This document shows, one piece after another, positions 1-54,967 of a stretch of 54,967 nt of DNA. The notes below the pieces were generated by a model. It was not told where the DNA came from, searched no databases, and saw only the letters and a list, made by a program, of their open reading frames with translations. Source of the DNA: Gemmatimonadota bacterium. GTDB taxonomy: Bacteria; Gemmatimonadota; Gemmatimonadetes; Longimicrobiales; Gaopeijiaceae. Positions within the stretch are counted from its first letter, which is position 1; every line of letters begins with the position of its first letter. Location: NCBI GenBank assembly GCA_021295815.1, contig JAGWBQ010000017.1, positions 1 to 54,967 on the forward strand. The letters run 5' to 3'. The position numbers were made by a program, and so were the translations under genes.

Positions 1-846
1 CGCGGCTGTCCGGGGACAGCGATCACGGTGTTCGACTGGAAATTGGACCGCATCACGAGGCTGGACCGAGACGGCAACTTGATCGACACTCGGGCGCTTG
101 CCGTGACCGGAGTGCAACCGTATGGCAGCCCCACCTGCTCGCCCGACGGCAATCTGGTTTTTGCTCCGTGGCCGGACGACGAGTGGAGCATCGAGCAGAG
201 GGTAGCCGACCGTGAGGCATATCGTTGGAACATGACGGTGAGTTGGGAACGGTATAATGACGGCGTAGTAACGCTGGCGCAGGGAATCCCCGGAACGGAG
301 CGCCGACGCTATGCCCACACTTCCGGTCCGAGAACGTGGGGGAAAGACATGGCCTTCGCGGTCACGGCCACCGGCGTCTGGTACGGATCGGCCGATGACT
401 ACGAACTCGAACATGTGGATTGGAACGGTAGAGTCACCCGCATCGTGCGATGGGCGGGGCCGGATCTCGAAGTCACGCGCGAGCACCTGAACCGCTTCCG
501 GGACGCCTACCTGGCCCGGTACGAAACACCTGAGGAACGCCGACGCTTCGAGAGGGAACGGTGGCCGTGGATTCGGGACGACGTTCCGGAGCGCTTTCCC
601 GCCTATGTATCAGAGGGCCTCGTGTCGCTCCCGGACGGCAGCGTGTGGGTGGTGCCACACCCCTGGCGAGACATGGGTGGCGACGAGTTCCACTTGTTGG
701 GTCCGGACGGCGATTGGCTCCATCGCCTCACGATCCCGTCCGGCCGAACCCTGCTCGACGCCGGTCCGGGCTGGGTACTGCTGCTTGAACAAGGCGAGTT
801 CGACGAACAGAGCGTGGCTGTCTACGAGTTGGTGGAGGGCTCCTGA
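1..846 (+). CDS. 6-bladed beta-propeller protein, C-terminal part (5' end outside window)
   Basis: The frame is open from the first base, so this is the C-terminal ~280 residues of a larger protein; the GTG at 28 is not a convincing start. It shows repeated beta-propeller strands such as RLDRDGNLIDTRAL and HVDWNGRVTRIVRW, and a late 'RFPAYVSEGLVSLPDGSVWV' segment typical of exported NHL/6-bladed propellers of this genome type. It closely resembles the frameshifted propeller at 38810-39974: QGIPG, WGK/R, PDLEVT and RFPAY segments align in the same order. Such proteins are usually exported and of unknown ligand. The N-terminal signal cannot be seen. Confidence 0.75.
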   Translation, partial: RGCPGTAITVFDWKLDRITRLDRDGNLIDTRALAVTGVQPYGSPTCSPDGNLVFAPWPDDEWSIEQRVADREAYRWNMTVSWERYNDGVVTLAQGIPGTERRRYAHTSGPRTWGKDMAFAVTATGVWYGSADDYELEHVDWNGRVTRIVRWAGPDLEVTREHLNRFRDAYLARYETPEERRRFERERWPWIRDDVPERFPAYVSEGLVSLPDGSVWVVPHPWRDMGGDEFHLLGPDGDWLHRLTIPSGRTLLDAGPGWVLLLEQGEFDEQSVAVYELVEGS

Positions 847-1125
847 TCAGCGCATGACTCGCGAAAGGGTTGGCGGCTCGATTCCGAGCCGAAGGTTTCG
901 CATCGGGGATTCCCTCATGTTCCCCGGTTGCTCCGACGCACCGGAACCTGCTACTCGACAGGATCCATCCACGCCGTCGGATGCCCCACGTGAAGTTGTG
1001 GTGACCACGACCATGACGACAGAAGATCTCGCGAGCGAACGCGTCTGTCTCGATCAAGGAGGACCTCACGTACTCGAAGCGGAAGCGGCATCTGAGAATG
1101 CGGCAACGGGCTTTCTGACCGTTGA

Positions 1126-1560
1126 TCACGGAAGAACCTGCTCCTGCTCGTCGAATTCCAAGGAAGAGCCGAAAGGTTCATGGCGCTGCGGACGAGCACG
1201 TACGCGCCGGACGAACTCGTCCCGCTGGTGCTCGGGCTGGCCCGCAACCTTCAGGCGGAGGACATGGCGGCGCAGTTGGCGGCGGTTCGTCGGCCGGTGG
1301 ACGAACACCGGGACCCGGAGCTGAGCCGATTCATGGCGGAAAAGGTGAACAACACGCTAGGTTTGAGGAAGTATCCGGAAGAAATGAAAACGGAGGGAGC
1401 GAAGATAATGGCGGAAGTGGTCGACGTGTTCCAGCGCAGCTTGGACGATCTGGTCGAGAGGGGAAGGCAGCAGGGCATGCAGCAAGGGGCTCGGGAAGAA
1501 CGCGTGTCGGTCCTGCACCGGCAGGTCGCACGCAGGTTCGGCAACGATGCGGCCGGTTGA
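1126..1560 (+). pseudogene. Remnant of Rpn-family (PD-(D/E)XK) recombination-promoting nuclease
   Basis: Reading from just after a TGA at 1123, the frame gives LLLLVEFQGRAERFMALRTS, the motif of Rpn/YhgA-like putative transposases, where the E of VEFQ belongs to the nuclease core. It is followed by an all-helical middle and a C-terminal GRQQGMQQGAREE...RRFG tail typical of the family's DUF4351-like end. No ATG precedes the nuclease motif in this frame; the first ATG (1180) lies after it. The N-terminal ~100 residues of a normal protein are therefore missing or out of frame. The upstream gap 847-1125 holds no convincing gene, but may contain decayed pieces of the same N-terminus. The last 14 nt overlap the next gene. 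I read it as a dead gene. Confidence 0.6.
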
Positions 1561-3214
1561 AGAGCCCCCCGAAGCCGAGGTGACTTACCCGTTCGGGGTC
1601 GATCCGAATATCGCCCGGGCGCGAACTCTCCCGGCGGAAATCTACCGAAGCGCGGCCGTCTTCGACCGGGCCCGCGAACGCATCTTCGCGCGCAGTTGGC
1701 AGCCCGTCGGAGAGCTGGCGAGTCTGAAGGCGCCCGGACGTGTCGTCCCCCTGACCATGCTCGAGGGCTGCCTGGACGAGCCCTTGGTTCTGACGAGGGC
1801 CGAAGACGGAGAGCCGCACTGTCTGAGCAACGTCTGCACCCACCGGGGGGCCTTGGTGGTGGAGGGCGAAGGCCACCGGCAGAGTCTCCGCTGTCGGTAT
1901 CACGGCCGCCGCTTCGGGCTCGACGGCCGCATGAGGTTCATGCCTGAATTCGAGGAAGCGGAAGGTTTCCCCTCGCCGGCCGACGATCTGCCTCGCGCCC
2001 CGTTGCGGGAATGGGGGCCGCTCTTCTTCGCCTCGATCGACCCGGGATGGCCCTTCGAGGAGTGGATCGCCCCGGTCGAGGAGCGGACGGACTGGCTCCG
2101 GCCTCACCGCTTCATACTCGATCCGACCCGCTCGAGCGACTATCTGATCGAAGCCAACTGGGCCCTCTACTGCGACAATTTCCTCGAGGGCTTCCACCTT
2201 CCCTACGTGCACGGAGCCAGCCTCGGCGACAAAATCGACTACGCCGGCTACCGCACCGAGCTCTTCGACTGGTGTAACGTACAGGTCGGCACCGCACGGC
2301 GCGACGAACCTGCGTTCGATCCGCCCGTCGGCCATCCCGACGAGGGCGAGCGCGTGGCCGCCTGGTACTTCTGGCTCTTCCCGAACATCATGCTCAACTT
2401 CTACCCCTGGGGACTCTCGCTCAACGTGGTCCAGCCCCTGTCGCCATCCCGGACCCGCGTGCTCTTCCGGTCTTTCGTCGGAGATGCCGCCAAGCTGGAT
2501 CAGGGGGCCGGAGCCGAACTTCACCGCATCGAGATGGAGGACGAGGAGATCGTGGAATCGGCGCAGCGGGGCGTCAGGTCGCGACTATACGACCGAGGCC
2601 GCTACTCCCCGACCCGCGAAGAGGGGCCTCATCATTTCCACCGCCTCCTTGCCCGATTCCTGGCGGTCTGGGCGGCGCTCTTCTGCCTTGCCGCCATCGC
2701 CGCTCCGGCCGACGCCCAGAGGCGCGGCCGACCCCAACCCGCGGAGCGAGGGTGGCCTCCCATCCTCGTCGGATTGCATGCGGGCAGCGACAACCTCTCC
2801 AACGCTAGCACTCTCGGAGCGCACGTGGTCATTCCCGTGCTCCCGGGCGGGCAGGTCGAGCTGGGAGGAAACGCGGACATCTTCTTTCTCAACGACCTGC
2901 GTGAGCGACAATTCAACCTGGACGGCTACCTTTACCCGCTCTCCTGGTTCGGAACGGAGGCGGGGCCCTACGCGGGCGGAGGGATCGGCTGGCGCAACAC
3001 CATCTTTCTTGGAGATACCGAGAGGTCGACCCGGAGCTCCTACAGCGTCGTCGCCGGTGTGCGTTCGGCCGTGGTGGGGCCGGTAAGCTTGCGCATCGAG
3101 GCCCGTTGGATTTTCGTGGAGGACGTCGAGTACGATTCCCGCCATCTCACGATCGGGGCCAGCTTCCCGCTCTGGGGGCGCGGTAGTCGCGGACCGTTCC
3201 AGCCGGGAGGGTAA
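1547..3214 (+). CDS. Rieske ring-hydroxylating oxygenase alpha-like domain fused in frame to a signal-peptide/beta-barrel protein
   Basis: This 555-codon frame holds two unlike proteins. Residues 1-~368 are a complete Rieske non-heme iron oxygenase: [2Fe-2S] ligands C97, H99, C116, H119 (CTHRG and CRYH), and a mononuclear iron site with H217 and H222 in DNFLEGFHLPYVH. It ends in GRYSPTREEGPHHFHRLL, which looks like the natural C-terminus of choline-monooxygenase-like members. Residues ~367-390 then read as a signal peptide (hydrophobic FLAVWAALFCLAAIAAPADA, cleavage before Q). They are followed by ~160 residues of alternating beta-strands like a small outer-membrane barrel (GPYAGGGIGWRN, SLRIEARWIF). 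No stop or ATG lies at the junction near 2645. A signal peptide in mid-protein is odd: either two genes lost their boundary (real or assembly indel) or the barrel is made from a non-ATG start. Substrate unknown. Confidence 0.8.
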   Translation: MRPVEEPPEAEVTYPFGVDPNIARARTLPAEIYRSAAVFDRARERIFARSWQPVGELASLKAPGRVVPLTMLEGCLDEPLVLTRAEDGEPHCLSNVCTHRGALVVEGEGHRQSLRCRYHGRRFGLDGRMRFMPEFEEAEGFPSPADDLPRAPLREWGPLFFASIDPGWPFEEWIAPVEERTDWLRPHRFILDPTRSSDYLIEANWALYCDNFLEGFHLPYVHGASLGDKIDYAGYRTELFDWCNVQVGTARRDEPAFDPPVGHPDEGERVAAWYFWLFPNIMLNFYPWGLSLNVVQPLSPSRTRVLFRSFVGDAAKLDQGAGAELHRIEMEDEEIVESAQRGVRSRLYDRGRYSPTREEGPHHFHRLLARFLAVWAALFCLAAIAAPADAQRRGRPQPAERGWPPILVGLHAGSDNLSNASTLGAHVVIPVLPGGQVELGGNADIFFLNDLRERQFNLDGYLYPLSWFGTEAGPYAGGGIGWRNTIFLGDTERSTRSSYSVVAGVRSAVVGPVSLRIEARWIFVEDVEYDSRHLTIGASFPLWGRGSRGPFQPGG

Positions 3215-3302
3215 CCGCCGCCTCGCCGGGCGGCTAAGCCGGCGACCTGCGGACGGACCTCTCACGGCATTCGAACGGCGCTGTATCCGCGGTTGGCCCC
3301 GG

Positions 3303-4826
3303 TCAGGCCAGAAGCTCGTCCACGTCGGCCCCGGTCGGGATCCCCCAGTCTTCGCGGTAGCCGAAGGTCTCGCGGATCGAATTTCCGTGGAAGTGGCCGT
3401 CCAGAACCTCGAGGTGATCGGCGGTGAGCAGGGCGGGGTGGGGGACTCCGCAGGCTCGGCTGATCAGCTTCAGCTCCTTGCGCAGGGTGACGACGTAATT
3501 TGCAAGCCTGCCTGCCTTGCTTGTCGGATCGAGCCCGCGCACGAGCCATCGGTTCTGGGTCGCCACGCCGGTCGGGCAGTGCCCGGTATGGCAGCGTTGG
3601 GCCTGGATGCACCCGACCGCCATCATCGCCTCTCTCCCCACGGCGATCATGTCCGCGCCGAGACTGAACGCCACGGAAGCGGTCTGTGGGAAACCCAACT
3701 TGCCCGAGCCGATCCAGACCACGTTCTGGTTGACGCCTCGCTCGGCGAAGACGCGATAGACCCTGCTGAAGGCGACCTTGAAGGGTAGCGCCACATGGTC
3801 GGCGAACGAGAACGGGGCCGCGCCCGTGCCGCCCTCGCCTCCGTCGATGGAGATGAAATCCACGCCCCGATCCTCCTCGGCCATATGCTCGGCCAGCTCT
3901 TCCCAGAACCCGAGCTGACCCACGGCGGACTTGATGCCGACCGGAAGGCCCGAACTCTCGGCCAGTTCCTCCACGAAGTCGAGCATCCCGTCCACGCAGG
4001 AGAACTCGCGGTGATAGTGCGGACTGACCACGCTGCGCCCTAGCTCGACCCCGCGGATGCCGGCGATCTCGGCGGTCACCTTCTCGGCGGGCAGCACCCC
4101 GCCCAGTCCGGGTTTGGCGCCCTGGCTGAGCTTGATTTCGACGGCCCTGATAGGGTGGGCGTCCACCTTCTCCATGAACTCGGCCCGATCGAAGCCGCCG
4201 TCCGGAGCTCGAGCGCCGAAGTAGCCCGTGCCGAGCTGCCAGATCAGCTCGCCGCCATTGAGGTGGTAGGAGGCGACGCCGCCCTCGCCGGTGTTGTGCA
4301 GACAGCCGGCGATCTCAGCGCCCCGGTTCATCGCCTCGACGGCGGCGGCCGAGAGCGAGCCGAAGCTCATCCCGCTCACACCCACGACCGAGCGCGGCCT
4401 GAAGGCGAGTCGCCGGCCCCGACGCCCACCCAGCACTCGCGCGCATGGCAGGAGATAGCGGTCACTCCCTCGGGCGACTCCGTCCGCGTCGGCCGTCCCG
4501 TCCTCCGGTCTCTGCAGGGTGTCGTGCTTGATGATCAAGTAGTTGCTGGAACGCTCCAGGTCGTTGTCGGTCCCGAAGCCGGAATAGTTGTTCTGCCCTT
4601 TCGCGGAGGCGTAGATCCAGCTTCGCTGATCACGCGAAAATGGGCGTTCCTCGTCGTTGGATGTGACGATGTACTGGCGCAGCTCCGGCCCGACCATCTC
4701 CAGGAGATACCGCAGATGGCCGATGATGGGGAAGTTCCTCAGGACCGCGTGTCGCTTCTGGGCGATATCGTAGATGGCGAGGACCACGAGTCCGCCGAAG
4801 ACGAGAATGAGGATGAGCGGAGTCAT
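3303..4826 (-). CDS. FMN-binding glutamate synthase family protein
   Basis: 507 residues matching the stand-alone, membrane-anchored relatives of the glutamate synthase FMN domain (archaeal-type GltB-like). Residues 3-19 form one N-terminal transmembrane segment. The TIM-barrel section carries GVSGMSFGSLSAAAVEAMNRG, NTGEGG, KLSQGAKPGLGG and the FMN-phosphate region SIDGGEGGTGAAP. A [3Fe-4S] cluster site is visible at C406, C412 and C417 (CIQAQRCHTGHCPTGVATQ). There is no glutaminase domain, so ammonia or another donor would be needed and the true reaction is uncertain. It converges with the Rieske fusion gene; the 88 nt between them are GC-rich with a weak inverted repeat. Confidence 0.88.
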   Translation of the reverse strand: MTPLILILVFGGLVVLAIYDIAQKRHAVLRNFPIIGHLRYLLEMVGPELRQYIVTSNDEERPFSRDQRSWIYASAKGQNNYSGFGTDNDLERSSNYLIIKHDTLQRPEDGTADADGVARGSDRYLLPCARVLGGRRGRRLAFRPRSVVGVSGMSFGSLSAAAVEAMNRGAEIAGCLHNTGEGGVASYHLNGGELIWQLGTGYFGARAPDGGFDRAEFMEKVDAHPIRAVEIKLSQGAKPGLGGVLPAEKVTAEIAGIRGVELGRSVVSPHYHREFSCVDGMLDFVEELAESSGLPVGIKSAVGQLGFWEELAEHMAEEDRGVDFISIDGGEGGTGAAPFSFADHVALPFKVAFSRVYRVFAERGVNQNVVWIGSGKLGFPQTASVAFSLGADMIAVGREAMMAVGCIQAQRCHTGHCPTGVATQNRWLVRGLDPTSKAGRLANYVVTLRKELKLISRACGVPHPALLTADHLEVLDGHFHGNSIRETFGYREDWGIPTGADVDELLA

Positions 4827-4881
4827 GCCGAAGGTCCGCGAATGCTTCGTCCGCGGGCTGCTGGAGGTACGTCCACGGCCG

Positions 4882-5700
4882 TTACGTCCAGATGTGGTTT
4901 AGGTAGCGCTCGGGGGCGTTCAGGAAATCCCGAACCAGGTTGACCGGTTCGAGATCGTCGAAAGCGGCATGGACGATCGGGACCTCGTCGAACGAGAGCA
5001 GGTCGGCCCCGGGTATCGCCATGAGAATGGGCGAGTGCGTGGCAATGACGAACTGGGACCCGTCATCCACCGCTGCCTTGAGCATGCTCATGAATCCGAG
5101 CTGGCTCTGAGGCGAGAGAGCGGCCTCGGGCTCGTCGAGCAGGAAGAGACCTCGAGGCGAAAGCCGCTTGGCGAAGAGGTTGAGGAAGGCTTCGCCGTGC
5201 GACCGGGCGTCGGGATCGTTTCCGTAAGCGCTCGTCAAGGCGCCGAGCGAAGCGAGGTGGGTCCCCCGCGCCAGCGTCCGCGCCAGATCCGACGCTTCCG
5301 CGAATTCCTCGTCCACCCGGACCAGTTCGGCCTCGTGATCGCTCCGGGTGCGAGCGACCTTCCTCTGGAATCCGAAGAAATCCTCCGCTCTCAGAAAGAA
5401 GCCGCGCCGGTTGCGCCGCCTCCAGGTGATAACGAGCTCCTTGGCGAGCTCCCTCTGCCGGGCCAGCGTCGGGTCGGTCTCCAACCTTGCCGAACCTACC
5501 GCGGGCAACTCGCACGCGATCGCGAGCGCTTCCAGAAAGGTGGACTTCCCGCTGCCGTTCTCCCCCACCAGAAAGGTGACCTGGCTGGAGATTTCGAGCC
5601 GCTTCAGGGTGGCGACGGCGGGAACGGTGAACGGGAACTTCCCGGATCGCGCCGCAGGCGACGGGCGCCGGGTCACAGCGACCAACTGCGCGGCGCTCAT
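4882..5700 (-). CDS. AAA/ABC-type ATPase (predicted ATPase, COG3910-like)
   Basis: A 272-residue single-domain ATPase. It has a Walker A GENGSGKST (about residues 46-54), an ABC-like middle region, a Walker B LFLLDEPEAALS (about 185-196) and a switch histidine in ATHSPIL (about 222). This is the compact SMC/ABC-like family of predicted ATPases often found alone; its substrate is not known. I chose the ATG at 5700 rather than an in-frame TTG at 5724, but neither has a clear ribosome binding site. Its 3' end is 55 nt from the glutamate synthase-like gene on the same strand. Confidence 0.82.
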   Translation of the reverse strand: MSAAQLVAVTRRPSPAARSGKFPFTVPAVATLKRLEISSQVTFLVGENGSGKSTFLEALAIACELPAVGSARLETDPTLARQRELAKELVITWRRRNRRGFFLRAEDFFGFQRKVARTRSDHEAELVRVDEEFAEASDLARTLARGTHLASLGALTSAYGNDPDARSHGEAFLNLFAKRLSPRGLFLLDEPEAALSPQSQLGFMSMLKAAVDDGSQFVIATHSPILMAIPGADLLSFDEVPIVHAAFDDLEPVNLVRDFLNAPERYLNHIWT

Positions 5701-5806
5701 TAACGGTCGGCGGTCCGCAGACAACGGCCGATGGTCCGCGGACGTCGTTCCGCAGGAGGCTCCACGGACTGCTCGGCTCCGTTCGGCATCCGCCTGGCTT
5801 CGAAAC

Positions 5807-8506
5807 TCAGAACTCGCGCTTGAGCTGGAGAAGAAGAAGCCGTCCGATATCGGGGGCGCCCACGAATTCCGTGTGCCGGTGGTTCAGGATGTTGGATCCT
5901 GTGAGACCGATGCTGGTTCCCGCCCAGCCCGGAAGGTCGAACCGCACGGAGGCGTCGACGACGGCGTAGGCGTCTATTTTTCCGATGTAGACCCCGGAGT
6001 TCATGGGGAAGGAACCTGTGGCACGGACCTTGAGCCGAGCCGAGAAACCGCGCTCGAAGTCGTCGAAGCCGGCCCCGACGGAGCCCTTGTGGCGCGGCGC
6101 GTTCACCGCAACGTCGTGTACCGAGCCGCAGCTGCCGTCGTCGTTCAAATCGAAGCAGTCCGAGCTGAGGTGGGAGTATGAGCCGTCGATCTGAAATCGG
6201 TCGTCGAGCAGGAAGCGAAAGCCCAGATCCGCGCCCCAGTACTCGACCTCTCCGTAGTTCCTGTAGGAGAGTACCAGATCCGAACTCCCCTCCCCGTCGG
6301 GAGCCACCGTGCCCAGAGCGCCCGAGCTCAGCGAGCGAGCGAGCGTAGTCGCGCGGAGAGGCGTGATCGCGCCTTGGTCGATGAGCTCCTGCAGTCTGCT
6401 GAGAACGAAGCGCTCCACGCTGGCGGCGTCGAGGAATACGTTGGGCGACTCGATCTTGAGGCTGCCCATGAAATCCCGCGCCCGCGCAGCGAACAGATCC
6501 ACGGAGACCAGGAGTTTGCGGCCCAGGACGCCCTTGTAGCCGACCTCGGCGGTGTTGTGGATGGTCGAACGCAGAGGCTCGGCCCCCTCGGGCAGGCCGT
6601 CCACCGCCACGTAGGGGTCGGTGGATCCGGACTGAGCGGCCACCAGGTCGAACGTGCGCAGTACGGTGACCAGTTCCGGGTCGCCCTCCCCGCCCGGACC
6701 GTACAGGAGTGCGCGAAGCTCGGCGGGTACCACGAGGTCCACAAGCCGATTCCAGACCGCCGTTCCGTTCGCCGGCAACCGTCCCGCGACGATCGGCGAG
6801 TACATGCAGAGCGAGAGATAGCCGCTCTCGCAGCGGTCCCCGTAGGTGAACCCGTCGACGGCGCCCCGCCCCCTGAGCTGGAAGGGCAGCGCCCGCGGCC
6901 CCATCGGAATAAGGCTGAGCGGCAGGTCTACGAAGAGGTTGTTGGTCGAGGGCGTCGCGAAGGCCCGGTTCACGGTGGCTCGGAAGCTGTGATCCGTAGT
7001 GGGTTTGACGACGAGCGCGATCCTGGGTGAGAGGTTCAGTTCATCGAGGCGGGCATGCCGGTCGATGCGCAGGGCCGTGACCAGGTCGAGCCTCTCGGAG
7101 AGCCGGGTGACGGAGTGGAGGTAGCCACCGACCTCGACCCAGTCATCGTCGTCCTCGAAACGGCCGTTGATGGTGCCTTCGGTACGTGGAGTGGTGGTGG
7201 TGAGATCGAGGCCGTAAATGAAGCTCTGCGCCCCGTCCCGAAGCTCGATTCCGTGCTGGAACTGGCCGCTCGACGAGCTGGAGCGGTCGACGAGTTTCTT
7301 GCCGGTGCGGAGGAGGTACGACTCGCCCGCATTGTTGCCGTTGTGGAAGAGCTGCGCGAAGAAACGTCCGCTCGAGAAGCGCGCCTGAGCGTACCAGGTC
7401 GTCCAGTCAACCCCCTGAAGAGCACCGATCTCACTGAGTTCGATGCTGCTCGGGGTCCGGTTGAGGCCGCTGGCCACCACGAGCGATCCCCCACCGAAGC
7501 GCCAGTCGACCCTTCCGTCCACCGATCCCCGCTTGTTCAAGGGAAGCCGGTTGCCGATGCGCGGATTCGACGGATCGATCAGGGCCGCGGCCTTTTCGAA
7601 AGGATCTTCGTGCTCGAAGTCGCGTCCCGAAAAGTACTGGCCGGAGATCTTGAAACCGAGATTGTCGCTGAGCGCGTGCGCGGTCCGGAACTGGCCGTGC
7701 AGAACGGTCCGCTCGCCTCCCATCAGAGAAACCGTCGTGCCGGTGCGGTCGAGCGGGGAGGTGGTGACGATGTGCATGACCCCGGAAGCCGCGTTTGGTC
7801 CGTAGAGGGCCGCGCCCGGTCCCAGCGACACCTCGATGCGCTCGATGTCGAGCTCGGTCGTGGGAATCATGTGGTGCGCGTTGAAACGCATGGACGGGAC
7901 GCGGGCATAACGGTTGTCGACGATCGTCAGCAACGTTCCGGACATGACGGCGTTGAATCCGCGAGCCACCACGGTGTGCTGGTTCAGCCCGGTGCGAACC
8001 GCATCCACTCCCGGCAGCGAGCGTACGTGCTCGACGGGAACGAGGGTGGAGATTCTGGCCATCTCGAAGGCGGAAACGCTGCCTACCGACGCCGGTGCTT
8101 CCAACGCCTTCTCTCGGGTGCGCGAAGCCGTGACCACGATCGGATTGAGCTGCAGGGAGCGGGGCACTAGCGAGATCTCGATCGGACCGGCCGCGACGCG
8201 GGCCTCCACGCCCTCCATGCGCATCGTCTCGTAACCGATACGGGAAATGAACAGGGTGTGAGCGCCTTCGGCGACCGAGATCAGAAAACGCCCGTCGTCG
8301 TTGGTGACGTGCAGGTCTTCGCTGCCCGGCAGAGTGATCGAGGCTCCCGGCACCGCTTCGCCGGTTTCGGCGTCGACGACCCGACCGACGATCCGGCCGT
8401 CCTGTGCCGCGAGCTCCTCGCCGAGGCCGAAAAGCGAGGCTCCGCACACGGCTGCTAGGATTACCCGACGAAACCTGCTTTCCGGGGTGCGAATCGATCC
8501 GATCAT
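5807..8506 (-). CDS. TonB-dependent outer-membrane receptor with CarboxypepD-like regulatory domain
   Basis: About 899 residues. A signal peptide (1-35, ending LAAQ) is followed by a carboxypeptidase-regulatory-like beta-sandwich (~37-115, GRVVDAETGEAVPGASI). Next comes a plug domain with IVVTASR and the conserved LGPGAALYGPNAASGV segment. A long beta-barrel then ends in LLLLQLKREF with a terminal phenylalanine as required for outer-membrane insertion. The frame stays open upstream to 8962, but the ATG at 8506 starts directly before a normal signal peptide and avoids overlap with the divergent gene. It imports an unidentified large substrate across the outer membrane. The neighbouring Asp-box protein is divergent and may share control. 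Confidence 0.9.
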   Translation of the reverse strand: MIGSIRTPESRFRRVILAAVCGASLFGLGEELAAQDGRIVGRVVDAETGEAVPGASITLPGSEDLHVTNDDGRFLISVAEGAHTLFISRIGYETMRMEGVEARVAAGPIEISLVPRSLQLNPIVVTASRTREKALEAPASVGSVSAFEMARISTLVPVEHVRSLPGVDAVRTGLNQHTVVARGFNAVMSGTLLTIVDNRYARVPSMRFNAHHMIPTTELDIERIEVSLGPGAALYGPNAASGVMHIVTTSPLDRTGTTVSLMGGERTVLHGQFRTAHALSDNLGFKISGQYFSGRDFEHEDPFEKAAALIDPSNPRIGNRLPLNKRGSVDGRVDWRFGGGSLVVASGLNRTPSSIELSEIGALQGVDWTTWYAQARFSSGRFFAQLFHNGNNAGESYLLRTGKKLVDRSSSSSGQFQHGIELRDGAQSFIYGLDLTTTTPRTEGTINGRFEDDDDWVEVGGYLHSVTRLSERLDLVTALRIDRHARLDELNLSPRIALVVKPTTDHSFRATVNRAFATPSTNNLFVDLPLSLIPMGPRALPFQLRGRGAVDGFTYGDRCESGYLSLCMYSPIVAGRLPANGTAVWNRLVDLVVPAELRALLYGPGGEGDPELVTVLRTFDLVAAQSGSTDPYVAVDGLPEGAEPLRSTIHNTAEVGYKGVLGRKLLVSVDLFAARARDFMGSLKIESPNVFLDAASVERFVLSRLQELIDQGAITPLRATTLARSLSSGALGTVAPDGEGSSDLVLSYRNYGEVEYWGADLGFRFLLDDRFQIDGSYSHLSSDCFDLNDDGSCGSVHDVAVNAPRHKGSVGAGFDDFERGFSARLKVRATGSFPMNSGVYIGKIDAYAVVDASVRFDLPGWAGTSIGLTGSNILNHRHTEFVGAPDIGRLLLLQLKREF

Positions 8507-8553
8507 GTCTCTTGCCCGGGTGAGCCGCCCCGCGAACCGGCGCCGCCTGTTCA

Positions 8554-8582
8554 AGGTTAGACGATAAGCGGGGCCGATGCAA
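8554..8582 (-). promoter_or_regulatory. Candidate sigma70-type promoter for the TonB receptor
   Basis: On the minus strand a TTGCAT hexamer and a TAACCT hexamer are separated by 17 nt, about 50 nt upstream of the TonB receptor ATG. Position and spacing fit a housekeeping promoter; the -10 match is partial. Confidence 0.35.
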
Positions 8583-8645
8583 ATGGGGCAGCGGGGGTGG
8601 GGTGTGTCGGCCCGGCCGTCAAGGGGGAGCGCCTGGCCGAGGCGC

Positions 8646-8680
8646 GGTCCGCCTTCGGGGGTTTGGGGCCTTGGCGGACC
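8646..8680. repeat. Inverted repeat in the 5' leader of the Asp-box protein gene
   Basis: GGTCCGCC at 8646-8653 and GGCGGACC at 8673-8680 are perfect 8-nt complements around a 19-nt G-rich spacer. It lies in the 307-nt divergent intergenic region between the TonB receptor and the Asp-box gene. It could be an operator or a leader hairpin. Apart from this and the candidate promoter at 8554-8582, I see nothing else convincing in that gap. Confidence 0.45.
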
Positions 8681-8813
8681 ACCGCACCGACGAGCGAGGC
8701 TGGCGCTGCCGGCACGCCTGCCCGATAATACATCCGCCGAGAACACATCCGGTCCCCCTCGAAGCGGCGCCCGACTCGAGGGATCGCCCGCGAACCTCCG
8801 AGCCCGCATCGCC

Positions 8814-11800
8814 ATGTCCGTCTCCGCTTGTCCGAACCGTTTCGTACCCGTCCAGGCATCGTTGGTTCTTGCCTCCGCCTTGGCTCCACTCGCGGTCGGG
8901 CCGCTCGAAATCTCGGCTTCGCTCGAAGCCCAGGAGATGGTCGAAGACGTGCTCGACGTCATGCGGCCACGCGAGATAGGCCCGGCCCTGATGGGCGGCA
9001 GGGTCGCCGACCTCGCTCCCGTCGAGTCCGACCCCGAGCGCTTCTACGTGGGCTTCGGTTCCGGCGGAGTGTGGTTCACCGAGAACGCCGGCGCCTCCTG
9101 GACGCCCCTCTTCGACGACCAGCCCTGCGCGTCCGTGGGAGACGTGACCGTCTTCCAGGCCAACCCCAACATCGTATGGGTCGGTACGGGAGAGCCCCAG
9201 AATCGGCAGAGCTCCCAGTACGGCTGCGGCGTATTCAAGTCGATGGACGGCGGAAGAAGCTGGAACTTCATGGGCCTTGAGGAAACGCGGCACATAGGGC
9301 GCATGGCGCTCCATCCGTCCGATCCCGACATCGCCTACGTTGCGGCGGTGGGAGAGCTTTTCGGAGCGAATCCCGAACGGGGCGTCTACCGCACTCGGGA
9401 CGGCGGCACGACCTGGGAGAAGGTCCTCTACGTGGACGAGCACACCGGGGCGATAGACCTGGTGATGGACCCCGACGACCCGCGCGCGCTCTACGCTGCC
9501 CTCTACCAGCGCAGACGTACGGCCTTCGGCTTCAGCGCGAGCGGCTCGGGCAGCGGGCTGTACCGCACTCTCGACGGCGGAGAGAGCTGGACGGAGCTCA
9601 CCGACGGCCTGCCCGAGGGCGACAAGGGACGCATCGGCATAGACGTCTACCGCAGGGACGGGAACCTGATCTACGCCCTCGTCGAATCTCGCGGAGACGG
9701 CCGGGGCCTCTACCGTTCGACCGACCGGGGCGGAAGCTGGGAAAAGATATCCGACCGCAACCCGAGGCCCATGTACTTCAGCATGGTGCGGATCGACCCC
9801 GGCAACCCCGAGCGCATCTACCTGGGCGGGGTTTCGTTCTCCGCCTCGGACGACGGCGGTCGCACCTGGTGGGACGGAGACGCCGCCGAGGGCATCCACG
9901 TCGATCACCACGCCCTCTGGATCGACCCCGCCAACTCCGATCACGTGATACTCGGAAACGACGGGGGCGTGGCCGTCAGCCGCGACGGCGCCCGGACCTG
10001 GAGGCACCTCAACAACCTGGCCGTCGGGCAGTTCTACGAGGTCGGCGTCGACATGAGCGATCCCTATCTCGTCTGCGGAGGCCTCCAGGACAACAGCTCC
10101 TGGTGCGCACCGAACGAGACCCGCACCGGGTACGGTCTCCGCAACGGCGACTGGTTCGACGTCTGGGGCGGAGACGGCTTCTTCAACCAGTTCGACCCAA
10201 CGAACCCGGACATCCTCTACACCGAGTCGCAGGGAGGGAACTCGGGCCGCGTGAACCTCGCGACCGGCGAGTCGGCTCCCATGCGTCCCACCCCTGCGGA
10301 CCCCGAAGACGAGTACCGTTGGAACTGGAACGCGCCCATCGCGGTCTCGCACCACGCCGCCGAGGCCGGCGGCATGAGGACGGTCTACGTGGCCAGCAAT
10401 TTCCTGCACCGCTCCACCGACGGCGGTGGGAGCTGGGAGGAAGCGAGCCCGGACCTCACGCGTGCGATCGACCGCGATACCCTTACCATCATGGGCGAGC
10501 TCGTGACCGATCGAACCCTCTCCCGCCACGACGGGCAAAGCCGCTACGGCACCATCGCCACGGTGTCGGAATCGCCGCTCTCCGCAGAGATTATCTGGGT
10601 CGGCACGGACGACGGCAACGTCCAGGTGACCCGCGACCGCGGGGCGACATGGACCAATGTGGCGTCGGCGGTCCCCCGCGTGCCGGACGGAACCTACGTG
10701 TCCCGGATCGAAGCCTCGAACCACTCGCCGGGTCGAGCCTACGTCACCTTCGACGGCCACTGGTCCGCCGACTACAGCCCCTACGTCTTCGTCACCGAGG
10801 ACTTCGGCGAGAGCTGGCGCGACCTCTCGGAAGGACTGCCGGAATGGTCCGTGAACGTCGTGCGCGAACACCGGGACTCCGAGGGGTTGATCTTCGTGGG
10901 AAGCGAGAACGGCGCCTTCGTCTCGGTCGACCGAGGTTCGAACTGGCATCGACTCGAGGGTCTCCCTCCGGTCCCGGTGGACGACATGACCATCCACCCG
11001 CGCGACGACGATCTGGTCATCGGCACGCACGGCCGGAGCATATGGATCGTGGATGATCTGATGCCGCTGCGGGCGCTGGCAAGAAACGCCATGGACGCCG
11101 GGGCGGATGGCGATGATGGTGACGCAGCGGGTGGGGCGATGCTCTTCCGCCCGCCCGGGGCCCTCCTCCACTTCCCCATGGGAGGCTGGCCGTTCGCGGG
11201 CGAGATGTTCGAGGGCGAAAACCCGCCCGAGGGCGCGGTCGTCAGGTATTGGCTGGCTGCGGACGCCGACTCGGCGACGCTCGCGGTGGAGAGCGAAAAA
11301 GGGGTCGTGCGCGAGCTCGAGGTGTCGGGAGACGCCGGCGCCCACCAGGTGGTCTGGGACTTGCGCGAGGGAACTCCGGTGGAGGTGCCGGCCACCGGTG
11401 GCGGCTTCGGCGGCGGAGGTTCCTCTCGCGGCCCGCTGGTTCTGCCCGGCGAGTACGGCCTCCGCCTGATCGCGGGCGACGTTACCGCGGAGAGCAGCAT
11501 TCAAGTGCGCATCGACCCACGGGTCACGACCACGACCGCCGCCCTGGCGGCACGTCAACGCGCTGCCCGCGAGGCGGCGACTCTGAGCGGGTCCGCGACC
11601 CTCGGGCTGAACGCGCTCAGGGAGGCCCGGACGCAGTTGAGCGCCGCGCTCGAGCTTCTTCCCGACGACGCCGACGAGGCCGAGGAGGGATCTCTGACCG
11701 CCACGGCCACCGAGTTGGAGGAGCAGCTCGACTCCCTGCAGGCGAGCCTCGGGCGAGCGCGGCCGGGTCGCGCGGCATCGGGGATCGAACGCCATGCCGG

Positions 11801-11975
11801 ATCCCCGACCCCCGATCAGCAGCGGGCACTAGATTGGTCGTGGGAGACCATGCCCGGGGCGCTGCGGGAGCTGAACGCCCTATTGACGGATGAACTGCCC
11901 AAATTCCTGGCCAGGATCTACCGGCCCGAGCTCGTCCCCCAGACCATCGATCCCGTACCCGTACCCGAACGCTGA
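8814..11975 (+). CDS. Secreted Asp-box/BNR-repeat (VPS10/sortilin-like) propeller protein
   Basis: About 1053 residues. At least eleven Asp-box hairpins of the S/T-x-D-x-G-x-(S/T)-W type are readable in order, for example TENAGASW, SMDGGRSW, TRDGGTTW, TLDGGESW, STDRGGSW, SDDGGRTW, STDGGGSW, TRDRGATW and TEDFGESW. They predict one or two large multi-bladed propellers. An N-terminal hydrophobic stretch (ASLVLASALAPLAVG) ahead of SLEAQE fits export. The C-terminus has a FlgD-like Ig segment (HQVVWDLREGTPVEVP), a glycine-rich stretch and an alpha-helical tail. Such proteins are often labelled glycosyl hydrolase, but no catalytic residues are evident, so I call only the fold. I chose the ATG at 8814; the frame opens earlier (8577). 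Confidence 0.85.
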   Translation: MSVSACPNRFVPVQASLVLASALAPLAVGPLEISASLEAQEMVEDVLDVMRPREIGPALMGGRVADLAPVESDPERFYVGFGSGGVWFTENAGASWTPLFDDQPCASVGDVTVFQANPNIVWVGTGEPQNRQSSQYGCGVFKSMDGGRSWNFMGLEETRHIGRMALHPSDPDIAYVAAVGELFGANPERGVYRTRDGGTTWEKVLYVDEHTGAIDLVMDPDDPRALYAALYQRRRTAFGFSASGSGSGLYRTLDGGESWTELTDGLPEGDKGRIGIDVYRRDGNLIYALVESRGDGRGLYRSTDRGGSWEKISDRNPRPMYFSMVRIDPGNPERIYLGGVSFSASDDGGRTWWDGDAAEGIHVDHHALWIDPANSDHVILGNDGGVAVSRDGARTWRHLNNLAVGQFYEVGVDMSDPYLVCGGLQDNSSWCAPNETRTGYGLRNGDWFDVWGGDGFFNQFDPTNPDILYTESQGGNSGRVNLATGESAPMRPTPADPEDEYRWNWNAPIAVSHHAAEAGGMRTVYVASNFLHRSTDGGGSWEEASPDLTRAIDRDTLTIMGELVTDRTLSRHDGQSRYGTIATVSESPLSAEIIWVGTDDGNVQVTRDRGATWTNVASAVPRVPDGTYVSRIEASNHSPGRAYVTFDGHWSADYSPYVFVTEDFGESWRDLSEGLPEWSVNVVREHRDSEGLIFVGSENGAFVSVDRGSNWHRLEGLPPVPVDDMTIHPRDDDLVIGTHGRSIWIVDDLMPLRALARNAMDAGADGDDGDAAGGAMLFRPPGALLHFPMGGWPFAGEMFEGENPPEGAVVRYWLAADADSATLAVESEKGVVRELEVSGDAGAHQVVWDLREGTPVEVPATGGGFGGGGSSRGPLVLPGEYGLRLIAGDVTAESSIQVRIDPRVTTTTAALAARQRAAREAATLSGSATLGLNALREARTQLSAALELLPDDADEAEEGSLTATATELEEQLDSLQASLGRARPGRAASGIERHAGSPTPDQQRALDWSWETMPGALRELNALLTDELPKFLARIYRPELVPQTIDPVPVPER

Positions 11976-11983
11976 AAAAGACC

Positions 11984-12670
11984 ATGCCGCTCAGCCATCG
12001 CTCGTTCTCCATCGCCATTGCTTTCGCCTCCGCCGTCCTCATCGCGAGTTTCCCAACCGGACTCCAGGCCCAGGATCAGCAACGACCGGAGGGCTGGGAC
12101 GTTCGCTTCGATTCTCCGGAAGCCACTGAAGACCAGCTCGAGGCCTTCACCGTCATGACCCCCGGCTGGCACGTCACTTCCGGGCCGGCGGCCATCTACG
12201 CACCGCCGGAGGAGGCCTCGGGCAACTACCGGCTCGAGATGGAGGTCTTCCTCTTCGATCCGGGCCGGCGACGGGAGGCGTTCGGGATCTTTTTCGGCGG
12301 CATGGACCTGATGGGCGACGGCGTCGAGTACTCCTATTTCCTGATTCGGAACGGAGGGGAGTTCATCGTCAAGCGCAGGGAGGGGCCGGAGGCGCCCACC
12401 CTTCTGCCGTGGACCGCCAACGACGCCATCCTCGCCTGGGACGATCGGGACGAAGGCGGCGCCAGTGTGAAGAACGTCCTGGTGGTGGAAGCGGGCTCCG
12501 ATAACGTGCGCTTCATGGTGAACGACGTCGAGGTCGCCTCGCTGCCGCGCTCGGAGGTTCCCGCCGACGGACGCTTCGGCTTCCGCGTGAACCACGGACT
12601 CAACCTGCATATCTCGCGGCTGGAGATGACCGAGCTCGAGGCCCATCCGGTAATGCGGCCGGCGCTCTGA
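11984..12670 (+). CDS. Secreted LamG/DUF1080-like beta-sandwich protein
   Basis: 228 residues with a clear signal peptide (MPLSHRSFSIAIAFASAVLI..., cleavage near LQAQ, residue ~30). The rest looks like a concanavalin-A-like jelly-roll: YRLEMEVFLF, FGIFFGGMDL, YSYFLIRNGGEFIVKRR, NVRFMVNDVEVA and GRFGFRVNHGLNLHISRL are evenly spaced beta strands, as in DUF1080/LamG domains. No catalytic residues can be assigned; binding a sugar or peptide surface is a guess. It starts 8 nt after the Asp-box protein stop, so the two are likely co-transcribed and exported together. Confidence 0.6.
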   Translation: MPLSHRSFSIAIAFASAVLIASFPTGLQAQDQQRPEGWDVRFDSPEATEDQLEAFTVMTPGWHVTSGPAAIYAPPEEASGNYRLEMEVFLFDPGRRREAFGIFFGGMDLMGDGVEYSYFLIRNGGEFIVKRREGPEAPTLLPWTANDAILAWDDRDEGGASVKNVLVVEAGSDNVRFMVNDVEVASLPRSEVPADGRFGFRVNHGLNLHISRLEMTELEAHPVMRPAL

Positions 12671-12752
12671 CCGTATAGGTTGAGGCTCCTGCGGGATTGA
12701 CTCAGTTCGAACGGACGGTCCCCAGGTCTCGTCCCTCACATCCGGAAACGCC

Positions 12753-13352
12753 ATGAAGCTCAATCTGCTTGCCAGCGCCTTCGTGTTGCTGGCATCGCCC
12801 GTCGCCGCCCAGGACCTGGGCCCGGCCGACGGCCAGGACCTGCCCGGAACCGACCTCGACAGGGTCGTCGCCGGCACCGAGGCCCCCGATTTCACCGCAG
12901 TCACCCTCGACGGCGACCACCTCACGCTCTCCGGATTCCGGGGAGAAAAGGACGTGGTGCTCTTCTTCTACCGCGGCCACTGGTGACCCTACTGCGCCAG
13001 GCAGCTAGGTGAGCTGCAGGATTTCCTGACCGAGGAGCAGCGCGAGACCACCGAGGTCATCGCCATCTCCGCCGACAACGCCGAAGATCTGCGGAAGATG
13101 GTGGACCGGGTCGCCGAGGAGAACGACGGCTACCGGATCGACTACACGATGGTGACCGACGCGGGCGGAGCGATCATCAAACGCTACGGGATCTACAACG
13201 AGAATACGCCGGAGGGTCGTCTTCCCTTGCCGCACCCGACCGTGTACGTCATCGACCGCGAGGGCATGGTGCGCTGGAAGTTCACCGAGGTGGACTACCG
13301 GGTCAGGCCGGAGAACGCCGACATCCTCGCCGAGCTCGAGAAGATCCGCTGA
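12753..13352 (+). CDS. Exported AhpC/TSA-type peroxiredoxin-like selenoprotein (in-frame UGA = Sec78)
   Basis: Read through the TGA at 12984-12986, one frame gives a complete 199-residue redoxin. It has a signal peptide (MKLNLLASAFVLLASPVAAQ), the thioredoxin-fold start (GTEAPDFTAVTLDG), the active site FYRGHW-U-PYCARQL, and then VIAISADN, DYTMVTDAGG, HPTVYVIDREG and a normal end at 13352. The UGA sits exactly where relatives have the first Cys of the CPYC motif, and homology is unbroken on both sides. This is the known pattern for Sec-containing peroxiredoxin-like proteins, not of a random stop. A hairpin lies 14 nt after the UGA and selD is about 1.5 kb downstream. The predicted role is periplasmic thiol/selenol peroxide reduction. 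Gene callers will split it into 12753-12986 and 13098-13352. Confidence 0.85.
12984..13017 (+). promoter_or_regulatory. Candidate bacterial SECIS element of the peroxiredoxin
   Basis: UGA at 12984-12986 is followed by GCAGCT (13001-13006), loop AGGTG (13007-13011) and AGCTGC (13012-13017): a perfect 6-bp hairpin inside the coding sequence. The loop begins AGGU, like the SelB-binding loop of E. coli fdhF. The spacing is slightly longer than in fdhF. Folding has not been computed. Confidence 0.6.
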
Positions 13353-13629
13353 CCTGAGGGGCCGTCGGACGAACCGGGGGGAATTTCCACGTCGATGCGG
13401 ATACGCCGGTCCAGCAGGCGGGTAACCACCTTGGGGCCGGAGATCTTCCGCAGGGCCCCGGCCCGCCTGAAATTCCCGTTGCGCGACGTGGACCCCGCCC
13501 CGGAAACCTATCGACTGTCCGCCGGACTCTTCCGACCGAGGTACTATGAGGGTATCGGGAGAGGACCGGGAACCGGGTATCAAGGAGCCGTGGAGAGGTC
13601 GGTTTCCGGGATCGAAGCCGCCGTCCCCT

Positions 13630-13654
13630 TTACCACCTGACGACGTGGTGGTAA
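13630..13654. terminator. Hairpin between converging peroxiredoxin and ygfZ genes
   Basis: TTACCACC (13630-13637) and GGTGGTAA (13647-13654) are perfect 8-nt complements with a 9-nt loop, placed between two converging genes. There is no U-tract on either strand, so a bidirectional terminator is only likely by position. The rest of the gap 13353-13718 shows no convincing gene; an 80-codon open frame starting at 13395 lacks recognisable features, and I found no tRNA-Sec there. Confidence 0.45.
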
Positions 13655-13718
13655 GCGCGCGCCGCCGGACGCGATCGGCCCGCACTCCGTTCGGCTGAGC
13701 CGGCAGCAGCCGGGCGCC

Positions 13719-14786
13719 TCACCCGCCTGCCGCCGAGACCGTCCGGCCTTCCACCAGGACCTCTTCCGCTTCCCGCCGAACGTATGCGAGCGCGACAGTC
13801 TCGCGGAAGCGGGGTGACCACGCGGACGAGGTGACGTAGCCGGCCGGCTTGCCCGTGTCGGGGAAGCTGAGCGGGGTTCCTGCGGGCGGGGGAGCCATCC
13901 CGCCCAGCCTCAGCCGTCGGAGATGACGGTTGACCCGACCTCGGTCGCGGATGCGGACTATCACCTCCTGGCCGGTGTAGCAGCCCTTGTGGTAGTCGAT
14001 GGCGCGCAGGTTGATGCCGGCTTCCACCGGGATGACGGTATCGTCCATGTCGATGCCGTAAACCGGGCTGTGCTCGGCTTCGAGCCGGAGCGTCCGCCAG
14101 AGCTCGGCCGAGCCGTCGATCATACCGGACACCGTCAGTGTCTTCTGCACGCCCGAGACGAGATCGCGACGGCCCAGGATCGTGAATGCCGGCGGCCAGA
14201 CCTCGTCGCTGCGTACGATGACGAGTCGGCTCGGGTCTCCGTCAGGCGCGGTCCATTCGCCTGCGGCGAGGCCGCCGAGCGCCTCGGCGGTCACTGCCGT
14301 CGAACCGTCGGCTCCCGCGCCCGCCGCCGACACCCCTGACACCGCTTCCGCCGCCTCGGCTCCCGTGATCGTCAGCGCGCCCATGTCGTCGGAGATGTCC
14401 GCGACCTTGGCGAACCTCGGCGGGACGTACTTCTTCAGATGGGCGATGAACGGCTCCGAACCGCTCACCGGCACGTCGAGCAGGAGGACCTCGGGATCCC
14501 TTGACACCAGCAGAGCCCGGAGATCCGTGACCATCTTGCCCTTCGGCGTGAGCACGGCGTGAAAGGTGGCCCTCCCGTGCCTGCGGTCACCCTCCGGCGC
14601 GGCACCGGTGAGAACGCCGTTGAGCATCCGCCAGGGCGCTCGTCCGGTAACACGGAGCAAGGTTCGACCGAGTTCCTCGTAACCTACGTCGGACGCGCGC
14701 AGACGTTTGAAACCGGCTGACTTTTCGGTGGCGGCGGGGTAGCCTGCCGGTGGATGTCCGTGCCGGCCCGGCTCGGCTCGATTCAA
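13719..14786 (-). CDS. ygfZ: YgfZ/GcvT-family folate-binding protein
   Basis: About 355 residues of the T-protein fold. The N-terminal section aligns with the folate-binding GcvT domain (LLRVTGRAPWRMLNGVLTG, FHAVLTPKGKMVTDLRALL). The hallmark YgfZ motif K-G-C-Y-T-G-Q-E is present (KGCYTGQEVIVRI), preceded by PVEAGINLRAIDY. YgfZ uses tetrahydrofolate to help assemble or repair certain Fe-S enzymes. The only ATG upstream (14930) would overlap the divergent selD by 86 nt and encodes unlikely sequence, so I prefer a TTG at 14786; the exact start is uncertain. It is divergent from selD with a short shared promoter region. Confidence 0.85.
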   Translation of the reverse strand: MNRAEPGRHGHPPAGYPAATEKSAGFKRLRASDVGYEELGRTLLRVTGRAPWRMLNGVLTGAAPEGDRRHGRATFHAVLTPKGKMVTDLRALLVSRDPEVLLLDVPVSGSEPFIAHLKKYVPPRFAKVADISDDMGALTITGAEAAEAVSGVSAAGAGADGSTAVTAEALGGLAAGEWTAPDGDPSRLVIVRSDEVWPPAFTILGRRDLVSGVQKTLTVSGMIDGSAELWRTLRLEAEHSPVYGIDMDDTVIPVEAGINLRAIDYHKGCYTGQEVIVRIRDRGRVNRHLRRLRLGGMAPPPAGTPLSFPDTGKPAGYVTSSAWSPRFRETVALAYVRREAEEVLVEGRTVSAAGG

Positions 14787-14844
14787 TTGCGGCGTCTCCG
14801 TTTTGATTGAGGAACGAACAGTTGGAAATCTACCCAGCGGCAAG

Positions 14845-15909
14845 ATGAAGGATACCCCCAGAGATTCCCGTCCGCGGATCAGGCTCTCCCAGCTTTCCCA
14901 CGGAGCCGGGTGAGCCTGCAAGCTCGGCATCTCCGAGCTGACGCAGGTCCTGCGTCACGTCGCTCCCGTCACGGACCCGAACGTCCTCGTGGCTCACGCC
15001 ACGGGCGACGACGCCGCCGTCTACCGTCTGGCCGCCGACCGAGCCCTGGTGGTGACCGCGGATTTCTTCACTCCCATCGTCGACGATCCCCACGACTACG
15101 GACGCATCGCTGCGGCGAACGCTCTCTCCGACGTCTACGCGATGGGAGCGAGACCGCTCTTCGCGCTCAACCTCGTGGGATTCCCGAGGGAGCTCCTGGG
15201 CGACGGCATCCTGGAGAGGATTCTGGAGGGAGGAAGCGAGGTCGCTCGCCAGGCCGGAGTTCCGATCGTCGGAGGCCACTCGATCGACGACGCCGAGCCC
15301 AAGTACGGTCTCGTGGCCGTCGGGGAGGCGCATCCCGACCGGCTGGTCACCAACACCGGGGCTCGGCCGGGCGACCGGCTCGTTCTCACCAAGCCGCTCG
15401 GATCGGGCATCGTCGCCACGGCCATAAAGAAGAACGCAGCGAGCGCCGAGGTGATCGCTTCCGCAGTCGCGACCATGAGCGCCCTGAATGCCGCCGCCGC
15501 CCAGGTCATGCGCACCCACCGAGTGAGCGCCGGCACCGACGTGACCGGTTACGGACTTCTCGGCCATCTGCGGGCGATGCTCCTGGCGTCAGGTTGTGCT
15601 GCGGAGCTGGACGCGGATGCCGTACCCGTGCTCGACGGTGTGCGAGCGCTCGTACGCGACGGCCATGTTCCCGGGGGCACCAGGCGCAATCTGGCCGATG
15701 TGGCCGCTGACGTCGATTTCGCGCCCTCGGTCGACGAAGTCACCCGGACCCTGCTGGCGGACGCTCAGACCTCGGGCGGCATCCTCATGTGCGTGCCGCC
15801 GCCGGCGCTGGAGGCCTGCCTTGCGGACCTGACCGCTGCGGGCGCGACCGCCGCGGTGATCGGCGAGCTCAAGGAGGGGCGAGCGACTATACGGGTTTCT
15901 TCTCCATGA
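14845..15909 (+). CDS. selD: Selenide, water dikinase (selenophosphate synthetase), itself a selenoprotein (UGA = Sec23)
   Basis: 354 residues when TGA 14911-14913 is read as Sec. The N-terminus reads RLSQLSHGAG-U-ACKLGISELTQ, the standard glycine-rich SelD active-site loop with Sec at the position of E. coli Cys17 and the essential lysine three residues on (K26). ATP-binding and dimer regions follow: ATGDDAAVY, TADFFTPIVDDP, GRIAAANALSDVYAMGARP, GGHSIDD, TSGGIL. It makes selenophosphate, the Se donor for Sec-tRNA, so it supplies its own synthesis and that of the nearby peroxiredoxin. I chose the ATG at 14845 because it gives a normal-length N-terminus; callers ignoring the UGA will start at a downstream codon and lose the active site. 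The 3' end overlaps the converging lon gene by 23 nt. Confidence 0.92.
14911..14948 (+). promoter_or_regulatory. Candidate bacterial SECIS element in selD
   Basis: Directly after UGA 14911-14913 an extended stem can be drawn. CCTGC (14915-14919) pairs with GCAGG (14943-14947), closed by a G-U pair. After a small internal loop, AGCTCGG (14921-14927) pairs perfectly with CCGAGCT (14933-14939) around the loop CATCT. Two stacked helices right after the Sec codon fit a bacterial SECIS; the loop lacks the classic GGU, so SelB contacts are unclear. Confidence 0.65.
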
Positions 15910-18220
15910 GCGCCACCTCGAGCACGTCGTCGAGCGTGCGGGCGAGATGGATGGTGAGCTGAGAGCGGACCTCCTCGGGAATGTCCTCCAGGTCGGCGTC
16001 GTTTGCCTCGGGAAGGATGACCTCCCGGATCTCGGCCCTGACCGCGCCCAGCACCTTCTCCTTGACCCCGCCGATAGGGAGGACCCGCCCGGTGAGGGTC
16101 AGTTCGCCGGTCATGGCCACATCGTGACGCACCATCCGGCCCGAGGCCGCTGAGACGAGCGCCGTGGCCATGGTGATGCCGGCGGAGGGACCGTCCTTGG
16201 GGATCGCCCCCGCGGGCACGTGGATGTGCACTCCGCGTCCGTTAAGGGCGGCCGCCTCCACTCCCAGCTTCGCCCCGTGCGCCTTCGTGTAGGAGAGGGC
16301 GGCCCGACCAGATTCCTTCATCACGTCGCCGAGCTGGCCGGTCAGAACCAACTTGCCTTCGCCGGGCATGACGCTGACCTCCACGAACATGATGTCTCCG
16401 CCCATGGGCGTGTAGAACATTCCGGTGGCGACCCCGATTCGGGGCTCGTCGGCCATCCGCTCGGGGTGTACCTTGGGCCGACCGAGGATCTCGCGCACCG
16501 CCTCCTCGCCCACCTCCATGCTCTCGATCTCACCGGCGGCGATCCGCCTGGCCAGCCTGCGCGCGAGTGCGCCGATGCGCTGCTCCAATTGGCGGACCCC
16601 GGCCTCCCGGGTGTAACCCCTGATCACCGCCGAGATGGCGTCGTCCGAGAGATCGAGGTGCTCTTCGGTGAGTCCGTTCTCGTCGAGCTGGCGCAGCAGG
16701 AGGTAGCGCCGGGCGATCTCCAGCTTCTCGGCCTCGGTGTACCCGGAAAACTCCACGAGCTCCATGCGGTCCAGAAGAGGGGGCGGAATACGGTCGCGCC
16801 GGTTGGCGGTCGCGATGAACAGCACCTCGGAAAGGTCGAAGGGGATGCCTAGATAATGGTCGACGAAGGTCGAATTCTGGGCCGGGTCGAGGACCTCGAG
16901 CAGCGCGGCGCTGGGATCGCCCTGGAAGGAGACGCCCAGCTTGTCGGCCTCGTCGAGAAGGAAGACCGGGTTCTTGAATTTCGCCTGCTTCATCCCCTGG
17001 ATGACCCGACCCGGCATTGCGCCCACATAGGTGCGCCGGTGGCCGCGGATGTCCGCCTCGTCCCTGGCTCCGCCCAGCGACACCCGCACGTACTTCCGGT
17101 CGAGCGCCCGCGCGATCGAGCGCGCTATCGAGGTTTTGCCGACGCCCGGCGGACCCGCGAAGAGCAGGATCGGTCCACGTCCGCCCTCCTTGCCGCGCTC
17201 CCCTTGCAGCTTGCGCACCGCGAGGAACTCGAGGATGCGGTCCTTCACCTCCTCGAGCCCGTAGTGATCCTCGTGGAGAATCTCCTCGGCGCGGGTGAGG
17301 TCGATCTTCTCTTCGGTGCGCTCGTTCCAGGGGAGATCCACGATCCACTCCAGGTACGTGCGGATCACCTGGTACTCGGCCGACTGGGGGTTCGTGCGCT
17401 CCAATCGTCTGAGTTCGCGTTCCACCTCCGAACGCTGTTCATCGTCGAGCTCCAGTTCACCGATGCGCTTCCGCATCTCCTCCCCTTCGTCGCGCTCCTC
17501 CTCTTCGCCCAGCTCCTTGCGAATGGCGCGCAGCTGCTCCCTTAGGAGTACCTCGCGCTGCCGCTCGCCCAGCTCGGACTGGACCTGTGCCTGGATGTCC
17601 TCGCGAGCGTCGATCCGAGCCAGGTCGTGCTCCACCGCGACCAGGCAGTGATGGAGCCGTTCGTGGTCGTCCACCATCTCCAGCAGCTTTTGCTTCTCGG
17701 GGGCCTTGAGAGTCAGATAAAAGGCGACCAGATCCGCGGCCGCACCGGGGTCGTCCACCGTGTTGAGCACCTGGCCCATGGCTTCTCCCCGCTCACCCCA
17801 GCGTACGCTCAGCTCCGACGAGCGTTCGCGGAGCTCGCTCTCGAGAACCAGGAAGGCCTCGTCGTTCGGGTCGGGCCGGATGCGCGAGACGCGTTCGACC
17901 TTGGCGGACCAGGTTTCGCCCTCGCCTATGAACTCGACCGCCCTGGCCCGACGCTCGCCCTGTACCAGCAGTTGCAGTCCGCTGCGTGCCCGGCTCGTCT
18001 GAATGATGCGCACCGTCGTGCCCATCTTGTGGAAGTAGGCCGGATCGATGGAGTCCACGTCCTTCGTCTGCGCCAGCGCGAGCATGCGCCGATCACCTTC
18101 GAGGGCGAGATGGACCGCCGCGACAGTTCCGGCCCGGCCCGCCGAGATGGGAACGGCCACGCCCGGGAAGAGGACGGTGTTGCGGAGCGGAAGAACGGGT
18201 AGGGTGTCACTCACCGCCAT
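15887..18220 (-). CDS. lon: ATP-dependent protease La (Lon)
   Basis: 777 residues, normal length for bacterial LonA. It has an N-terminal LAN substrate-binding domain from residue 6 ([14 protein letters not shown]), a long coiled-coil with Glu/Arg-rich helices (~200-280), an AAA+ module with Walker A GPPGVGKT (357-363), Walker [10 protein letters not shown] and the arginine region [14 protein letters not shown], and a C-terminal protease with catalytic Ser679 ([10 protein letters not shown]) and Lys720 (GGVKEKVL). It degrades misfolded and regulatory proteins in the cytosol. It is divergent from the gamma-glutamyltransferase gene. The 61-nt gap contains TATACT/TATATT-like sequence that could serve as a -10 in either direction. 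It converges with selD with a 23-nt overlap. Confidence 0.97.
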
Positions 18221-18281
18221 GGGCTCACCGGGGATCGGTCGGAGTATATTGCTGCGTCGAATCGTTCATCCCTAAAGATAC

Positions 18282-20081
18282 ATGGGTTGGCAAGATCCCT
18301 ATACGTCCGTGTGCTCCCGGGTCCCGGAGCCCGTCCTGGCCGGCCGAGTCTCTCGCTCGGGCCGCTTCCCGCTCTCGTTCGGGGTGGGCCGGCTTCTCCT
18401 GCTCGCGCTGACGGCGTGCGCTCCTGCCGACGGTGAGTCCCTCCCGGGTCGGTCCGAGGGGGCCGGAGAGGGCTCGGTGACGCCGGCGCCCGTCACGAGC
18501 CCGGCCGCGAGCTCGGGCAGATCCACCGTCTACGCCCCTCGCGGAGCTGTCGCTACCAGTCACCCGTTAGCTACCGGGGCGGCGCTGCGCGTGCTCGAGA
18601 ACGGGGGCAACGCGTTCGACGCCGCAGTGACGGCGGCGGCCGTCCTCAACGTGGTGGAACCCCACATGACCGGAGCGGGGGGCGACCTCTTCGCCATCGG
18701 CTGGGTGGCCGCGGAGGAGAGACTCGTCGGACTCGATGCCAGCGGACGCTCCGGCTCGCTGATCGACGTGGACGCCCTCGTGGCGGGCGGGGCCACCGCC
18801 GTCCCTGGGAGCGGGGCCCAGGCGGTGACGGTGCCCGGCGCGTTCTCCGGCTGGGACGCGCTCGTGCGCGCACACGGCACGGTCACCTTGGCGGAGGCGC
18901 TGGAGCCCGCCGTCCGCATCGCCGAGGAGGGCTTTCCGGTCAGCCCCATAGTCGCTTCCGACTGGGCGGGAGTCGCTGAACATCTCAGGAGGGATGCCGG
19001 AGCTGCGGCCACATTTCTTATCGACGGCGAAGCCCCGGCCGCAGGCGAGTGGTTCGCGAACCCCGACCTGGCGCGCACGTTCAGGCGGGTCGCCGAGGGC
19101 GGCATTGAAGAGTTCTACGGCGGCGATCTGGGGCGCGAGATCGTGGACGGACTGGCTGCGCTGGGAGGTTATCTGACACTGGACGATCTCAGGGAGCACG
19201 AAGTCCGCTGGGTGGAGCCGCTCTCGGTTCGGTACAAGGGGTACGTTCTGCACGAATTGCCTCCGGCCGGTCAGGGGATCGCCGCCCTGCAAATGCTGGC
19301 CATGCTCGAAGGGTTCGATCTGCGCGCGATGGGCCACAACACGCCCGAATACCTCCATCACCTGATCGAGGCGAAGAAGCTCGCGCACGCCGATCTGGCC
19401 CGCTACGTGGCGGATCCGGCCCATATGGACGTGGTCGTCGCCGAGCTTCTCGACCGGGAGTACCTCGCCGCCCGAGCGGAGCTCATAGATCCGGAAGCCG
19501 CCCGGGACCGTCCCGACCCCGGGGAGCCGGCCACCGCGTCCGAGACCATCTACCTCTCCGTGGCGGACCGACACGGCAACATGGTCTCGTTCATCAACTC
19601 CATCTACAGCTACTTCGGATCGCGGGTGGTGGTGCCCGGCACCGGGCTCGTGCTCCAGAACCGCGGCGCGGGTTTCACGCTCGAAGAAGGACACCCAAAC
19701 CGGATCGGCCCGCGCAAGCGTCCGCTCCACACCATCATCCCGGCGTTCGTCACCCGAGAGGGCGAACCCTGGCTGGCCTTCGGCGTCATGGGCGGCTCCA
19801 TGCAGCCTCAGGGGCATGTGCAGGTGGTGCTCAACGTGATCGAGTTCGGGATGGATCTCCAGGAAGCCATCGACGCACCTCGCTTCCGGCATCTTTCGGG
19901 GACCGAGGTCGCGATCGAGAACCTGACGCCTGAGGGCGCGGAGGCGCTCGCGGCTCTCGGCCACACGCTCCGGAGTCCGCTGGAAACGGCCTTCGGCGGA
20001 GCGCAGGCGGTGATGCGGCTGCCGCGGGGATGGGCGGCCGGTTCGGATCCGCGCAAGGACGGGATGGCGGCGGGCCACTGA
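18282..20081 (+). CDS. Gamma-glutamyltransferase family lipoprotein
   Basis: 599 residues with an N-terminal hydrophobic segment ending in a lipobox (LLLLALTAC, cysteine near 46), so probably lipid-anchored outside the cytoplasm. The Ntn-hydrolase precursor is clear: ATSHPLATGAALRVLENGGNAFDAA at the start of the large subunit and EPHMTGAGGDLFAIGW. The autocleavage site is in SETIYLSVADRHGN, with the nucleophile Thr at about residue 422, followed by SFINSIYSYFGS and the conserved GGSMQPQGHVQVVLN. It cleaves or transfers gamma-glutamyl groups, for example from glutathione; oxoprolinase or cephalosporin acylase activity in this family cannot be excluded. The start may be downstream of the ATG chosen, because more than 30 residues precede the hydrophobic core. 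Confidence 0.88.
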   Translation: MGWQDPYTSVCSRVPEPVLAGRVSRSGRFPLSFGVGRLLLLALTACAPADGESLPGRSEGAGEGSVTPAPVTSPAASSGRSTVYAPRGAVATSHPLATGAALRVLENGGNAFDAAVTAAAVLNVVEPHMTGAGGDLFAIGWVAAEERLVGLDASGRSGSLIDVDALVAGGATAVPGSGAQAVTVPGAFSGWDALVRAHGTVTLAEALEPAVRIAEEGFPVSPIVASDWAGVAEHLRRDAGAAATFLIDGEAPAAGEWFANPDLARTFRRVAEGGIEEFYGGDLGREIVDGLAALGGYLTLDDLREHEVRWVEPLSVRYKGYVLHELPPAGQGIAALQMLAMLEGFDLRAMGHNTPEYLHHLIEAKKLAHADLARYVADPAHMDVVVAELLDREYLAARAELIDPEAARDRPDPGEPATASETIYLSVADRHGNMVSFINSIYSYFGSRVVVPGTGLVLQNRGAGFTLEEGHPNRIGPRKRPLHTIIPAFVTREGEPWLAFGVMGGSMQPQGHVQVVLNVIEFGMDLQEAIDAPRFRHLSGTEVAIENLTPEGAEALAALGHTLRSPLETAFGGAQAVMRLPRGWAAGSDPRKDGMAAGH

Positions 20082-20116
20082 GCGCCGAACCAGGGAGCCC
20101 GAAAGCAGGCCGTCCG

Positions 20117-21073
20117 GTGCGAGCGGAGCGCCGAACCGACCCTTCTTCCTGGCGGGAAGGCGACCCGGGAGACGGAAGCTTCATTCCGTACTCGCGCCTG
20201 CCCGAAGGATTCGTGGAACGCAGCGGGCGGCGGAGCAGGCCGGTCGAGCCTCGCCCTGCCGCCACGGTCGTGCTCTATCGGGAGGTGGAGCGGGCGCCGC
20301 CGCCCGGCAGCCTGCGGCGGAGCTCGCCTGAGCGCCGATCGCTACCGAGTGCCGCGACGGCGCCGGAGTCCGAGGTGCTGCTCGTGCGCAGGAGTCGGTC
20401 GGCGGGCTTCGTGCCCGGCGCTTATGTCTTTCCGGGCGGTCGCGTAGACGAGGCCGACACCGCCCGGGAGCTCTCGGAACTGGCGGATCCGTGCCGGATG
20501 GCGGAGCTCGCCGGTCAACTCGGTCTCGACCCTCGGCCGGCCTCGGGCTACCTGATGGCGGCGGTCCGGGAGGCCTTCGAGGAGACCGGCATCCTCCTCG
20601 CTCGGAGCGACGGGGCTCCGGTACCGCCCGGAGCGGACTCGCCACGGGTCGGCCGGCTCCAGCAGGACCTCCTGAACGGCCACGGCACGCTCGCCGACGT
20701 GTTCGTCGCTCTCGATGCCCGGGTCGACTTGGAAGCGGTCGCGTATATCGCGCACTGGGTGACCCCGCTGGCCGAACCGAGACGTTACGACACCCGCTTC
20801 TTCGCGGCCCGGGTCCCGGACGGCTCGGAGGCGCTCATCGACTCGCGCGAGATGACCGACGCCCTCTGGTTGACTCCGCGCGAGGCGCTCGCTCGCCACG
20901 CTCGAGGTCGGCTGCCGATGATCTTCCCGACGTTGCGCACGCTGGAGAACCTGGCCGGTCACCGCAATGTGCGGAAGGCCGTCGAGGCCATTTCCAGTGC
21001 GTCGGTTCCGCGGATAATGCCGGAGCTCGTAATGGAGAAGGAAGGAGCGCGCTTCCGCTACGAACGCCGGTAG
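20117..21073 (+). CDS. Nudix hydrolase (NUDT19/NUDT7-like)
   Basis: About 318 residues. The Nudix signature is split by a ~50-residue insert: GAYVFPGGRVDEAD, then later MAAVREAFEETGILL with the catalytic REAFEE core. That arrangement is typical of NUDT19-like members that cleave CoA or related diphosphates. A proline/arginine-rich N-terminus precedes the fold. An ATG at 20030 would overlap the upstream gene by 52 nt and add low-complexity sequence, so I chose the GTG at 20117, 35 nt after the gamma-glutamyltransferase stop. Its substrate is unknown. It is probably co-transcribed with the preceding gene. The convergent gap after it (21074-21194) shows nothing I can name. Confidence 0.82.
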   Translation: MRAERRTDPSSWREGDPGDGSFIPYSRLPEGFVERSGRRSRPVEPRPAATVVLYREVERAPPPGSLRRSSPERRSLPSAATAPESEVLLVRRSRSAGFVPGAYVFPGGRVDEADTARELSELADPCRMAELAGQLGLDPRPASGYLMAAVREAFEETGILLARSDGAPVPPGADSPRVGRLQQDLLNGHGTLADVFVALDARVDLEAVAYIAHWVTPLAEPRRYDTRFFAARVPDGSEALIDSREMTDALWLTPREALARHARGRLPMIFPTLRTLENLAGHRNVRKAVEAISSASVPRIMPELVMEKEGARFRYERR

Positions 21074-21194
21074 CGGCGGCAGTCCGTGGCGAACCTCGCA
21101 CGAGCGCTACGCCGACGTGCCGGAGATACTCACTCCGATCTGGCGCGCCAAGCCACCCACGGCGAAGAAGCGCTCCAGCGTGAGCGGCGCGGGC

Positions 21195-22406
21195 CTAACT
21201 GCGTGCCAAGTCTCGCACCTGCGGGTGCTGCACGTCCAGTTCGTCCGTCCAGATACCGAGGATCTCGTCCACGCCGATGTCCGTGACTCGGAAGTCCTCG
21301 GGAATCTCGACACCTCCGAGCCAGTTGCCGTCAGGGCCGAGCACCAGCCAGGGTTCCGGTCCGCCGCTCTCGCTCATGCCACGAAAGGGACTTAGCCAGA
21401 TCGCGCCGGTGGGGTCCACCAGCATCCGGGCGTAGGCCGGGCGGGTTTCCGGTGACGGCAAGTCCTCCATTGCGTCAACGTAGTACGGAGGCAGAGCCGA
21501 CACTCCCGGCGGCAGGGGAACGTTGAGGCGGGCCTCCCGCTCCGCCCGAACCTGCTCTGCGTTTAGGGCCAAGGGAAAGTCGGGGATCCGAAGGATGCGG
21601 ACGGTGTCGCCGCTCGCGTTCAGCTCTTCGATCTGCATGTGGTCCGAAGAGCCGACGAAGATCCTGTCGCCATGGGTGTCAAGCACAGAGGATTTTCTGA
21701 AAAGGGGAGCCGCGCTGAGGATGTCGTTGGTGTACTCCTCCCAGCCGGGTGTCCAGCCGATGGTGTCGCCGTTAGTGCTTTCCAGGTCGAAGAGCACCAA
21801 TACCGTGGGGAACCGCACCAAGCCAACGGCGTCGTAGTCGAGCACCGACATTTCGACAACCATGAGTCCATCGCCCACGTATCGAACCTTGTTGATGTAG
21901 CGGTCGGGCCCCATCGTGCGGACCAGCCCGAGATCGCCTCCGAACATGGCCATGCGGCCATCCCAGTTGATGCCGAGCAAGGAATCGCCGACGAGTTCGA
22001 TCTGCCCTAGGCTGGTGAACTCGCCCGGACCCTCGCCGCTGCCTCCCGCCGAACCGACGAAGTCGCCGTCGGCCGAGAACTTCCGGATCTCGTCCGAGCC
22101 TCGGTTCGCCACGACGATGCCGCCATCCGGAAGCCGCCTCACGTCCCCCACCCGATTGAAGTAGTGCGCATCGCCCGTGCCCGATTCCGCCAAGTCGAGC
22201 AAGGGCTCCACACCGACCCGCCAGTGCGCCGAATCACCCCAAGCCGGCGCAAACGACTCGATGATCGTGATACCGGCGCTGTCGCGCTCGACAGAGAGTG
22301 GAGGCAGATCGTCGTCGGTGGAGCACGCGCCGAAAAGCGCGGCCAGGACTGTGAGCCGGACTGGGGAGCCTACGCTCCGGCGGGTGGAGTTGTTCGCCCT
22401 CGGCAT
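21195..22406 (-). CDS. 6-bladed beta-propeller lipoprotein
   Basis: 403 residues. An N-terminal signal ends in the lipobox LAALFGAC, then the family motif RDSAGITIIES, a blade with GGSGEGPGEFTSLGQIEL, and repeated beta-strand blades (RLPDGGIVVANRGSDEIRKF). Near the C-terminus ARMLVDPTGAIWL precedes a last blade, then DEILGIWTDELDV. The ligand is unknown. Its ATG starts on the base right after the stop of the ETF-quinone oxidoreductase gene upstream, so translation is probably coupled. It may be a partner or accessory of that redox operon, or simply a member of the large propeller family seen at 36-45 kb. Confidence 0.82.
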   Translation of the reverse strand: MPRANNSTRRSVGSPVRLTVLAALFGACSTDDDLPPLSVERDSAGITIIESFAPAWGDSAHWRVGVEPLLDLAESGTGDAHYFNRVGDVRRLPDGGIVVANRGSDEIRKFSADGDFVGSAGGSGEGPGEFTSLGQIELVGDSLLGINWDGRMAMFGGDLGLVRTMGPDRYINKVRYVGDGLMVVEMSVLDYDAVGLVRFPTVLVLFDLESTNGDTIGWTPGWEEYTNDILSAAPLFRKSSVLDTHGDRIFVGSSDHMQIEELNASGDTVRILRIPDFPLALNAEQVRAEREARLNVPLPPGVSALPPYYVDAMEDLPSPETRPAYARMLVDPTGAIWLSPFRGMSESGGPEPWLVLGPDGNWLGGVEIPEDFRVTDIGVDEILGIWTDELDVQHPQVRDLARS

Positions 22407-24053
22407 CTACATCTCCCGGTAGGCTGGGCCCGTTCCGCCCTCGCGGGGACTCCAGCGCGGGCCGAGCACGTCCGTCGCGCGACAGTCGACGCAGTTGGGC
22501 GCGTTCACGACGAGCTTGTCTTCGCGGTACTCGTATACGCCGGCCGGGCACAGGGCTTCGAGCATGCGGGCGTGCTCGGCGTCTACCGGTCCGTTTCCGA
22601 CGTCCAGGTGGGAGGGGATGTCGTCCCGGGTCCGATTGCCGGAGCGGAAGACGGCGTCGAGCTTAGAGAAGGTGAGTTCTCCGTCGGGCGTGAACGGCTC
22701 GCGCTCGGTTGGCGGGCGTCGGGAATGGGCCGCGTCTTCATCCACCGCGATGCGCCCGCCCGGGAACCTGCCCCCGGTGAGCGTCATGAGGCCTGCGCCG
22801 ATCACGCCCCGCGCCATCCCGCGCTTGAAGGCGAGTCGCATGTTGCGTCGCTTGTGGAGATCGCGTCCGATCTCGCTCTCGTCTGCGGCGGCCGTATAGC
22901 CGGCCAGGGCTTCCTCGGAAGTGTCGTCGTTACGGAGCGCCGAGAACGCCTGCCTTGCGGCGAGGATCCCGGAAAGTACCGCGTAGTGGACCCCCTTGAG
23001 CGACGAGACCTCGACGTAGCCTGCGGCGTCGCCCACGATCAACGCGCCCGCGCCGTGGCGGCGTTCCGGGAGCGAGTGGTACCCACCTTCCGGGATCGTG
23101 CGCGCTCCCCATTCGAGGAGTTCGCCGCCTTGGAGAAAGGGCTTGAAGAGCGGGTGCAGCTTCATCCTCTGGAGAAGTTCGTGTACGTCCAGGCCGGCGT
23201 CGGCGCTGTCGAGCCCCGCCACCAGCCCGAGGGAGATCTTCCTGCCGCCCATGGGATACATGAAGGAACCGCCGAAGGCACCCTTCAGCGGCCAGCCCAT
23301 GGTGTGAACGACCCGGTCGAGCGGCCTGGGCGCCTCCCAGAGCTCCTTGACGCCGAGGGCGTAGATCTGCGGATTGGCGGAACCCACGCCCTGCCAGTCG
23401 AGCCATGCCTGCGTCAGCGGTCCCCGCGCGCCTTCCGCTACGATGGTGACGCGCGCTGCGACGTCCATCGCCGGCATGGCCCCGGGGCCGGCCGCTCCCG
23501 AGCGATCCAGACCGGAGGGCGTGGTACGAGCTCCGATCACCGCCTTGCCCGAGGTCAGCAGCGAGGCGACCGGGAAGCCGGGAAAGAGCATGACGCCCAT
23601 GGCTTCGGCTTGCTCACCGATCCAGCGCACCAGCTCGGAGAGGGAAACGAGGCGGTTCCCGTGGTTGCGCATGGTCGGAGGCACGGGCATCCGCAGTGCG
23701 CGTTCCTCGGTCAAGAAATACGTAGACTCCCGCGTGACGGTACCGCGGAAGGGCAGGGAGTCGGGGGAGATGCCGGGGAAGAGCGAGAGGAGAGGTCCGG
23801 GGTCGATCACCGCGCCGGAGAGCGAGTGCTCGCCTATGGCTGCGGCCTTCTCCAGGACTCCGATCTCGATCTCTCCGCCCGCCTCTCCGGCCTCGGCGGC
23901 GGTTCGCGAAAGCCGGGCCAGCTCGACCGCCGCCGCGAGGCCGGCAGGCCCGCCGCCTATGATCGCGACGTCGAGCGGAACCGCTTCGGAGTCGGGTTTG
24001 GACTCGACGACTCCGCCGCCCGCGAGCGCCGGCCTGTGCTCCAGCGGTATCAC
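22407..24053 (-). CDS. Electron transfer flavoprotein-ubiquinone oxidoreductase (ETF-QO), variant cluster site
   Basis: 548 residues. It has an FAD-binding Rossmann motif near the start (VAIIGGGPAGLAAAVELARL), the ETF-QO segment GEHSLSGAVIDP, MGWPLKGAFGGSFMYPM, LIVGDAAGYVEVSSLKGVHYA, and a C-terminal ferredoxin-like domain (CPAGVYEY...NAPNCVDCRATD...PREGGTGPAY). It passes electrons from ETF (beta-oxidation, amino-acid oxidation) to the quinone pool. In typical ETF-QO the [4Fe-4S] ligands are one Cys plus a CxxCxxC triplet; here C502, C521 and C524 are present but the fourth position is Thr527. The cluster may therefore be altered. Its start overlaps the preceding propeller gene by 4 nt (ATGA), so it belongs to that operon. 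Confidence 0.9.
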   Translation of the reverse strand: MIPLEHRPALAGGGVVESKPDSEAVPLDVAIIGGGPAGLAAAVELARLSRTAAEAGEAGGEIEIGVLEKAAAIGEHSLSGAVIDPGPLLSLFPGISPDSLPFRGTVTRESTYFLTEERALRMPVPPTMRNHGNRLVSLSELVRWIGEQAEAMGVMLFPGFPVASLLTSGKAVIGARTTPSGLDRSGAAGPGAMPAMDVAARVTIVAEGARGPLTQAWLDWQGVGSANPQIYALGVKELWEAPRPLDRVVHTMGWPLKGAFGGSFMYPMGGRKISLGLVAGLDSADAGLDVHELLQRMKLHPLFKPFLQGGELLEWGARTIPEGGYHSLPERRHGAGALIVGDAAGYVEVSSLKGVHYAVLSGILAARQAFSALRNDDTSEEALAGYTAAADESEIGRDLHKRRNMRLAFKRGMARGVIGAGLMTLTGGRFPGGRIAVDEDAAHSRRPPTEREPFTPDGELTFSKLDAVFRSGNRTRDDIPSHLDVGNGPVDAEHARMLEALCPAGVYEYREDKLVVNAPNCVDCRATDVLGPRWSPREGGTGPAYREM

Positions 24054-25513
24054 GGAAGGCGCAGCGCCGCCGGAATGCGTCTGACGACTATCGTTTTGGA
24101 CAAGTCGGCGTCGATCGTCACCCAGGCCGCGAGTCCGTCCGGACCGAAGGCGTCGGGGAGCTTCGTGCCGGCCGGGAGGGTGCCGGCGTAGGTGTCGTCG
24201 GCGCCGACGATGTCGATGGGGCCGCCGGCAGGTGCGGAGAGTCCGCCGATCCCACCTGGAATAATGGTTGCGTCCAAGTCGGACTCCGATTCGAACATCG
24301 ACAAGGGATCGCCGGTCCTAACCACCCAGAGAGCGCCGTCCCAGCCGACTCCGAGGCCCGAGAGCACCGGCACCTCCGGGAAGAACTCCGGGTTGACCTG
24401 GTCGGTGAGGCCTGCCAACAGACCGTCCATCACGGCCGCCGCGTCCGACGGCATGAGTTCTTCGATGCCGTCCAAGGCCGCGCTCTGCGCCTCTCTGATG
24501 CGGGTTCCGATCTCGGCCCTCATCTCCTCCGTCACAGGTGTCGGCGTCAGGGGGCGTCGGACTATCCGGTTCAGGCGACCGTCGGCGTCGACCAGTTTCA
24601 CCTCCCAGGTGGTCGAGTCGATGTACGCCAGACCGTTGTCCGGCAGGACCCCGAAAGCGAACGGCGGAGGGAAGAGCCAGGCGGTTTGGGCCCGGTCCAT
24701 GGACAGGAGCGAGCTCATGTCGGCAAACGCCATCTCTTCTTCGCTCAGCTGCGTGATGTCCGGGTTCATCTGAACGCCGATGCTCGTGGCCTCCCCTTCA
24801 GACGGCCGCCAGGCGCGAAGGGCAGTGTCCACCGTGACCCGGTTCCCTTCCAGGCCTACCCGTTCGACGATTCCCGTCGGTCCGGTGTTCAGAGTCTGCA
24901 CGGAAAAGGTCTGCTCGTCGATGTCCATGTCCATGTCGCTGAGCACGGTCCTGTAAACGAAAGCCCCGTCCCGTCCGGCCGCGACCCGCTCCGCCAGCCC
25001 CGCCAGCCCCGGCACCATCCCCGTCAGCATCCCGCCGGACGGCCGCGGGAAACGTACCATGCGCTCGTAGGCCCCGTCGGGAGCGTAGACCAGGAAGGCG
25101 CTGTGCTCCCGGTCCTTCACCACGGATCTGCCGTCGGAGAGGACCCCGAAGTTCACGGGAGCCCGAAAATCTCCACGTTCCCAGCCCATCCGGCCGAATT
25201 CGCGCGCCACGGCGCCGTCCACCCCGAATACGACGATGCGGCCAGTCTGCGGCCGAAGCCCCTTTTCGAAGACGAGGAGCTCTCCGGCAGAGTTGAAGGC
25301 GAGCTGGAGCTCCTTCGTGAAATCCGCGAAATCGCCGAACGGGCTCTCGGGTTCGGGATCGTCGGACTTGGGCATCGCCACGCTGTAGACCTCCACGAAA
25401 TCGGCCTCCAGCGCACGGTCCTGCGCCGGCAGCTCGACGACCTCCTGGGCCGGAGCGGCCGAGGTCGGGAATATGACCGCCAGCAGGGCGGCGACGCTTG
25501 CGTTACGTATCAT
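24050..25513 (-). CDS. Exported 6-bladed beta-propeller protein
   Basis: 487 residues with a cleavable signal peptide (MIRNASVAALLAVIFPTSAAPAQE). Blades are visible as ELQLAFNSAGELLVFEKGL, IVVFGVDGAVAREFGRM and LVYAPDGAYERMVRF, with an acidic helical insertion (SEEEMAFADMSSL) and a C-terminal DAFGPDGLAAWVTIDAD...TIVVRRIP. That C-terminal pattern recurs in the truncated fragment at 54074-54406, so both belong to one subfamily. It has no lipobox, so it is periplasmic or secreted. The frame continues far upstream; the ATG at 25513 begins a proper signal peptide (an ATG at 25558 is the alternative). It overlaps the ETF-QO start by 4 nt, implying a functional or at least transcriptional link to the respiratory chain. 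Confidence 0.8.
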   Translation of the reverse strand: MIRNASVAALLAVIFPTSAAPAQEVVELPAQDRALEADFVEVYSVAMPKSDDPEPESPFGDFADFTKELQLAFNSAGELLVFEKGLRPQTGRIVVFGVDGAVAREFGRMGWERGDFRAPVNFGVLSDGRSVVKDREHSAFLVYAPDGAYERMVRFPRPSGGMLTGMVPGLAGLAERVAAGRDGAFVYRTVLSDMDMDIDEQTFSVQTLNTGPTGIVERVGLEGNRVTVDTALRAWRPSEGEATSIGVQMNPDITQLSEEEMAFADMSSLLSMDRAQTAWLFPPPFAFGVLPDNGLAYIDSTTWEVKLVDADGRLNRIVRRPLTPTPVTEEMRAEIGTRIREAQSAALDGIEELMPSDAAAVMDGLLAGLTDQVNPEFFPEVPVLSGLGVGWDGALWVVRTGDPLSMFESESDLDATIIPGGIGGLSAPAGGPIDIVGADDTYAGTLPAGTKLPDAFGPDGLAAWVTIDADLSKTIVVRRIPAALRLP

Positions 25514-25626
25514 GGGAACGATGGCTGGGATGAACGGGGCCGGCGGTACGTGGACCATCTCGCTGGAACGTCTTCGGGAGGCCTTGTCCTGAAGGCTGTG
25601 CGGAGGGTATAGATGTGAGGCGGGAA

Positions 25627-28134
25627 TCAGTTCCTTCCTCTGAGCAGAATGCGGCTTGCAGGAGCTTGCGTCGACGGACCCGGCGAGAGCTCGATGAGCT
25701 CGATCGACGACCAGTCCGGGGCCATGTCGCGATAGTGCCTGTCGAGAGGATTGCCGGACTGCCCGGTGGGGAGCTTGAAGTAGCCCGCCGGCCCGGCGGG
25801 GTCCATCTTGGCGATGAAGCGCTGCGACTGGCCGGAGGTGCTGGTGCGCGGATAGCTCCACGAGGTCGAGTCGAGCGCGGTCCAGGTCGAGCGGTGCACG
25901 GGGCGAACGGTGTAAGGCCCGCCGTGCGCGGCGTAGGGACCGATGTTGAAGCCCAAGAGGCGGTCGAGGAGTTCGACGGTTCCCAGCGGGTGCTCCGACC
26001 GCTCCCGGCTGACCTCGCCCCACGCGCGCTCCGCGAGCGGGAGCGCCGCCTCCAGGGCTAACTCCTCCAGCCTGTCGACGGTTTCGATCGCGTCGGTGCG
26101 GATGTCGTCCGCCCAGAGCGCAGCCTGGCTCCCGGGTTCGTCTCCCTCTTCCATGAGCCTGAGGAAGGCGTAGTCGGGGAAGGTGGCGCTCTCGCCCAGC
26201 TCGTCGGCCACCACGAGCGCCCGGAAGCGATAGAGCCAGGCGAAGTAGGGAGCGGCGCCCGGCGACTCGGGCTCCAACGACAGATCCCAGCCCCCGATCA
26301 GCTCCGCCAGATCCGTCTCTCCGGCACGGTGGGCTGCGGCGACGGCGCGGTCCCGGTAGCGCGCGGCGAAAAGCGAGCGCGTGTCGAGCTGGAGCTCCGC
26401 CATCTCCGCCACATCCCAGTCCGTCGCGTTGGCCACCACCTCGTCGATCCTTCGCGCCCGGTCCGGTATGGGGTAGTCCGCGGCCACCCTTCCCCAGGCC
26501 TCCGGCGACTGCAGGTTGTTCGCCGTGACCAGATAGCCGGAGGGCGGGTCCACCACGCCGGGCATCGCTTCCGGCGGAAGCTCCGCGGCCCACCCCTCCC
26601 ATTCCTCGAAGGCGATGGCGCCCACGGCCCCCGGAGGACGGTCGGGGAGGTGTCCGACGAGACGGAAGGCGATGCGCCCCTCCGTTCCGGCTACGAGGAG
26701 GTTCTGGTGAGGTGAGGCGAAATCTTCGCTGGCCTCCAGCATCTCGTCGACGGATTCGGCCCGATTCATCGCCAGCAGGGCGTTGATCGGTCCCTTGGGC
26801 CGGAGACCGGTCCAGACCAGCGAGAGGATGAGATCGGCGGTCGGGAAGAGGTCGGTGATCACGGGTCCGCGCTCCGTCGACCGCACTGTGAGGGTAAGGG
26901 GATTCGCGTCCCTGACCGCGATCCGCTCCCTGCGGAGCTCGAAGGGGCGCCACTCGTCACCCTCCAAGTAGCTCGATCCGTCGGCGCTGACGCTCTCAAC
27001 GACGAAATCGGAGTCGTCGATGTTACCGTTGGTGAAGGTCCAGGCCACATGCGGATTCATGCCGATGACCACGAGCGGGGCGCCCGGGATGCTTAGTCCC
27101 GCGACGTCCATGCCCGGCTGACCCCCGTCGTCGTCGGCGTGCTCGGTGCGCAGCGCGTTCAGGTACCAAGTGGAAGGCGCTCTGAGCCCGAGATGGGTGT
27201 CGCCCGCGAGCAGCGCGTGGCCGTCGGCGGTCCGTTCGGGAGCGAGCGCCCACGAGTTGGAGGCGTTCAGCCCGATGCCGTCGAGCAGCCCCAAGGGGTC
27301 GAAGGTGTCCGGGGCTCGGGCGTGGAGTCCGTCCGGGGGTTCGACCTCGAGGTCCCGGGTCCGGTCGGACGGAGCCGCCTCGGCGGATGACCAGCCCGCA
27401 GGTGGATCCCAAGAGCCGAGATCGTCCGCCACCCAGAGCGGCTCGTCGAGCGGAGTCTGGGTCATGGTCGGGTCCGAGCGGGTGTGCCAGGGTCGCAAAA
27501 GTTCGCGGTGCGCGTCGTCGAGCTCGGCCAACTGGGCGACGTATTCCAGATCGGTTGTCCACGCGGTCAGGTCCAGGGCCATGAGACGGACTATCGCGAT
27601 CGTGGCCGTCGGCTCCCAGCGCTGCGGCGAGATCCCCAGGATGAGAAACTCGGGCGGCAGCGGCCCGCTCCAGCTCTCCATTCGCGCGTTCACCCCTTCC
27701 GCATAGGCCTGGAGCATGACGATCGTCGCGACGTCCAGCGTGACCAGCTCCCGTTCGCTCGTTCCCCAAATGTCGAGCGCGCGCATCAGGCGGTCGACCT
27801 CGACCGCGGCTTCGCCGAAGACCTCTGAGAGCCGTCCCTGGGCCGTGAGCTGGAAGAGCTCCATCTGCCAGAGGCGCTCCGACGCGTGCACGAATCCCTG
27901 GGCCCGGACAAGATCGTCCAGGTGCTCGGCGGTGATGCGCGGAATCGCCCACTCGTCGTACTCGACGGTAACCGGCGCCCGGAGCGCGGCGATCTCGATC
28001 TCTCCCGATCGGGGCTGAATTGAACGCGCGAGGTAGGATCGGGTACCGAGGATCCCCACCGCGACGCACACGACCAAAGCGAGGAACACGACGACCGTCC
28101 AGCGCAGTCTGCGGGATTTGACCGAAGCAATCAT
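25627..28134 (-). CDS. Penicillin acylase family (Ntn-hydrolase) protein
   Basis: 835 residues. An N-terminal membrane anchor (about 12-30, VVVFLALVVCVAVGILG) is followed by the alpha-subunit region (VTVEYDEWAIPRITAE, AQGFVHASERLWQMEL). The autoproteolysis site is in GLNASNSWALAPERT, where Ser292 becomes the N-terminal nucleophile, and then GDTHLGLRAPSTWYL, IPGAPLVVIGMNPHVAWTFTN and NLLVAGTEGRIAFRLVG. Family members hydrolyse amides such as beta-lactams or acyl-homoserine lactones; the substrate cannot be told here. The start at 28134 lies only 24 nt from the divergent aconitase-family start. It is the first gene of a minus-strand run continuing after a 113-nt gap to propeller, ETF-QO and propeller. 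Confidence 0.9.
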   Translation of the reverse strand: MIASVKSRRLRWTVVVFLALVVCVAVGILGTRSYLARSIQPRSGEIEIAALRAPVTVEYDEWAIPRITAEHLDDLVRAQGFVHASERLWQMELFQLTAQGRLSEVFGEAAVEVDRLMRALDIWGTSERELVTLDVATIVMLQAYAEGVNARMESWSGPLPPEFLILGISPQRWEPTATIAIVRLMALDLTAWTTDLEYVAQLAELDDAHRELLRPWHTRSDPTMTQTPLDEPLWVADDLGSWDPPAGWSSAEAAPSDRTRDLEVEPPDGLHARAPDTFDPLGLLDGIGLNASNSWALAPERTADGHALLAGDTHLGLRAPSTWYLNALRTEHADDDGGQPGMDVAGLSIPGAPLVVIGMNPHVAWTFTNGNIDDSDFVVESVSADGSSYLEGDEWRPFELRRERIAVRDANPLTLTVRSTERGPVITDLFPTADLILSLVWTGLRPKGPINALLAMNRAESVDEMLEASEDFASPHQNLLVAGTEGRIAFRLVGHLPDRPPGAVGAIAFEEWEGWAAELPPEAMPGVVDPPSGYLVTANNLQSPEAWGRVAADYPIPDRARRIDEVVANATDWDVAEMAELQLDTRSLFAARYRDRAVAAAHRAGETDLAELIGGWDLSLEPESPGAAPYFAWLYRFRALVVADELGESATFPDYAFLRLMEEGDEPGSQAALWADDIRTDAIETVDRLEELALEAALPLAERAWGEVSRERSEHPLGTVELLDRLLGFNIGPYAAHGGPYTVRPVHRSTWTALDSTSWSYPRTSTSGQSQRFIAKMDPAGPAGYFKLPTGQSGNPLDRHYRDMAPDWSSIELIELSPGPSTQAPASRILLRGRN

Positions 28135-28158
28135 CAACGAGGCGAGATCGGAGGGATT

Positions 28159-30240
28159 ATGGACAATCTGCGAAAGATACATGTTCGGAAACGTCCAGAC
28201 CCGGCCTTCTTCCCCGGTCGCATCCTCTATCTCGTGGATGACGCCCAGCTCCTCGCGGCTCAGCTCGAGGGCGGGGAGGATCTCGCGACGGAGGTGGCTC
28301 GTCCCCATCTGCGAGACCAGATTTCGACGGACGAGATCACTCCTGCCTACATCTGCTTCTTCTACGACGACGAGCTGGGGAGATATCCGTACCTGGGGTT
28401 GCGGGCCACGGATCGAGCCACGGAAGAAACCGTCTTTCCGATCGGGCCCGGCTCGGTGCGCGCCGGCGGCTTCGTCTGTTCGGTGGCCGGCAAGCGGCGG
28501 GGCAAGGGCAGCAGCAGGGAGCAGAGCCCGTACGCCGAGCTCAAGGCCGGCATCCGTCTCGTGGTCGCCGAGAGCATCGCGCGCATTTACGAGGAAAACT
28601 GTCAGAACCTGGGCATTCTGACCACGACCGACTTCGGTGTGCTGGAACTCGTCCGCCGCAGGGAGCCGATTCCGCTGAGCGTCTTCACCCGGGACTCGGA
28701 CGAGATCACTCGCCAGATCATCGAGTACGGCGGTCTCTTCGAGTTCAACGTGGCCAGACTGCGGGGCGACGCGAGCTTGCCCGCCACCCGGTGCGAAGAG
28801 CCGGACGCCCCCGGCCGACGTCCGATGACCGTGGCCGAGAAGATCTTTGCCAGCCACCTGCTCAAGGAGGGCGCGGAGGCGGGCGTGCCCTGGGTCGAGC
28901 CTGGGGATGCGGGCTTTTTCCGCACCGACATCCGCTTCAGCCACGAGTACGTGACCCCGATGGCGTCGATCTTCTTCGAGGAGAAGCTCGGAGCGGAGGC
29001 GCGCATCGCGGACCCAGATTCCGTCCTCTTTTTCCGCGACCACCTCACCTTCCTCGACAAGGTGATGAGCCAGGAACGGGTGGAGCAGGGGCTGCTCGAG
29101 GCCGCCGACAAGCTCGAGGTCAGGCAGCGGGCCTTTGCCGAGCGACAGGGAGTGAAGCTCTACGGAGAACAGGCCGGGCACGCGCTGGGCTCGGAGGCCA
29201 TTTGCCACTCGAAAATCCTGGAGGAGTACGCGGAGCCTGGGATGCTGATCATAGGCACCGACTCACACACGCCTCATGCGGGGGCCGTCGGGTCGCTCGC
29301 GTTCGGTGTGGGCACCACCGCGATCTTCAACTCGTGGATCACTCGGGACGTGCGGGCACGGGTGCCCGAGTCGTTCAAGGTCGTCATCAGCGGCGAACCG
29401 CAGCCGAACGTGACCGCGAAAGACTATATGCTGGAGATTCTGCGCCATCCCTACGTGCGTGACGGCGAGGCCATCGGCAAGGTGATCGAGTACGCCGGCC
29501 CTGCGGTGCGGGCCCTTTCCGTGGACGAGCGCGCGACCATGACCAACATGGCGGCCGAGGTGGGCGCCTTTACCGGGATCGTCGGCGCCGACGAGCGTAC
29601 CGTCGACTTCCTCGTGGAGGAGCGCGGCATGGAGCCCGAGCGGGCGCGGGCGCTCGCCGGGGGCGTGCGAAGCGATCCCGACGCCGAGTACGTCAAGGTC
29701 ATCGAGATCGACGCGTCCAAGCTCCGCCCCATGGTCGCGCTGCCGAACGATCCCGGCAACGGTCTCTACATGGACGAGCTCGGCGCGGAGCCGGTGCGCA
29801 TCGACATCGCTTACGCTGGCTCGTGCACCGCCGGCAAGAAGGAGGACATGGAGATGTACGCCCGGGTTTTCGCGGCTGCCGAAGCCGAGGGGCTGGGTGT
29901 GCATCCCGACGTGCGCGCCTACATCCAGTGCGGCTCGGTCGAGGTGCGCGATTACTGCTCGCGCCTGGGCTACCTCGATCTCTTCCGGCGAGCGGGGGCC
30001 GAGTTCATCGAACCCGGCTGCGGGGCGTGCATCGCGGCGGGTCCAGGGGTCACGGTGAGCCCGGACCAGGTGGCCGTCTCGTCGCAGAACCGCAACTTCC
30101 CGGGAAGGTCGGGTCCGGGCCAGCTATACCTGGCTTCGCCCTATTCCGTGGCCGCAAGCGCGGTCGAAGGGCGGATCACGGCGTGGTCGCCGGAGGGCGG
30201 CTTCAATCCGGTGTCGCGACGGAAGCTGGCCGTGGTCTGA
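28159..30240 (+). CDS. Aconitase-family hydro-lyase with N-terminal swivel domain
   Basis: 693 residues with domain order reversed relative to classical aconitase. The swivel (LeuD-like) domain comes first: TDEITPAYICFFYDDE, KGSSREQSPYAELKAGI, ENCQNLGILTTTDF. The catalytic [4Fe-4S] part follows: TDSHTPHAGAVGSLAFGVG, AGSCTAGKKEDMEMYA and EPGCGACIAAGPG supply the three cluster cysteines, and NRNFPGRSG is the substrate-binding signature. It will isomerise or dehydrate a hydroxy-acid; aconitate, isopropylmalate, homocitrate or methylmalate types are all possible. No leuA/leuB-like neighbour helps decide. A good ribosome binding site (GGAGGG at 28150-28155) supports the ATG at 28159. Confidence 0.85.
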   Translation: MDNLRKIHVRKRPDPAFFPGRILYLVDDAQLLAAQLEGGEDLATEVARPHLRDQISTDEITPAYICFFYDDELGRYPYLGLRATDRATEETVFPIGPGSVRAGGFVCSVAGKRRGKGSSREQSPYAELKAGIRLVVAESIARIYEENCQNLGILTTTDFGVLELVRRREPIPLSVFTRDSDEITRQIIEYGGLFEFNVARLRGDASLPATRCEEPDAPGRRPMTVAEKIFASHLLKEGAEAGVPWVEPGDAGFFRTDIRFSHEYVTPMASIFFEEKLGAEARIADPDSVLFFRDHLTFLDKVMSQERVEQGLLEAADKLEVRQRAFAERQGVKLYGEQAGHALGSEAICHSKILEEYAEPGMLIIGTDSHTPHAGAVGSLAFGVGTTAIFNSWITRDVRARVPESFKVVISGEPQPNVTAKDYMLEILRHPYVRDGEAIGKVIEYAGPAVRALSVDERATMTNMAAEVGAFTGIVGADERTVDFLVEERGMEPERARALAGGVRSDPDAEYVKVIEIDASKLRPMVALPNDPGNGLYMDELGAEPVRIDIAYAGSCTAGKKEDMEMYARVFAAAEAEGLGVHPDVRAYIQCGSVEVRDYCSRLGYLDLFRRAGAEFIEPGCGACIAAGPGVTVSPDQVAVSSQNRNFPGRSGPGQLYLASPYSVAASAVEGRITAWSPEGGFNPVSRRKLAVV

Positions 30241-30267
30241 ACGGACCCGAAACGCCAAGCGCCCTGA

Positions 30268-30340
30268 TGGTCGCTGCAGGACTTGAACCTGCGACCCCTA
30301 CGATGTGAGCGTAGTGCTCTACCAACTGAGCTAAGCGACC
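30268..30340 (-). tRNA. tRNA-Val (anticodon CAC)
   Basis: A 73-nt cloverleaf on the minus strand. The acceptor GGTCGCT pairs with AGCGACC, the D arm is GCTCAGTTGGTAGAGC, and the anticodon stem CTACG/CGTAG encloses loop CTCACAT with anticodon CAC (30305-30307). The T arm is GCAGG-TTCAAGT-CCTGC, the discriminator is A, and CCA is not encoded. It reads the valine codon GUG. It sits 23 nt beyond the tRNA-Glu gene on the same strand, probably one transcript. Confidence 0.96.
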
Positions 30341-30363
30341 CTCGGGAGGTCGCGGCCTCCCAA

Positions 30364-30436
30364 TACCCCCACGGGGACTCGAACCCCGGTCTTCTGGCTG
30401 AGAACCAGATATCCTGGACCACTAGACGATGGGGGC
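30364..30436 (-). tRNA. tRNA-Glu (anticodon CTC)
   Basis: A 73-nt cloverleaf on the minus strand. The acceptor GCCCCCA pairs with TGGGGGT (first pair G-U). The anticodon stem TCTGG/CCAGA encloses loop TTCTCAG with anticodon CTC (30400-30402), and the T arm is CGGGG-TTCGAGT-CCCCG. CCA is not encoded. It reads the glutamate codon GAG. It is followed by tRNA-Val. The 195 nt between here and fabI hold nothing I can name. Confidence 0.95.
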
Positions 30437-30631
30437 AAGGCCCGGATGAGGCAGGGCCGATCCGCGCACGCGACCTGCGACCACCCGAAACCGGACGCGC
30501 AAGCTATCGAATCCGGGAGTGGGTGTCAAGCGCTCCCGGGAGGCCGGCGCGGCCTGGATCGCGCGGGACGACTTCCAGGTTTGGAGCGTGTAGGTGCGGC
30601 CAATCCGAAGGTGACCGATCAAGGTTCAGTC

Positions 30632-31522
30632 CTACAGCAGCGGCACAACCTGCATCCCCATGGCGTGATAGCCCTTGTCCACATGGAGCACGGTGCCGGT
30701 GATCCCGGCGGCGAGCGGAGATACGAGGAAGGCGGCGGCGTTCGCTACGTCCTCGGCGGTGTTCGCCCCCCCGAGCGCCGAATTCGCGTCGTAGTAGTCG
30801 ACCATGCGTTCGATCTCTCCGATGGCACGAGCGGCACGGCTGCCCAGCGGACCCGCGCTGATGGAGTTGACCCGGATGCCGCGACTGCGTCCCGCCTCGA
30901 AGGCGAGGGTGCGCGTATCGCTCTCCAGCGCGGCCTTGGCCGAACTCATCCCTCCGCCGTAACCGGGCACGACCCGCTCGGCGGCAAGATAGGAGAGCGA
31001 CACCACTGCAGCTCCCCTGCTCATCAGGGGCGCCATGCGCGACACCATGCTCACCAGCGAGTAGGCGCTAGCTCCCACCGCGGCGAGGTATCCGGCGCGA
31101 CTCGTTCTGAGGAGGGGATTCCGCACTTCGGGCCCGTTGGCGAGCGAATGCACGACGATGTCGAGCGTTCCCGGTCCGAAGTCCTCGCGCATCCGGTCGG
31201 CGACCCCTTGGATGGAGTAGCGTTGCAGGCTGCGGTAGCGCTTGTCTTCGCGGACCGCCCCGGGAACCTCTTCGTCCGTGTCGAACGCGGCGTCCAATGC
31301 GTAGATCTTCTCGAACTCCATCTTCCCGCCGTCGGGCAGGGAGCGGTCGAACCGTCCCTTCCTCAGGCTTCCATTGAAGATGCGCAACGCCGGAGGCCAG
31401 GTTCCGACGCAGACCGAGGCGCCTCCGGCGGCGAGCGCGCGGCAGATGGCCCATCCGTAGCCCTGGTCGTCGGCGACTCCCGCCACGAAGGCCCGTTTGC
31501 CGGTCAGGTCGATCGGTAGCAT
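30632..31522 (-). CDS. fabI: Enoyl-[acyl-carrier-protein] reductase (NADH), plant/chlamydial-type FabI
   Basis: 296 residues, longer than E. coli FabI (262) because of an insert after the cofactor motif. It shows [20 protein letters not shown] (NAD site), [13 protein letters not shown], and the catalytic segment [20 protein letters not shown] followed by KAALESDTR (Tyr...Tyr...Lys with a 7-residue Tyr-Lys spacing). [16 protein letters not shown] and [15 protein letters not shown] close the match to plastid-type ENRs. It reduces the enoyl-ACP double bond in the last step of fatty-acid elongation. It starts 12 nt after the pterin dehydratase gene upstream, so they are co-transcribed. Confidence 0.94.
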
Positions 31523-31534
31523 GGGGGGCGGTCC

Positions 31535-31804
31535 TCAGTCGATAGCGAGGTCGACGGCTTCCGCGAGCGCGAGATCCTTCTCCGTGACTCCGCCGGCGGT
31601 GTGGGTCCAGAGGGAGAGATGGACGGCGGAGTAGCGGATGTCGATGTCGGGATGGTGATCCATGTCCTCCGCAGCGTCGGCGACGCGATTCACGAAGGTG
31701 ACGGCCTGAACGAAGTCCGGGAAACGGAAGGTCTTTCGCAGGCGGTCGTCGTCAAGCCGCCATCCGGTTCGCGTGCGCATCCATGCGGATATCTGGTCGG
31801 TCAT
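31535..31804 (-). CDS. 4a-hydroxytetrahydrobiopterin dehydratase (pterin-4a-carbinolamine dehydratase)
   Basis: 89 residues, full length for the PCD/DCoH family. It carries the active-site motif MDHHPDIDIRYSAVHLSLWTH with the conserved His-His-Pro, plus WRLDDDRLRKTFRFPDFVQA and the C-terminal DLALAEAVD helix. It recycles tetrahydrobiopterin after aromatic amino-acid hydroxylation; in bacteria lacking that pathway it may act on pterins of molybdenum metabolism. No hydroxylase is seen in the window. It lies directly upstream of fabI and downstream of the cation exchanger on the same strand. Confidence 0.93.
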   Translation of the reverse strand: MTDQISAWMRTRTGWRLDDDRLRKTFRFPDFVQAVTFVNRVADAAEDMDHHPDIDIRYSAVHLSLWTHTAGGVTEKDLALAEAVDLAID

Positions 31805-31909
31805 GGCGAGATCATCTCATCATCGTCGGCGCGGTGGATCGTCCGCTTAATCTAGCGAACCTCCGCTCGCAAATCCCCATTTCGACCTTTCCTCCGACCT
31901 GACCGCTCT

Positions 31910-32875
31910 CTAAACCTTGAGGAGCGCGACCACGAGGAGGAGGTACACCGTGAGCAGGGCGGCTGCCTCCCAGCGCCTGATGCTCCAGCGATGGCGCATC
32001 ATCCCCCAGAGAACGAGCGAGATGAAGAGCACGGCCAGAAGTTCGCGCCGGAGGACGCTTCGATCGATGCTGACGGGCAGCGCCACCGAGACGGTTCCCA
32101 GGATGGCGGCGAAGTTGAAGATGTTCGAGCCCACCACGTTGCCCACCGCCAGGCTGAGCTCCTTGCGCGCTGCGGCCACGAGCGCGGTGGCGAGCTCGGG
32201 GAGAGAGGTTCCCACGGCCACAAGCGTGAGTCCGATGACGACCTCCGAGACTCCCAGCGCGACCGCTATCTCTCTGGCTCCCTCGACGACGGAGTAGCCG
32301 CCTACGACCAGCCCGGCCGAGCCGATGAGGATGAAGACGAGGTTGCGGATCAGCACGCCGGGTTCCCGGGGCTCCTTTCGGATCATCCCCTTCACCTCGT
32401 CGACGATCGCGGTGTCCCCGGCCTTCGCGTTGTAGAAAGTGTAGAGCAGGTAAAGGATCAGCACCAGCAGAAAGACGGCTCCGTCGATGCGTCCGATCAT
32501 CGGCGTCTCGTCCCAGATCACCATGGGGACGATGGCCAGAGTGACCAGGATCATCGCCGGGGCGTCCCTGCGTACCACCTGCCGACTCACCTCGACCGGG
32601 GTCACCAGCGACGTGAGGCCGAGTATGAGGCCGATATTGGCCAGGTTCGAGCCCATCACGTTACCGATGGCGATGCCCGGGTTGTTCTCCCACACCGCCA
32701 CCGCGCAGGCCACCAGCTCGGGAGCCGAAGTTCCGAAGGCGACCACGGTGAGTCCGACCACGAGCGGAGGTATGCCCATGGTTGCCGCGAGCCGCACGGA
32801 ACCGCGCACGAGCCAGTCGGCGCCGTAATACAGGCTGCCGATTCCGAAGACCAGAAGCAGGACGTCGGTGGTCAC
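31910..32875 (-). CDS. Calcium/sodium:cation antiporter (CaCA superfamily, YrbG-like)
   Basis: 321 residues with about ten transmembrane segments and the two inverted alpha-repeats of this family. The first has VVAFGTSAPELVACAV and IAIGNVMGSNLANIGLILG; the second has LVAVGTSLPELATALV and LAVGNVVGSNIFNFAAILG. The acidic residues in the two GTS-PEL motifs bind the cation. It exchanges Ca2+ or Na+ across the inner membrane. The GTG start at 32875 overlaps the ligA stop as GTGA (4 nt), so translation is likely coupled to ligA. The open frame continuing to 33664 is a shadow of ligA. Confidence 0.92.
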   Translation of the reverse strand: MTTDVLLLVFGIGSLYYGADWLVRGSVRLAATMGIPPLVVGLTVVAFGTSAPELVACAVAVWENNPGIAIGNVMGSNLANIGLILGLTSLVTPVEVSRQVVRRDAPAMILVTLAIVPMVIWDETPMIGRIDGAVFLLVLILYLLYTFYNAKAGDTAIVDEVKGMIRKEPREPGVLIRNLVFILIGSAGLVVGGYSVVEGAREIAVALGVSEVVIGLTLVAVGTSLPELATALVAAARKELSLAVGNVVGSNIFNFAAILGTVSVALPVSIDRSVLRRELLAVLFISLVLWGMMRHRWSIRRWEAAALLTVYLLLVVALLKV

Positions 32876-34995
32876 CCGGCCTCCTCGGCTTCGCCCCGAG
32901 ATCGGGCCAGCTCCACCCTTTCCAGGAACGCCTCCCAGTCGACGGTCTCCACCCCCAGCGCCGCGGCCTTGGCCGCCTTGGATCCGGCGCCCTCGCCCGC
33001 CACCAGGAAGGCGATCCTCTGCGATACGGAACTCGCTACCGAGCCGCCTGTGGATTCCCAGATCGCGCCGGCCTCGGTCCGGGTCACGGGAAGCCTGCCG
33101 GTGAACACGACGGCCCCGAGCGCCGGTCGAGCCGACGAGACCGGAGTCACGCCCCGGGCGAGGAGCGCGTCGATGGCCTCGGCGTTCCTGGGTTCGGAGA
33201 AAAAGCCGGTGATCGCGGCGCTCATCTTGGGACCTATGCCGTCCATCTCTTCCAGCTCGTCCGCCTCCGCCGTCCGGAGCGCCTCGAGCTTCCCGAATTG
33301 CAAGGCGAGCGAGCGTGCGACGGCGGCCCCGACCTCCGGGATGCCCAAGGCGACGAGGAAACGGTCCAAAGGTGGATTTCTGCTCTCCCCGACAGACGCG
33401 ACCAGCGCTTCCGCCGACCTCGCGGCGAATCCCTCCAGCTTCTCCAGCTCTTCGGCGGTGAGCGCGTAGAGGTCCGCGAGGGTGGCGACCAGTCCCTCGT
33501 CCACCAGCGACGAGGCCACCTCCTTGCCGAGGCCTTCGATGTCGAGCCCAGCCCGCGAGCCGTAGTGCAGGAGGCGGCCCTTGAGCTGCTCGACGCAGCC
33601 GAAGCGATTGGGGCACCGCGACCTGGGACCGTCCTCGACGATCCCCGCGCCGCAGGACGGGCACTTGTCCGGCATGACGAACGGCTCCGAACGCTCGACG
33701 ACGGAGACGACCTGCGGGATCACGTCGCCGGCCCGCTGAACCACGACCCGATCCCCCACGCGAATGTCCTTACGGACGAGCTCCTCGCGGTTGTGGAGCG
33801 AAGCCCTCCTCACCGTGACGCCGCCGATCACGGTGTCGACGAGATGCGCCACCGGTGTGACGACCCCCGTTCTCCCGAGCTGCACCTCGATCTCCTTGAC
33901 CCAGGTGACCGCCTTTCGGGGCGGGAACTTGTAGGCGAACGCCCAGCGCGGATGATGCGAGGTGCTGCCCAGCTCGCGTCTGGCCTCCAGATCGTCGAGC
34001 TTGACGACGATGCCGTCGATCTCGTACTCCAGCTTCTCGCGATTCCGTTCGATGCGGCTGCGGTACGCGACTATCTCGTCCACCGCGCCCAGGCGCTCGA
34101 TGCGTTCCGGCAGACGGAACCCCCACGATTCCAGGGCGGCGAGGACCTCGGTGTAGCTGGTGAAATCGGGTCCGCCCGTGATCCCGAGCAGGTCGTAGCC
34201 GCAGACATGGAGGTTCCTCCGGTGGGTCTTCGCCGGATCGAGCTGGCGAAGTGCGCCCGCAGCGGAATTCCTAGGCGAGACATAAGGCTCGTCGCCGGCT
34301 TTCGTCAACCCTTCGTTGTAACGTTCGAAGTCCGATATGTACATCATCACTTCGCCGCGCACCGAGAGCATTTCGGGAACGGGAATCTTCTCGGACGAGA
34401 GCTGCAGGGGCAGGCCGGAGACCCGACGCATGTTGGCTGTCACCACGTCACCTTCCAGACCGTTTCCCCTCGTCACCGCCCGGACGAAGACGCCGCCCTC
34501 GTAGACGAGCTCGATCGAGACGCCGTCGAGCTTGGGCTGAACCGAATAGGCCGGAGTTTCCACCTTTTCGCCGATGCGTCCGTGAAAGCGGGCGAGATCC
34601 GCTTCGTCCGCCGATGAATCGAGCGAGAGCATCGGGCCGACGTGACGCGCGGTCTCGAAAGACTCGGCCGCGACCGCGGTTCCCGGCGCCCGGGTGGGCG
34701 AGTTCTCGGCGCCGGCGCCGGGATAGGCGGCCTCGACCATCCGCAGGAGCTGGAAGAGTTCGTCGTAGCGTTCGTCCCCTATCGCCGGGCGTCCGTCCTC
34801 ATAGAGACGCCCGTGCCGGCGGAGCTCCCTCTGGAGCGCCGAGGCCAAGGCGAGCGCGGCCTTCTCCGACGCTTCGGAGCTCTCGGAGACGGCGGCCTCC
34901 GACCGGTCCTGCGGTGTCGACAGTGGAGTCGCTTCCTCGGTCAACGGCTGCTGGGAAGCCGTGAACCCGTGGGGCTCCCAGCCGTCGGACCGCAA
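32872..34995 (-). CDS. ligA: NAD+-dependent DNA ligase LigA
   Basis: 707 residues. An N-terminal extension of ~40 residues (Ser/Glu-rich) precedes domain Ia (RHGRLYEDGRPAIGDERYDEL). The adenylation lysine is K155 in QPKLDGVSIELVY, followed by RGNGLEGDV, VRGEVMM and the OB fold. A zinc finger has C445, C448, C461 and C467, then helix-hairpin-helix repeats (PEVGAAVARSLA, MDGIGPKMSAAI). A C-terminal BRCT domain (GAVVFTGRLPVTRTEA) completes it. It seals nicks during replication and repair. The first ATG is taken; a later start is possible since the extension is not part of the fold. Confidence 0.96.
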   Translation of the reverse strand: MRSDGWEPHGFTASQQPLTEEATPLSTPQDRSEAAVSESSEASEKAALALASALQRELRRHGRLYEDGRPAIGDERYDELFQLLRMVEAAYPGAGAENSPTRAPGTAVAAESFETARHVGPMLSLDSSADEADLARFHGRIGEKVETPAYSVQPKLDGVSIELVYEGGVFVRAVTRGNGLEGDVVTANMRRVSGLPLQLSSEKIPVPEMLSVRGEVMMYISDFERYNEGLTKAGDEPYVSPRNSAAGALRQLDPAKTHRRNLHVCGYDLLGITGGPDFTSYTEVLAALESWGFRLPERIERLGAVDEIVAYRSRIERNREKLEYEIDGIVVKLDDLEARRELGSTSHHPRWAFAYKFPPRKAVTWVKEIEVQLGRTGVVTPVAHLVDTVIGGVTVRRASLHNREELVRKDIRVGDRVVVQRAGDVIPQVVSVVERSEPFVMPDKCPSCGAGIVEDGPRSRCPNRFGCVEQLKGRLLHYGSRAGLDIEGLGKEVASSLVDEGLVATLADLYALTAEELEKLEGFAARSAEALVASVGESRNPPLDRFLVALGIPEVGAAVARSLALQFGKLEALRTAEADELEEMDGIGPKMSAAITGFFSEPRNAEAIDALLARGVTPVSSARPALGAVVFTGRLPVTRTEAGAIWESTGGSVASSVSQRIAFLVAGEGAGSKAAKAAALGVETVDWEAFLERVELARSRGEAEEAG

Positions 34996-35095
34996 GCCGC
35001 TACCGGCATCTCTCGGTATGTGTCAACGCTCGGGATAGGCGGCTCGGAACGGGGAGGGAAGCGAAAAGGCTCTCACCCTACCCCGCTTCGGTCGG

Positions 35096-35113
35096 ATCGG
35101 GTTCCGACCCGAT
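35096..35113. repeat. Perfect hairpin in the ligA/DUF4097 divergent intergenic region
   Basis: ATCGGGT (35096-35102), loop TCCG, ACCCGAT (35107-35113). It lies in the 318-nt gap 34996-35313 between ligA (minus) and the DUF4097 gene (plus). No U-tract follows. It may be an operator or attenuator; otherwise the gap shows no gene. Confidence 0.4.
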
Positions 35114-35313
35114 GGGGCAGGCGCCGACAGCGCCGACGCATATGAAACAGGTCTCTCGTCCCGCTCGTAGAATGGCCCGACCGAAAACTCGATGGCGGGC
35201 CGCGCGCGCCCGAGCCGGGTCTTCGGCCGCTAAGATTTTCGTTGGCGGGCGGATGGACGACTTGGGCAGGATCCGCCCCGTCGGAACAGCTTCAACTGGT
35301 CGGAGGACCGCTC

Positions 35314-36159
35314 ATGAGCAAGATGATGAAGGTGGGGATGGCCGTCGCGAGCCTGGCAACCTTGGCGGTGATCGCCAACTACGCGAGAGGAGAGGCGGGC
35401 GAGACTTTCGAGAAGGTCCAACAGGTCTTGGCCGGGAGCTCGCAGGAGTGTCCGTTCGAAGCGACACGAGCGGTGTGGAGCGACGGGTCGTCCCTGAATG
35501 TGGATGCGGCCGCCGGTACGCTGACGGTCGTCGGCGTGGAAGGTCTCTCGCGAATCGAGGTCGAGGCGAAGGCGTGCGCGTCCCGGGAAGAGTGGCTCGA
35601 CGATCTCGAGGTCACGCTCGCGACGAGTGGCGGCGAAGTGATCCTGGAGACGCACTATCCCGACCGGCGAGGCGGCTGGCGCAACATCGACAAGGCGAGC
35701 CTCGACGTGGAAGTCCGGGTGCCCACGGGCCTGCCCGTCGATGTGAACGACGCCTCCGGCTCGATTCAGGTCGCCGGCACCGGTGATCTATGGATCGACG
35801 ACGCTTCGGGCTCGATCAAGGCCGAGAGCATCCTCGGTAGCGTCCGGATAGAAGACTCCTCCGGCAGTCTGACGGTGACTTCCGTGGAAGGCGATGTCGA
35901 CATCGAGGACGGTTCTGGCTCGATCACCCTTTCCGACGTGGGCGGGGACGTGACCGTGGACGACGGCTCAGGCTCCATCCGCATCTCCGGAATCGGAGGC
36001 AGCGTTCTCATATCCGAGGACGGAGGCGGCTCGATCCGGGTCGAGGACGTGGCCGGGGATTTCGTGGTGGAGGGCGACGGAGGTCGCGGCTCGATCCGCC
36101 ACAGCGACGTGAGAGGCGAGGTCCGGGTACCGGCGAAGCGTCGCGGCGGCGGAGTCTAG
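35314..36159 (+). CDS. DUF4097-family beta-strand repeat protein (exported)
   Basis: 281 residues. A hydrophobic N-terminus (VGMAVASLATLAVIANYARG) suggests export or anchoring. From residue ~140 the protein is built of ~20-residue strand-turn-strand repeats with a recurrent Asp-x-Ser-Gly-Ser-Ile core (DDASGSI, DSSGSL, DGSGSI twice, DGGGSI), giving a right-handed beta-helix or stacked sheet as in DUF4097/DUF2807 proteins. Function unknown; these are often envelope-associated adhesins. The start at 35314 is supported by GGAGG 7 nt upstream and by the hydrophobic segment. It converges with the propeller array, 24 nt away. Confidence 0.8.
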   Translation: MSKMMKVGMAVASLATLAVIANYARGEAGETFEKVQQVLAGSSQECPFEATRAVWSDGSSLNVDAAAGTLTVVGVEGLSRIEVEAKACASREEWLDDLEVTLATSGGEVILETHYPDRRGGWRNIDKASLDVEVRVPTGLPVDVNDASGSIQVAGTGDLWIDDASGSIKAESILGSVRIEDSSGSLTVTSVEGDVDIEDGSGSITLSDVGGDVTVDDGSGSIRISGIGGSVLISEDGGGSIRVEDVAGDFVVEGDGGRGSIRHSDVRGEVRVPAKRRGGGV

Positions 36160-36183
36160 AGTCTACCGAACCTCACGGCCCGG

Positions 36184-37392
36184 TCACCTGTCCAAACCGT
36201 ACGCCCGGACCGTCTCCACGCCGAGGGAATCCGAATGCACTCCGAGGACGAACTGTGCGCCGATCCAGGTGATCCGGAAGTCGCCAGGAGTCGCCAGAGA
36301 GCCAATGAGCCTGCCCTCGTCGTCGAAGATGTCCCACTCTGGCTCACCGGAATCCTCGACCAGGCCGCTTCGATACCGTTCCACCCACAAGTTGCCTGCT
36401 TCGTCGGAAAGGACTCTTCCGTGGACAGGGTGGGTGCTCGCGAACTCGGTCGCCCGGATTCGTTCCACGGCAGGACCCGACATTCCCCGGAGGCTCTCCT
36501 CGGCCGCAGCCCGCGATTCGTCGATCTCAGCTTGGGTCACTGCCCTCGGGACCCGGTCCACACGCACGATTCTGCGTACGGATCCCGATCGGTCATGGCC
36601 GACCAACTCGAATCGGCTCGATTGGCCATACCAGGCAAGGTTGCCGCCTGCCGCGAACTCTGCCCGCCCGCCGAAGGCCATTCCATAGCCGTTGCGGCCC
36701 AGCTGCTGGCCCGCGAACTCGCCGAGGGTCCCCAGAACCTCGCCATCACGGTCAACCGCGTACAGGAAGTGCGTGGACTGATCGCGGGTGTCCCGCGAGG
36801 GAGATTGAGTGCGGGCGTCGATGAGCAGGGTCCCGTCGTCGAGCCAGCCAATCACGTTCGGTGCAGACGCCCCCGGAAGCCGGGGAATAGGAAATGACCG
36901 AACGAACGTTCCAGAGGATGTGAAGTGGGAAACCCGCCCGCCCAGAGGATCGATCGCCACAATCGTATCGCCCGGCAATTCCGCAATCGTCCAGAGGATT
37001 GCGAATTCTCCAGGTCCTTCACCGCGTCGTCCGAACGTGCGTAGATGCCCTCCGTCATCGTCGAAAACTCGTATCTCGCCCGCCAGGCCTTCTGCCACGG
37101 CGATGTCTCCGCTCGACAGCCGTATGACCTGCATGATGCGTCCGAAGAGATCGGGTCCGTCATCCCCTCCCTCGCTTCGCCCGATCTGGAGTACGGGGGG
37201 AAGCTGAAGCCGCCATTGGTCGCCCGAGGCTTCGAGGGGACTCTCGGCGATCATAACACCGGCGCTGTCGCTAACGATGGTCGAGGAAGGGTTGTCGGGC
37301 GAGGCGCACGAAGCGAGGAGGAGTGCGGCTGCTGCGAGGCGGAGGGGACGAGGGGACGGGGGCAAAGCCGCTCCGCTGGCGACGCGCGCCAT
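36184..37392 (-). CDS. 6-bladed beta-propeller lipoprotein (array member 1)
   Basis: 402 residues. Signal with lipobox LAAAALLLASC, then SDSAGVMIAES, blade EIRVFDDDGGHLRTFGRRGEGPGEF, DEAGNLWVERY, and the C-terminal QFVLGVHSDSLGVETVRAYG. These are the shared marks of the tandem family. Expected to be anchored to a membrane outside the cytoplasm; ligand unknown. Its ATG overlaps the stop of the next upstream member by one base (TGATG), showing that the two are translated from one message. Confidence 0.83.
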   Translation of the reverse strand: MARVASGAALPPSPRPLRLAAAALLLASCASPDNPSSTIVSDSAGVMIAESPLEASGDQWRLQLPPVLQIGRSEGGDDGPDLFGRIMQVIRLSSGDIAVAEGLAGEIRVFDDDGGHLRTFGRRGEGPGEFAILWTIAELPGDTIVAIDPLGGRVSHFTSSGTFVRSFPIPRLPGASAPNVIGWLDDGTLLIDARTQSPSRDTRDQSTHFLYAVDRDGEVLGTLGEFAGQQLGRNGYGMAFGGRAEFAAGGNLAWYGQSSRFELVGHDRSGSVRRIVRVDRVPRAVTQAEIDESRAAAEESLRGMSGPAVERIRATEFASTHPVHGRVLSDEAGNLWVERYRSGLVEDSGEPEWDIFDDEGRLIGSLATPGDFRITWIGAQFVLGVHSDSLGVETVRAYGLDR

Positions 37393-38597
37393 CAGCGACC
37401 CTCGGGAGTTATCAGGTCATACAGACCGATGTAGGGAATATCCAAATTGGTTGTTCCGGTGCCCCACACGCGATCCCCATCGGCAGCCTTGAAGGTCACG
37501 CCCGGCGGTGCGCTCACCCGGAACTCCGGCGAGCCGTCCGCCCCAATGACGACCCACTCGCTCCGGTCGTTCTCGGAGGTGGCCACGCGCAGCCAGACCT
37601 GCCCTGAGCGGGTCACGAAGAAGCTCTCGATCGGGGGGTAGTGGTCGGGAATGATCGATCCCTGGATGACGGCGCCCCGCAGATTCGCGGGCACTTGCTC
37701 GCCGACGGTTTCAGGCAACGATTCGGCCGTGCGCTTGACCATGGCAACGCCCTCGTCGATGTATGCTTCGCGAACGTCGTCGGGGATCTCGCGGAGCTTG
37801 AAGTCGAGCGTGCTTTCGCCGGCTGGCCGGCCATCGAGATCGTAGCGCCGGAGGGTCAGGCGGTCCGGGACATCGATTGCCCAATCAACCACGAGGACAC
37901 CAGTTCCATCGGGCAATCGCGTGTGACGCGGCGGCGCGACCACCAGCCGGTGGGCGAAGCTGCCGACCCCTTCGATCTCCATGCTGGAGCTCTCCAGGAC
38001 GGAAGCCACGGTGTCGCGCCCGGGACCGTCGCGGGGCCCGATTGCGACGGCCATCCTGGTCCGCTCACCTCCAGCGGCTTCGCCAGGTGGTCCGACGACC
38101 AGCTGCCGTCCCCCGGCAAGGGGCATCTTTCGCGCGTATCCCGATCCCATCTCGGGGCGTCCGGTATTCGCCTCGGTCCTGACATGGATGCCGGCTGTAT
38201 CGAAGAACGACGTCCGCATCGCGAACTGGTCCTGGATCCAGAGTGTGTCCCCGGCAAAGCCCGCCCTGTATAGAGACGCGAACTCCCCGGGTCCCGTTCC
38301 ACTGCCGCCGATGTATCGTATGAAATCGCCGTCCTGGTTCAGAACCCGCACCCTCGGGTCCCGTCCGGGGACCACGAACAGTCGTCCCGCACCGTCCAGC
38401 ATAAGGCGTGGTTCGGACACGAAGGTGAGCCAGTCGGGCACCTCTACGGCGTCCCCCAGGCGGAGTAGCTCGCGCGCTTCGCGGACCGGCGCGTTCCTGA
38501 CGGTCTGGCCGTCCGCCGTGCGGGTGGCCGGCGGGGTCAGGCAAAGCGCGACCATCGCGACCGCGTGGAAGGTCGTTGCGACGATGCGAGTCTTCAT
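37392..38597 (-). CDS. 6-bladed beta-propeller protein (array member 2)
   Basis: 401 residues. Unlike its neighbours it has an ordinary signal peptide without lipobox (MKTRIVATTFHAVAMVALCL...). Blades include VRVLNQDGDFIRYIGGSGTG-PGEF, SFFDTAGIHVRTEAN and a late SFFVTRSGQVWLRVA. The DSAG motif is absent, so it is the most divergent complete member. The ATG at 38597 is preceded by GGGAG at a good distance; the frame stays open for 28 more codons upstream with no sensible sequence. It is co-translated with array member 1. Confidence 0.8.
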   Translation of the reverse strand: MKTRIVATTFHAVAMVALCLTPPATRTADGQTVRNAPVREARELLRLGDAVEVPDWLTFVSEPRLMLDGAGRLFVVPGRDPRVRVLNQDGDFIRYIGGSGTGPGEFASLYRAGFAGDTLWIQDQFAMRTSFFDTAGIHVRTEANTGRPEMGSGYARKMPLAGGRQLVVGPPGEAAGGERTRMAVAIGPRDGPGRDTVASVLESSSMEIEGVGSFAHRLVVAPPRHTRLPDGTGVLVVDWAIDVPDRLTLRRYDLDGRPAGESTLDFKLREIPDDVREAYIDEGVAMVKRTAESLPETVGEQVPANLRGAVIQGSIIPDHYPPIESFFVTRSGQVWLRVATSENDRSEWVVIGADGSPEFRVSAPPGVTFKAADGDRVWGTGTTNLDIPYIGLYDLITPEGR

Positions 38598-38809
38598 CGG
38601 TTTCTCCCTCGGTAGAGCATGTGGGGGTGCTCGCCTTCGCCAGCCCCGATCGACACGGCTGGCTCGGGTCCCACCTGCCATACCCGGGACCCTTCCGGAG
38701 GTTATGCGTTCTCAACTATCCACGGACGCGGGGCTTCATCGCGAACTCCCTCATGGCTCGTTCCTCTCGAGTTGATGGACGACCAGCCGCTCAATTCCAA
38801 GCGGGCCGG

Positions 38810-39974
38810 TCAGGACGGCCAGAACCCAATCGGATCCGAGGTCCTGGAGGACATCGTGGCGACACGGGTTCCATCGTCGTCGAAGCCCCGCCAGTGCTGC
38901 TCCGTCTGGCCGGGTGGGCGAAAGTGCCGCACCCAGATCAAGCCATCGGCGATGATGATGTCGTCGTAGGCGGGGAACCTGGTCGGCAAGGCGGGACGCT
39001 CAGTCTCCCAGTAACTATTGAACCGTTGCTCCCAATCGTCACGTCCCCCGCTTCGGTACGCCTCGTACAACTCGTCACGATAGGCGTCAAGGTGATCGTC
39101 CGTGACTTCGAGGTCGGGGCTGTCCCACCGAATCCGGTCGATCGTGGTTCCTGTCCAGTCAACCAGTTCGATCTCGTGACTGTCGGCCGTTCCGATCCAG
39201 GCGCCTTCGTCGGTCGCGGCAATGGACAGGGTGCGTCCCCACGTCAGCGGCCACGCACTGGACGGCACGCCACGCACGAAATACAGCATCCGGTCGGCCC
39301 CGGGAATCCCCTGGCGAAATACTCGGGGACTCGCCCCCTCACCGTCGTGGTAGACGATATCCGCAACCCATCGGTAGGGACCCTCACGGTCCGGCATCTG
39401 ACTTTGGTCTGCGTATGGAGCCGCGTCGGGGAGCACACTTGATCAGGCGGTAGGGTGTCCGGTCACCGAAATTAAAAAGGTAGTCGTCCACCAGCTCTCC
39501 ATCGTTGTCCAGGATGGTCACCCGGTATTGGGAACGGTCGTAGATGACGATCCGGTTGTCCCTTGAGCAGGTGGTCAACAATACGGGAAACTTGAACTCT
39601 CCGGGGCCTTCACCGTGACGCCCCCTACTCCACAGGTGGGCGCCGTCCGGTCCGAATCCGCGTACCTCGTAGTGGCCTCGGACCATCACCACGACACCGC
39701 CGTCGGGAAGACGCATCGCTCCGTCCACCTGGAACAGTTCGTAAGGCGAATCCACCCCTTGGCCGGGGCCGATGGAGAGGACGGGTTCGACGCTCGCACG
39801 CAATGCGCGCACCGGTGTCTCCTGTCCCCCGGCCAGGGCGACCGGTAGGCCTGTAGCTACGAGTCCCCCCAAGAAGACAGCGGCCACGAGCCGGGTCGGT
39901 TTGGAGCGACGGGGGCGGCCGGTGAGGAACGGCGCTGCCGCCCCAGCCGGGAACCTCAGCGTCGAGATCGTCAA
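38810..39974 (-). pseudogene. 6-bladed beta-propeller protein, interrupted by one frameshift (array member 3)
   Basis: The N-terminal half reads from a TTG at 39974 (GGAAG 7 nt upstream): signal-like RLVAAVFLGGLVATG, blades, GRHGEGPGEFKFPVLL, then RTPYRLIKCAP and loss of homology. The C-terminal half (stop at 38810) continues in another frame with PDAAPYADQS and aligns along its length with the propeller at 1-846 (QGIPG, WGRTLSIAA, SPDLEVTDDHL, RFPAYDD). The shift falls at a CCCC run on the coding strand (39428-39431); one C fewer restores one frame. So it is either a recent pseudogene or a homopolymer error. No lipobox. Confidence 0.7.
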
Positions 39975-40125
39975 TGTGCCACTTCCTTTGATTGTGATTG
40001 GAAATGGTGCACCCGGGACACGGATTTCCCCGGCATCCCAGTGTTCCGCCAATCGGTGGAAAGCTCTAGCACGGGATTCAGGCCCGTTCTACCACTGCAA
40101 CCGGCCGAGACGCCAAAGCGTGCGA

Positions 40126-41336
40126 TCATCGCCGCTCCAACGGCCACACCTGCACCGACTCCACACCAAGTTCCTCGCTCACCGCCCTGCCCAGAATGTA
40201 GTCCCTCCCGATCTCGTAGATCTCCAACTGTTCTGGTGTTTCGACGAACCCCAGCACCCGCCCGCCTGGATCGAAGACGGTCCAGATTATGCCCGGGCGC
40301 TCTTCTCCGGGGGCTTCGTATTCCTCGACCCAGAGGTGGTTTATGGCATCGGACATGATGGAAGAAAAGGCCGGGAGGTACTCGGCTACCGGCACGGACT
40401 CGAGGAGTTGCATGAATAACTCCGTCTGAGAGTCGCTCGCGATCCGGGATACGTAGTCATCCACGTACGCACCGAGGTGAGCTGTCGTGGGCGTGCGCCG
40501 TTCAAGGTCAAGCCGGACGATCCGCGCCAGCCTGCCGCTCGTCGAAAACGCCTTCATCTCGTAGCGGTCGGTCCCGCCGATGACGACGAGTTCGCCCCAG
40601 GAGCCCAATTCAAGGGTCCGGCCGAAGGTTTTCGGGAAGTTCATTCTGGTGAATGATTGCATGAGGTGTCGCTCCGAACCCGGGTGCGTTCCCAGGGAAT
40701 TCCGAAGCTCTCCGTCCCCATCCCAGAGTTCAACCACGACGGGATCGACGGAGATCGGGTCCTGGCTCGCCAGAATCGTGCCGTCGCGCAGGACAGTCGC
40801 CGGGCCCAGGTCATAGCGATCGTGGAGACTTCTCGCCAGGGGGATGGTCCGGACGAAGTTCCCTTGCGAATCGAACACGCTCATGCGCTTCGCCGGCCAT
40901 TCCCAGGCGACGATCGAGTCACCCGGGAAGATCTCGACGCGAACAAGATTGCGAAACTCTCCCGGCCCTTCGCCCCTTCCGCCCCAGGTCGTCAGGTGAG
41001 TTCGCAGAGCGTCGCACACCCGCAGCTCCATGGTGCCGGCGTTCACCACGACGCTCCGCCCGTCCGGCAATTTCGCCGCATCCCGTCCGCCGAAGAGCAG
41101 GTAGGGGTCATCGCCCGCCCGCGCACGCCGATAGAGATCGCCGGCTCCGGTCCGATCCGCCAGTCGAGCCGCGAGTCGTCCCGAGGGCGGGAGTTTTCGG
41201 CGATCTGGATGCCGGCGCTGTCCCGCAGTTGGTACTGGGGCTCCGGGGCTGCGAAATCGTCGGGGTTGTCGACGCAGGCAGCAAGGGTGAACAGGATCGT
41301 CGCCGGCAGGAGGGGTGGGCGGATTGGGGATTTCAT
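40126..41336 (-). pseudogene. 6-bladed beta-propeller lipoprotein, interrupted by one frameshift (array member 4)
   Basis: Starts at ATG 41336 with a strong AAGGAGG ribosome site (41347-41353). Lipobox LFTLAAC, then RDSAGIQIAEN and EPAISIG, after which this frame loses homology and stops at 41043. The family sequence continues in another frame (AGDDPYLLFGGRDAAKLPDG, WGGRGEGPGEFRNL, INHLWVEEY, DYILGRAVSEELGVESVQVW) to the stop at 40126. The switch lies within a GC-rich run (about 41113-41128). One inserted base would restore the gene. A decayed copy or sequence error; the rest of the coding sequence is intact. Confidence 0.72.
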
Positions 41337-41436
41337 GGTCGGCTGTCCTCCTTCAGTGAGGATTCCGGCGTGTATGTGTGTAAGCTACAATTTACAGAAA
41401 GCGATCTACACATAACGGGCCTGATGGCTTCGGGAT

Positions 41437-41610
41437 TCATTTCAGCTTGGATGACCCGACCCGATAGAGCTCCTCGAAGTCGGGGGTCAGGGGGCTGTCT
41501 TCCCCGAGGAGGGTGATGATCTCCTGGGGGGACCGTCCCGCCGGAAACCGGGTCAGAGTGGTTGAGCCGTTCGCCGGATTCGGTTTTCGAACCTTCGCCC
41601 TGCGCCCGGC
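41437..41610 (-). other. Protein-like open tail after the stop of array member 5, no start found
   Basis: Directly after the TAG of the gene at 41611, the same frame stays open for 57 codons and reads like real protein (TRFPAGRSPQEIITLLGED, TPDFEELYRVGSSKLK) before a TGA. There is no plausible start codon or ribosome site. I do not recognise it. It may be the 3' remnant of another gene or a former C-terminal extension. Confidence 0.25.
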
Positions 41611-42924
41611 CTACTTCTCCAGCCCGTACATCCGCACGTATTCCACCCCCTGCTCCCCGCTCCACACACCCAGAACGTAATCCTCGCCGATTTCCATGCC
41701 GGTGTTTTCCCTTCCCACGGCCAGAATTAGCCCCGGTGGCATGGCGACGGACCCCAGCCAGGTGCCGTCCGGTGCGTAGACCTCGAAGGGGGACCTTTCG
41801 GAACCGTAGACGGCAAACGGCTCCACCCAGAGGTTTCCGGCTGCGTCCAGACGGATCGACCCGAGGACCGGGAGGGTGGGAGCCATCGGTGCCTTGCGCC
41901 AGACCGGCTTGCTCGCTTCCGCTTGCTCTTCCGAATAGCCACCGTAGGCGACGTTCCGCCTGGCCATCCATTCGACGTAGGCCTCCACATCCTCGGACGT
42001 CACCTCCCGGGCCGGCTCATCCCGGCGCAGGATCGCCTTGGTGGCACCGTCGTCGAGGGAAACCGAACGCACAGAGAACACCTCGGTATCGACCAGGGCG
42101 AGCCGCCCGCCCGCCGTCGCCAGTTGGGGTCCCCTTCCGAACTCGTACCCGCGATAGCTGATGCTCGACTCCATCCGAGTGATGTATTGCTCGGCTCCGG
42201 GAATGTCCATCAACGTGGCCACAGCCCCGTCGTCGAGGGAAAAAGTGGTGATCCGGATGCCCGGCCACCGCACGACTCCGATTGGAATCTCCCCCTCCAG
42301 GTCCTGGAAGATCAGGACGAGACGGCGCTCCGACACGCCGACGACCCTGGTCGGCGGGGATCCTGACCAGGGAGATTCGATGCGCATGGTCCGGGCAACA
42401 ACGCCTTCGGGCCCGAATATCTGCACGCGGCCCAGAGCACCGTCGTAGGTGACCACGGAATCGCCTGGCAACAACCCCACGAAGGTAAGGAAAGCGTGTT
42501 CTCCGGGACCCTCTCCCTGGCCCCCCGTTCGCCACATGAACGTGCCGTTTCGGTCGTATCGGCGCAGTTCGCCACTCGCCCACTCACCGAGAACGATGTC
42601 GCCGTTGCTCAGGCGGACGGCCCCCATCACCCCGTCGAGCAGGTACTCGTCTGATCCGTCTACGGCGCCGATTTCGAGCAGGGGTTCCTCGCTGATCGTC
42701 CAGCCTTCACCGGATCCCCACTGGGGAGCCAGTGCGGTGGTGATGGGGATTCCGGCGGAATCGGTCCTGATCGTGGTCCTGGACTCCGAGGGCGAATCGC
42801 AGGTGCCCAGTGCGAGAGTCGCGACGCAAAGCAGGACCATGCCGGGCGCTGCGAGCCGCCGCCTGATCGATTCAATCCGGCTGTTGCGTTGACCTCTCTT
42901 GACGATCCATCGCTCGACAACCAT
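41611..42924 (-). CDS. 6-bladed beta-propeller lipoprotein (array member 5)
   Basis: 437 residues as called, with lipobox LCVATLALGTC at ~33-43, RTDSAGIPITTA, ELRRYDRNGTFMWRTGGQGE with GPGEH, a long acidic/Arg-rich insertion before IRLDAAGNLWVEPF, and the terminal DYVLGVWSGEQGVEYVRMYG. The segment before the hydrophobic core is long (~28 residues, many Arg), so the true start may be the ATG of MVLLCVATLALG or another codon nearby. Exported, ligand unknown. Confidence 0.82.
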   Translation of the reverse strand: MVVERWIVKRGQRNSRIESIRRRLAAPGMVLLCVATLALGTCDSPSESRTTIRTDSAGIPITTALAPQWGSGEGWTISEEPLLEIGAVDGSDEYLLDGVMGAVRLSNGDIVLGEWASGELRRYDRNGTFMWRTGGQGEGPGEHAFLTFVGLLPGDSVVTYDGALGRVQIFGPEGVVARTMRIESPWSGSPPTRVVGVSERRLVLIFQDLEGEIPIGVVRWPGIRITTFSLDDGAVATLMDIPGAEQYITRMESSISYRGYEFGRGPQLATAGGRLALVDTEVFSVRSVSLDDGATKAILRRDEPAREVTSEDVEAYVEWMARRNVAYGGYSEEQAEASKPVWRKAPMAPTLPVLGSIRLDAAGNLWVEPFAVYGSERSPFEVYAPDGTWLGSVAMPPGLILAVGRENTGMEIGEDYVLGVWSGEQGVEYVRMYGLEK

Positions 42925-42976
42925 AGGTCTGAGGCGGAAGTAGGGATGGATGGCCGGGGCTTCGATCCCCGCCCTC

Positions 42977-44131
42977 TCAATTCACCGCTCGAAACCGCAC
43001 CCGCGCCACCCGCTGCACACCGAGCGAGTCGGCAGTAACCCCGTACAGGGCGGAGTCGAATACCCGGGGCGTCGGAAAGTCTCGAACCCGGCTCGGCCAC
43101 CGATACACTGCCACCAGCGTCGTTCCCTCGTAGACGTCGGCCTCGCGCATCGCCGCTCCGTCCGCCGCCGTCTTCTCGATCCACAACCGGCCTGCGGCGT
43201 CAAAGAACATGCGTGCCAGCGGAGCCTTGCGGTCGGGAATCCCGAACGGGTGCTCGTCGAGTCCGGCGCGGTCCCGCTCGCGTTCCATCTGGCGTTCTGC
43301 CGCAGCCAGCTCGTCCGCGCTCGGTGCCGGTCCCCGGAGCGCGGGACCCTCGATCACGGAAACGGTGCCGTCCGGACCATGGTAGTTGATCGCATACTCC
43401 GTGCTCACCGCCTCCGCCCATGTGCCCCCGTTCGCGTGGGCGCGAACCCACCGCGGTCCGAAAGGCGCATGGACGTAGACAATGCCCCGCATGTTCCCCA
43501 TTTCGAACGGCACCGTCTTCTGGCCGGCTTTCTGCCGCTCCGAATCCGCCATGACCACGGTGTCCACGACCCCGTCGTGACGCAGTCGCAGTCGCGCCTC
43601 CAGGCTCACGTCATCGTCGCCTCGCACGGGTCCGACGGCGACCAGCTGGCCCTCCGCGTCGAAGGTGAACGGATCGTTGAGACCGACATGTCCGGGGTTC
43701 AGACTTCCGAGCACCCTCCGGTACTCCGCCTTCTCCGACTCCAGCCTGAACACGCTGTACCGAACACTCTCGCGCACCCATAGTTCGCCGTCCGGACCGA
43801 ACTGCAGACTACTGGGGTCCGACAGCTCGCCGGGACCCTCCCCCGGGCCACCGAAGTGGAACGCGAAATCCCCGTCGGGCTCGAAGACCCGGATCTCGCT
43901 CGTATGCCTGTCGGTGACGATCACCCGTCCCCCCTCGTCGGCCACGATGTCCCCGATCGAGGAGAACAGGTAGGGATCCTCCCCGTCGAGTTTGCCGATC
44001 TCGAGCTCGATGGTGCCCTCGTAGGTTGGGACTTCCTCCAGGACAACTTCCGAATCCTCCTCCACCGAGCAGGCGGCCGGGATCAGGAAGAACGCCGCCG
44101 CAACGGTCGGTCGAGATGGAACCCGCTTCAT
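42977..44131 (-). CDS. 6-bladed beta-propeller lipoprotein (array member 6)
   Basis: 384 residues. Signal and lipobox AAAFFLIPAAC, then blades EIRVFEPDGDFAFHFGGPGE with GPGEL, SLQFGPDGELWVRES, ARMFFDAAGRLWIEK, and the end DSALYGVTADSLGVQRVARV. The DSAG motif is missing; an acidic EEDSEVVLEEVPTYEG linker replaces it. AAGGAG 8 nt before ATG 44131 supports the start. It lies 52 nt upstream of array member 5 on the same strand. Confidence 0.83.
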   Translation of the reverse strand: MKRVPSRPTVAAAFFLIPAACSVEEDSEVVLEEVPTYEGTIELEIGKLDGEDPYLFSSIGDIVADEGGRVIVTDRHTSEIRVFEPDGDFAFHFGGPGEGPGELSDPSSLQFGPDGELWVRESVRYSVFRLESEKAEYRRVLGSLNPGHVGLNDPFTFDAEGQLVAVGPVRGDDDVSLEARLRLRHDGVVDTVVMADSERQKAGQKTVPFEMGNMRGIVYVHAPFGPRWVRAHANGGTWAEAVSTEYAINYHGPDGTVSVIEGPALRGPAPSADELAAAERQMERERDRAGLDEHPFGIPDRKAPLARMFFDAAGRLWIEKTAADGAAMREADVYEGTTLVAVYRWPSRVRDFPTPRVFDSALYGVTADSLGVQRVARVRFRAVN

Positions 44132-44233
44132 GTCAATACTCCTTCACTGAATTTACCCGGTTGCACATAAGCCACATCCGTTCGGCGTACGCCCGGTGCC
44201 GGAAAATGTTCATCCAAGGAAGGCGAAACACTG

Positions 44234-45484
44234 TTACCCCGTCCAACGCACGTCATGGATCGCTACCGTGCTGCGATCCATTTCGTCACGCACAATCGTC
44301 AGCACTGACTGTCCGCTCACCTGCACCGGCCAGACGTTGGAGGGCAGTCGCAAATGGCCGATGAAGACGCCCTCGGCGTCGAAAACGTCCCAGACTTGAT
44401 CGTCTTCCGGGACGCCCACCGTCACCCCTTCGGCATCACCAGGCCGCAGGAGCCACACGCCGCCTCTATCCGTGAACAACACGGCATCCCAGGGCCGTCG
44501 TCGTGCTTCGGGAATCGGCATGTCGGACAAGTGTCTTTCGTAGAAGCGCACCTGGGATTCGGGAAAGCCGACGCCTCGCAAGAACTCAACGAACTTGGAC
44601 GCGGAGAAGTCGTCGATCTGGCGAGGCGCTCGATCGATCTCGACCCTGCGCTCGAGACCCGCCGGGCCGTACACCGAATACGACGCCTCCCCGGCGGCAT
44701 CGGTCACGTAGACCCGGTCGTCCCGGAGCCCCCAAAGTGAACCGCCGGCGTAAGGTGCTGGAAGGACCCCGGTGTACGGCACGACGACCTGCACTCCATC
44801 CCGGAAGTACCACAGTGCGCCCGGGGCCTCCCACACCAAAGTAGGGGCCGCACCGTCCAACGGCATCGTCCAGATTCTGACGGTATCCCTGAAGGTCGAG
44901 CCGTTTGCCGGTAGGCGCTCCATTACCTGCGGAATCTGGCCAAGAAGGGTCCCAGCTCGGGTCACATGAAGTGGCCGCGGCGAGATGCCGAGGGACGACG
45001 GCATCAGTTTGCTGTGCAGGAACTCACCGTTCTCGGAAAAAACCGATAGTCGCCGGTGCTCAGAGTCATACGCGTAGGCACTTCCTTCTCCATCGAACCC
45101 GAGGAACGCGCTCCGCCGGAACTCACCGGGGCCGTCGCCTCTCCCACCGATCGTGAACAGATGCGCACCGGAGCCGGGGTCGAATACGCGAATCTCCTGG
45201 GCCTGCGAATCCGTGATCCACAGCGATCCATTCCGATGCAATCGAGCGGTGCCGACTCTACCGAAGAGATCCGGGCCTTCTTCCTCGGAACCGAAGACGC
45301 GCCCGGCGGGCTGAACGAGTTCCCCGCGAGGCCGCAGCTCATCCGTGTTCCGGACGATCTCGACCCCCGCACTGTCCGCGCGGCCCGGACCGATTGCCTC
45401 GCCCCGGTCGGAAACGCCGCACGCTGCCGAGAGCAAGACGACGGCAACGTGAGATCCCCGAAGGGCACAATGTATACCGGACAT
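44234..45484 (-). CDS. 6-bladed beta-propeller lipoprotein (array member 7)
   Basis: 416 residues. Lipobox VVLLSAAC, then RADSAGVEIVRN, LWITDSQAQEIRVFDPGSGA, GGRGDGPGEFRRSAFLGF, DRRVYVTDAAGEASYSVYGP and VWDVFDAEGVFIGHLRLP. It is the first gene of the array in transcription order. There is no obvious ribosome site before ATG 45484, so the message may be leaderless or start elsewhere. Exported; function unknown. Confidence 0.82.
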   Translation of the reverse strand: MSGIHCALRGSHVAVVLLSAACGVSDRGEAIGPGRADSAGVEIVRNTDELRPRGELVQPAGRVFGSEEEGPDLFGRVGTARLHRNGSLWITDSQAQEIRVFDPGSGAHLFTIGGRGDGPGEFRRSAFLGFDGEGSAYAYDSEHRRLSVFSENGEFLHSKLMPSSLGISPRPLHVTRAGTLLGQIPQVMERLPANGSTFRDTVRIWTMPLDGAAPTLVWEAPGALWYFRDGVQVVVPYTGVLPAPYAGGSLWGLRDDRVYVTDAAGEASYSVYGPAGLERRVEIDRAPRQIDDFSASKFVEFLRGVGFPESQVRFYERHLSDMPIPEARRRPWDAVLFTDRGGVWLLRPGDAEGVTVGVPEDDQVWDVFDAEGVFIGHLRLPSNVWPVQVSGQSVLTIVRDEMDRSTVAIHDVRWTG

Positions 45485-45597
45485 GACATACTGTAACGTG
45501 GATCTTGCATCGCGAACAGGTTGAGCGACGGGGCCCAGTCCGGTTGTATCGCCGGTCGAATGCCGGGAGGTGTTTCTTCCACCGCTAGACTCACCCC

Positions 45598-45755
45598 ATG
45601 TCCTTCACCTCTTCCAGGCGGGAACGCCGACTCTGGGTCTGGACGGCGGTCGTCGTGGCGACATCCTGTTCAACGTCGATCCGTTGAAGCTGAACGCCGC
45701 TCCCACTATCTTCACCTCCGCCGTGGTGGTTGGCGAGTGCTCGTGGTTCTTCTAG
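45598..45755 (+). pseudogene. Remnant of a VanZ-family membrane protein
   Basis: An ATG at 45598 opens 29 codons reading SSRRERRLWVWTAVVV, the usual start of VanZ-like proteins, then stops. In another frame a few dozen bases on, GDILFNVDPLKLNAAP recalls the conserved C-terminal DILFN segment of the family. The ~100 residues normally between them are gone, so this looks like an internal deletion plus frameshift. It lies in the 390-nt gap 45485-45874, which otherwise shows no gene. Confidence 0.4.
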
Positions 45756-45874
45756 CACCTTGAATCCAAGGCACTTGCCGCCTCACGTCGCCTCGCCTCC
45801 AGATCATTCGTGAACAAAGGGGGGCGAAGGAGGGCCGCGTTCGGCCCGGCAACCCTCTTCAGGCGCTATCCTCA

Positions 45875-46657
45875 ATGAGATCTCGAAGAACTTTCGCGAC
45901 CACCCTTGTCGTCGCCGCGTCGCTGATGCCGATCGCCTCGCCGACCTCGGCTCAGACCGAGGTTCAGTTCCAGTACGGCAACCTTCTCGATCAGTTCTCC
46001 AACGAGAGCGCGGGCTCCTGGGTGCTGACCCTCCAGCACGCCTCCTTCTGGAGCCACGGCGACAACTTCTTCTTCGCCGACTTCGTCACCGCACCCGACG
46101 ACCGCGACCACGACGTTCAGGACGTGTGGATGGAGTGGTATTCGAACTTCAGCCTGGGCTCGATCTTCGGAAGCGGACCCGGCGACGGAGTGATCAGGGA
46201 CGTCGGATTTCTCCCCGGCATCAACATCGGAGCCGATCCCAACATCCTGCAGATACTCCCCGGCGCGCGCCTCTCGTGGAAGTTGCCGGGCTTCCTCTTC
46301 CTAAACACCGATTTCAGCCTGGCCCTGGACAGGAGCGCGGGACTGGCCGGACGCGGGGCCCCGTCGACTGACGCTCGCTTCTTCTTCGACTTGAACGGCA
46401 CTGCGGTCTTCGGAGGAGGACCGCTCCAGTTCATGCTGTCGGGCCACGCCGAATACGCGGCTTCCACCACCAACGAGCTCGGCGAGGAAGTGCCGTTCTG
46501 GGTGCTCGCGCAGCCGCAGCTCACGGTGGACGCGGGTGGGCTGGTGGGCGCGGAAGGCAAACTCTTCCTCGGGGTCGAGTACCAGTACTGGAAGAACAAG
46601 CTCGGCAGCCGCAACACGGAGAGCGTACCGCAGTTTCTGGCCATCTGGCGGTTCTGA
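45875..46657 (+). CDS. Tsx/DUF5020-like outer-membrane channel protein
   Basis: 260 residues with a signal peptide (MRSRRTFATTLVVAASLMPI..., cleavage after TSA, residue ~26). Amphipathic strands follow: VQFQYGNLL, SWVLTLQHASFWSHGDNFFFAD, DVWMEWYSNFSL, WKLPGFLFLNTDFSLALD, LGVEYQYWKNKLG. The terminal FLAIWRF has the C-terminal phenylalanine of outer-membrane barrels. The early strand pattern resembles nucleoside-channel Tsx and DUF5020 proteins. It probably forms a 10-12-strand channel; nucleoside transport is only inferred. Confidence 0.7.
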   Translation: MRSRRTFATTLVVAASLMPIASPTSAQTEVQFQYGNLLDQFSNESAGSWVLTLQHASFWSHGDNFFFADFVTAPDDRDHDVQDVWMEWYSNFSLGSIFGSGPGDGVIRDVGFLPGINIGADPNILQILPGARLSWKLPGFLFLNTDFSLALDRSAGLAGRGAPSTDARFFFDLNGTAVFGGGPLQFMLSGHAEYAASTTNELGEEVPFWVLAQPQLTVDAGGLVGAEGKLFLGVEYQYWKNKLGSRNTESVPQFLAIWRF

Positions 46658-46784
46658 GCCGGCCGACCCGTACGATGGTGACCCGGGTGTCGGATCCGTG
46701 GCCCCGGGACCACCCGCGGATATGGGCCCGGCCGGAGGATCGCGTTAGGTTATCCTGACCCTTCGCCTCCAACCTCAGCCCAAG

Positions 46785-48398
46785 ATGTCCATGCGAAAGA
46801 TCATGACCGCCGTGACCGCGGCCTGCCTCCTCGCTCCCTCCCTCGCCTTCGGCCAGATGGAGGAGACCTCCCCCCGCGGCGCGAACGAGGGCGACGGCCC
46901 TCACGAGCGTCTCATCCTGCGGGGTGTGACGGTGATCGACGGCACCGGCGCCCCTCCCATGGGCCCTGTGGACATCGTGATCGAGGGCGACCGGATCGCC
47001 GAGGTGCGTTCGGTCGGCTTCCCCGGCGTGCCGATCAACGAGGGACGGCGGCCCAACGGCGCCACGAGAGAGCTCGACCTCTCCGGCCACTTCGTCATGC
47101 CCGGGTTCGTGGACATGCACGCGCATACCGGCGGTTCGGGGAAGGCTCCGCAGCCCGAGTACACCTACAAGCTGTGGATGGCGCACGGGATCACCACCTC
47201 CCGCGGCGTCGGCCACGGCCCGATGATGTGGGCGCTCAACGAGAAGGCCCGAGCGGCGCGGAACGAGATCGTGGCGCCGCGCATGTTCGCCTACGCCCGC
47301 CCGGGCGAGGGGTGGGACCAAGGTCCCGTCAGGACTCCCGAGGTCGCCCGCGCCTGGGTGCGCTGGGCAGCCGAGCAGGAGGTGGAGGGCCAGAGGATCG
47401 ACGGCCTCAAGCTCAACGCCTTCGATCCGCCCATCATGGAGGCGCTCATAGACGAAGCGAAGCGGCACGGCCTCGGCACCGTCGCTCACCTGGCGCAGAC
47501 CGGGCTGGCCCGCATGACGGTGATCGACGCGGCCGAGATCGGCCTCGACATGATGACGCACTACTACGGTCTCATGGAGTCCATGTTGACCGACTATTCG
47601 GTCCAGGACTGGCCGCTCGACTACAACTACAACGACGAGCAGCATCGCTTCGGCCAGGTAGGTCGGCTCTGGTTTCAGGCGGCGGAGCCCGGCAGCGAGC
47701 AGTGGAACGCTCTCGTCGACCGCTTGGTGGAACTCGGCTTCGGCATCGACCCGACCATGACCATTTACGAGGCGAGCCGCGACGTGATGCGGGCTCGGGA
47801 GGCGGAGTGGCACCAGGACTACACTCTGCCCAGCCAGTGGGACTTCTACGCGCCTTCGCGCAGGGCCCACGGTTCGTACTGGTTCTACTGGACGAGCGAG
47901 GACGAGTACCACTGGAACAAGTTCTACGAGAAGTGGATGCGCTTCCTGAACGACTTCAAGAACGCAGGCGGCGTGGTGACCACGGGCTCGGACTCGGGTT
48001 TCATCTACAAGCTCTACGGCTTCGGCTACATCCGCGAGCTGGAGCTCTTGCGCGAGGCGGGATTCCACCCGATCGAGGTGATCCGGGCCGCCACCTACCA
48101 CGGCGCTCTCCAGCTTCACAAGCCGAAGGGGCTCGCGGACGAGCTCGACTTCGGACTGCTCCGGCCGGGGCTCAAGGCCGACCTCGTGGTGGTCGACGAG
48201 AATCCGCTCCAGAACCTGAAGGTCCTCTACGGCACCGGCGCGGTCAAGCTAAACGACGACACCGGCGAGGTGGAAAGGGTGGGGGGAATCAAGTACACCA
48301 TCAAGGACGGCATCGTCTACGACGCCAGGCAGCTTCTCGAGGACGTGCGCGAGATGGTGACCCGGGCTAAGGCCTCGACGGCGATAAGCGAGCGTTAG
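46785..48398 (+). CDS. Exported amidohydrolase family protein
   Basis: 537 residues with a signal peptide (MSMRKIMTAVTAACLLAPSLAFGQ). The metal-dependent hydrolase core is clear: LILRGVTVIDGTGAPPMG, VDMHAHTGG (His112, His114), IDGLKLNAFD, VAHLAQTG, TTGSDSGFIYKLYGFG (catalytic Asp), and a returning beta-sandwich GLLRPGLKADLVVVDENPL. It hydrolyses an amide or related bond; imidazolonepropionase- and prolidase-like members are the nearest general type. It is probably periplasmic. It follows the Tsx-like channel by 127 nt on the same strand. Confidence 0.88.
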   Translation: MSMRKIMTAVTAACLLAPSLAFGQMEETSPRGANEGDGPHERLILRGVTVIDGTGAPPMGPVDIVIEGDRIAEVRSVGFPGVPINEGRRPNGATRELDLSGHFVMPGFVDMHAHTGGSGKAPQPEYTYKLWMAHGITTSRGVGHGPMMWALNEKARAARNEIVAPRMFAYARPGEGWDQGPVRTPEVARAWVRWAAEQEVEGQRIDGLKLNAFDPPIMEALIDEAKRHGLGTVAHLAQTGLARMTVIDAAEIGLDMMTHYYGLMESMLTDYSVQDWPLDYNYNDEQHRFGQVGRLWFQAAEPGSEQWNALVDRLVELGFGIDPTMTIYEASRDVMRAREAEWHQDYTLPSQWDFYAPSRRAHGSYWFYWTSEDEYHWNKFYEKWMRFLNDFKNAGGVVTTGSDSGFIYKLYGFGYIRELELLREAGFHPIEVIRAATYHGALQLHKPKGLADELDFGLLRPGLKADLVVVDENPLQNLKVLYGTGAVKLNDDTGEVERVGGIKYTIKDGIVYDARQLLEDVREMVTRAKASTAISER

Positions 48399-48464
48399 CG
48401 GCGGAAGCGGGGCGGCGCGACCGATCGGAGTGGGGCCGGCGGTGCTCGGAGGCAGGGCCCCAGC

Positions 48465-49712
48465 TTGCGGGAGCTTGGTCCACGCCCCGCCGATCCAGCC
48501 GTGAACGTGGCCGAGCTGCGCGCCGACACCCCGGGTTGCGAGAAGCGGATCCACCTCAACAACGCCGGTGCGGCGCTCATGCCCCGTCCGGTGCTGAACG
48601 CGGTGACCGACCACTTCAGGCTGGAGGCGGAGCTGGGCGGCTACGAGGCGGCCATAGCCGCTGCCGACGCCGTGGAGGACGCCTATCGGGCCGTGGCCGA
48701 GCTCGTGGGAGCGCGGGCCCGCAACGTGGCTTTCACCGAGCACGCCACCTCCGCCTTCGTCGCCGCGTTGTCGTCGATCCGTTTCGGGGCAGGCGACCGC
48801 ATCGTCGCCACCCGGGCGGACTACGTCTCGAACCACCTCCAGTTCATCTCGCTGGCGGAGCGTTTCGGGGTAGAAGTCGTGGTCGCGCCCGATCTCCCTG
48901 AGGGCGGAGTGGACCCGGACGCCCTCGCCTCCATCGTGCACCGCCAACGCCCCAGGCTGGTGACCGCGACCCATATGCCGACGAGCTCGGGACTGGTCCA
49001 GGACGTGGCGGCTGTCGGCCGGATCTGCCGCGCGCGCGGCGTCACCTATCTGGTGGACGCCTGCCAGTCGGTGGGGCAAATGCCCTTGGACGTGGGCGAG
49101 ATCGGCTGCGATTTCCTCTCGGCCACCGCTCGCAAATTCCTGCGCGGTCCGAGGGGCGCGGGCTTTCTCTACGTCTCGGACCGGGTGCTCGACTCGGGAC
49201 TCCATCCCCTGTTTCCCGACCTGCGCGGCGCGAGCTGGATCGCCGAAGATCTCTACCAGCCCGATCCGAGCGCCCGTCGCTTCGAGACCTGGGAATTCGC
49301 TTGGGGGCTGGCGCTGGGGATGGGCGAAGCCGCGAGGTACGCCCTCGACCTGGGGCTCGACCGCATCTCCGAGCGGGTGCGGGCGCTGTCGGACCGGCTG
49401 CGGAGAATGCTGGCGGAGCTGCCTGGTGTCCGGGTCCTCGATCGGGGGGCGGAGCTTTCGGCGATAGTCACTGCGTCGGTGGAGGGCCGGGAGCCCCGAG
49501 AGCTCGCCGGGGCGCTGCGTCGGGCGGGCGTGAATGCGACCGGCCAAGGGCGTGCCGACGCCCTTCTGGACTACGACGCCAAGGGTGTGGAGGGAGCCCT
49601 GCGTCTCTCGCCGCACTGCTACAACACGGTTGAAGAGTTGGAAAGGACGGTCGCCCTCCTCTCCGAGCTGGCCGGGCAGGCGAGAACGGGCTTCGACCTA
49701 CCCCAAACCTGA
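48465..49712 (+). CDS. PLP-dependent aminotransferase class V / cysteine desulfurase-like protein
   Basis: About 415 residues of fold-type I. It has IHLNNAGAALMPRPVLNAV at the start, TEHATSAFVAALSSI, RPRLVTATHMPTSSGLVQDV, YLVDACQSVGQMPLDV (cofactor Asp), and SATARKFLRGPRGAGFLYV with the PLP lysine. NifS/SufS/Csd, selenocysteine lyase and isopenicillin-N-epimerase-like enzymes share this layout; I cannot choose. The catalytic cysteine expected in desulfurases is not obvious. The TTG start at 48465 is not certain; a GTG 36 nt later is an alternative. It begins 66 nt after the amidohydrolase stop and ends 12 nt before the sigma-factor gene. Confidence 0.85.
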   Translation: MRELGPRPADPAVNVAELRADTPGCEKRIHLNNAGAALMPRPVLNAVTDHFRLEAELGGYEAAIAAADAVEDAYRAVAELVGARARNVAFTEHATSAFVAALSSIRFGAGDRIVATRADYVSNHLQFISLAERFGVEVVVAPDLPEGGVDPDALASIVHRQRPRLVTATHMPTSSGLVQDVAAVGRICRARGVTYLVDACQSVGQMPLDVGEIGCDFLSATARKFLRGPRGAGFLYVSDRVLDSGLHPLFPDLRGASWIAEDLYQPDPSARRFETWEFAWGLALGMGEAARYALDLGLDRISERVRALSDRLRRMLAELPGVRVLDRGAELSAIVTASVEGREPRELAGALRRAGVNATGQGRADALLDYDAKGVEGALRLSPHCYNTVEELERTVALLSELAGQARTGFDLPQT

Positions 49713-49724
49713 AGGCGGGGAGAA

Positions 49725-50294
49725 TTGCAACCCGACGTCGAGCGCGAGCTGATCCGCAAGTGTCGCAGCGGCGAGCACCGCTTCTTCGAGCCGCTGGTGC
49801 GAGCGTACGAAGTGGCCGGACTGCGGCTCGCCGTGGCCATGCTCGGCAATATCGAGGATGCCGAAGACGTGCTTCAGGAGGCCTTCCTCAAGGCGTACTC
49901 TTCCCTCGAATCCTTCGAGGACGGGAAGCCGTTCGGACCCTGGTTCTTCCAGATTCTCCGCAATCGCTGCCGGGACCAGCTCAGACGCCGGAAGGCGAGA
50001 TTCGCCCGCGAGCTCCTCGACGAACCCGATCCTGCCACGACGATCGCCAGCGATGCGACCCACCCGGAAAGGATTCGGCAGAAGAACGCGGCGCGCGAGC
50101 TGCTCTGGCGAGGTCTCGGCGAGATCTCGGCCGACCACCGCGAGGTCATCGTGCTCAAGGAACTCCAGGGTTTCCGCTACGGCGAGATCGGGGAGATGCT
50201 CGGCGTGCCGGAGGGCACCGTCGCCAGCCGGCTCTTCAATGCGCGAACTGCTCTCCGAGATGCTATAATAAGACTCGGTGGGAGAGACACCTGA
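49725..50294 (+). CDS. ECF-family RNA polymerase sigma factor
   Basis: 189 residues. Region 2 is EDAEDVLQEAFLKAYSSLES with the core-binding helix and FGPWFFQILRNRCRDQLRR. Region 4 is LGEISADHREVIVLKELQGF, then RYGEIGEMLGVPEGTVASRL, the helix-turn-helix for the -35 element. It starts at TTG 49725 with GGGGAG upstream. It directs polymerase to an unknown stress or envelope regulon and is directly followed by a membrane anti-sigma candidate. Confidence 0.93.
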   Translation: MQPDVERELIRKCRSGEHRFFEPLVRAYEVAGLRLAVAMLGNIEDAEDVLQEAFLKAYSSLESFEDGKPFGPWFFQILRNRCRDQLRRRKARFARELLDEPDPATTIASDATHPERIRQKNAARELLWRGLGEISADHREVIVLKELQGFRYGEIGEMLGVPEGTVASRLFNARTALRDAIIRLGGRDT

Positions 50295-50303
50295 GGACGT
50301 ACC

Positions 50304-50729
50304 ATGAGAGATCAGATTTCGAAGGACGACATCATGCGGTTCCTCGACGGCGAGATGACGCCCGAGGAGAGCGGCGAGTTCAAGGCCAGGATGGCCGAAT
50401 CCACCGAGCTCAAGCGCGAGGTGGAGCTATACCGCAAGATGCGCGAGGAGCTGCGGGAACTTCCGCTGCGCTCGAAATCCCGCGCCGCTTCGGCCTGGGA
50501 CAAGGTGGGCCACAGGCTCGAGCGTCCGGTCGGGTGGATCTTCCTGATCGCCGGCACCGTGGCCTGGCTCTCGTACAGCGCGTACACCTTCGCGGCCTCG
50601 TCCGCGGATCTCTTCGAGAAGCTCTCGGTCGCGGCGATCGTCATCGGATCGCTCACCCTCCTAGCCTCGATCATCTACAAGCGGCTGCGCCAGTGGCCGC
50701 GCGACCAGTACAGGGACGTCGAACGATGA
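50304..50729 (+). CDS. Membrane anti-sigma factor-like protein
   Basis: 141 residues. The N-terminus (SKDDIMRFLDGEMTPEESGEF...) is the helical RseA/zf-HC2-like anti-sigma layout, but the HxxxCxxC zinc motif is absent. Two transmembrane segments lie at about 77-98 (WIFLIAGTVAWLSYSAYTFAAS) and 108-125. It starts 9 nt after the sigma factor, the standard partner position, and should hold the sigma at the membrane. How the signal is sensed is unknown. Confidence 0.75.
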   Translation: MRDQISKDDIMRFLDGEMTPEESGEFKARMAESTELKREVELYRKMREELRELPLRSKSRAASAWDKVGHRLERPVGWIFLIAGTVAWLSYSAYTFAASSADLFEKLSVAAIVIGSLTLLASIIYKRLRQWPRDQYRDVER

Positions 50730-51040
50730 TTCTGACCACCACGGAGGTGATTCCCGGACGACGGATCAGGACGACGCTCGGACTCGTCCGGGGAAGCTCG
50801 ATCCGCACCCGCCACATCGGTACCGACATCATGGCCGCCCTGCGAAACATCGCCGGGGGCGAGATACCCGAGTACACCAAAATGCTGGCCGTCGCTCGCG
50901 AACAGGCGGTGGACCGCATGGTGGAAGAGGCCGTCATGCTCGGAGCCGAGGCCGTGGTCACCGTGCGCTTCCAGACCTCGATGGTGGCCAGCGGCGCCGC
51001 CGAGATGCTGGTGTACGGAACCGCGGTGACGCTGGAGTAG
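50726..51040 (+). CDS. YbjQ-family (heavy-metal-binding domain) protein
   Basis: 104 residues, the full size of the YbjQ/UPF0145 family. It has ILTTTEVIPGRRIRTTLGLVRGSS, the helix AREQAVDRMVEEAVMLGAEAVV, then VTVRFQTSMVASGAAEMLVYGTAVTL. The fold is a pentameric dodecin-like beta-alpha unit; function unknown. It overlaps the anti-sigma stop by 4 nt (ATGA), so it is translationally coupled to it. The 193-nt convergent gap after it contains no gene I can support. Confidence 0.9.
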   Translation: MILTTTEVIPGRRIRTTLGLVRGSSIRTRHIGTDIMAALRNIAGGEIPEYTKMLAVAREQAVDRMVEEAVMLGAEAVVTVRFQTSMVASGAAEMLVYGTAVTLE

Positions 51041-51233
51041 GGGGGGATGGGCAGGATCGCGCGGCTCGCTTCAACCATTGAAGATCTTCGGGAAGGTCTC
51101 GCGGGCGGCATGCCGGTCGGGCGGCGACGGCCAGGACGCAAGGGTCGCTGACTTTCTGCGAGAGAGCCAACTTCGGAGACGCCCTCTCGGTCGCGTGGAG
51201 CGGGCCGCCATCGCCCCTTCGCGACGGACGGCT

Positions 51234-52472
51234 CTAGTTGATCGGCTCGGTCTGTTCGACCGGGTACTGTCGCCTGATGAAGCTTCCGAGAAGAGGAACC
51301 GCGAACGAGTACTTCCCGCGCCGGTTCCTGAAGACGATCTCCGATTTGATGAGTGCCGCGAGAATCTGGCTCGCATGACTGGGGCTGAACGCCTTCACCG
51401 ACAGCTTCCGTGCGAGCTCCACGATCTCTTGAACGGTGAACTCGGCCTCGGGGTCGTCCAGTCTCGAAACTACGTGCAGGAGGTCGCGCTGCCGGTCAGT
51501 GACCCTCGACCATCGGCCCGCGAAGAAGGTGCCGTCCAGCTTCGCGGTGATCGCATCGATCGGGACATTCGGGTGCTTGGAACCTGTAGTGATCTGTGAC
51601 ATGAATACATCGAACGCCTCATGGCAGATGAACTGGATGAAGTACGGGTATCCGCCGGAGTGCTGCTCAATCTGGCGAACGGATTCTTCGGTAAACCGGA
51701 TTGGGCAGCCGTCCTCCTGAATCGGCCTCGTAATCGCCTCTCGAACGTCGGAGGGATCCAGACGACTCAGGAACAGCACGCGAAACATCCGCTCCGAGTA
51801 GGTTCTGGCCTCGACCAGCTTCGGGAAGAGCGTGGGCAGCCCTGTCAGGACGAGAAGAAACGGCACGCCGTGTCTCTGGATGGATTGGAACACGTCCAGC
51901 ATCACCGAGAGCGGGTATTCGTCCTTCCTGGCATGGTCGGCCAGGTTCTGGGCTTCGTCGTAGGCGAACACGATGCCGCGAGGCGGGTTCGGCGATGCCC
52001 GCAGAGCCTGCCAAACGAAGGTCAGCGTGGCTTTCAGGCGATCAGCCACCAGGCCGCCCGCCTGCTCGTAAACCGCTTGAAGCGTCTGATGGTTTAGGGT
52101 GGCCTCGAACAGGTCCGCTTCGCGATCGAAACCGAGACGTCGAACCTCCCGCCTCTCGTAGACGAAGTTGGACGTCGCCAAAGCGACGTCGTTGAGAATC
52201 CTTGTGGCCAGACGTTCTTCGTCGACGGTCGCGCTCTCGGAAAGATCCGCGCCCACCCAGAGCCAGCCTTCGTGCACCGTCAAAGGCTTGAAGGTGTCTA
52301 GCAGCACGGTCTTCCCGACACCGCGGAGCCCGGTGAGGACGAGATTCGAGAGGACGACGTCCTGGTTCAGGAGCTTGAGAAACTCCCGCCGCTCCTCCTT
52401 TCGGCCCGCGAGATAAGGGGGCGTATGGCCGGCCCCGGGACGGAACGGATTTCGGAACGCTACGCCGTTCAT
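51234..52472 (-). CDS. AAA/STAND-type ATPase (ORC/archaeal-ATPase-like)
   Basis: 412 residues. It has a FRPGAGHTPPYLAGRKEERREF entry, Walker A TGLRGVGKTVLLDT, Walker B GIVFAYDEAQNLADHARKD and sensor LVLTGLPTLFPKLVEARTYS. Next is a Lid-like region ending in SGGYPYFIQFICHEAFDVF and a C-terminal winged helix (VQEIVELARKLSVKAFSPSH, ILAALIKSEIVFRNRRGKY). Orc1/Cdc6-like and toxin-linked ATPases share this layout. The role is not known; it lies next to a DUF4143 remnant, another ATPase family usually associated with mobile or defence DNA. Confidence 0.85.
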   Translation of the reverse strand: MNGVAFRNPFRPGAGHTPPYLAGRKEERREFLKLLNQDVVLSNLVLTGLRGVGKTVLLDTFKPLTVHEGWLWVGADLSESATVDEERLATRILNDVALATSNFVYERREVRRLGFDREADLFEATLNHQTLQAVYEQAGGLVADRLKATLTFVWQALRASPNPPRGIVFAYDEAQNLADHARKDEYPLSVMLDVFQSIQRHGVPFLLVLTGLPTLFPKLVEARTYSERMFRVLFLSRLDPSDVREAITRPIQEDGCPIRFTEESVRQIEQHSGGYPYFIQFICHEAFDVFMSQITTGSKHPNVPIDAITAKLDGTFFAGRWSRVTDRQRDLLHVVSRLDDPEAEFTVQEIVELARKLSVKAFSPSHASQILAALIKSEIVFRNRRGKYSFAVPLLGSFIRRQYPVEQTEPIN

Positions 52473-52487
52473 GGTTACTCCGATTCG

Positions 52488-52775
52488 TCAGGTGTCGTTA
52501 GGATAAAATCTAAATTTAGCCAGACGTATAACGATATCTGAATCCGAGGCCGGACGCAACACGGGGTAGTCGGTGCGAAACGACTTCAGCCCTCGAAGGT
52601 GGGAGGCGCGGACGCGCCGAGCGTTCTTGACCTCTATGGCGTGGAAGCCGGTCTTTCCGTAGATGATGAAGTCGACCTCGGAGCCGGCCTTGGTCCGCCA
52701 AAAATGCAGGGACGTTCGGGTTGGCGCGTAGGCGGAACGGCTGAGGCTCGAATCACGGCAAGAGATCAGGTAAGT
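52488..52775 (-). pseudogene. C-terminal remnant of an AAA ATPase with DUF4143 domain
   Basis: On the minus strand the frame from 52775 reads SLHFWRTKAGSEVDFIIYGK, then FHAIEVKNARRVRASHLRGLKSFRTDYPV and a stop at 52488. This is the hallmark C-terminal PD-(D/E)XK-like end (EVDF...EVK) of AAA+DUF4143 proteins. The ATPase part and the first half of DUF4143 are missing, and a stop lies just upstream. It sits 15 nt upstream of the intact ATPase gene on the same strand. Confidence 0.65.
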
Positions 52776-52975
52776 TCAATAGGGACTGCACGATCTGCCA
52801 CTCTTGCCGATGGCCTATAGCCGTTCCCGTCAAATCATGAAAGCGGGAAACCAGGTTTGATCGGCGGGAATCCCGGTCGCTACCGAGCGGCGTTCCGTCA
52901 CGCCACCGCGATCGGCACCGACCACGTGCTGACCGTCCGCCGGGGCGACTCGAACTTGCGGTCCGATCACGATAG

Positions 52976-52991
52976 TATTACCATGGTAGTA
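52976..52991. promoter_or_regulatory. Candidate BlaI-type operator
   Basis: TATTACCA-TGGTAGTA is a 16-nt palindrome with one mismatch, 39 nt upstream of the BlaI start. It is flanked so that TAGTAT occurs on both sides of TACCATGG. BlaI/MecI repressors bind TACTA/TAGTA-type dyads in their own promoters, so autoregulation is likely. Two GATCAC copies lie just outside. Confidence 0.5.
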
Positions 52992-53030
52992 TGCAGTGCG
53001 ATCACAGCGACAACCGCACAGGAGGGAGAA

Positions 53031-53432
53031 GTGAGACGCAGATCACTCAGCAGGCTGGGAGAGACGGAGATGGAGGTGCTCCAGCGGGTCTGGGCCATGG
53101 GGGAGGCGTCGGTAGCCGATGTGCATGACAGCATCCTGAAGGCTCGTCCGGTCGCCTACACCACCGTGATGACCGTCATGAAGAAGCTCGCGCGGAAGGG
53201 ATTTCTGCACTGCGACAGCAGCGAGTCGCGATACATGTACACGCCCGCGCGTCCGCCCGCGCAGGTTCGCCAGGAGCTCGTGCAGGACCTTCTCGACCAG
53301 GTCTTCCACGGGTCGGCCGCCGCCCTGGTGCAGACCCTGGTGCGCGGCGAGACGCTCACGGCGGAAGAGAGCGCGGAGATCCAGAAGATGCTGGCCCGCA
53401 TTGCAGCCGAGGAAGAGGAAGAGGATGCCTGA
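53031..53432 (+). CDS. BlaI/MecI/CopY-family transcriptional repressor
   Basis: 133 residues. It has a winged helix LGETEMEVLQRVWAMGEASV, VAYTTVMTVMKKLARKGFL (recognition helix), the wing with SRYMYTPARPPA, and a C-terminal dimerisation tail ALVQTLVRGETLTAEESAEI ending in Glu/Asp-rich sequence. GTG 53031 is preceded by GGAGGGAGAA, which decides the start. In intact systems a membrane M56 peptidase (BlaR1) cleaves it on sensing. It overlaps the next frame (ATG 53425) by 8 nt as an operon would, but that sensor gene is broken. Confidence 0.92.
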   Translation: MRRRSLSRLGETEMEVLQRVWAMGEASVADVHDSILKARPVAYTTVMTVMKKLARKGFLHCDSSESRYMYTPARPPAQVRQELVQDLLDQVFHGSAAALVQTLVRGETLTAEESAEIQKMLARIAAEEEEEDA

Positions 53433-54070
53433 ATTTCCGGAAGGGATCGGAAGCGCGAGCGTGCGGGCGTTCTGGGCGCCTGTCGTAGCCTGGACGGGGC
53501 TTGCCGGGGTGGCGGTGGTCGTGCTGGCGCGGGTGCGCGGACTTCACCCCATCGCCGGATACCGTCTGCGACAGGCGCTGCGGTTCTGGCGGCGCCGTGG
53601 GTTCCGGGGTTGTTGCCGGTCGCGCCTGCCCCCGTCAGCCCGGTGCTGTCGGCGGACGGAGTTGCAATGGCGCCATCGGTTACGGGTGGCGTCGTCCTCG
53701 CCGCCGATGGCCCCCCTGGCGCGGACATCGCCCTGGTATTGCTCGGCGCGGCTACGCTCGCGATTGTCCTGCCGGCGATAGGGCGGCTCGCCTCTTGGCG
53801 ACCGACCTGCGACAGCTTCGGAGGCTTCGGCGGGTGGCCGCGCGGGTCGACGATCCGGCCCCGCGGAAAGTGCTGCACAACCTGGCCGAACAAATCGGCG
53901 TCCGCCGGCCGGTGGAGCTGCTGGAAGGCCCACCCCCACGCAATTCCCGATGCCTGCGGTGGCGGCGAGCCTGTTGGCGCTATCGCTCAAACTCAAGGAA
54001 AGGTTGGAAACCATGAAGAATTTTGCCCACAAGAGGCTCACCTTCCGGCAGCGTGTCGGCATTGTGCTCG
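53425..54070 (+). pseudogene. Decayed BlaR1/MecR1-type M56 sensor peptidase
   Basis: Starts at ATG 53425 overlapping blaI. Frame 1 gives a membrane N-terminus (FWAPVVAWTGLAGVAVVVLARVRGLHPIAGYRLRQAL). From ~53575 the homology moves to another frame (AAVLAAPWVPGLLPVAPAP, ADIALVLLGAATLAIVL). From ~53785 it moves to the third (LLATDLRQLRRLRRVAARVDD, LAEQIGVRRPVELLEGPP). From ~53950 it returns to the first ([28 protein letters not shown]). The HExxH metallopeptidase centre between the last two pieces is absent. Three shifts and a large deletion mean no working sensor. Confidence 0.7.
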
Positions 54071-54073
54071 GCG

Positions 54074-54406
54074 ATGCGGGCGGCCGTTCAGTCGATGACC
54101 GAGGCCCAGCGCGCCGGGATCGAGTCCTTGGAGTTCTACCCCGAGTTGCCGGTCGTGCTCGCCCTGAGGACGGACTGGGAAGGGACCGTATGGGTCCACC
54201 GCCGAAGCGAGGAAGGGGCGGGGGACGACCCCATCGATCTGATCACGGCCGACGGACGCTACCTGGGGACATTCGCGGCCGGCTCCACCGCGCCGCCCGA
54301 GGCGTTCGGCCCCGACGGGCTGGTTGCCCTTGTGGAGAAGGACGCCCTCGATGTGCCGTACGTGGTGGTGAAGAGATTCCGGAGGCCGGAAGGGGCGCCC
54401 CAATGA
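54074..54406 (+). pseudogene. Truncated C-terminal piece of a 6-bladed beta-propeller protein
   Basis: About 110 codons: [67 protein letters not shown]. This matches in order the end of the propeller at 24050-25513 (FFPEVPVLSGLGVGWDGALW...DAFGPDGLAAWVTIDADL...VVRR). The N-terminal ~350 residues and signal are missing, and the piece is joined directly to the broken sensor gene. It ends with an ATGA overlap to the following propeller gene, so an original operon order BlaI-BlaR-propeller-propeller is implied. Confidence 0.65.
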
Positions 54407-54967
54407 GCCGATTCGCAATGAAGCTGGCGCAGCAGGGGTTTGGGCTTGTTCTCCTTTCAGCGTGCGGGGTTCCCGAATCCGACCTTCTCCCGCCCGGTCC
54501 CTTCCTAGGCGACTGGACCGAAGTCACCCGGATCGGCGAATACGAGGCGCCCGCGGAAGAGGTCTTCGGAAGCATCCGGTCAGCTGCGCTGATCGAACGT
54601 GGCGACGTGGTGATTCTGGATGGCCAGGGGGCACGAGCCGTCGGTTTCGACGACCAGGGCGGCTATGCATTCACCTTCGGTGGCAGGGGTCCGGGTCCGG
54701 AAGAGTTCGTGGACCCCACCGCCTTGTTCCGGATCGCCGACGACACTCTCGCATTCCTGAACCGAAGTGCACGCACCCTGCAGCTGTTTGCTCGGGACGC
54801 GACAGGGCCGTTCAGCGAAATCGGACGCCACCAACTGCCGTTCTGGCCCTCTGCCGGGTGTTCGATGGAAGGCCGAATCTTCATCCTGGGAGGCCACGAG
54901 GATCGCGCGGTGCACGAGGTCGACCGGGTCGGCGTCGTCCTCAACTCCTTCCCGCCGAGCGACTACG
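54403..54967 (+). CDS. 6-bladed beta-propeller lipoprotein, N-terminal part (runs off window)
   Basis: ATG 54403 opens a frame to the window end (~188 codons). It has a signal with lipobox FGLVLLSAC, then [20 protein letters not shown] and [20 protein letters not shown] (a variant of the family's GEGPGEF motif), and further blades ([18 protein letters not shown]). It overlaps the stop of the truncated propeller as ATGA. Exported, ligand unknown. No DSAG motif. Confidence 0.78.

Follow-up and report, generated by a model that had tools for sequence, protein, structure and literature searches.

The window analyzed here, a stretch of 54,967 nucleotides from a Gemmatimonadota genome, contains a seemingly broken redoxin gene that, judged by its sequence and its homologs, is very probably an intact gene for an exported selenocysteine redox protein. 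We put the probability that it encodes a selenoprotein with UxxC redox chemistry at roughly 0.88, a figure that covers both parts jointly and excludes the choice of role. The frame is open from the ATG at 12753 to the stop codon at 13350–13352, and its sole interruption is a UGA (12984–12986) within FFYRGHW-U-PYC. Read through this codon, the product consists of a signal peptide followed by an AhpC/TSA domain, and the Pfam AhpC-TSA match (PF00578; residues 41–175, E = 6.9e-30) spans the UGA unbroken. A first-pass annotation had proposed an exported, peroxiredoxin-like selenoprotein with an in-frame UGA and a signal peptide upstream, and these elements stand: the frame and the PF00578 homology are continuous across the codon and the signal peptide is present (see the table). 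All 74 assessable homologs begin with a hydrophobic N terminus (signal peptide, lipobox or anchor), a count that is an upper bound because start codons were picked to favor such an N terminus. We infer that the redoxin is exported to the envelope.

Features of the redoxin locus and the neighboring selD gene (positions in the window)
Feature	Position	Strand	Basis or remark
Predicted Prx-like (AhpC/TSA-type) exported selenoprotein gene, 199 residues via one UGA	12753..13352	+	Frame, Pfam, homologs
Predicted signal peptide, MKLNLLASAFVLLASPVAAQ	12753..12812	+	N-terminal sequence; homologs have a signal peptide, lipobox or N-terminal membrane anchor
UGA codon, predicted Sec78, first residue of the U-P-Y-C redox motif	12984..12986	+	Frame and homologs
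U-P-Y-C motif	12984..12995	+	Cys81 lies over the peroxidatic Cys of peroxiredoxins, Sec78 over their Thr/Ser
SECIS-like hairpin, GCAGCU-AGGUG-AGCUGC	13001..13017	+	Begins 14 bases after the UGA; comparative
Pro162 codon (HPTVYVID)	13236..13238	+	Aligns with the peroxiredoxin catalytic Arg; thioredoxin cis-Pro position
YgfZ/GcvT-like gene between redoxin and selD	13719..14930	-	Order kept in close relatives
selD (selenophosphate synthetase), itself a predicted selenoprotein gene	14845..15909	+	Profile match, own UGA
In-frame UGA (Sec) of selD, SHGAG-U-ACKLG	14911..14913	+	Sequence

Conservation of the UGA carries much of this reading. Since close homologs occur in 50 of a first set of 146 genomes (the window's own genome and relatives), each with exactly one TGA, and since the UGA falls at the identical aligned codon in 37 of 37 UGA loci examined, its position lies far beyond chance. 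With the own genome excluded, the close homologs are 45–67% identical; one further genome of the 146 has only a distant match, without a stop. Among 395 genomes drawn from the phylum, a homolog is found in 85, with the UGA in 82 and no stop in three. The three stop-free homologs carry TGC at the UGA codon; in their genomes selB is absent and the hairpin has decayed. Homologs of both the UGA and the Cys type also occur among 396 genomes from the phylum of a Bryobacterales homolog (L022), and the family is common to many Gemmatimonadota and some Acidobacteriota. Mapping the UGA and Cys states on a tree of 72 homologs requires five or more switches from one to the other. Flanked by homologous sequence on either side, the in-frame UGA is therefore either conserved or replaced by Cys, as expected of a selenoprotein gene.

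Several individual homologs have features of their own. Loci L058–L066 (family code f4) nest inside the window's family (f1) in the homolog tree, a placement that suggests horizontal transfer. A second, diverged copy in genome G305 reads U-P-F-S and has lost the second Cys of the motif, and the halves of one Bryobacterales UGA homolog (L026:4001-4494) lie in different frames, reflecting a frameshift or an assembly error.

Is the machinery for selenocysteine insertion available? The source genome (2.47 Mb, 96% complete) contains the full set expected of a genome with a selenoprotein gene: SelA (E = 7.8e-122), SelB (309 bits, above cut-off), a tRNA-Sec whose anticodon is UCA (70.6 bits, and also found by ARAGORN) and SelD (389 bits). 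The search for selA, selB and selC advised by the first-pass annotation, for which their absence would have been damaging, thus found all of them. The presence of the redoxin also follows that of the machinery across genomes. Of the 50 genomes that carry the UGA gene, 48 have SelA, versus 51 of the 96 that lack the gene (Fisher p = 2e-8), and SelB exceeds its cut-off in eight of eight tested genomes with UGA homologs and in none of four with Cys homologs. Two genomes with the UGA gene and no SelA (G037 and G083) are incomplete assemblies; because SelB is above cut-off in both, the missing SelA genes are likely to be assembly gaps.

The selD gene lies 1.5 kb downstream, as had been noticed from the sequence; overlooked at that stage was its own UGA, which is also carried by the neighboring selD genes of close relatives. 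ORF callers would put the start of selD at 14989. The order redoxin, YgfZ, selD is kept in the nearest relatives, but this is a neighborhood and no proof of shared function, and comparison of gene neighborhoods revealed no substrate-hinting neighbor common to more distant relatives. Elsewhere in the window, the minus strand at 36184–45484 encodes a row of similar-looking exported proteins, four of them with at least weak matches to DUF5128 (6-bladed beta-propeller).

The hairpin that follows the UGA, described in the first reading with an AGGU loop, is indeed present, with a stem of six base pairs (13001–13006 with 13012–13017) and the loop AGGUG. Because the folding energy of the region alone is not significant (z = -0.73), the case for a SECIS element is made by comparison; a search of Rfam with a permissive E-value gave no match at the locus. 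Across 29 distinct sequences, 98% of stem cells are paired, versus 28–53% when the partner is slid by 1–3 columns. The pair at columns 18 and 34 occurs as G-C, U-A and A-U, and the pair at columns 21 and 31 as G-C and A-U, a two-sided change that in L022 comes about through synonymous codon changes. The full six-pair stem is found in 52 of 59 UGA homologs versus a mean of 7.7 and a maximum of 15 in synonymous-codon shuffles, and it is kept in none of 10 Cys homologs. In one of the latter (L105), the stem is lost though the peptide QLGEL is unchanged. With its position shortly 3′ of the UGA and a G in the apical loop, the hairpin fits a bacterial SECIS as far as comparative analysis can tell. 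Four UGA homologs (L121, L127, L132 and L136) are without a six-pair stem in this register; another strong hairpin folds in them, possibly a SECIS in a shifted register.

These observations bear on two readings in which the UGA would not encode selenocysteine. The TGA could be a nonsense change, or a sequencing error, in an ordinary CPYC redoxin, and a Cys (TGC) form does exist in related genomes. However, the UGA is kept at its codon across two phyla, is linked to SelB and is followed by a hairpin that covaries and decays in Cys homologs, so that a pseudogene or an error is effectively refuted. Alternatively, the UGA could be decoded as tryptophan or through general suppression. Apart from the open frame, we found nothing in favor of such decoding, and we reject it: the gene's own stop codon is UGA, tRNA-Sec(UCA), SelA and SelB are all present, and the homologs examined substitute Cys, never Trp. 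Either reading would now come as a great surprise.

What kind of redox protein is encoded? The first-pass annotation was right to expect a peroxiredoxin-like fold. The structures closest to the AlphaFold model (pLDDT 88.4) are AhpE (Z 21.4, with an rmsd of 1.7 across 152 residues), Bcp and 2-Cys peroxiredoxins, and Pfam AhpC-TSA is matched by 28 of 28 members of our alignment. The first-pass annotation had also placed Sec at the peroxidatic position, and here the alignments point elsewhere. Alignment with the solved structure 2cx3, a peroxiredoxin, places W-U-P-Y-C over F-S-P-V-C, and in alignments to solved peroxiredoxins generally the Sec falls on the Ser/Thr position of TxxC and Cys81 on the peroxidatic Cys. 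The Thr/Ser of a peroxiredoxin TxxC or TxxU motif is therefore replaced by Sec, with Cys kept at the peroxidatic position. Similarly, the Arg of KRAVF in 2cx3 is matched by Pro162, so that the catalytic Arg is not found there; the cis-Pro position of the thioredoxin fold is Arg in peroxiredoxins (fold survey, PMC2757866). All 28 aligned members have Sec or Cys at position 78 together with Cys81 and Pro162, although the equivalent of Pro162 is sometimes lost in more distant Acidobacteriota homologs and is not universal in the wider family. Since the nearest structures are AhpE and its kin, yet the site combines UxxC with Pro, the protein is predicted by sequence and model to have the fold of a peroxiredoxin and an active site of the thioredoxin type.

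This arrangement has precedents. A 2005 study of the Sargasso Sea (PMC1088965) described Prx-like selenoproteins in which UXXC replaces TXXU, and 225 sequences of "Prx-like 1, pfam00578, UxxC" were counted in GOS (PMC2398784), so that the description of the Sec as unusual was too strong; a 2026 review lists a "Prx-like thiol:disulfide oxidoreductase" as predicted with high confidence (PMC13188914). Judged by domain and motif, the redoxin fits this known kind, whose published members include WP_010940744.1. It shares with them PF00578, distant homology to peroxiredoxins, UxxC instead of TxxU and the existence of Cys homologs, whereas this branch is apparently exported and is seen in Gemmatimonadota and Acidobacteriota.

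This protein scores below the cut-off of every NCBIfam model. Sec-peroxiredoxins of the PrxU type (TxxU; NF040737) have the same fold and Pfam domain, but their Sec is peroxidatic and here it stands three residues earlier (42 bits versus a cut-off of 270). SelL-related redox proteins (NF040769) likewise have a peroxiredoxin-like redox domain, and the score is 39 bits versus a cut-off of 120. ResA/TlpA-type thiol-disulfide oxidoreductases resemble the redoxin in their CxxC-type motif, in a Pro before the last strands and in export; however, the redoxin fold is nearer to peroxiredoxins, and the ResA model NF002854 gives 48.9 bits versus a cut-off of 170.

If UGA is decoded as the sequence predicts, selenocysteine would be inserted at residue 78 by SelB and Sec-tRNA(UCA), with the hairpin 14 bases past the codon as their guide. 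Sec78 may then attack a disulfide or another oxidized substrate, Cys81 would resolve the intermediate via a Sec-Cys bond, and electrons supplied in the envelope, for instance by a DsbD/CcdA-type membrane protein, could reduce this bond. Two DsbD_TM proteins are encoded in the genome and could feed electrons to the envelope. We consider a dithiol-type oxidoreductase of the envelope, working through a Sec-Cys bond, to be the most likely role, and hold this with modest confidence.

As the main rival reading, the same selenoprotein might instead act mostly as an envelope peroxidase, in which hydroperoxides react with Sec78 or Cys81 and a thioredoxin-like donor recycles the Sec-Cys bond. Because its nearest structural relatives overall are true peroxiredoxins, as the AhpE and Pfam matches above attest, such activity retains some plausibility, and selenols are good peroxide nucleophiles. 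However, two defining residues of the peroxiredoxin site, the Thr and the catalytic Arg, are replaced by Sec and Pro, and we regard a mainly peroxidatic role as less likely. A more speculative idea, to which we give little credence, is that the hybrid site (a peroxiredoxin fold in which Sec and Pro replace the Thr and the Arg, respectively, and Cys stays at the peroxidatic position) marks a distinct family of envelope selenoenzymes whose reaction is foreign to thioredoxins and peroxiredoxins alike. If so, this might be, for example, the reduction of a specific envelope oxidant or of an oxidized protein thiol.

We found no paper on this redoxin in the open-access literature searched. The locus illustrates predicted selenocysteine use in genomes of Gemmatimonadota and Acidobacteriota, where ordinary gene callers are expected to split such genes. 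Since codon, SECIS and selB are lost together, the homologs form a natural series for the exchange of Sec for Cys, and they add another example to the question of why Sec is required in an exported redoxin.
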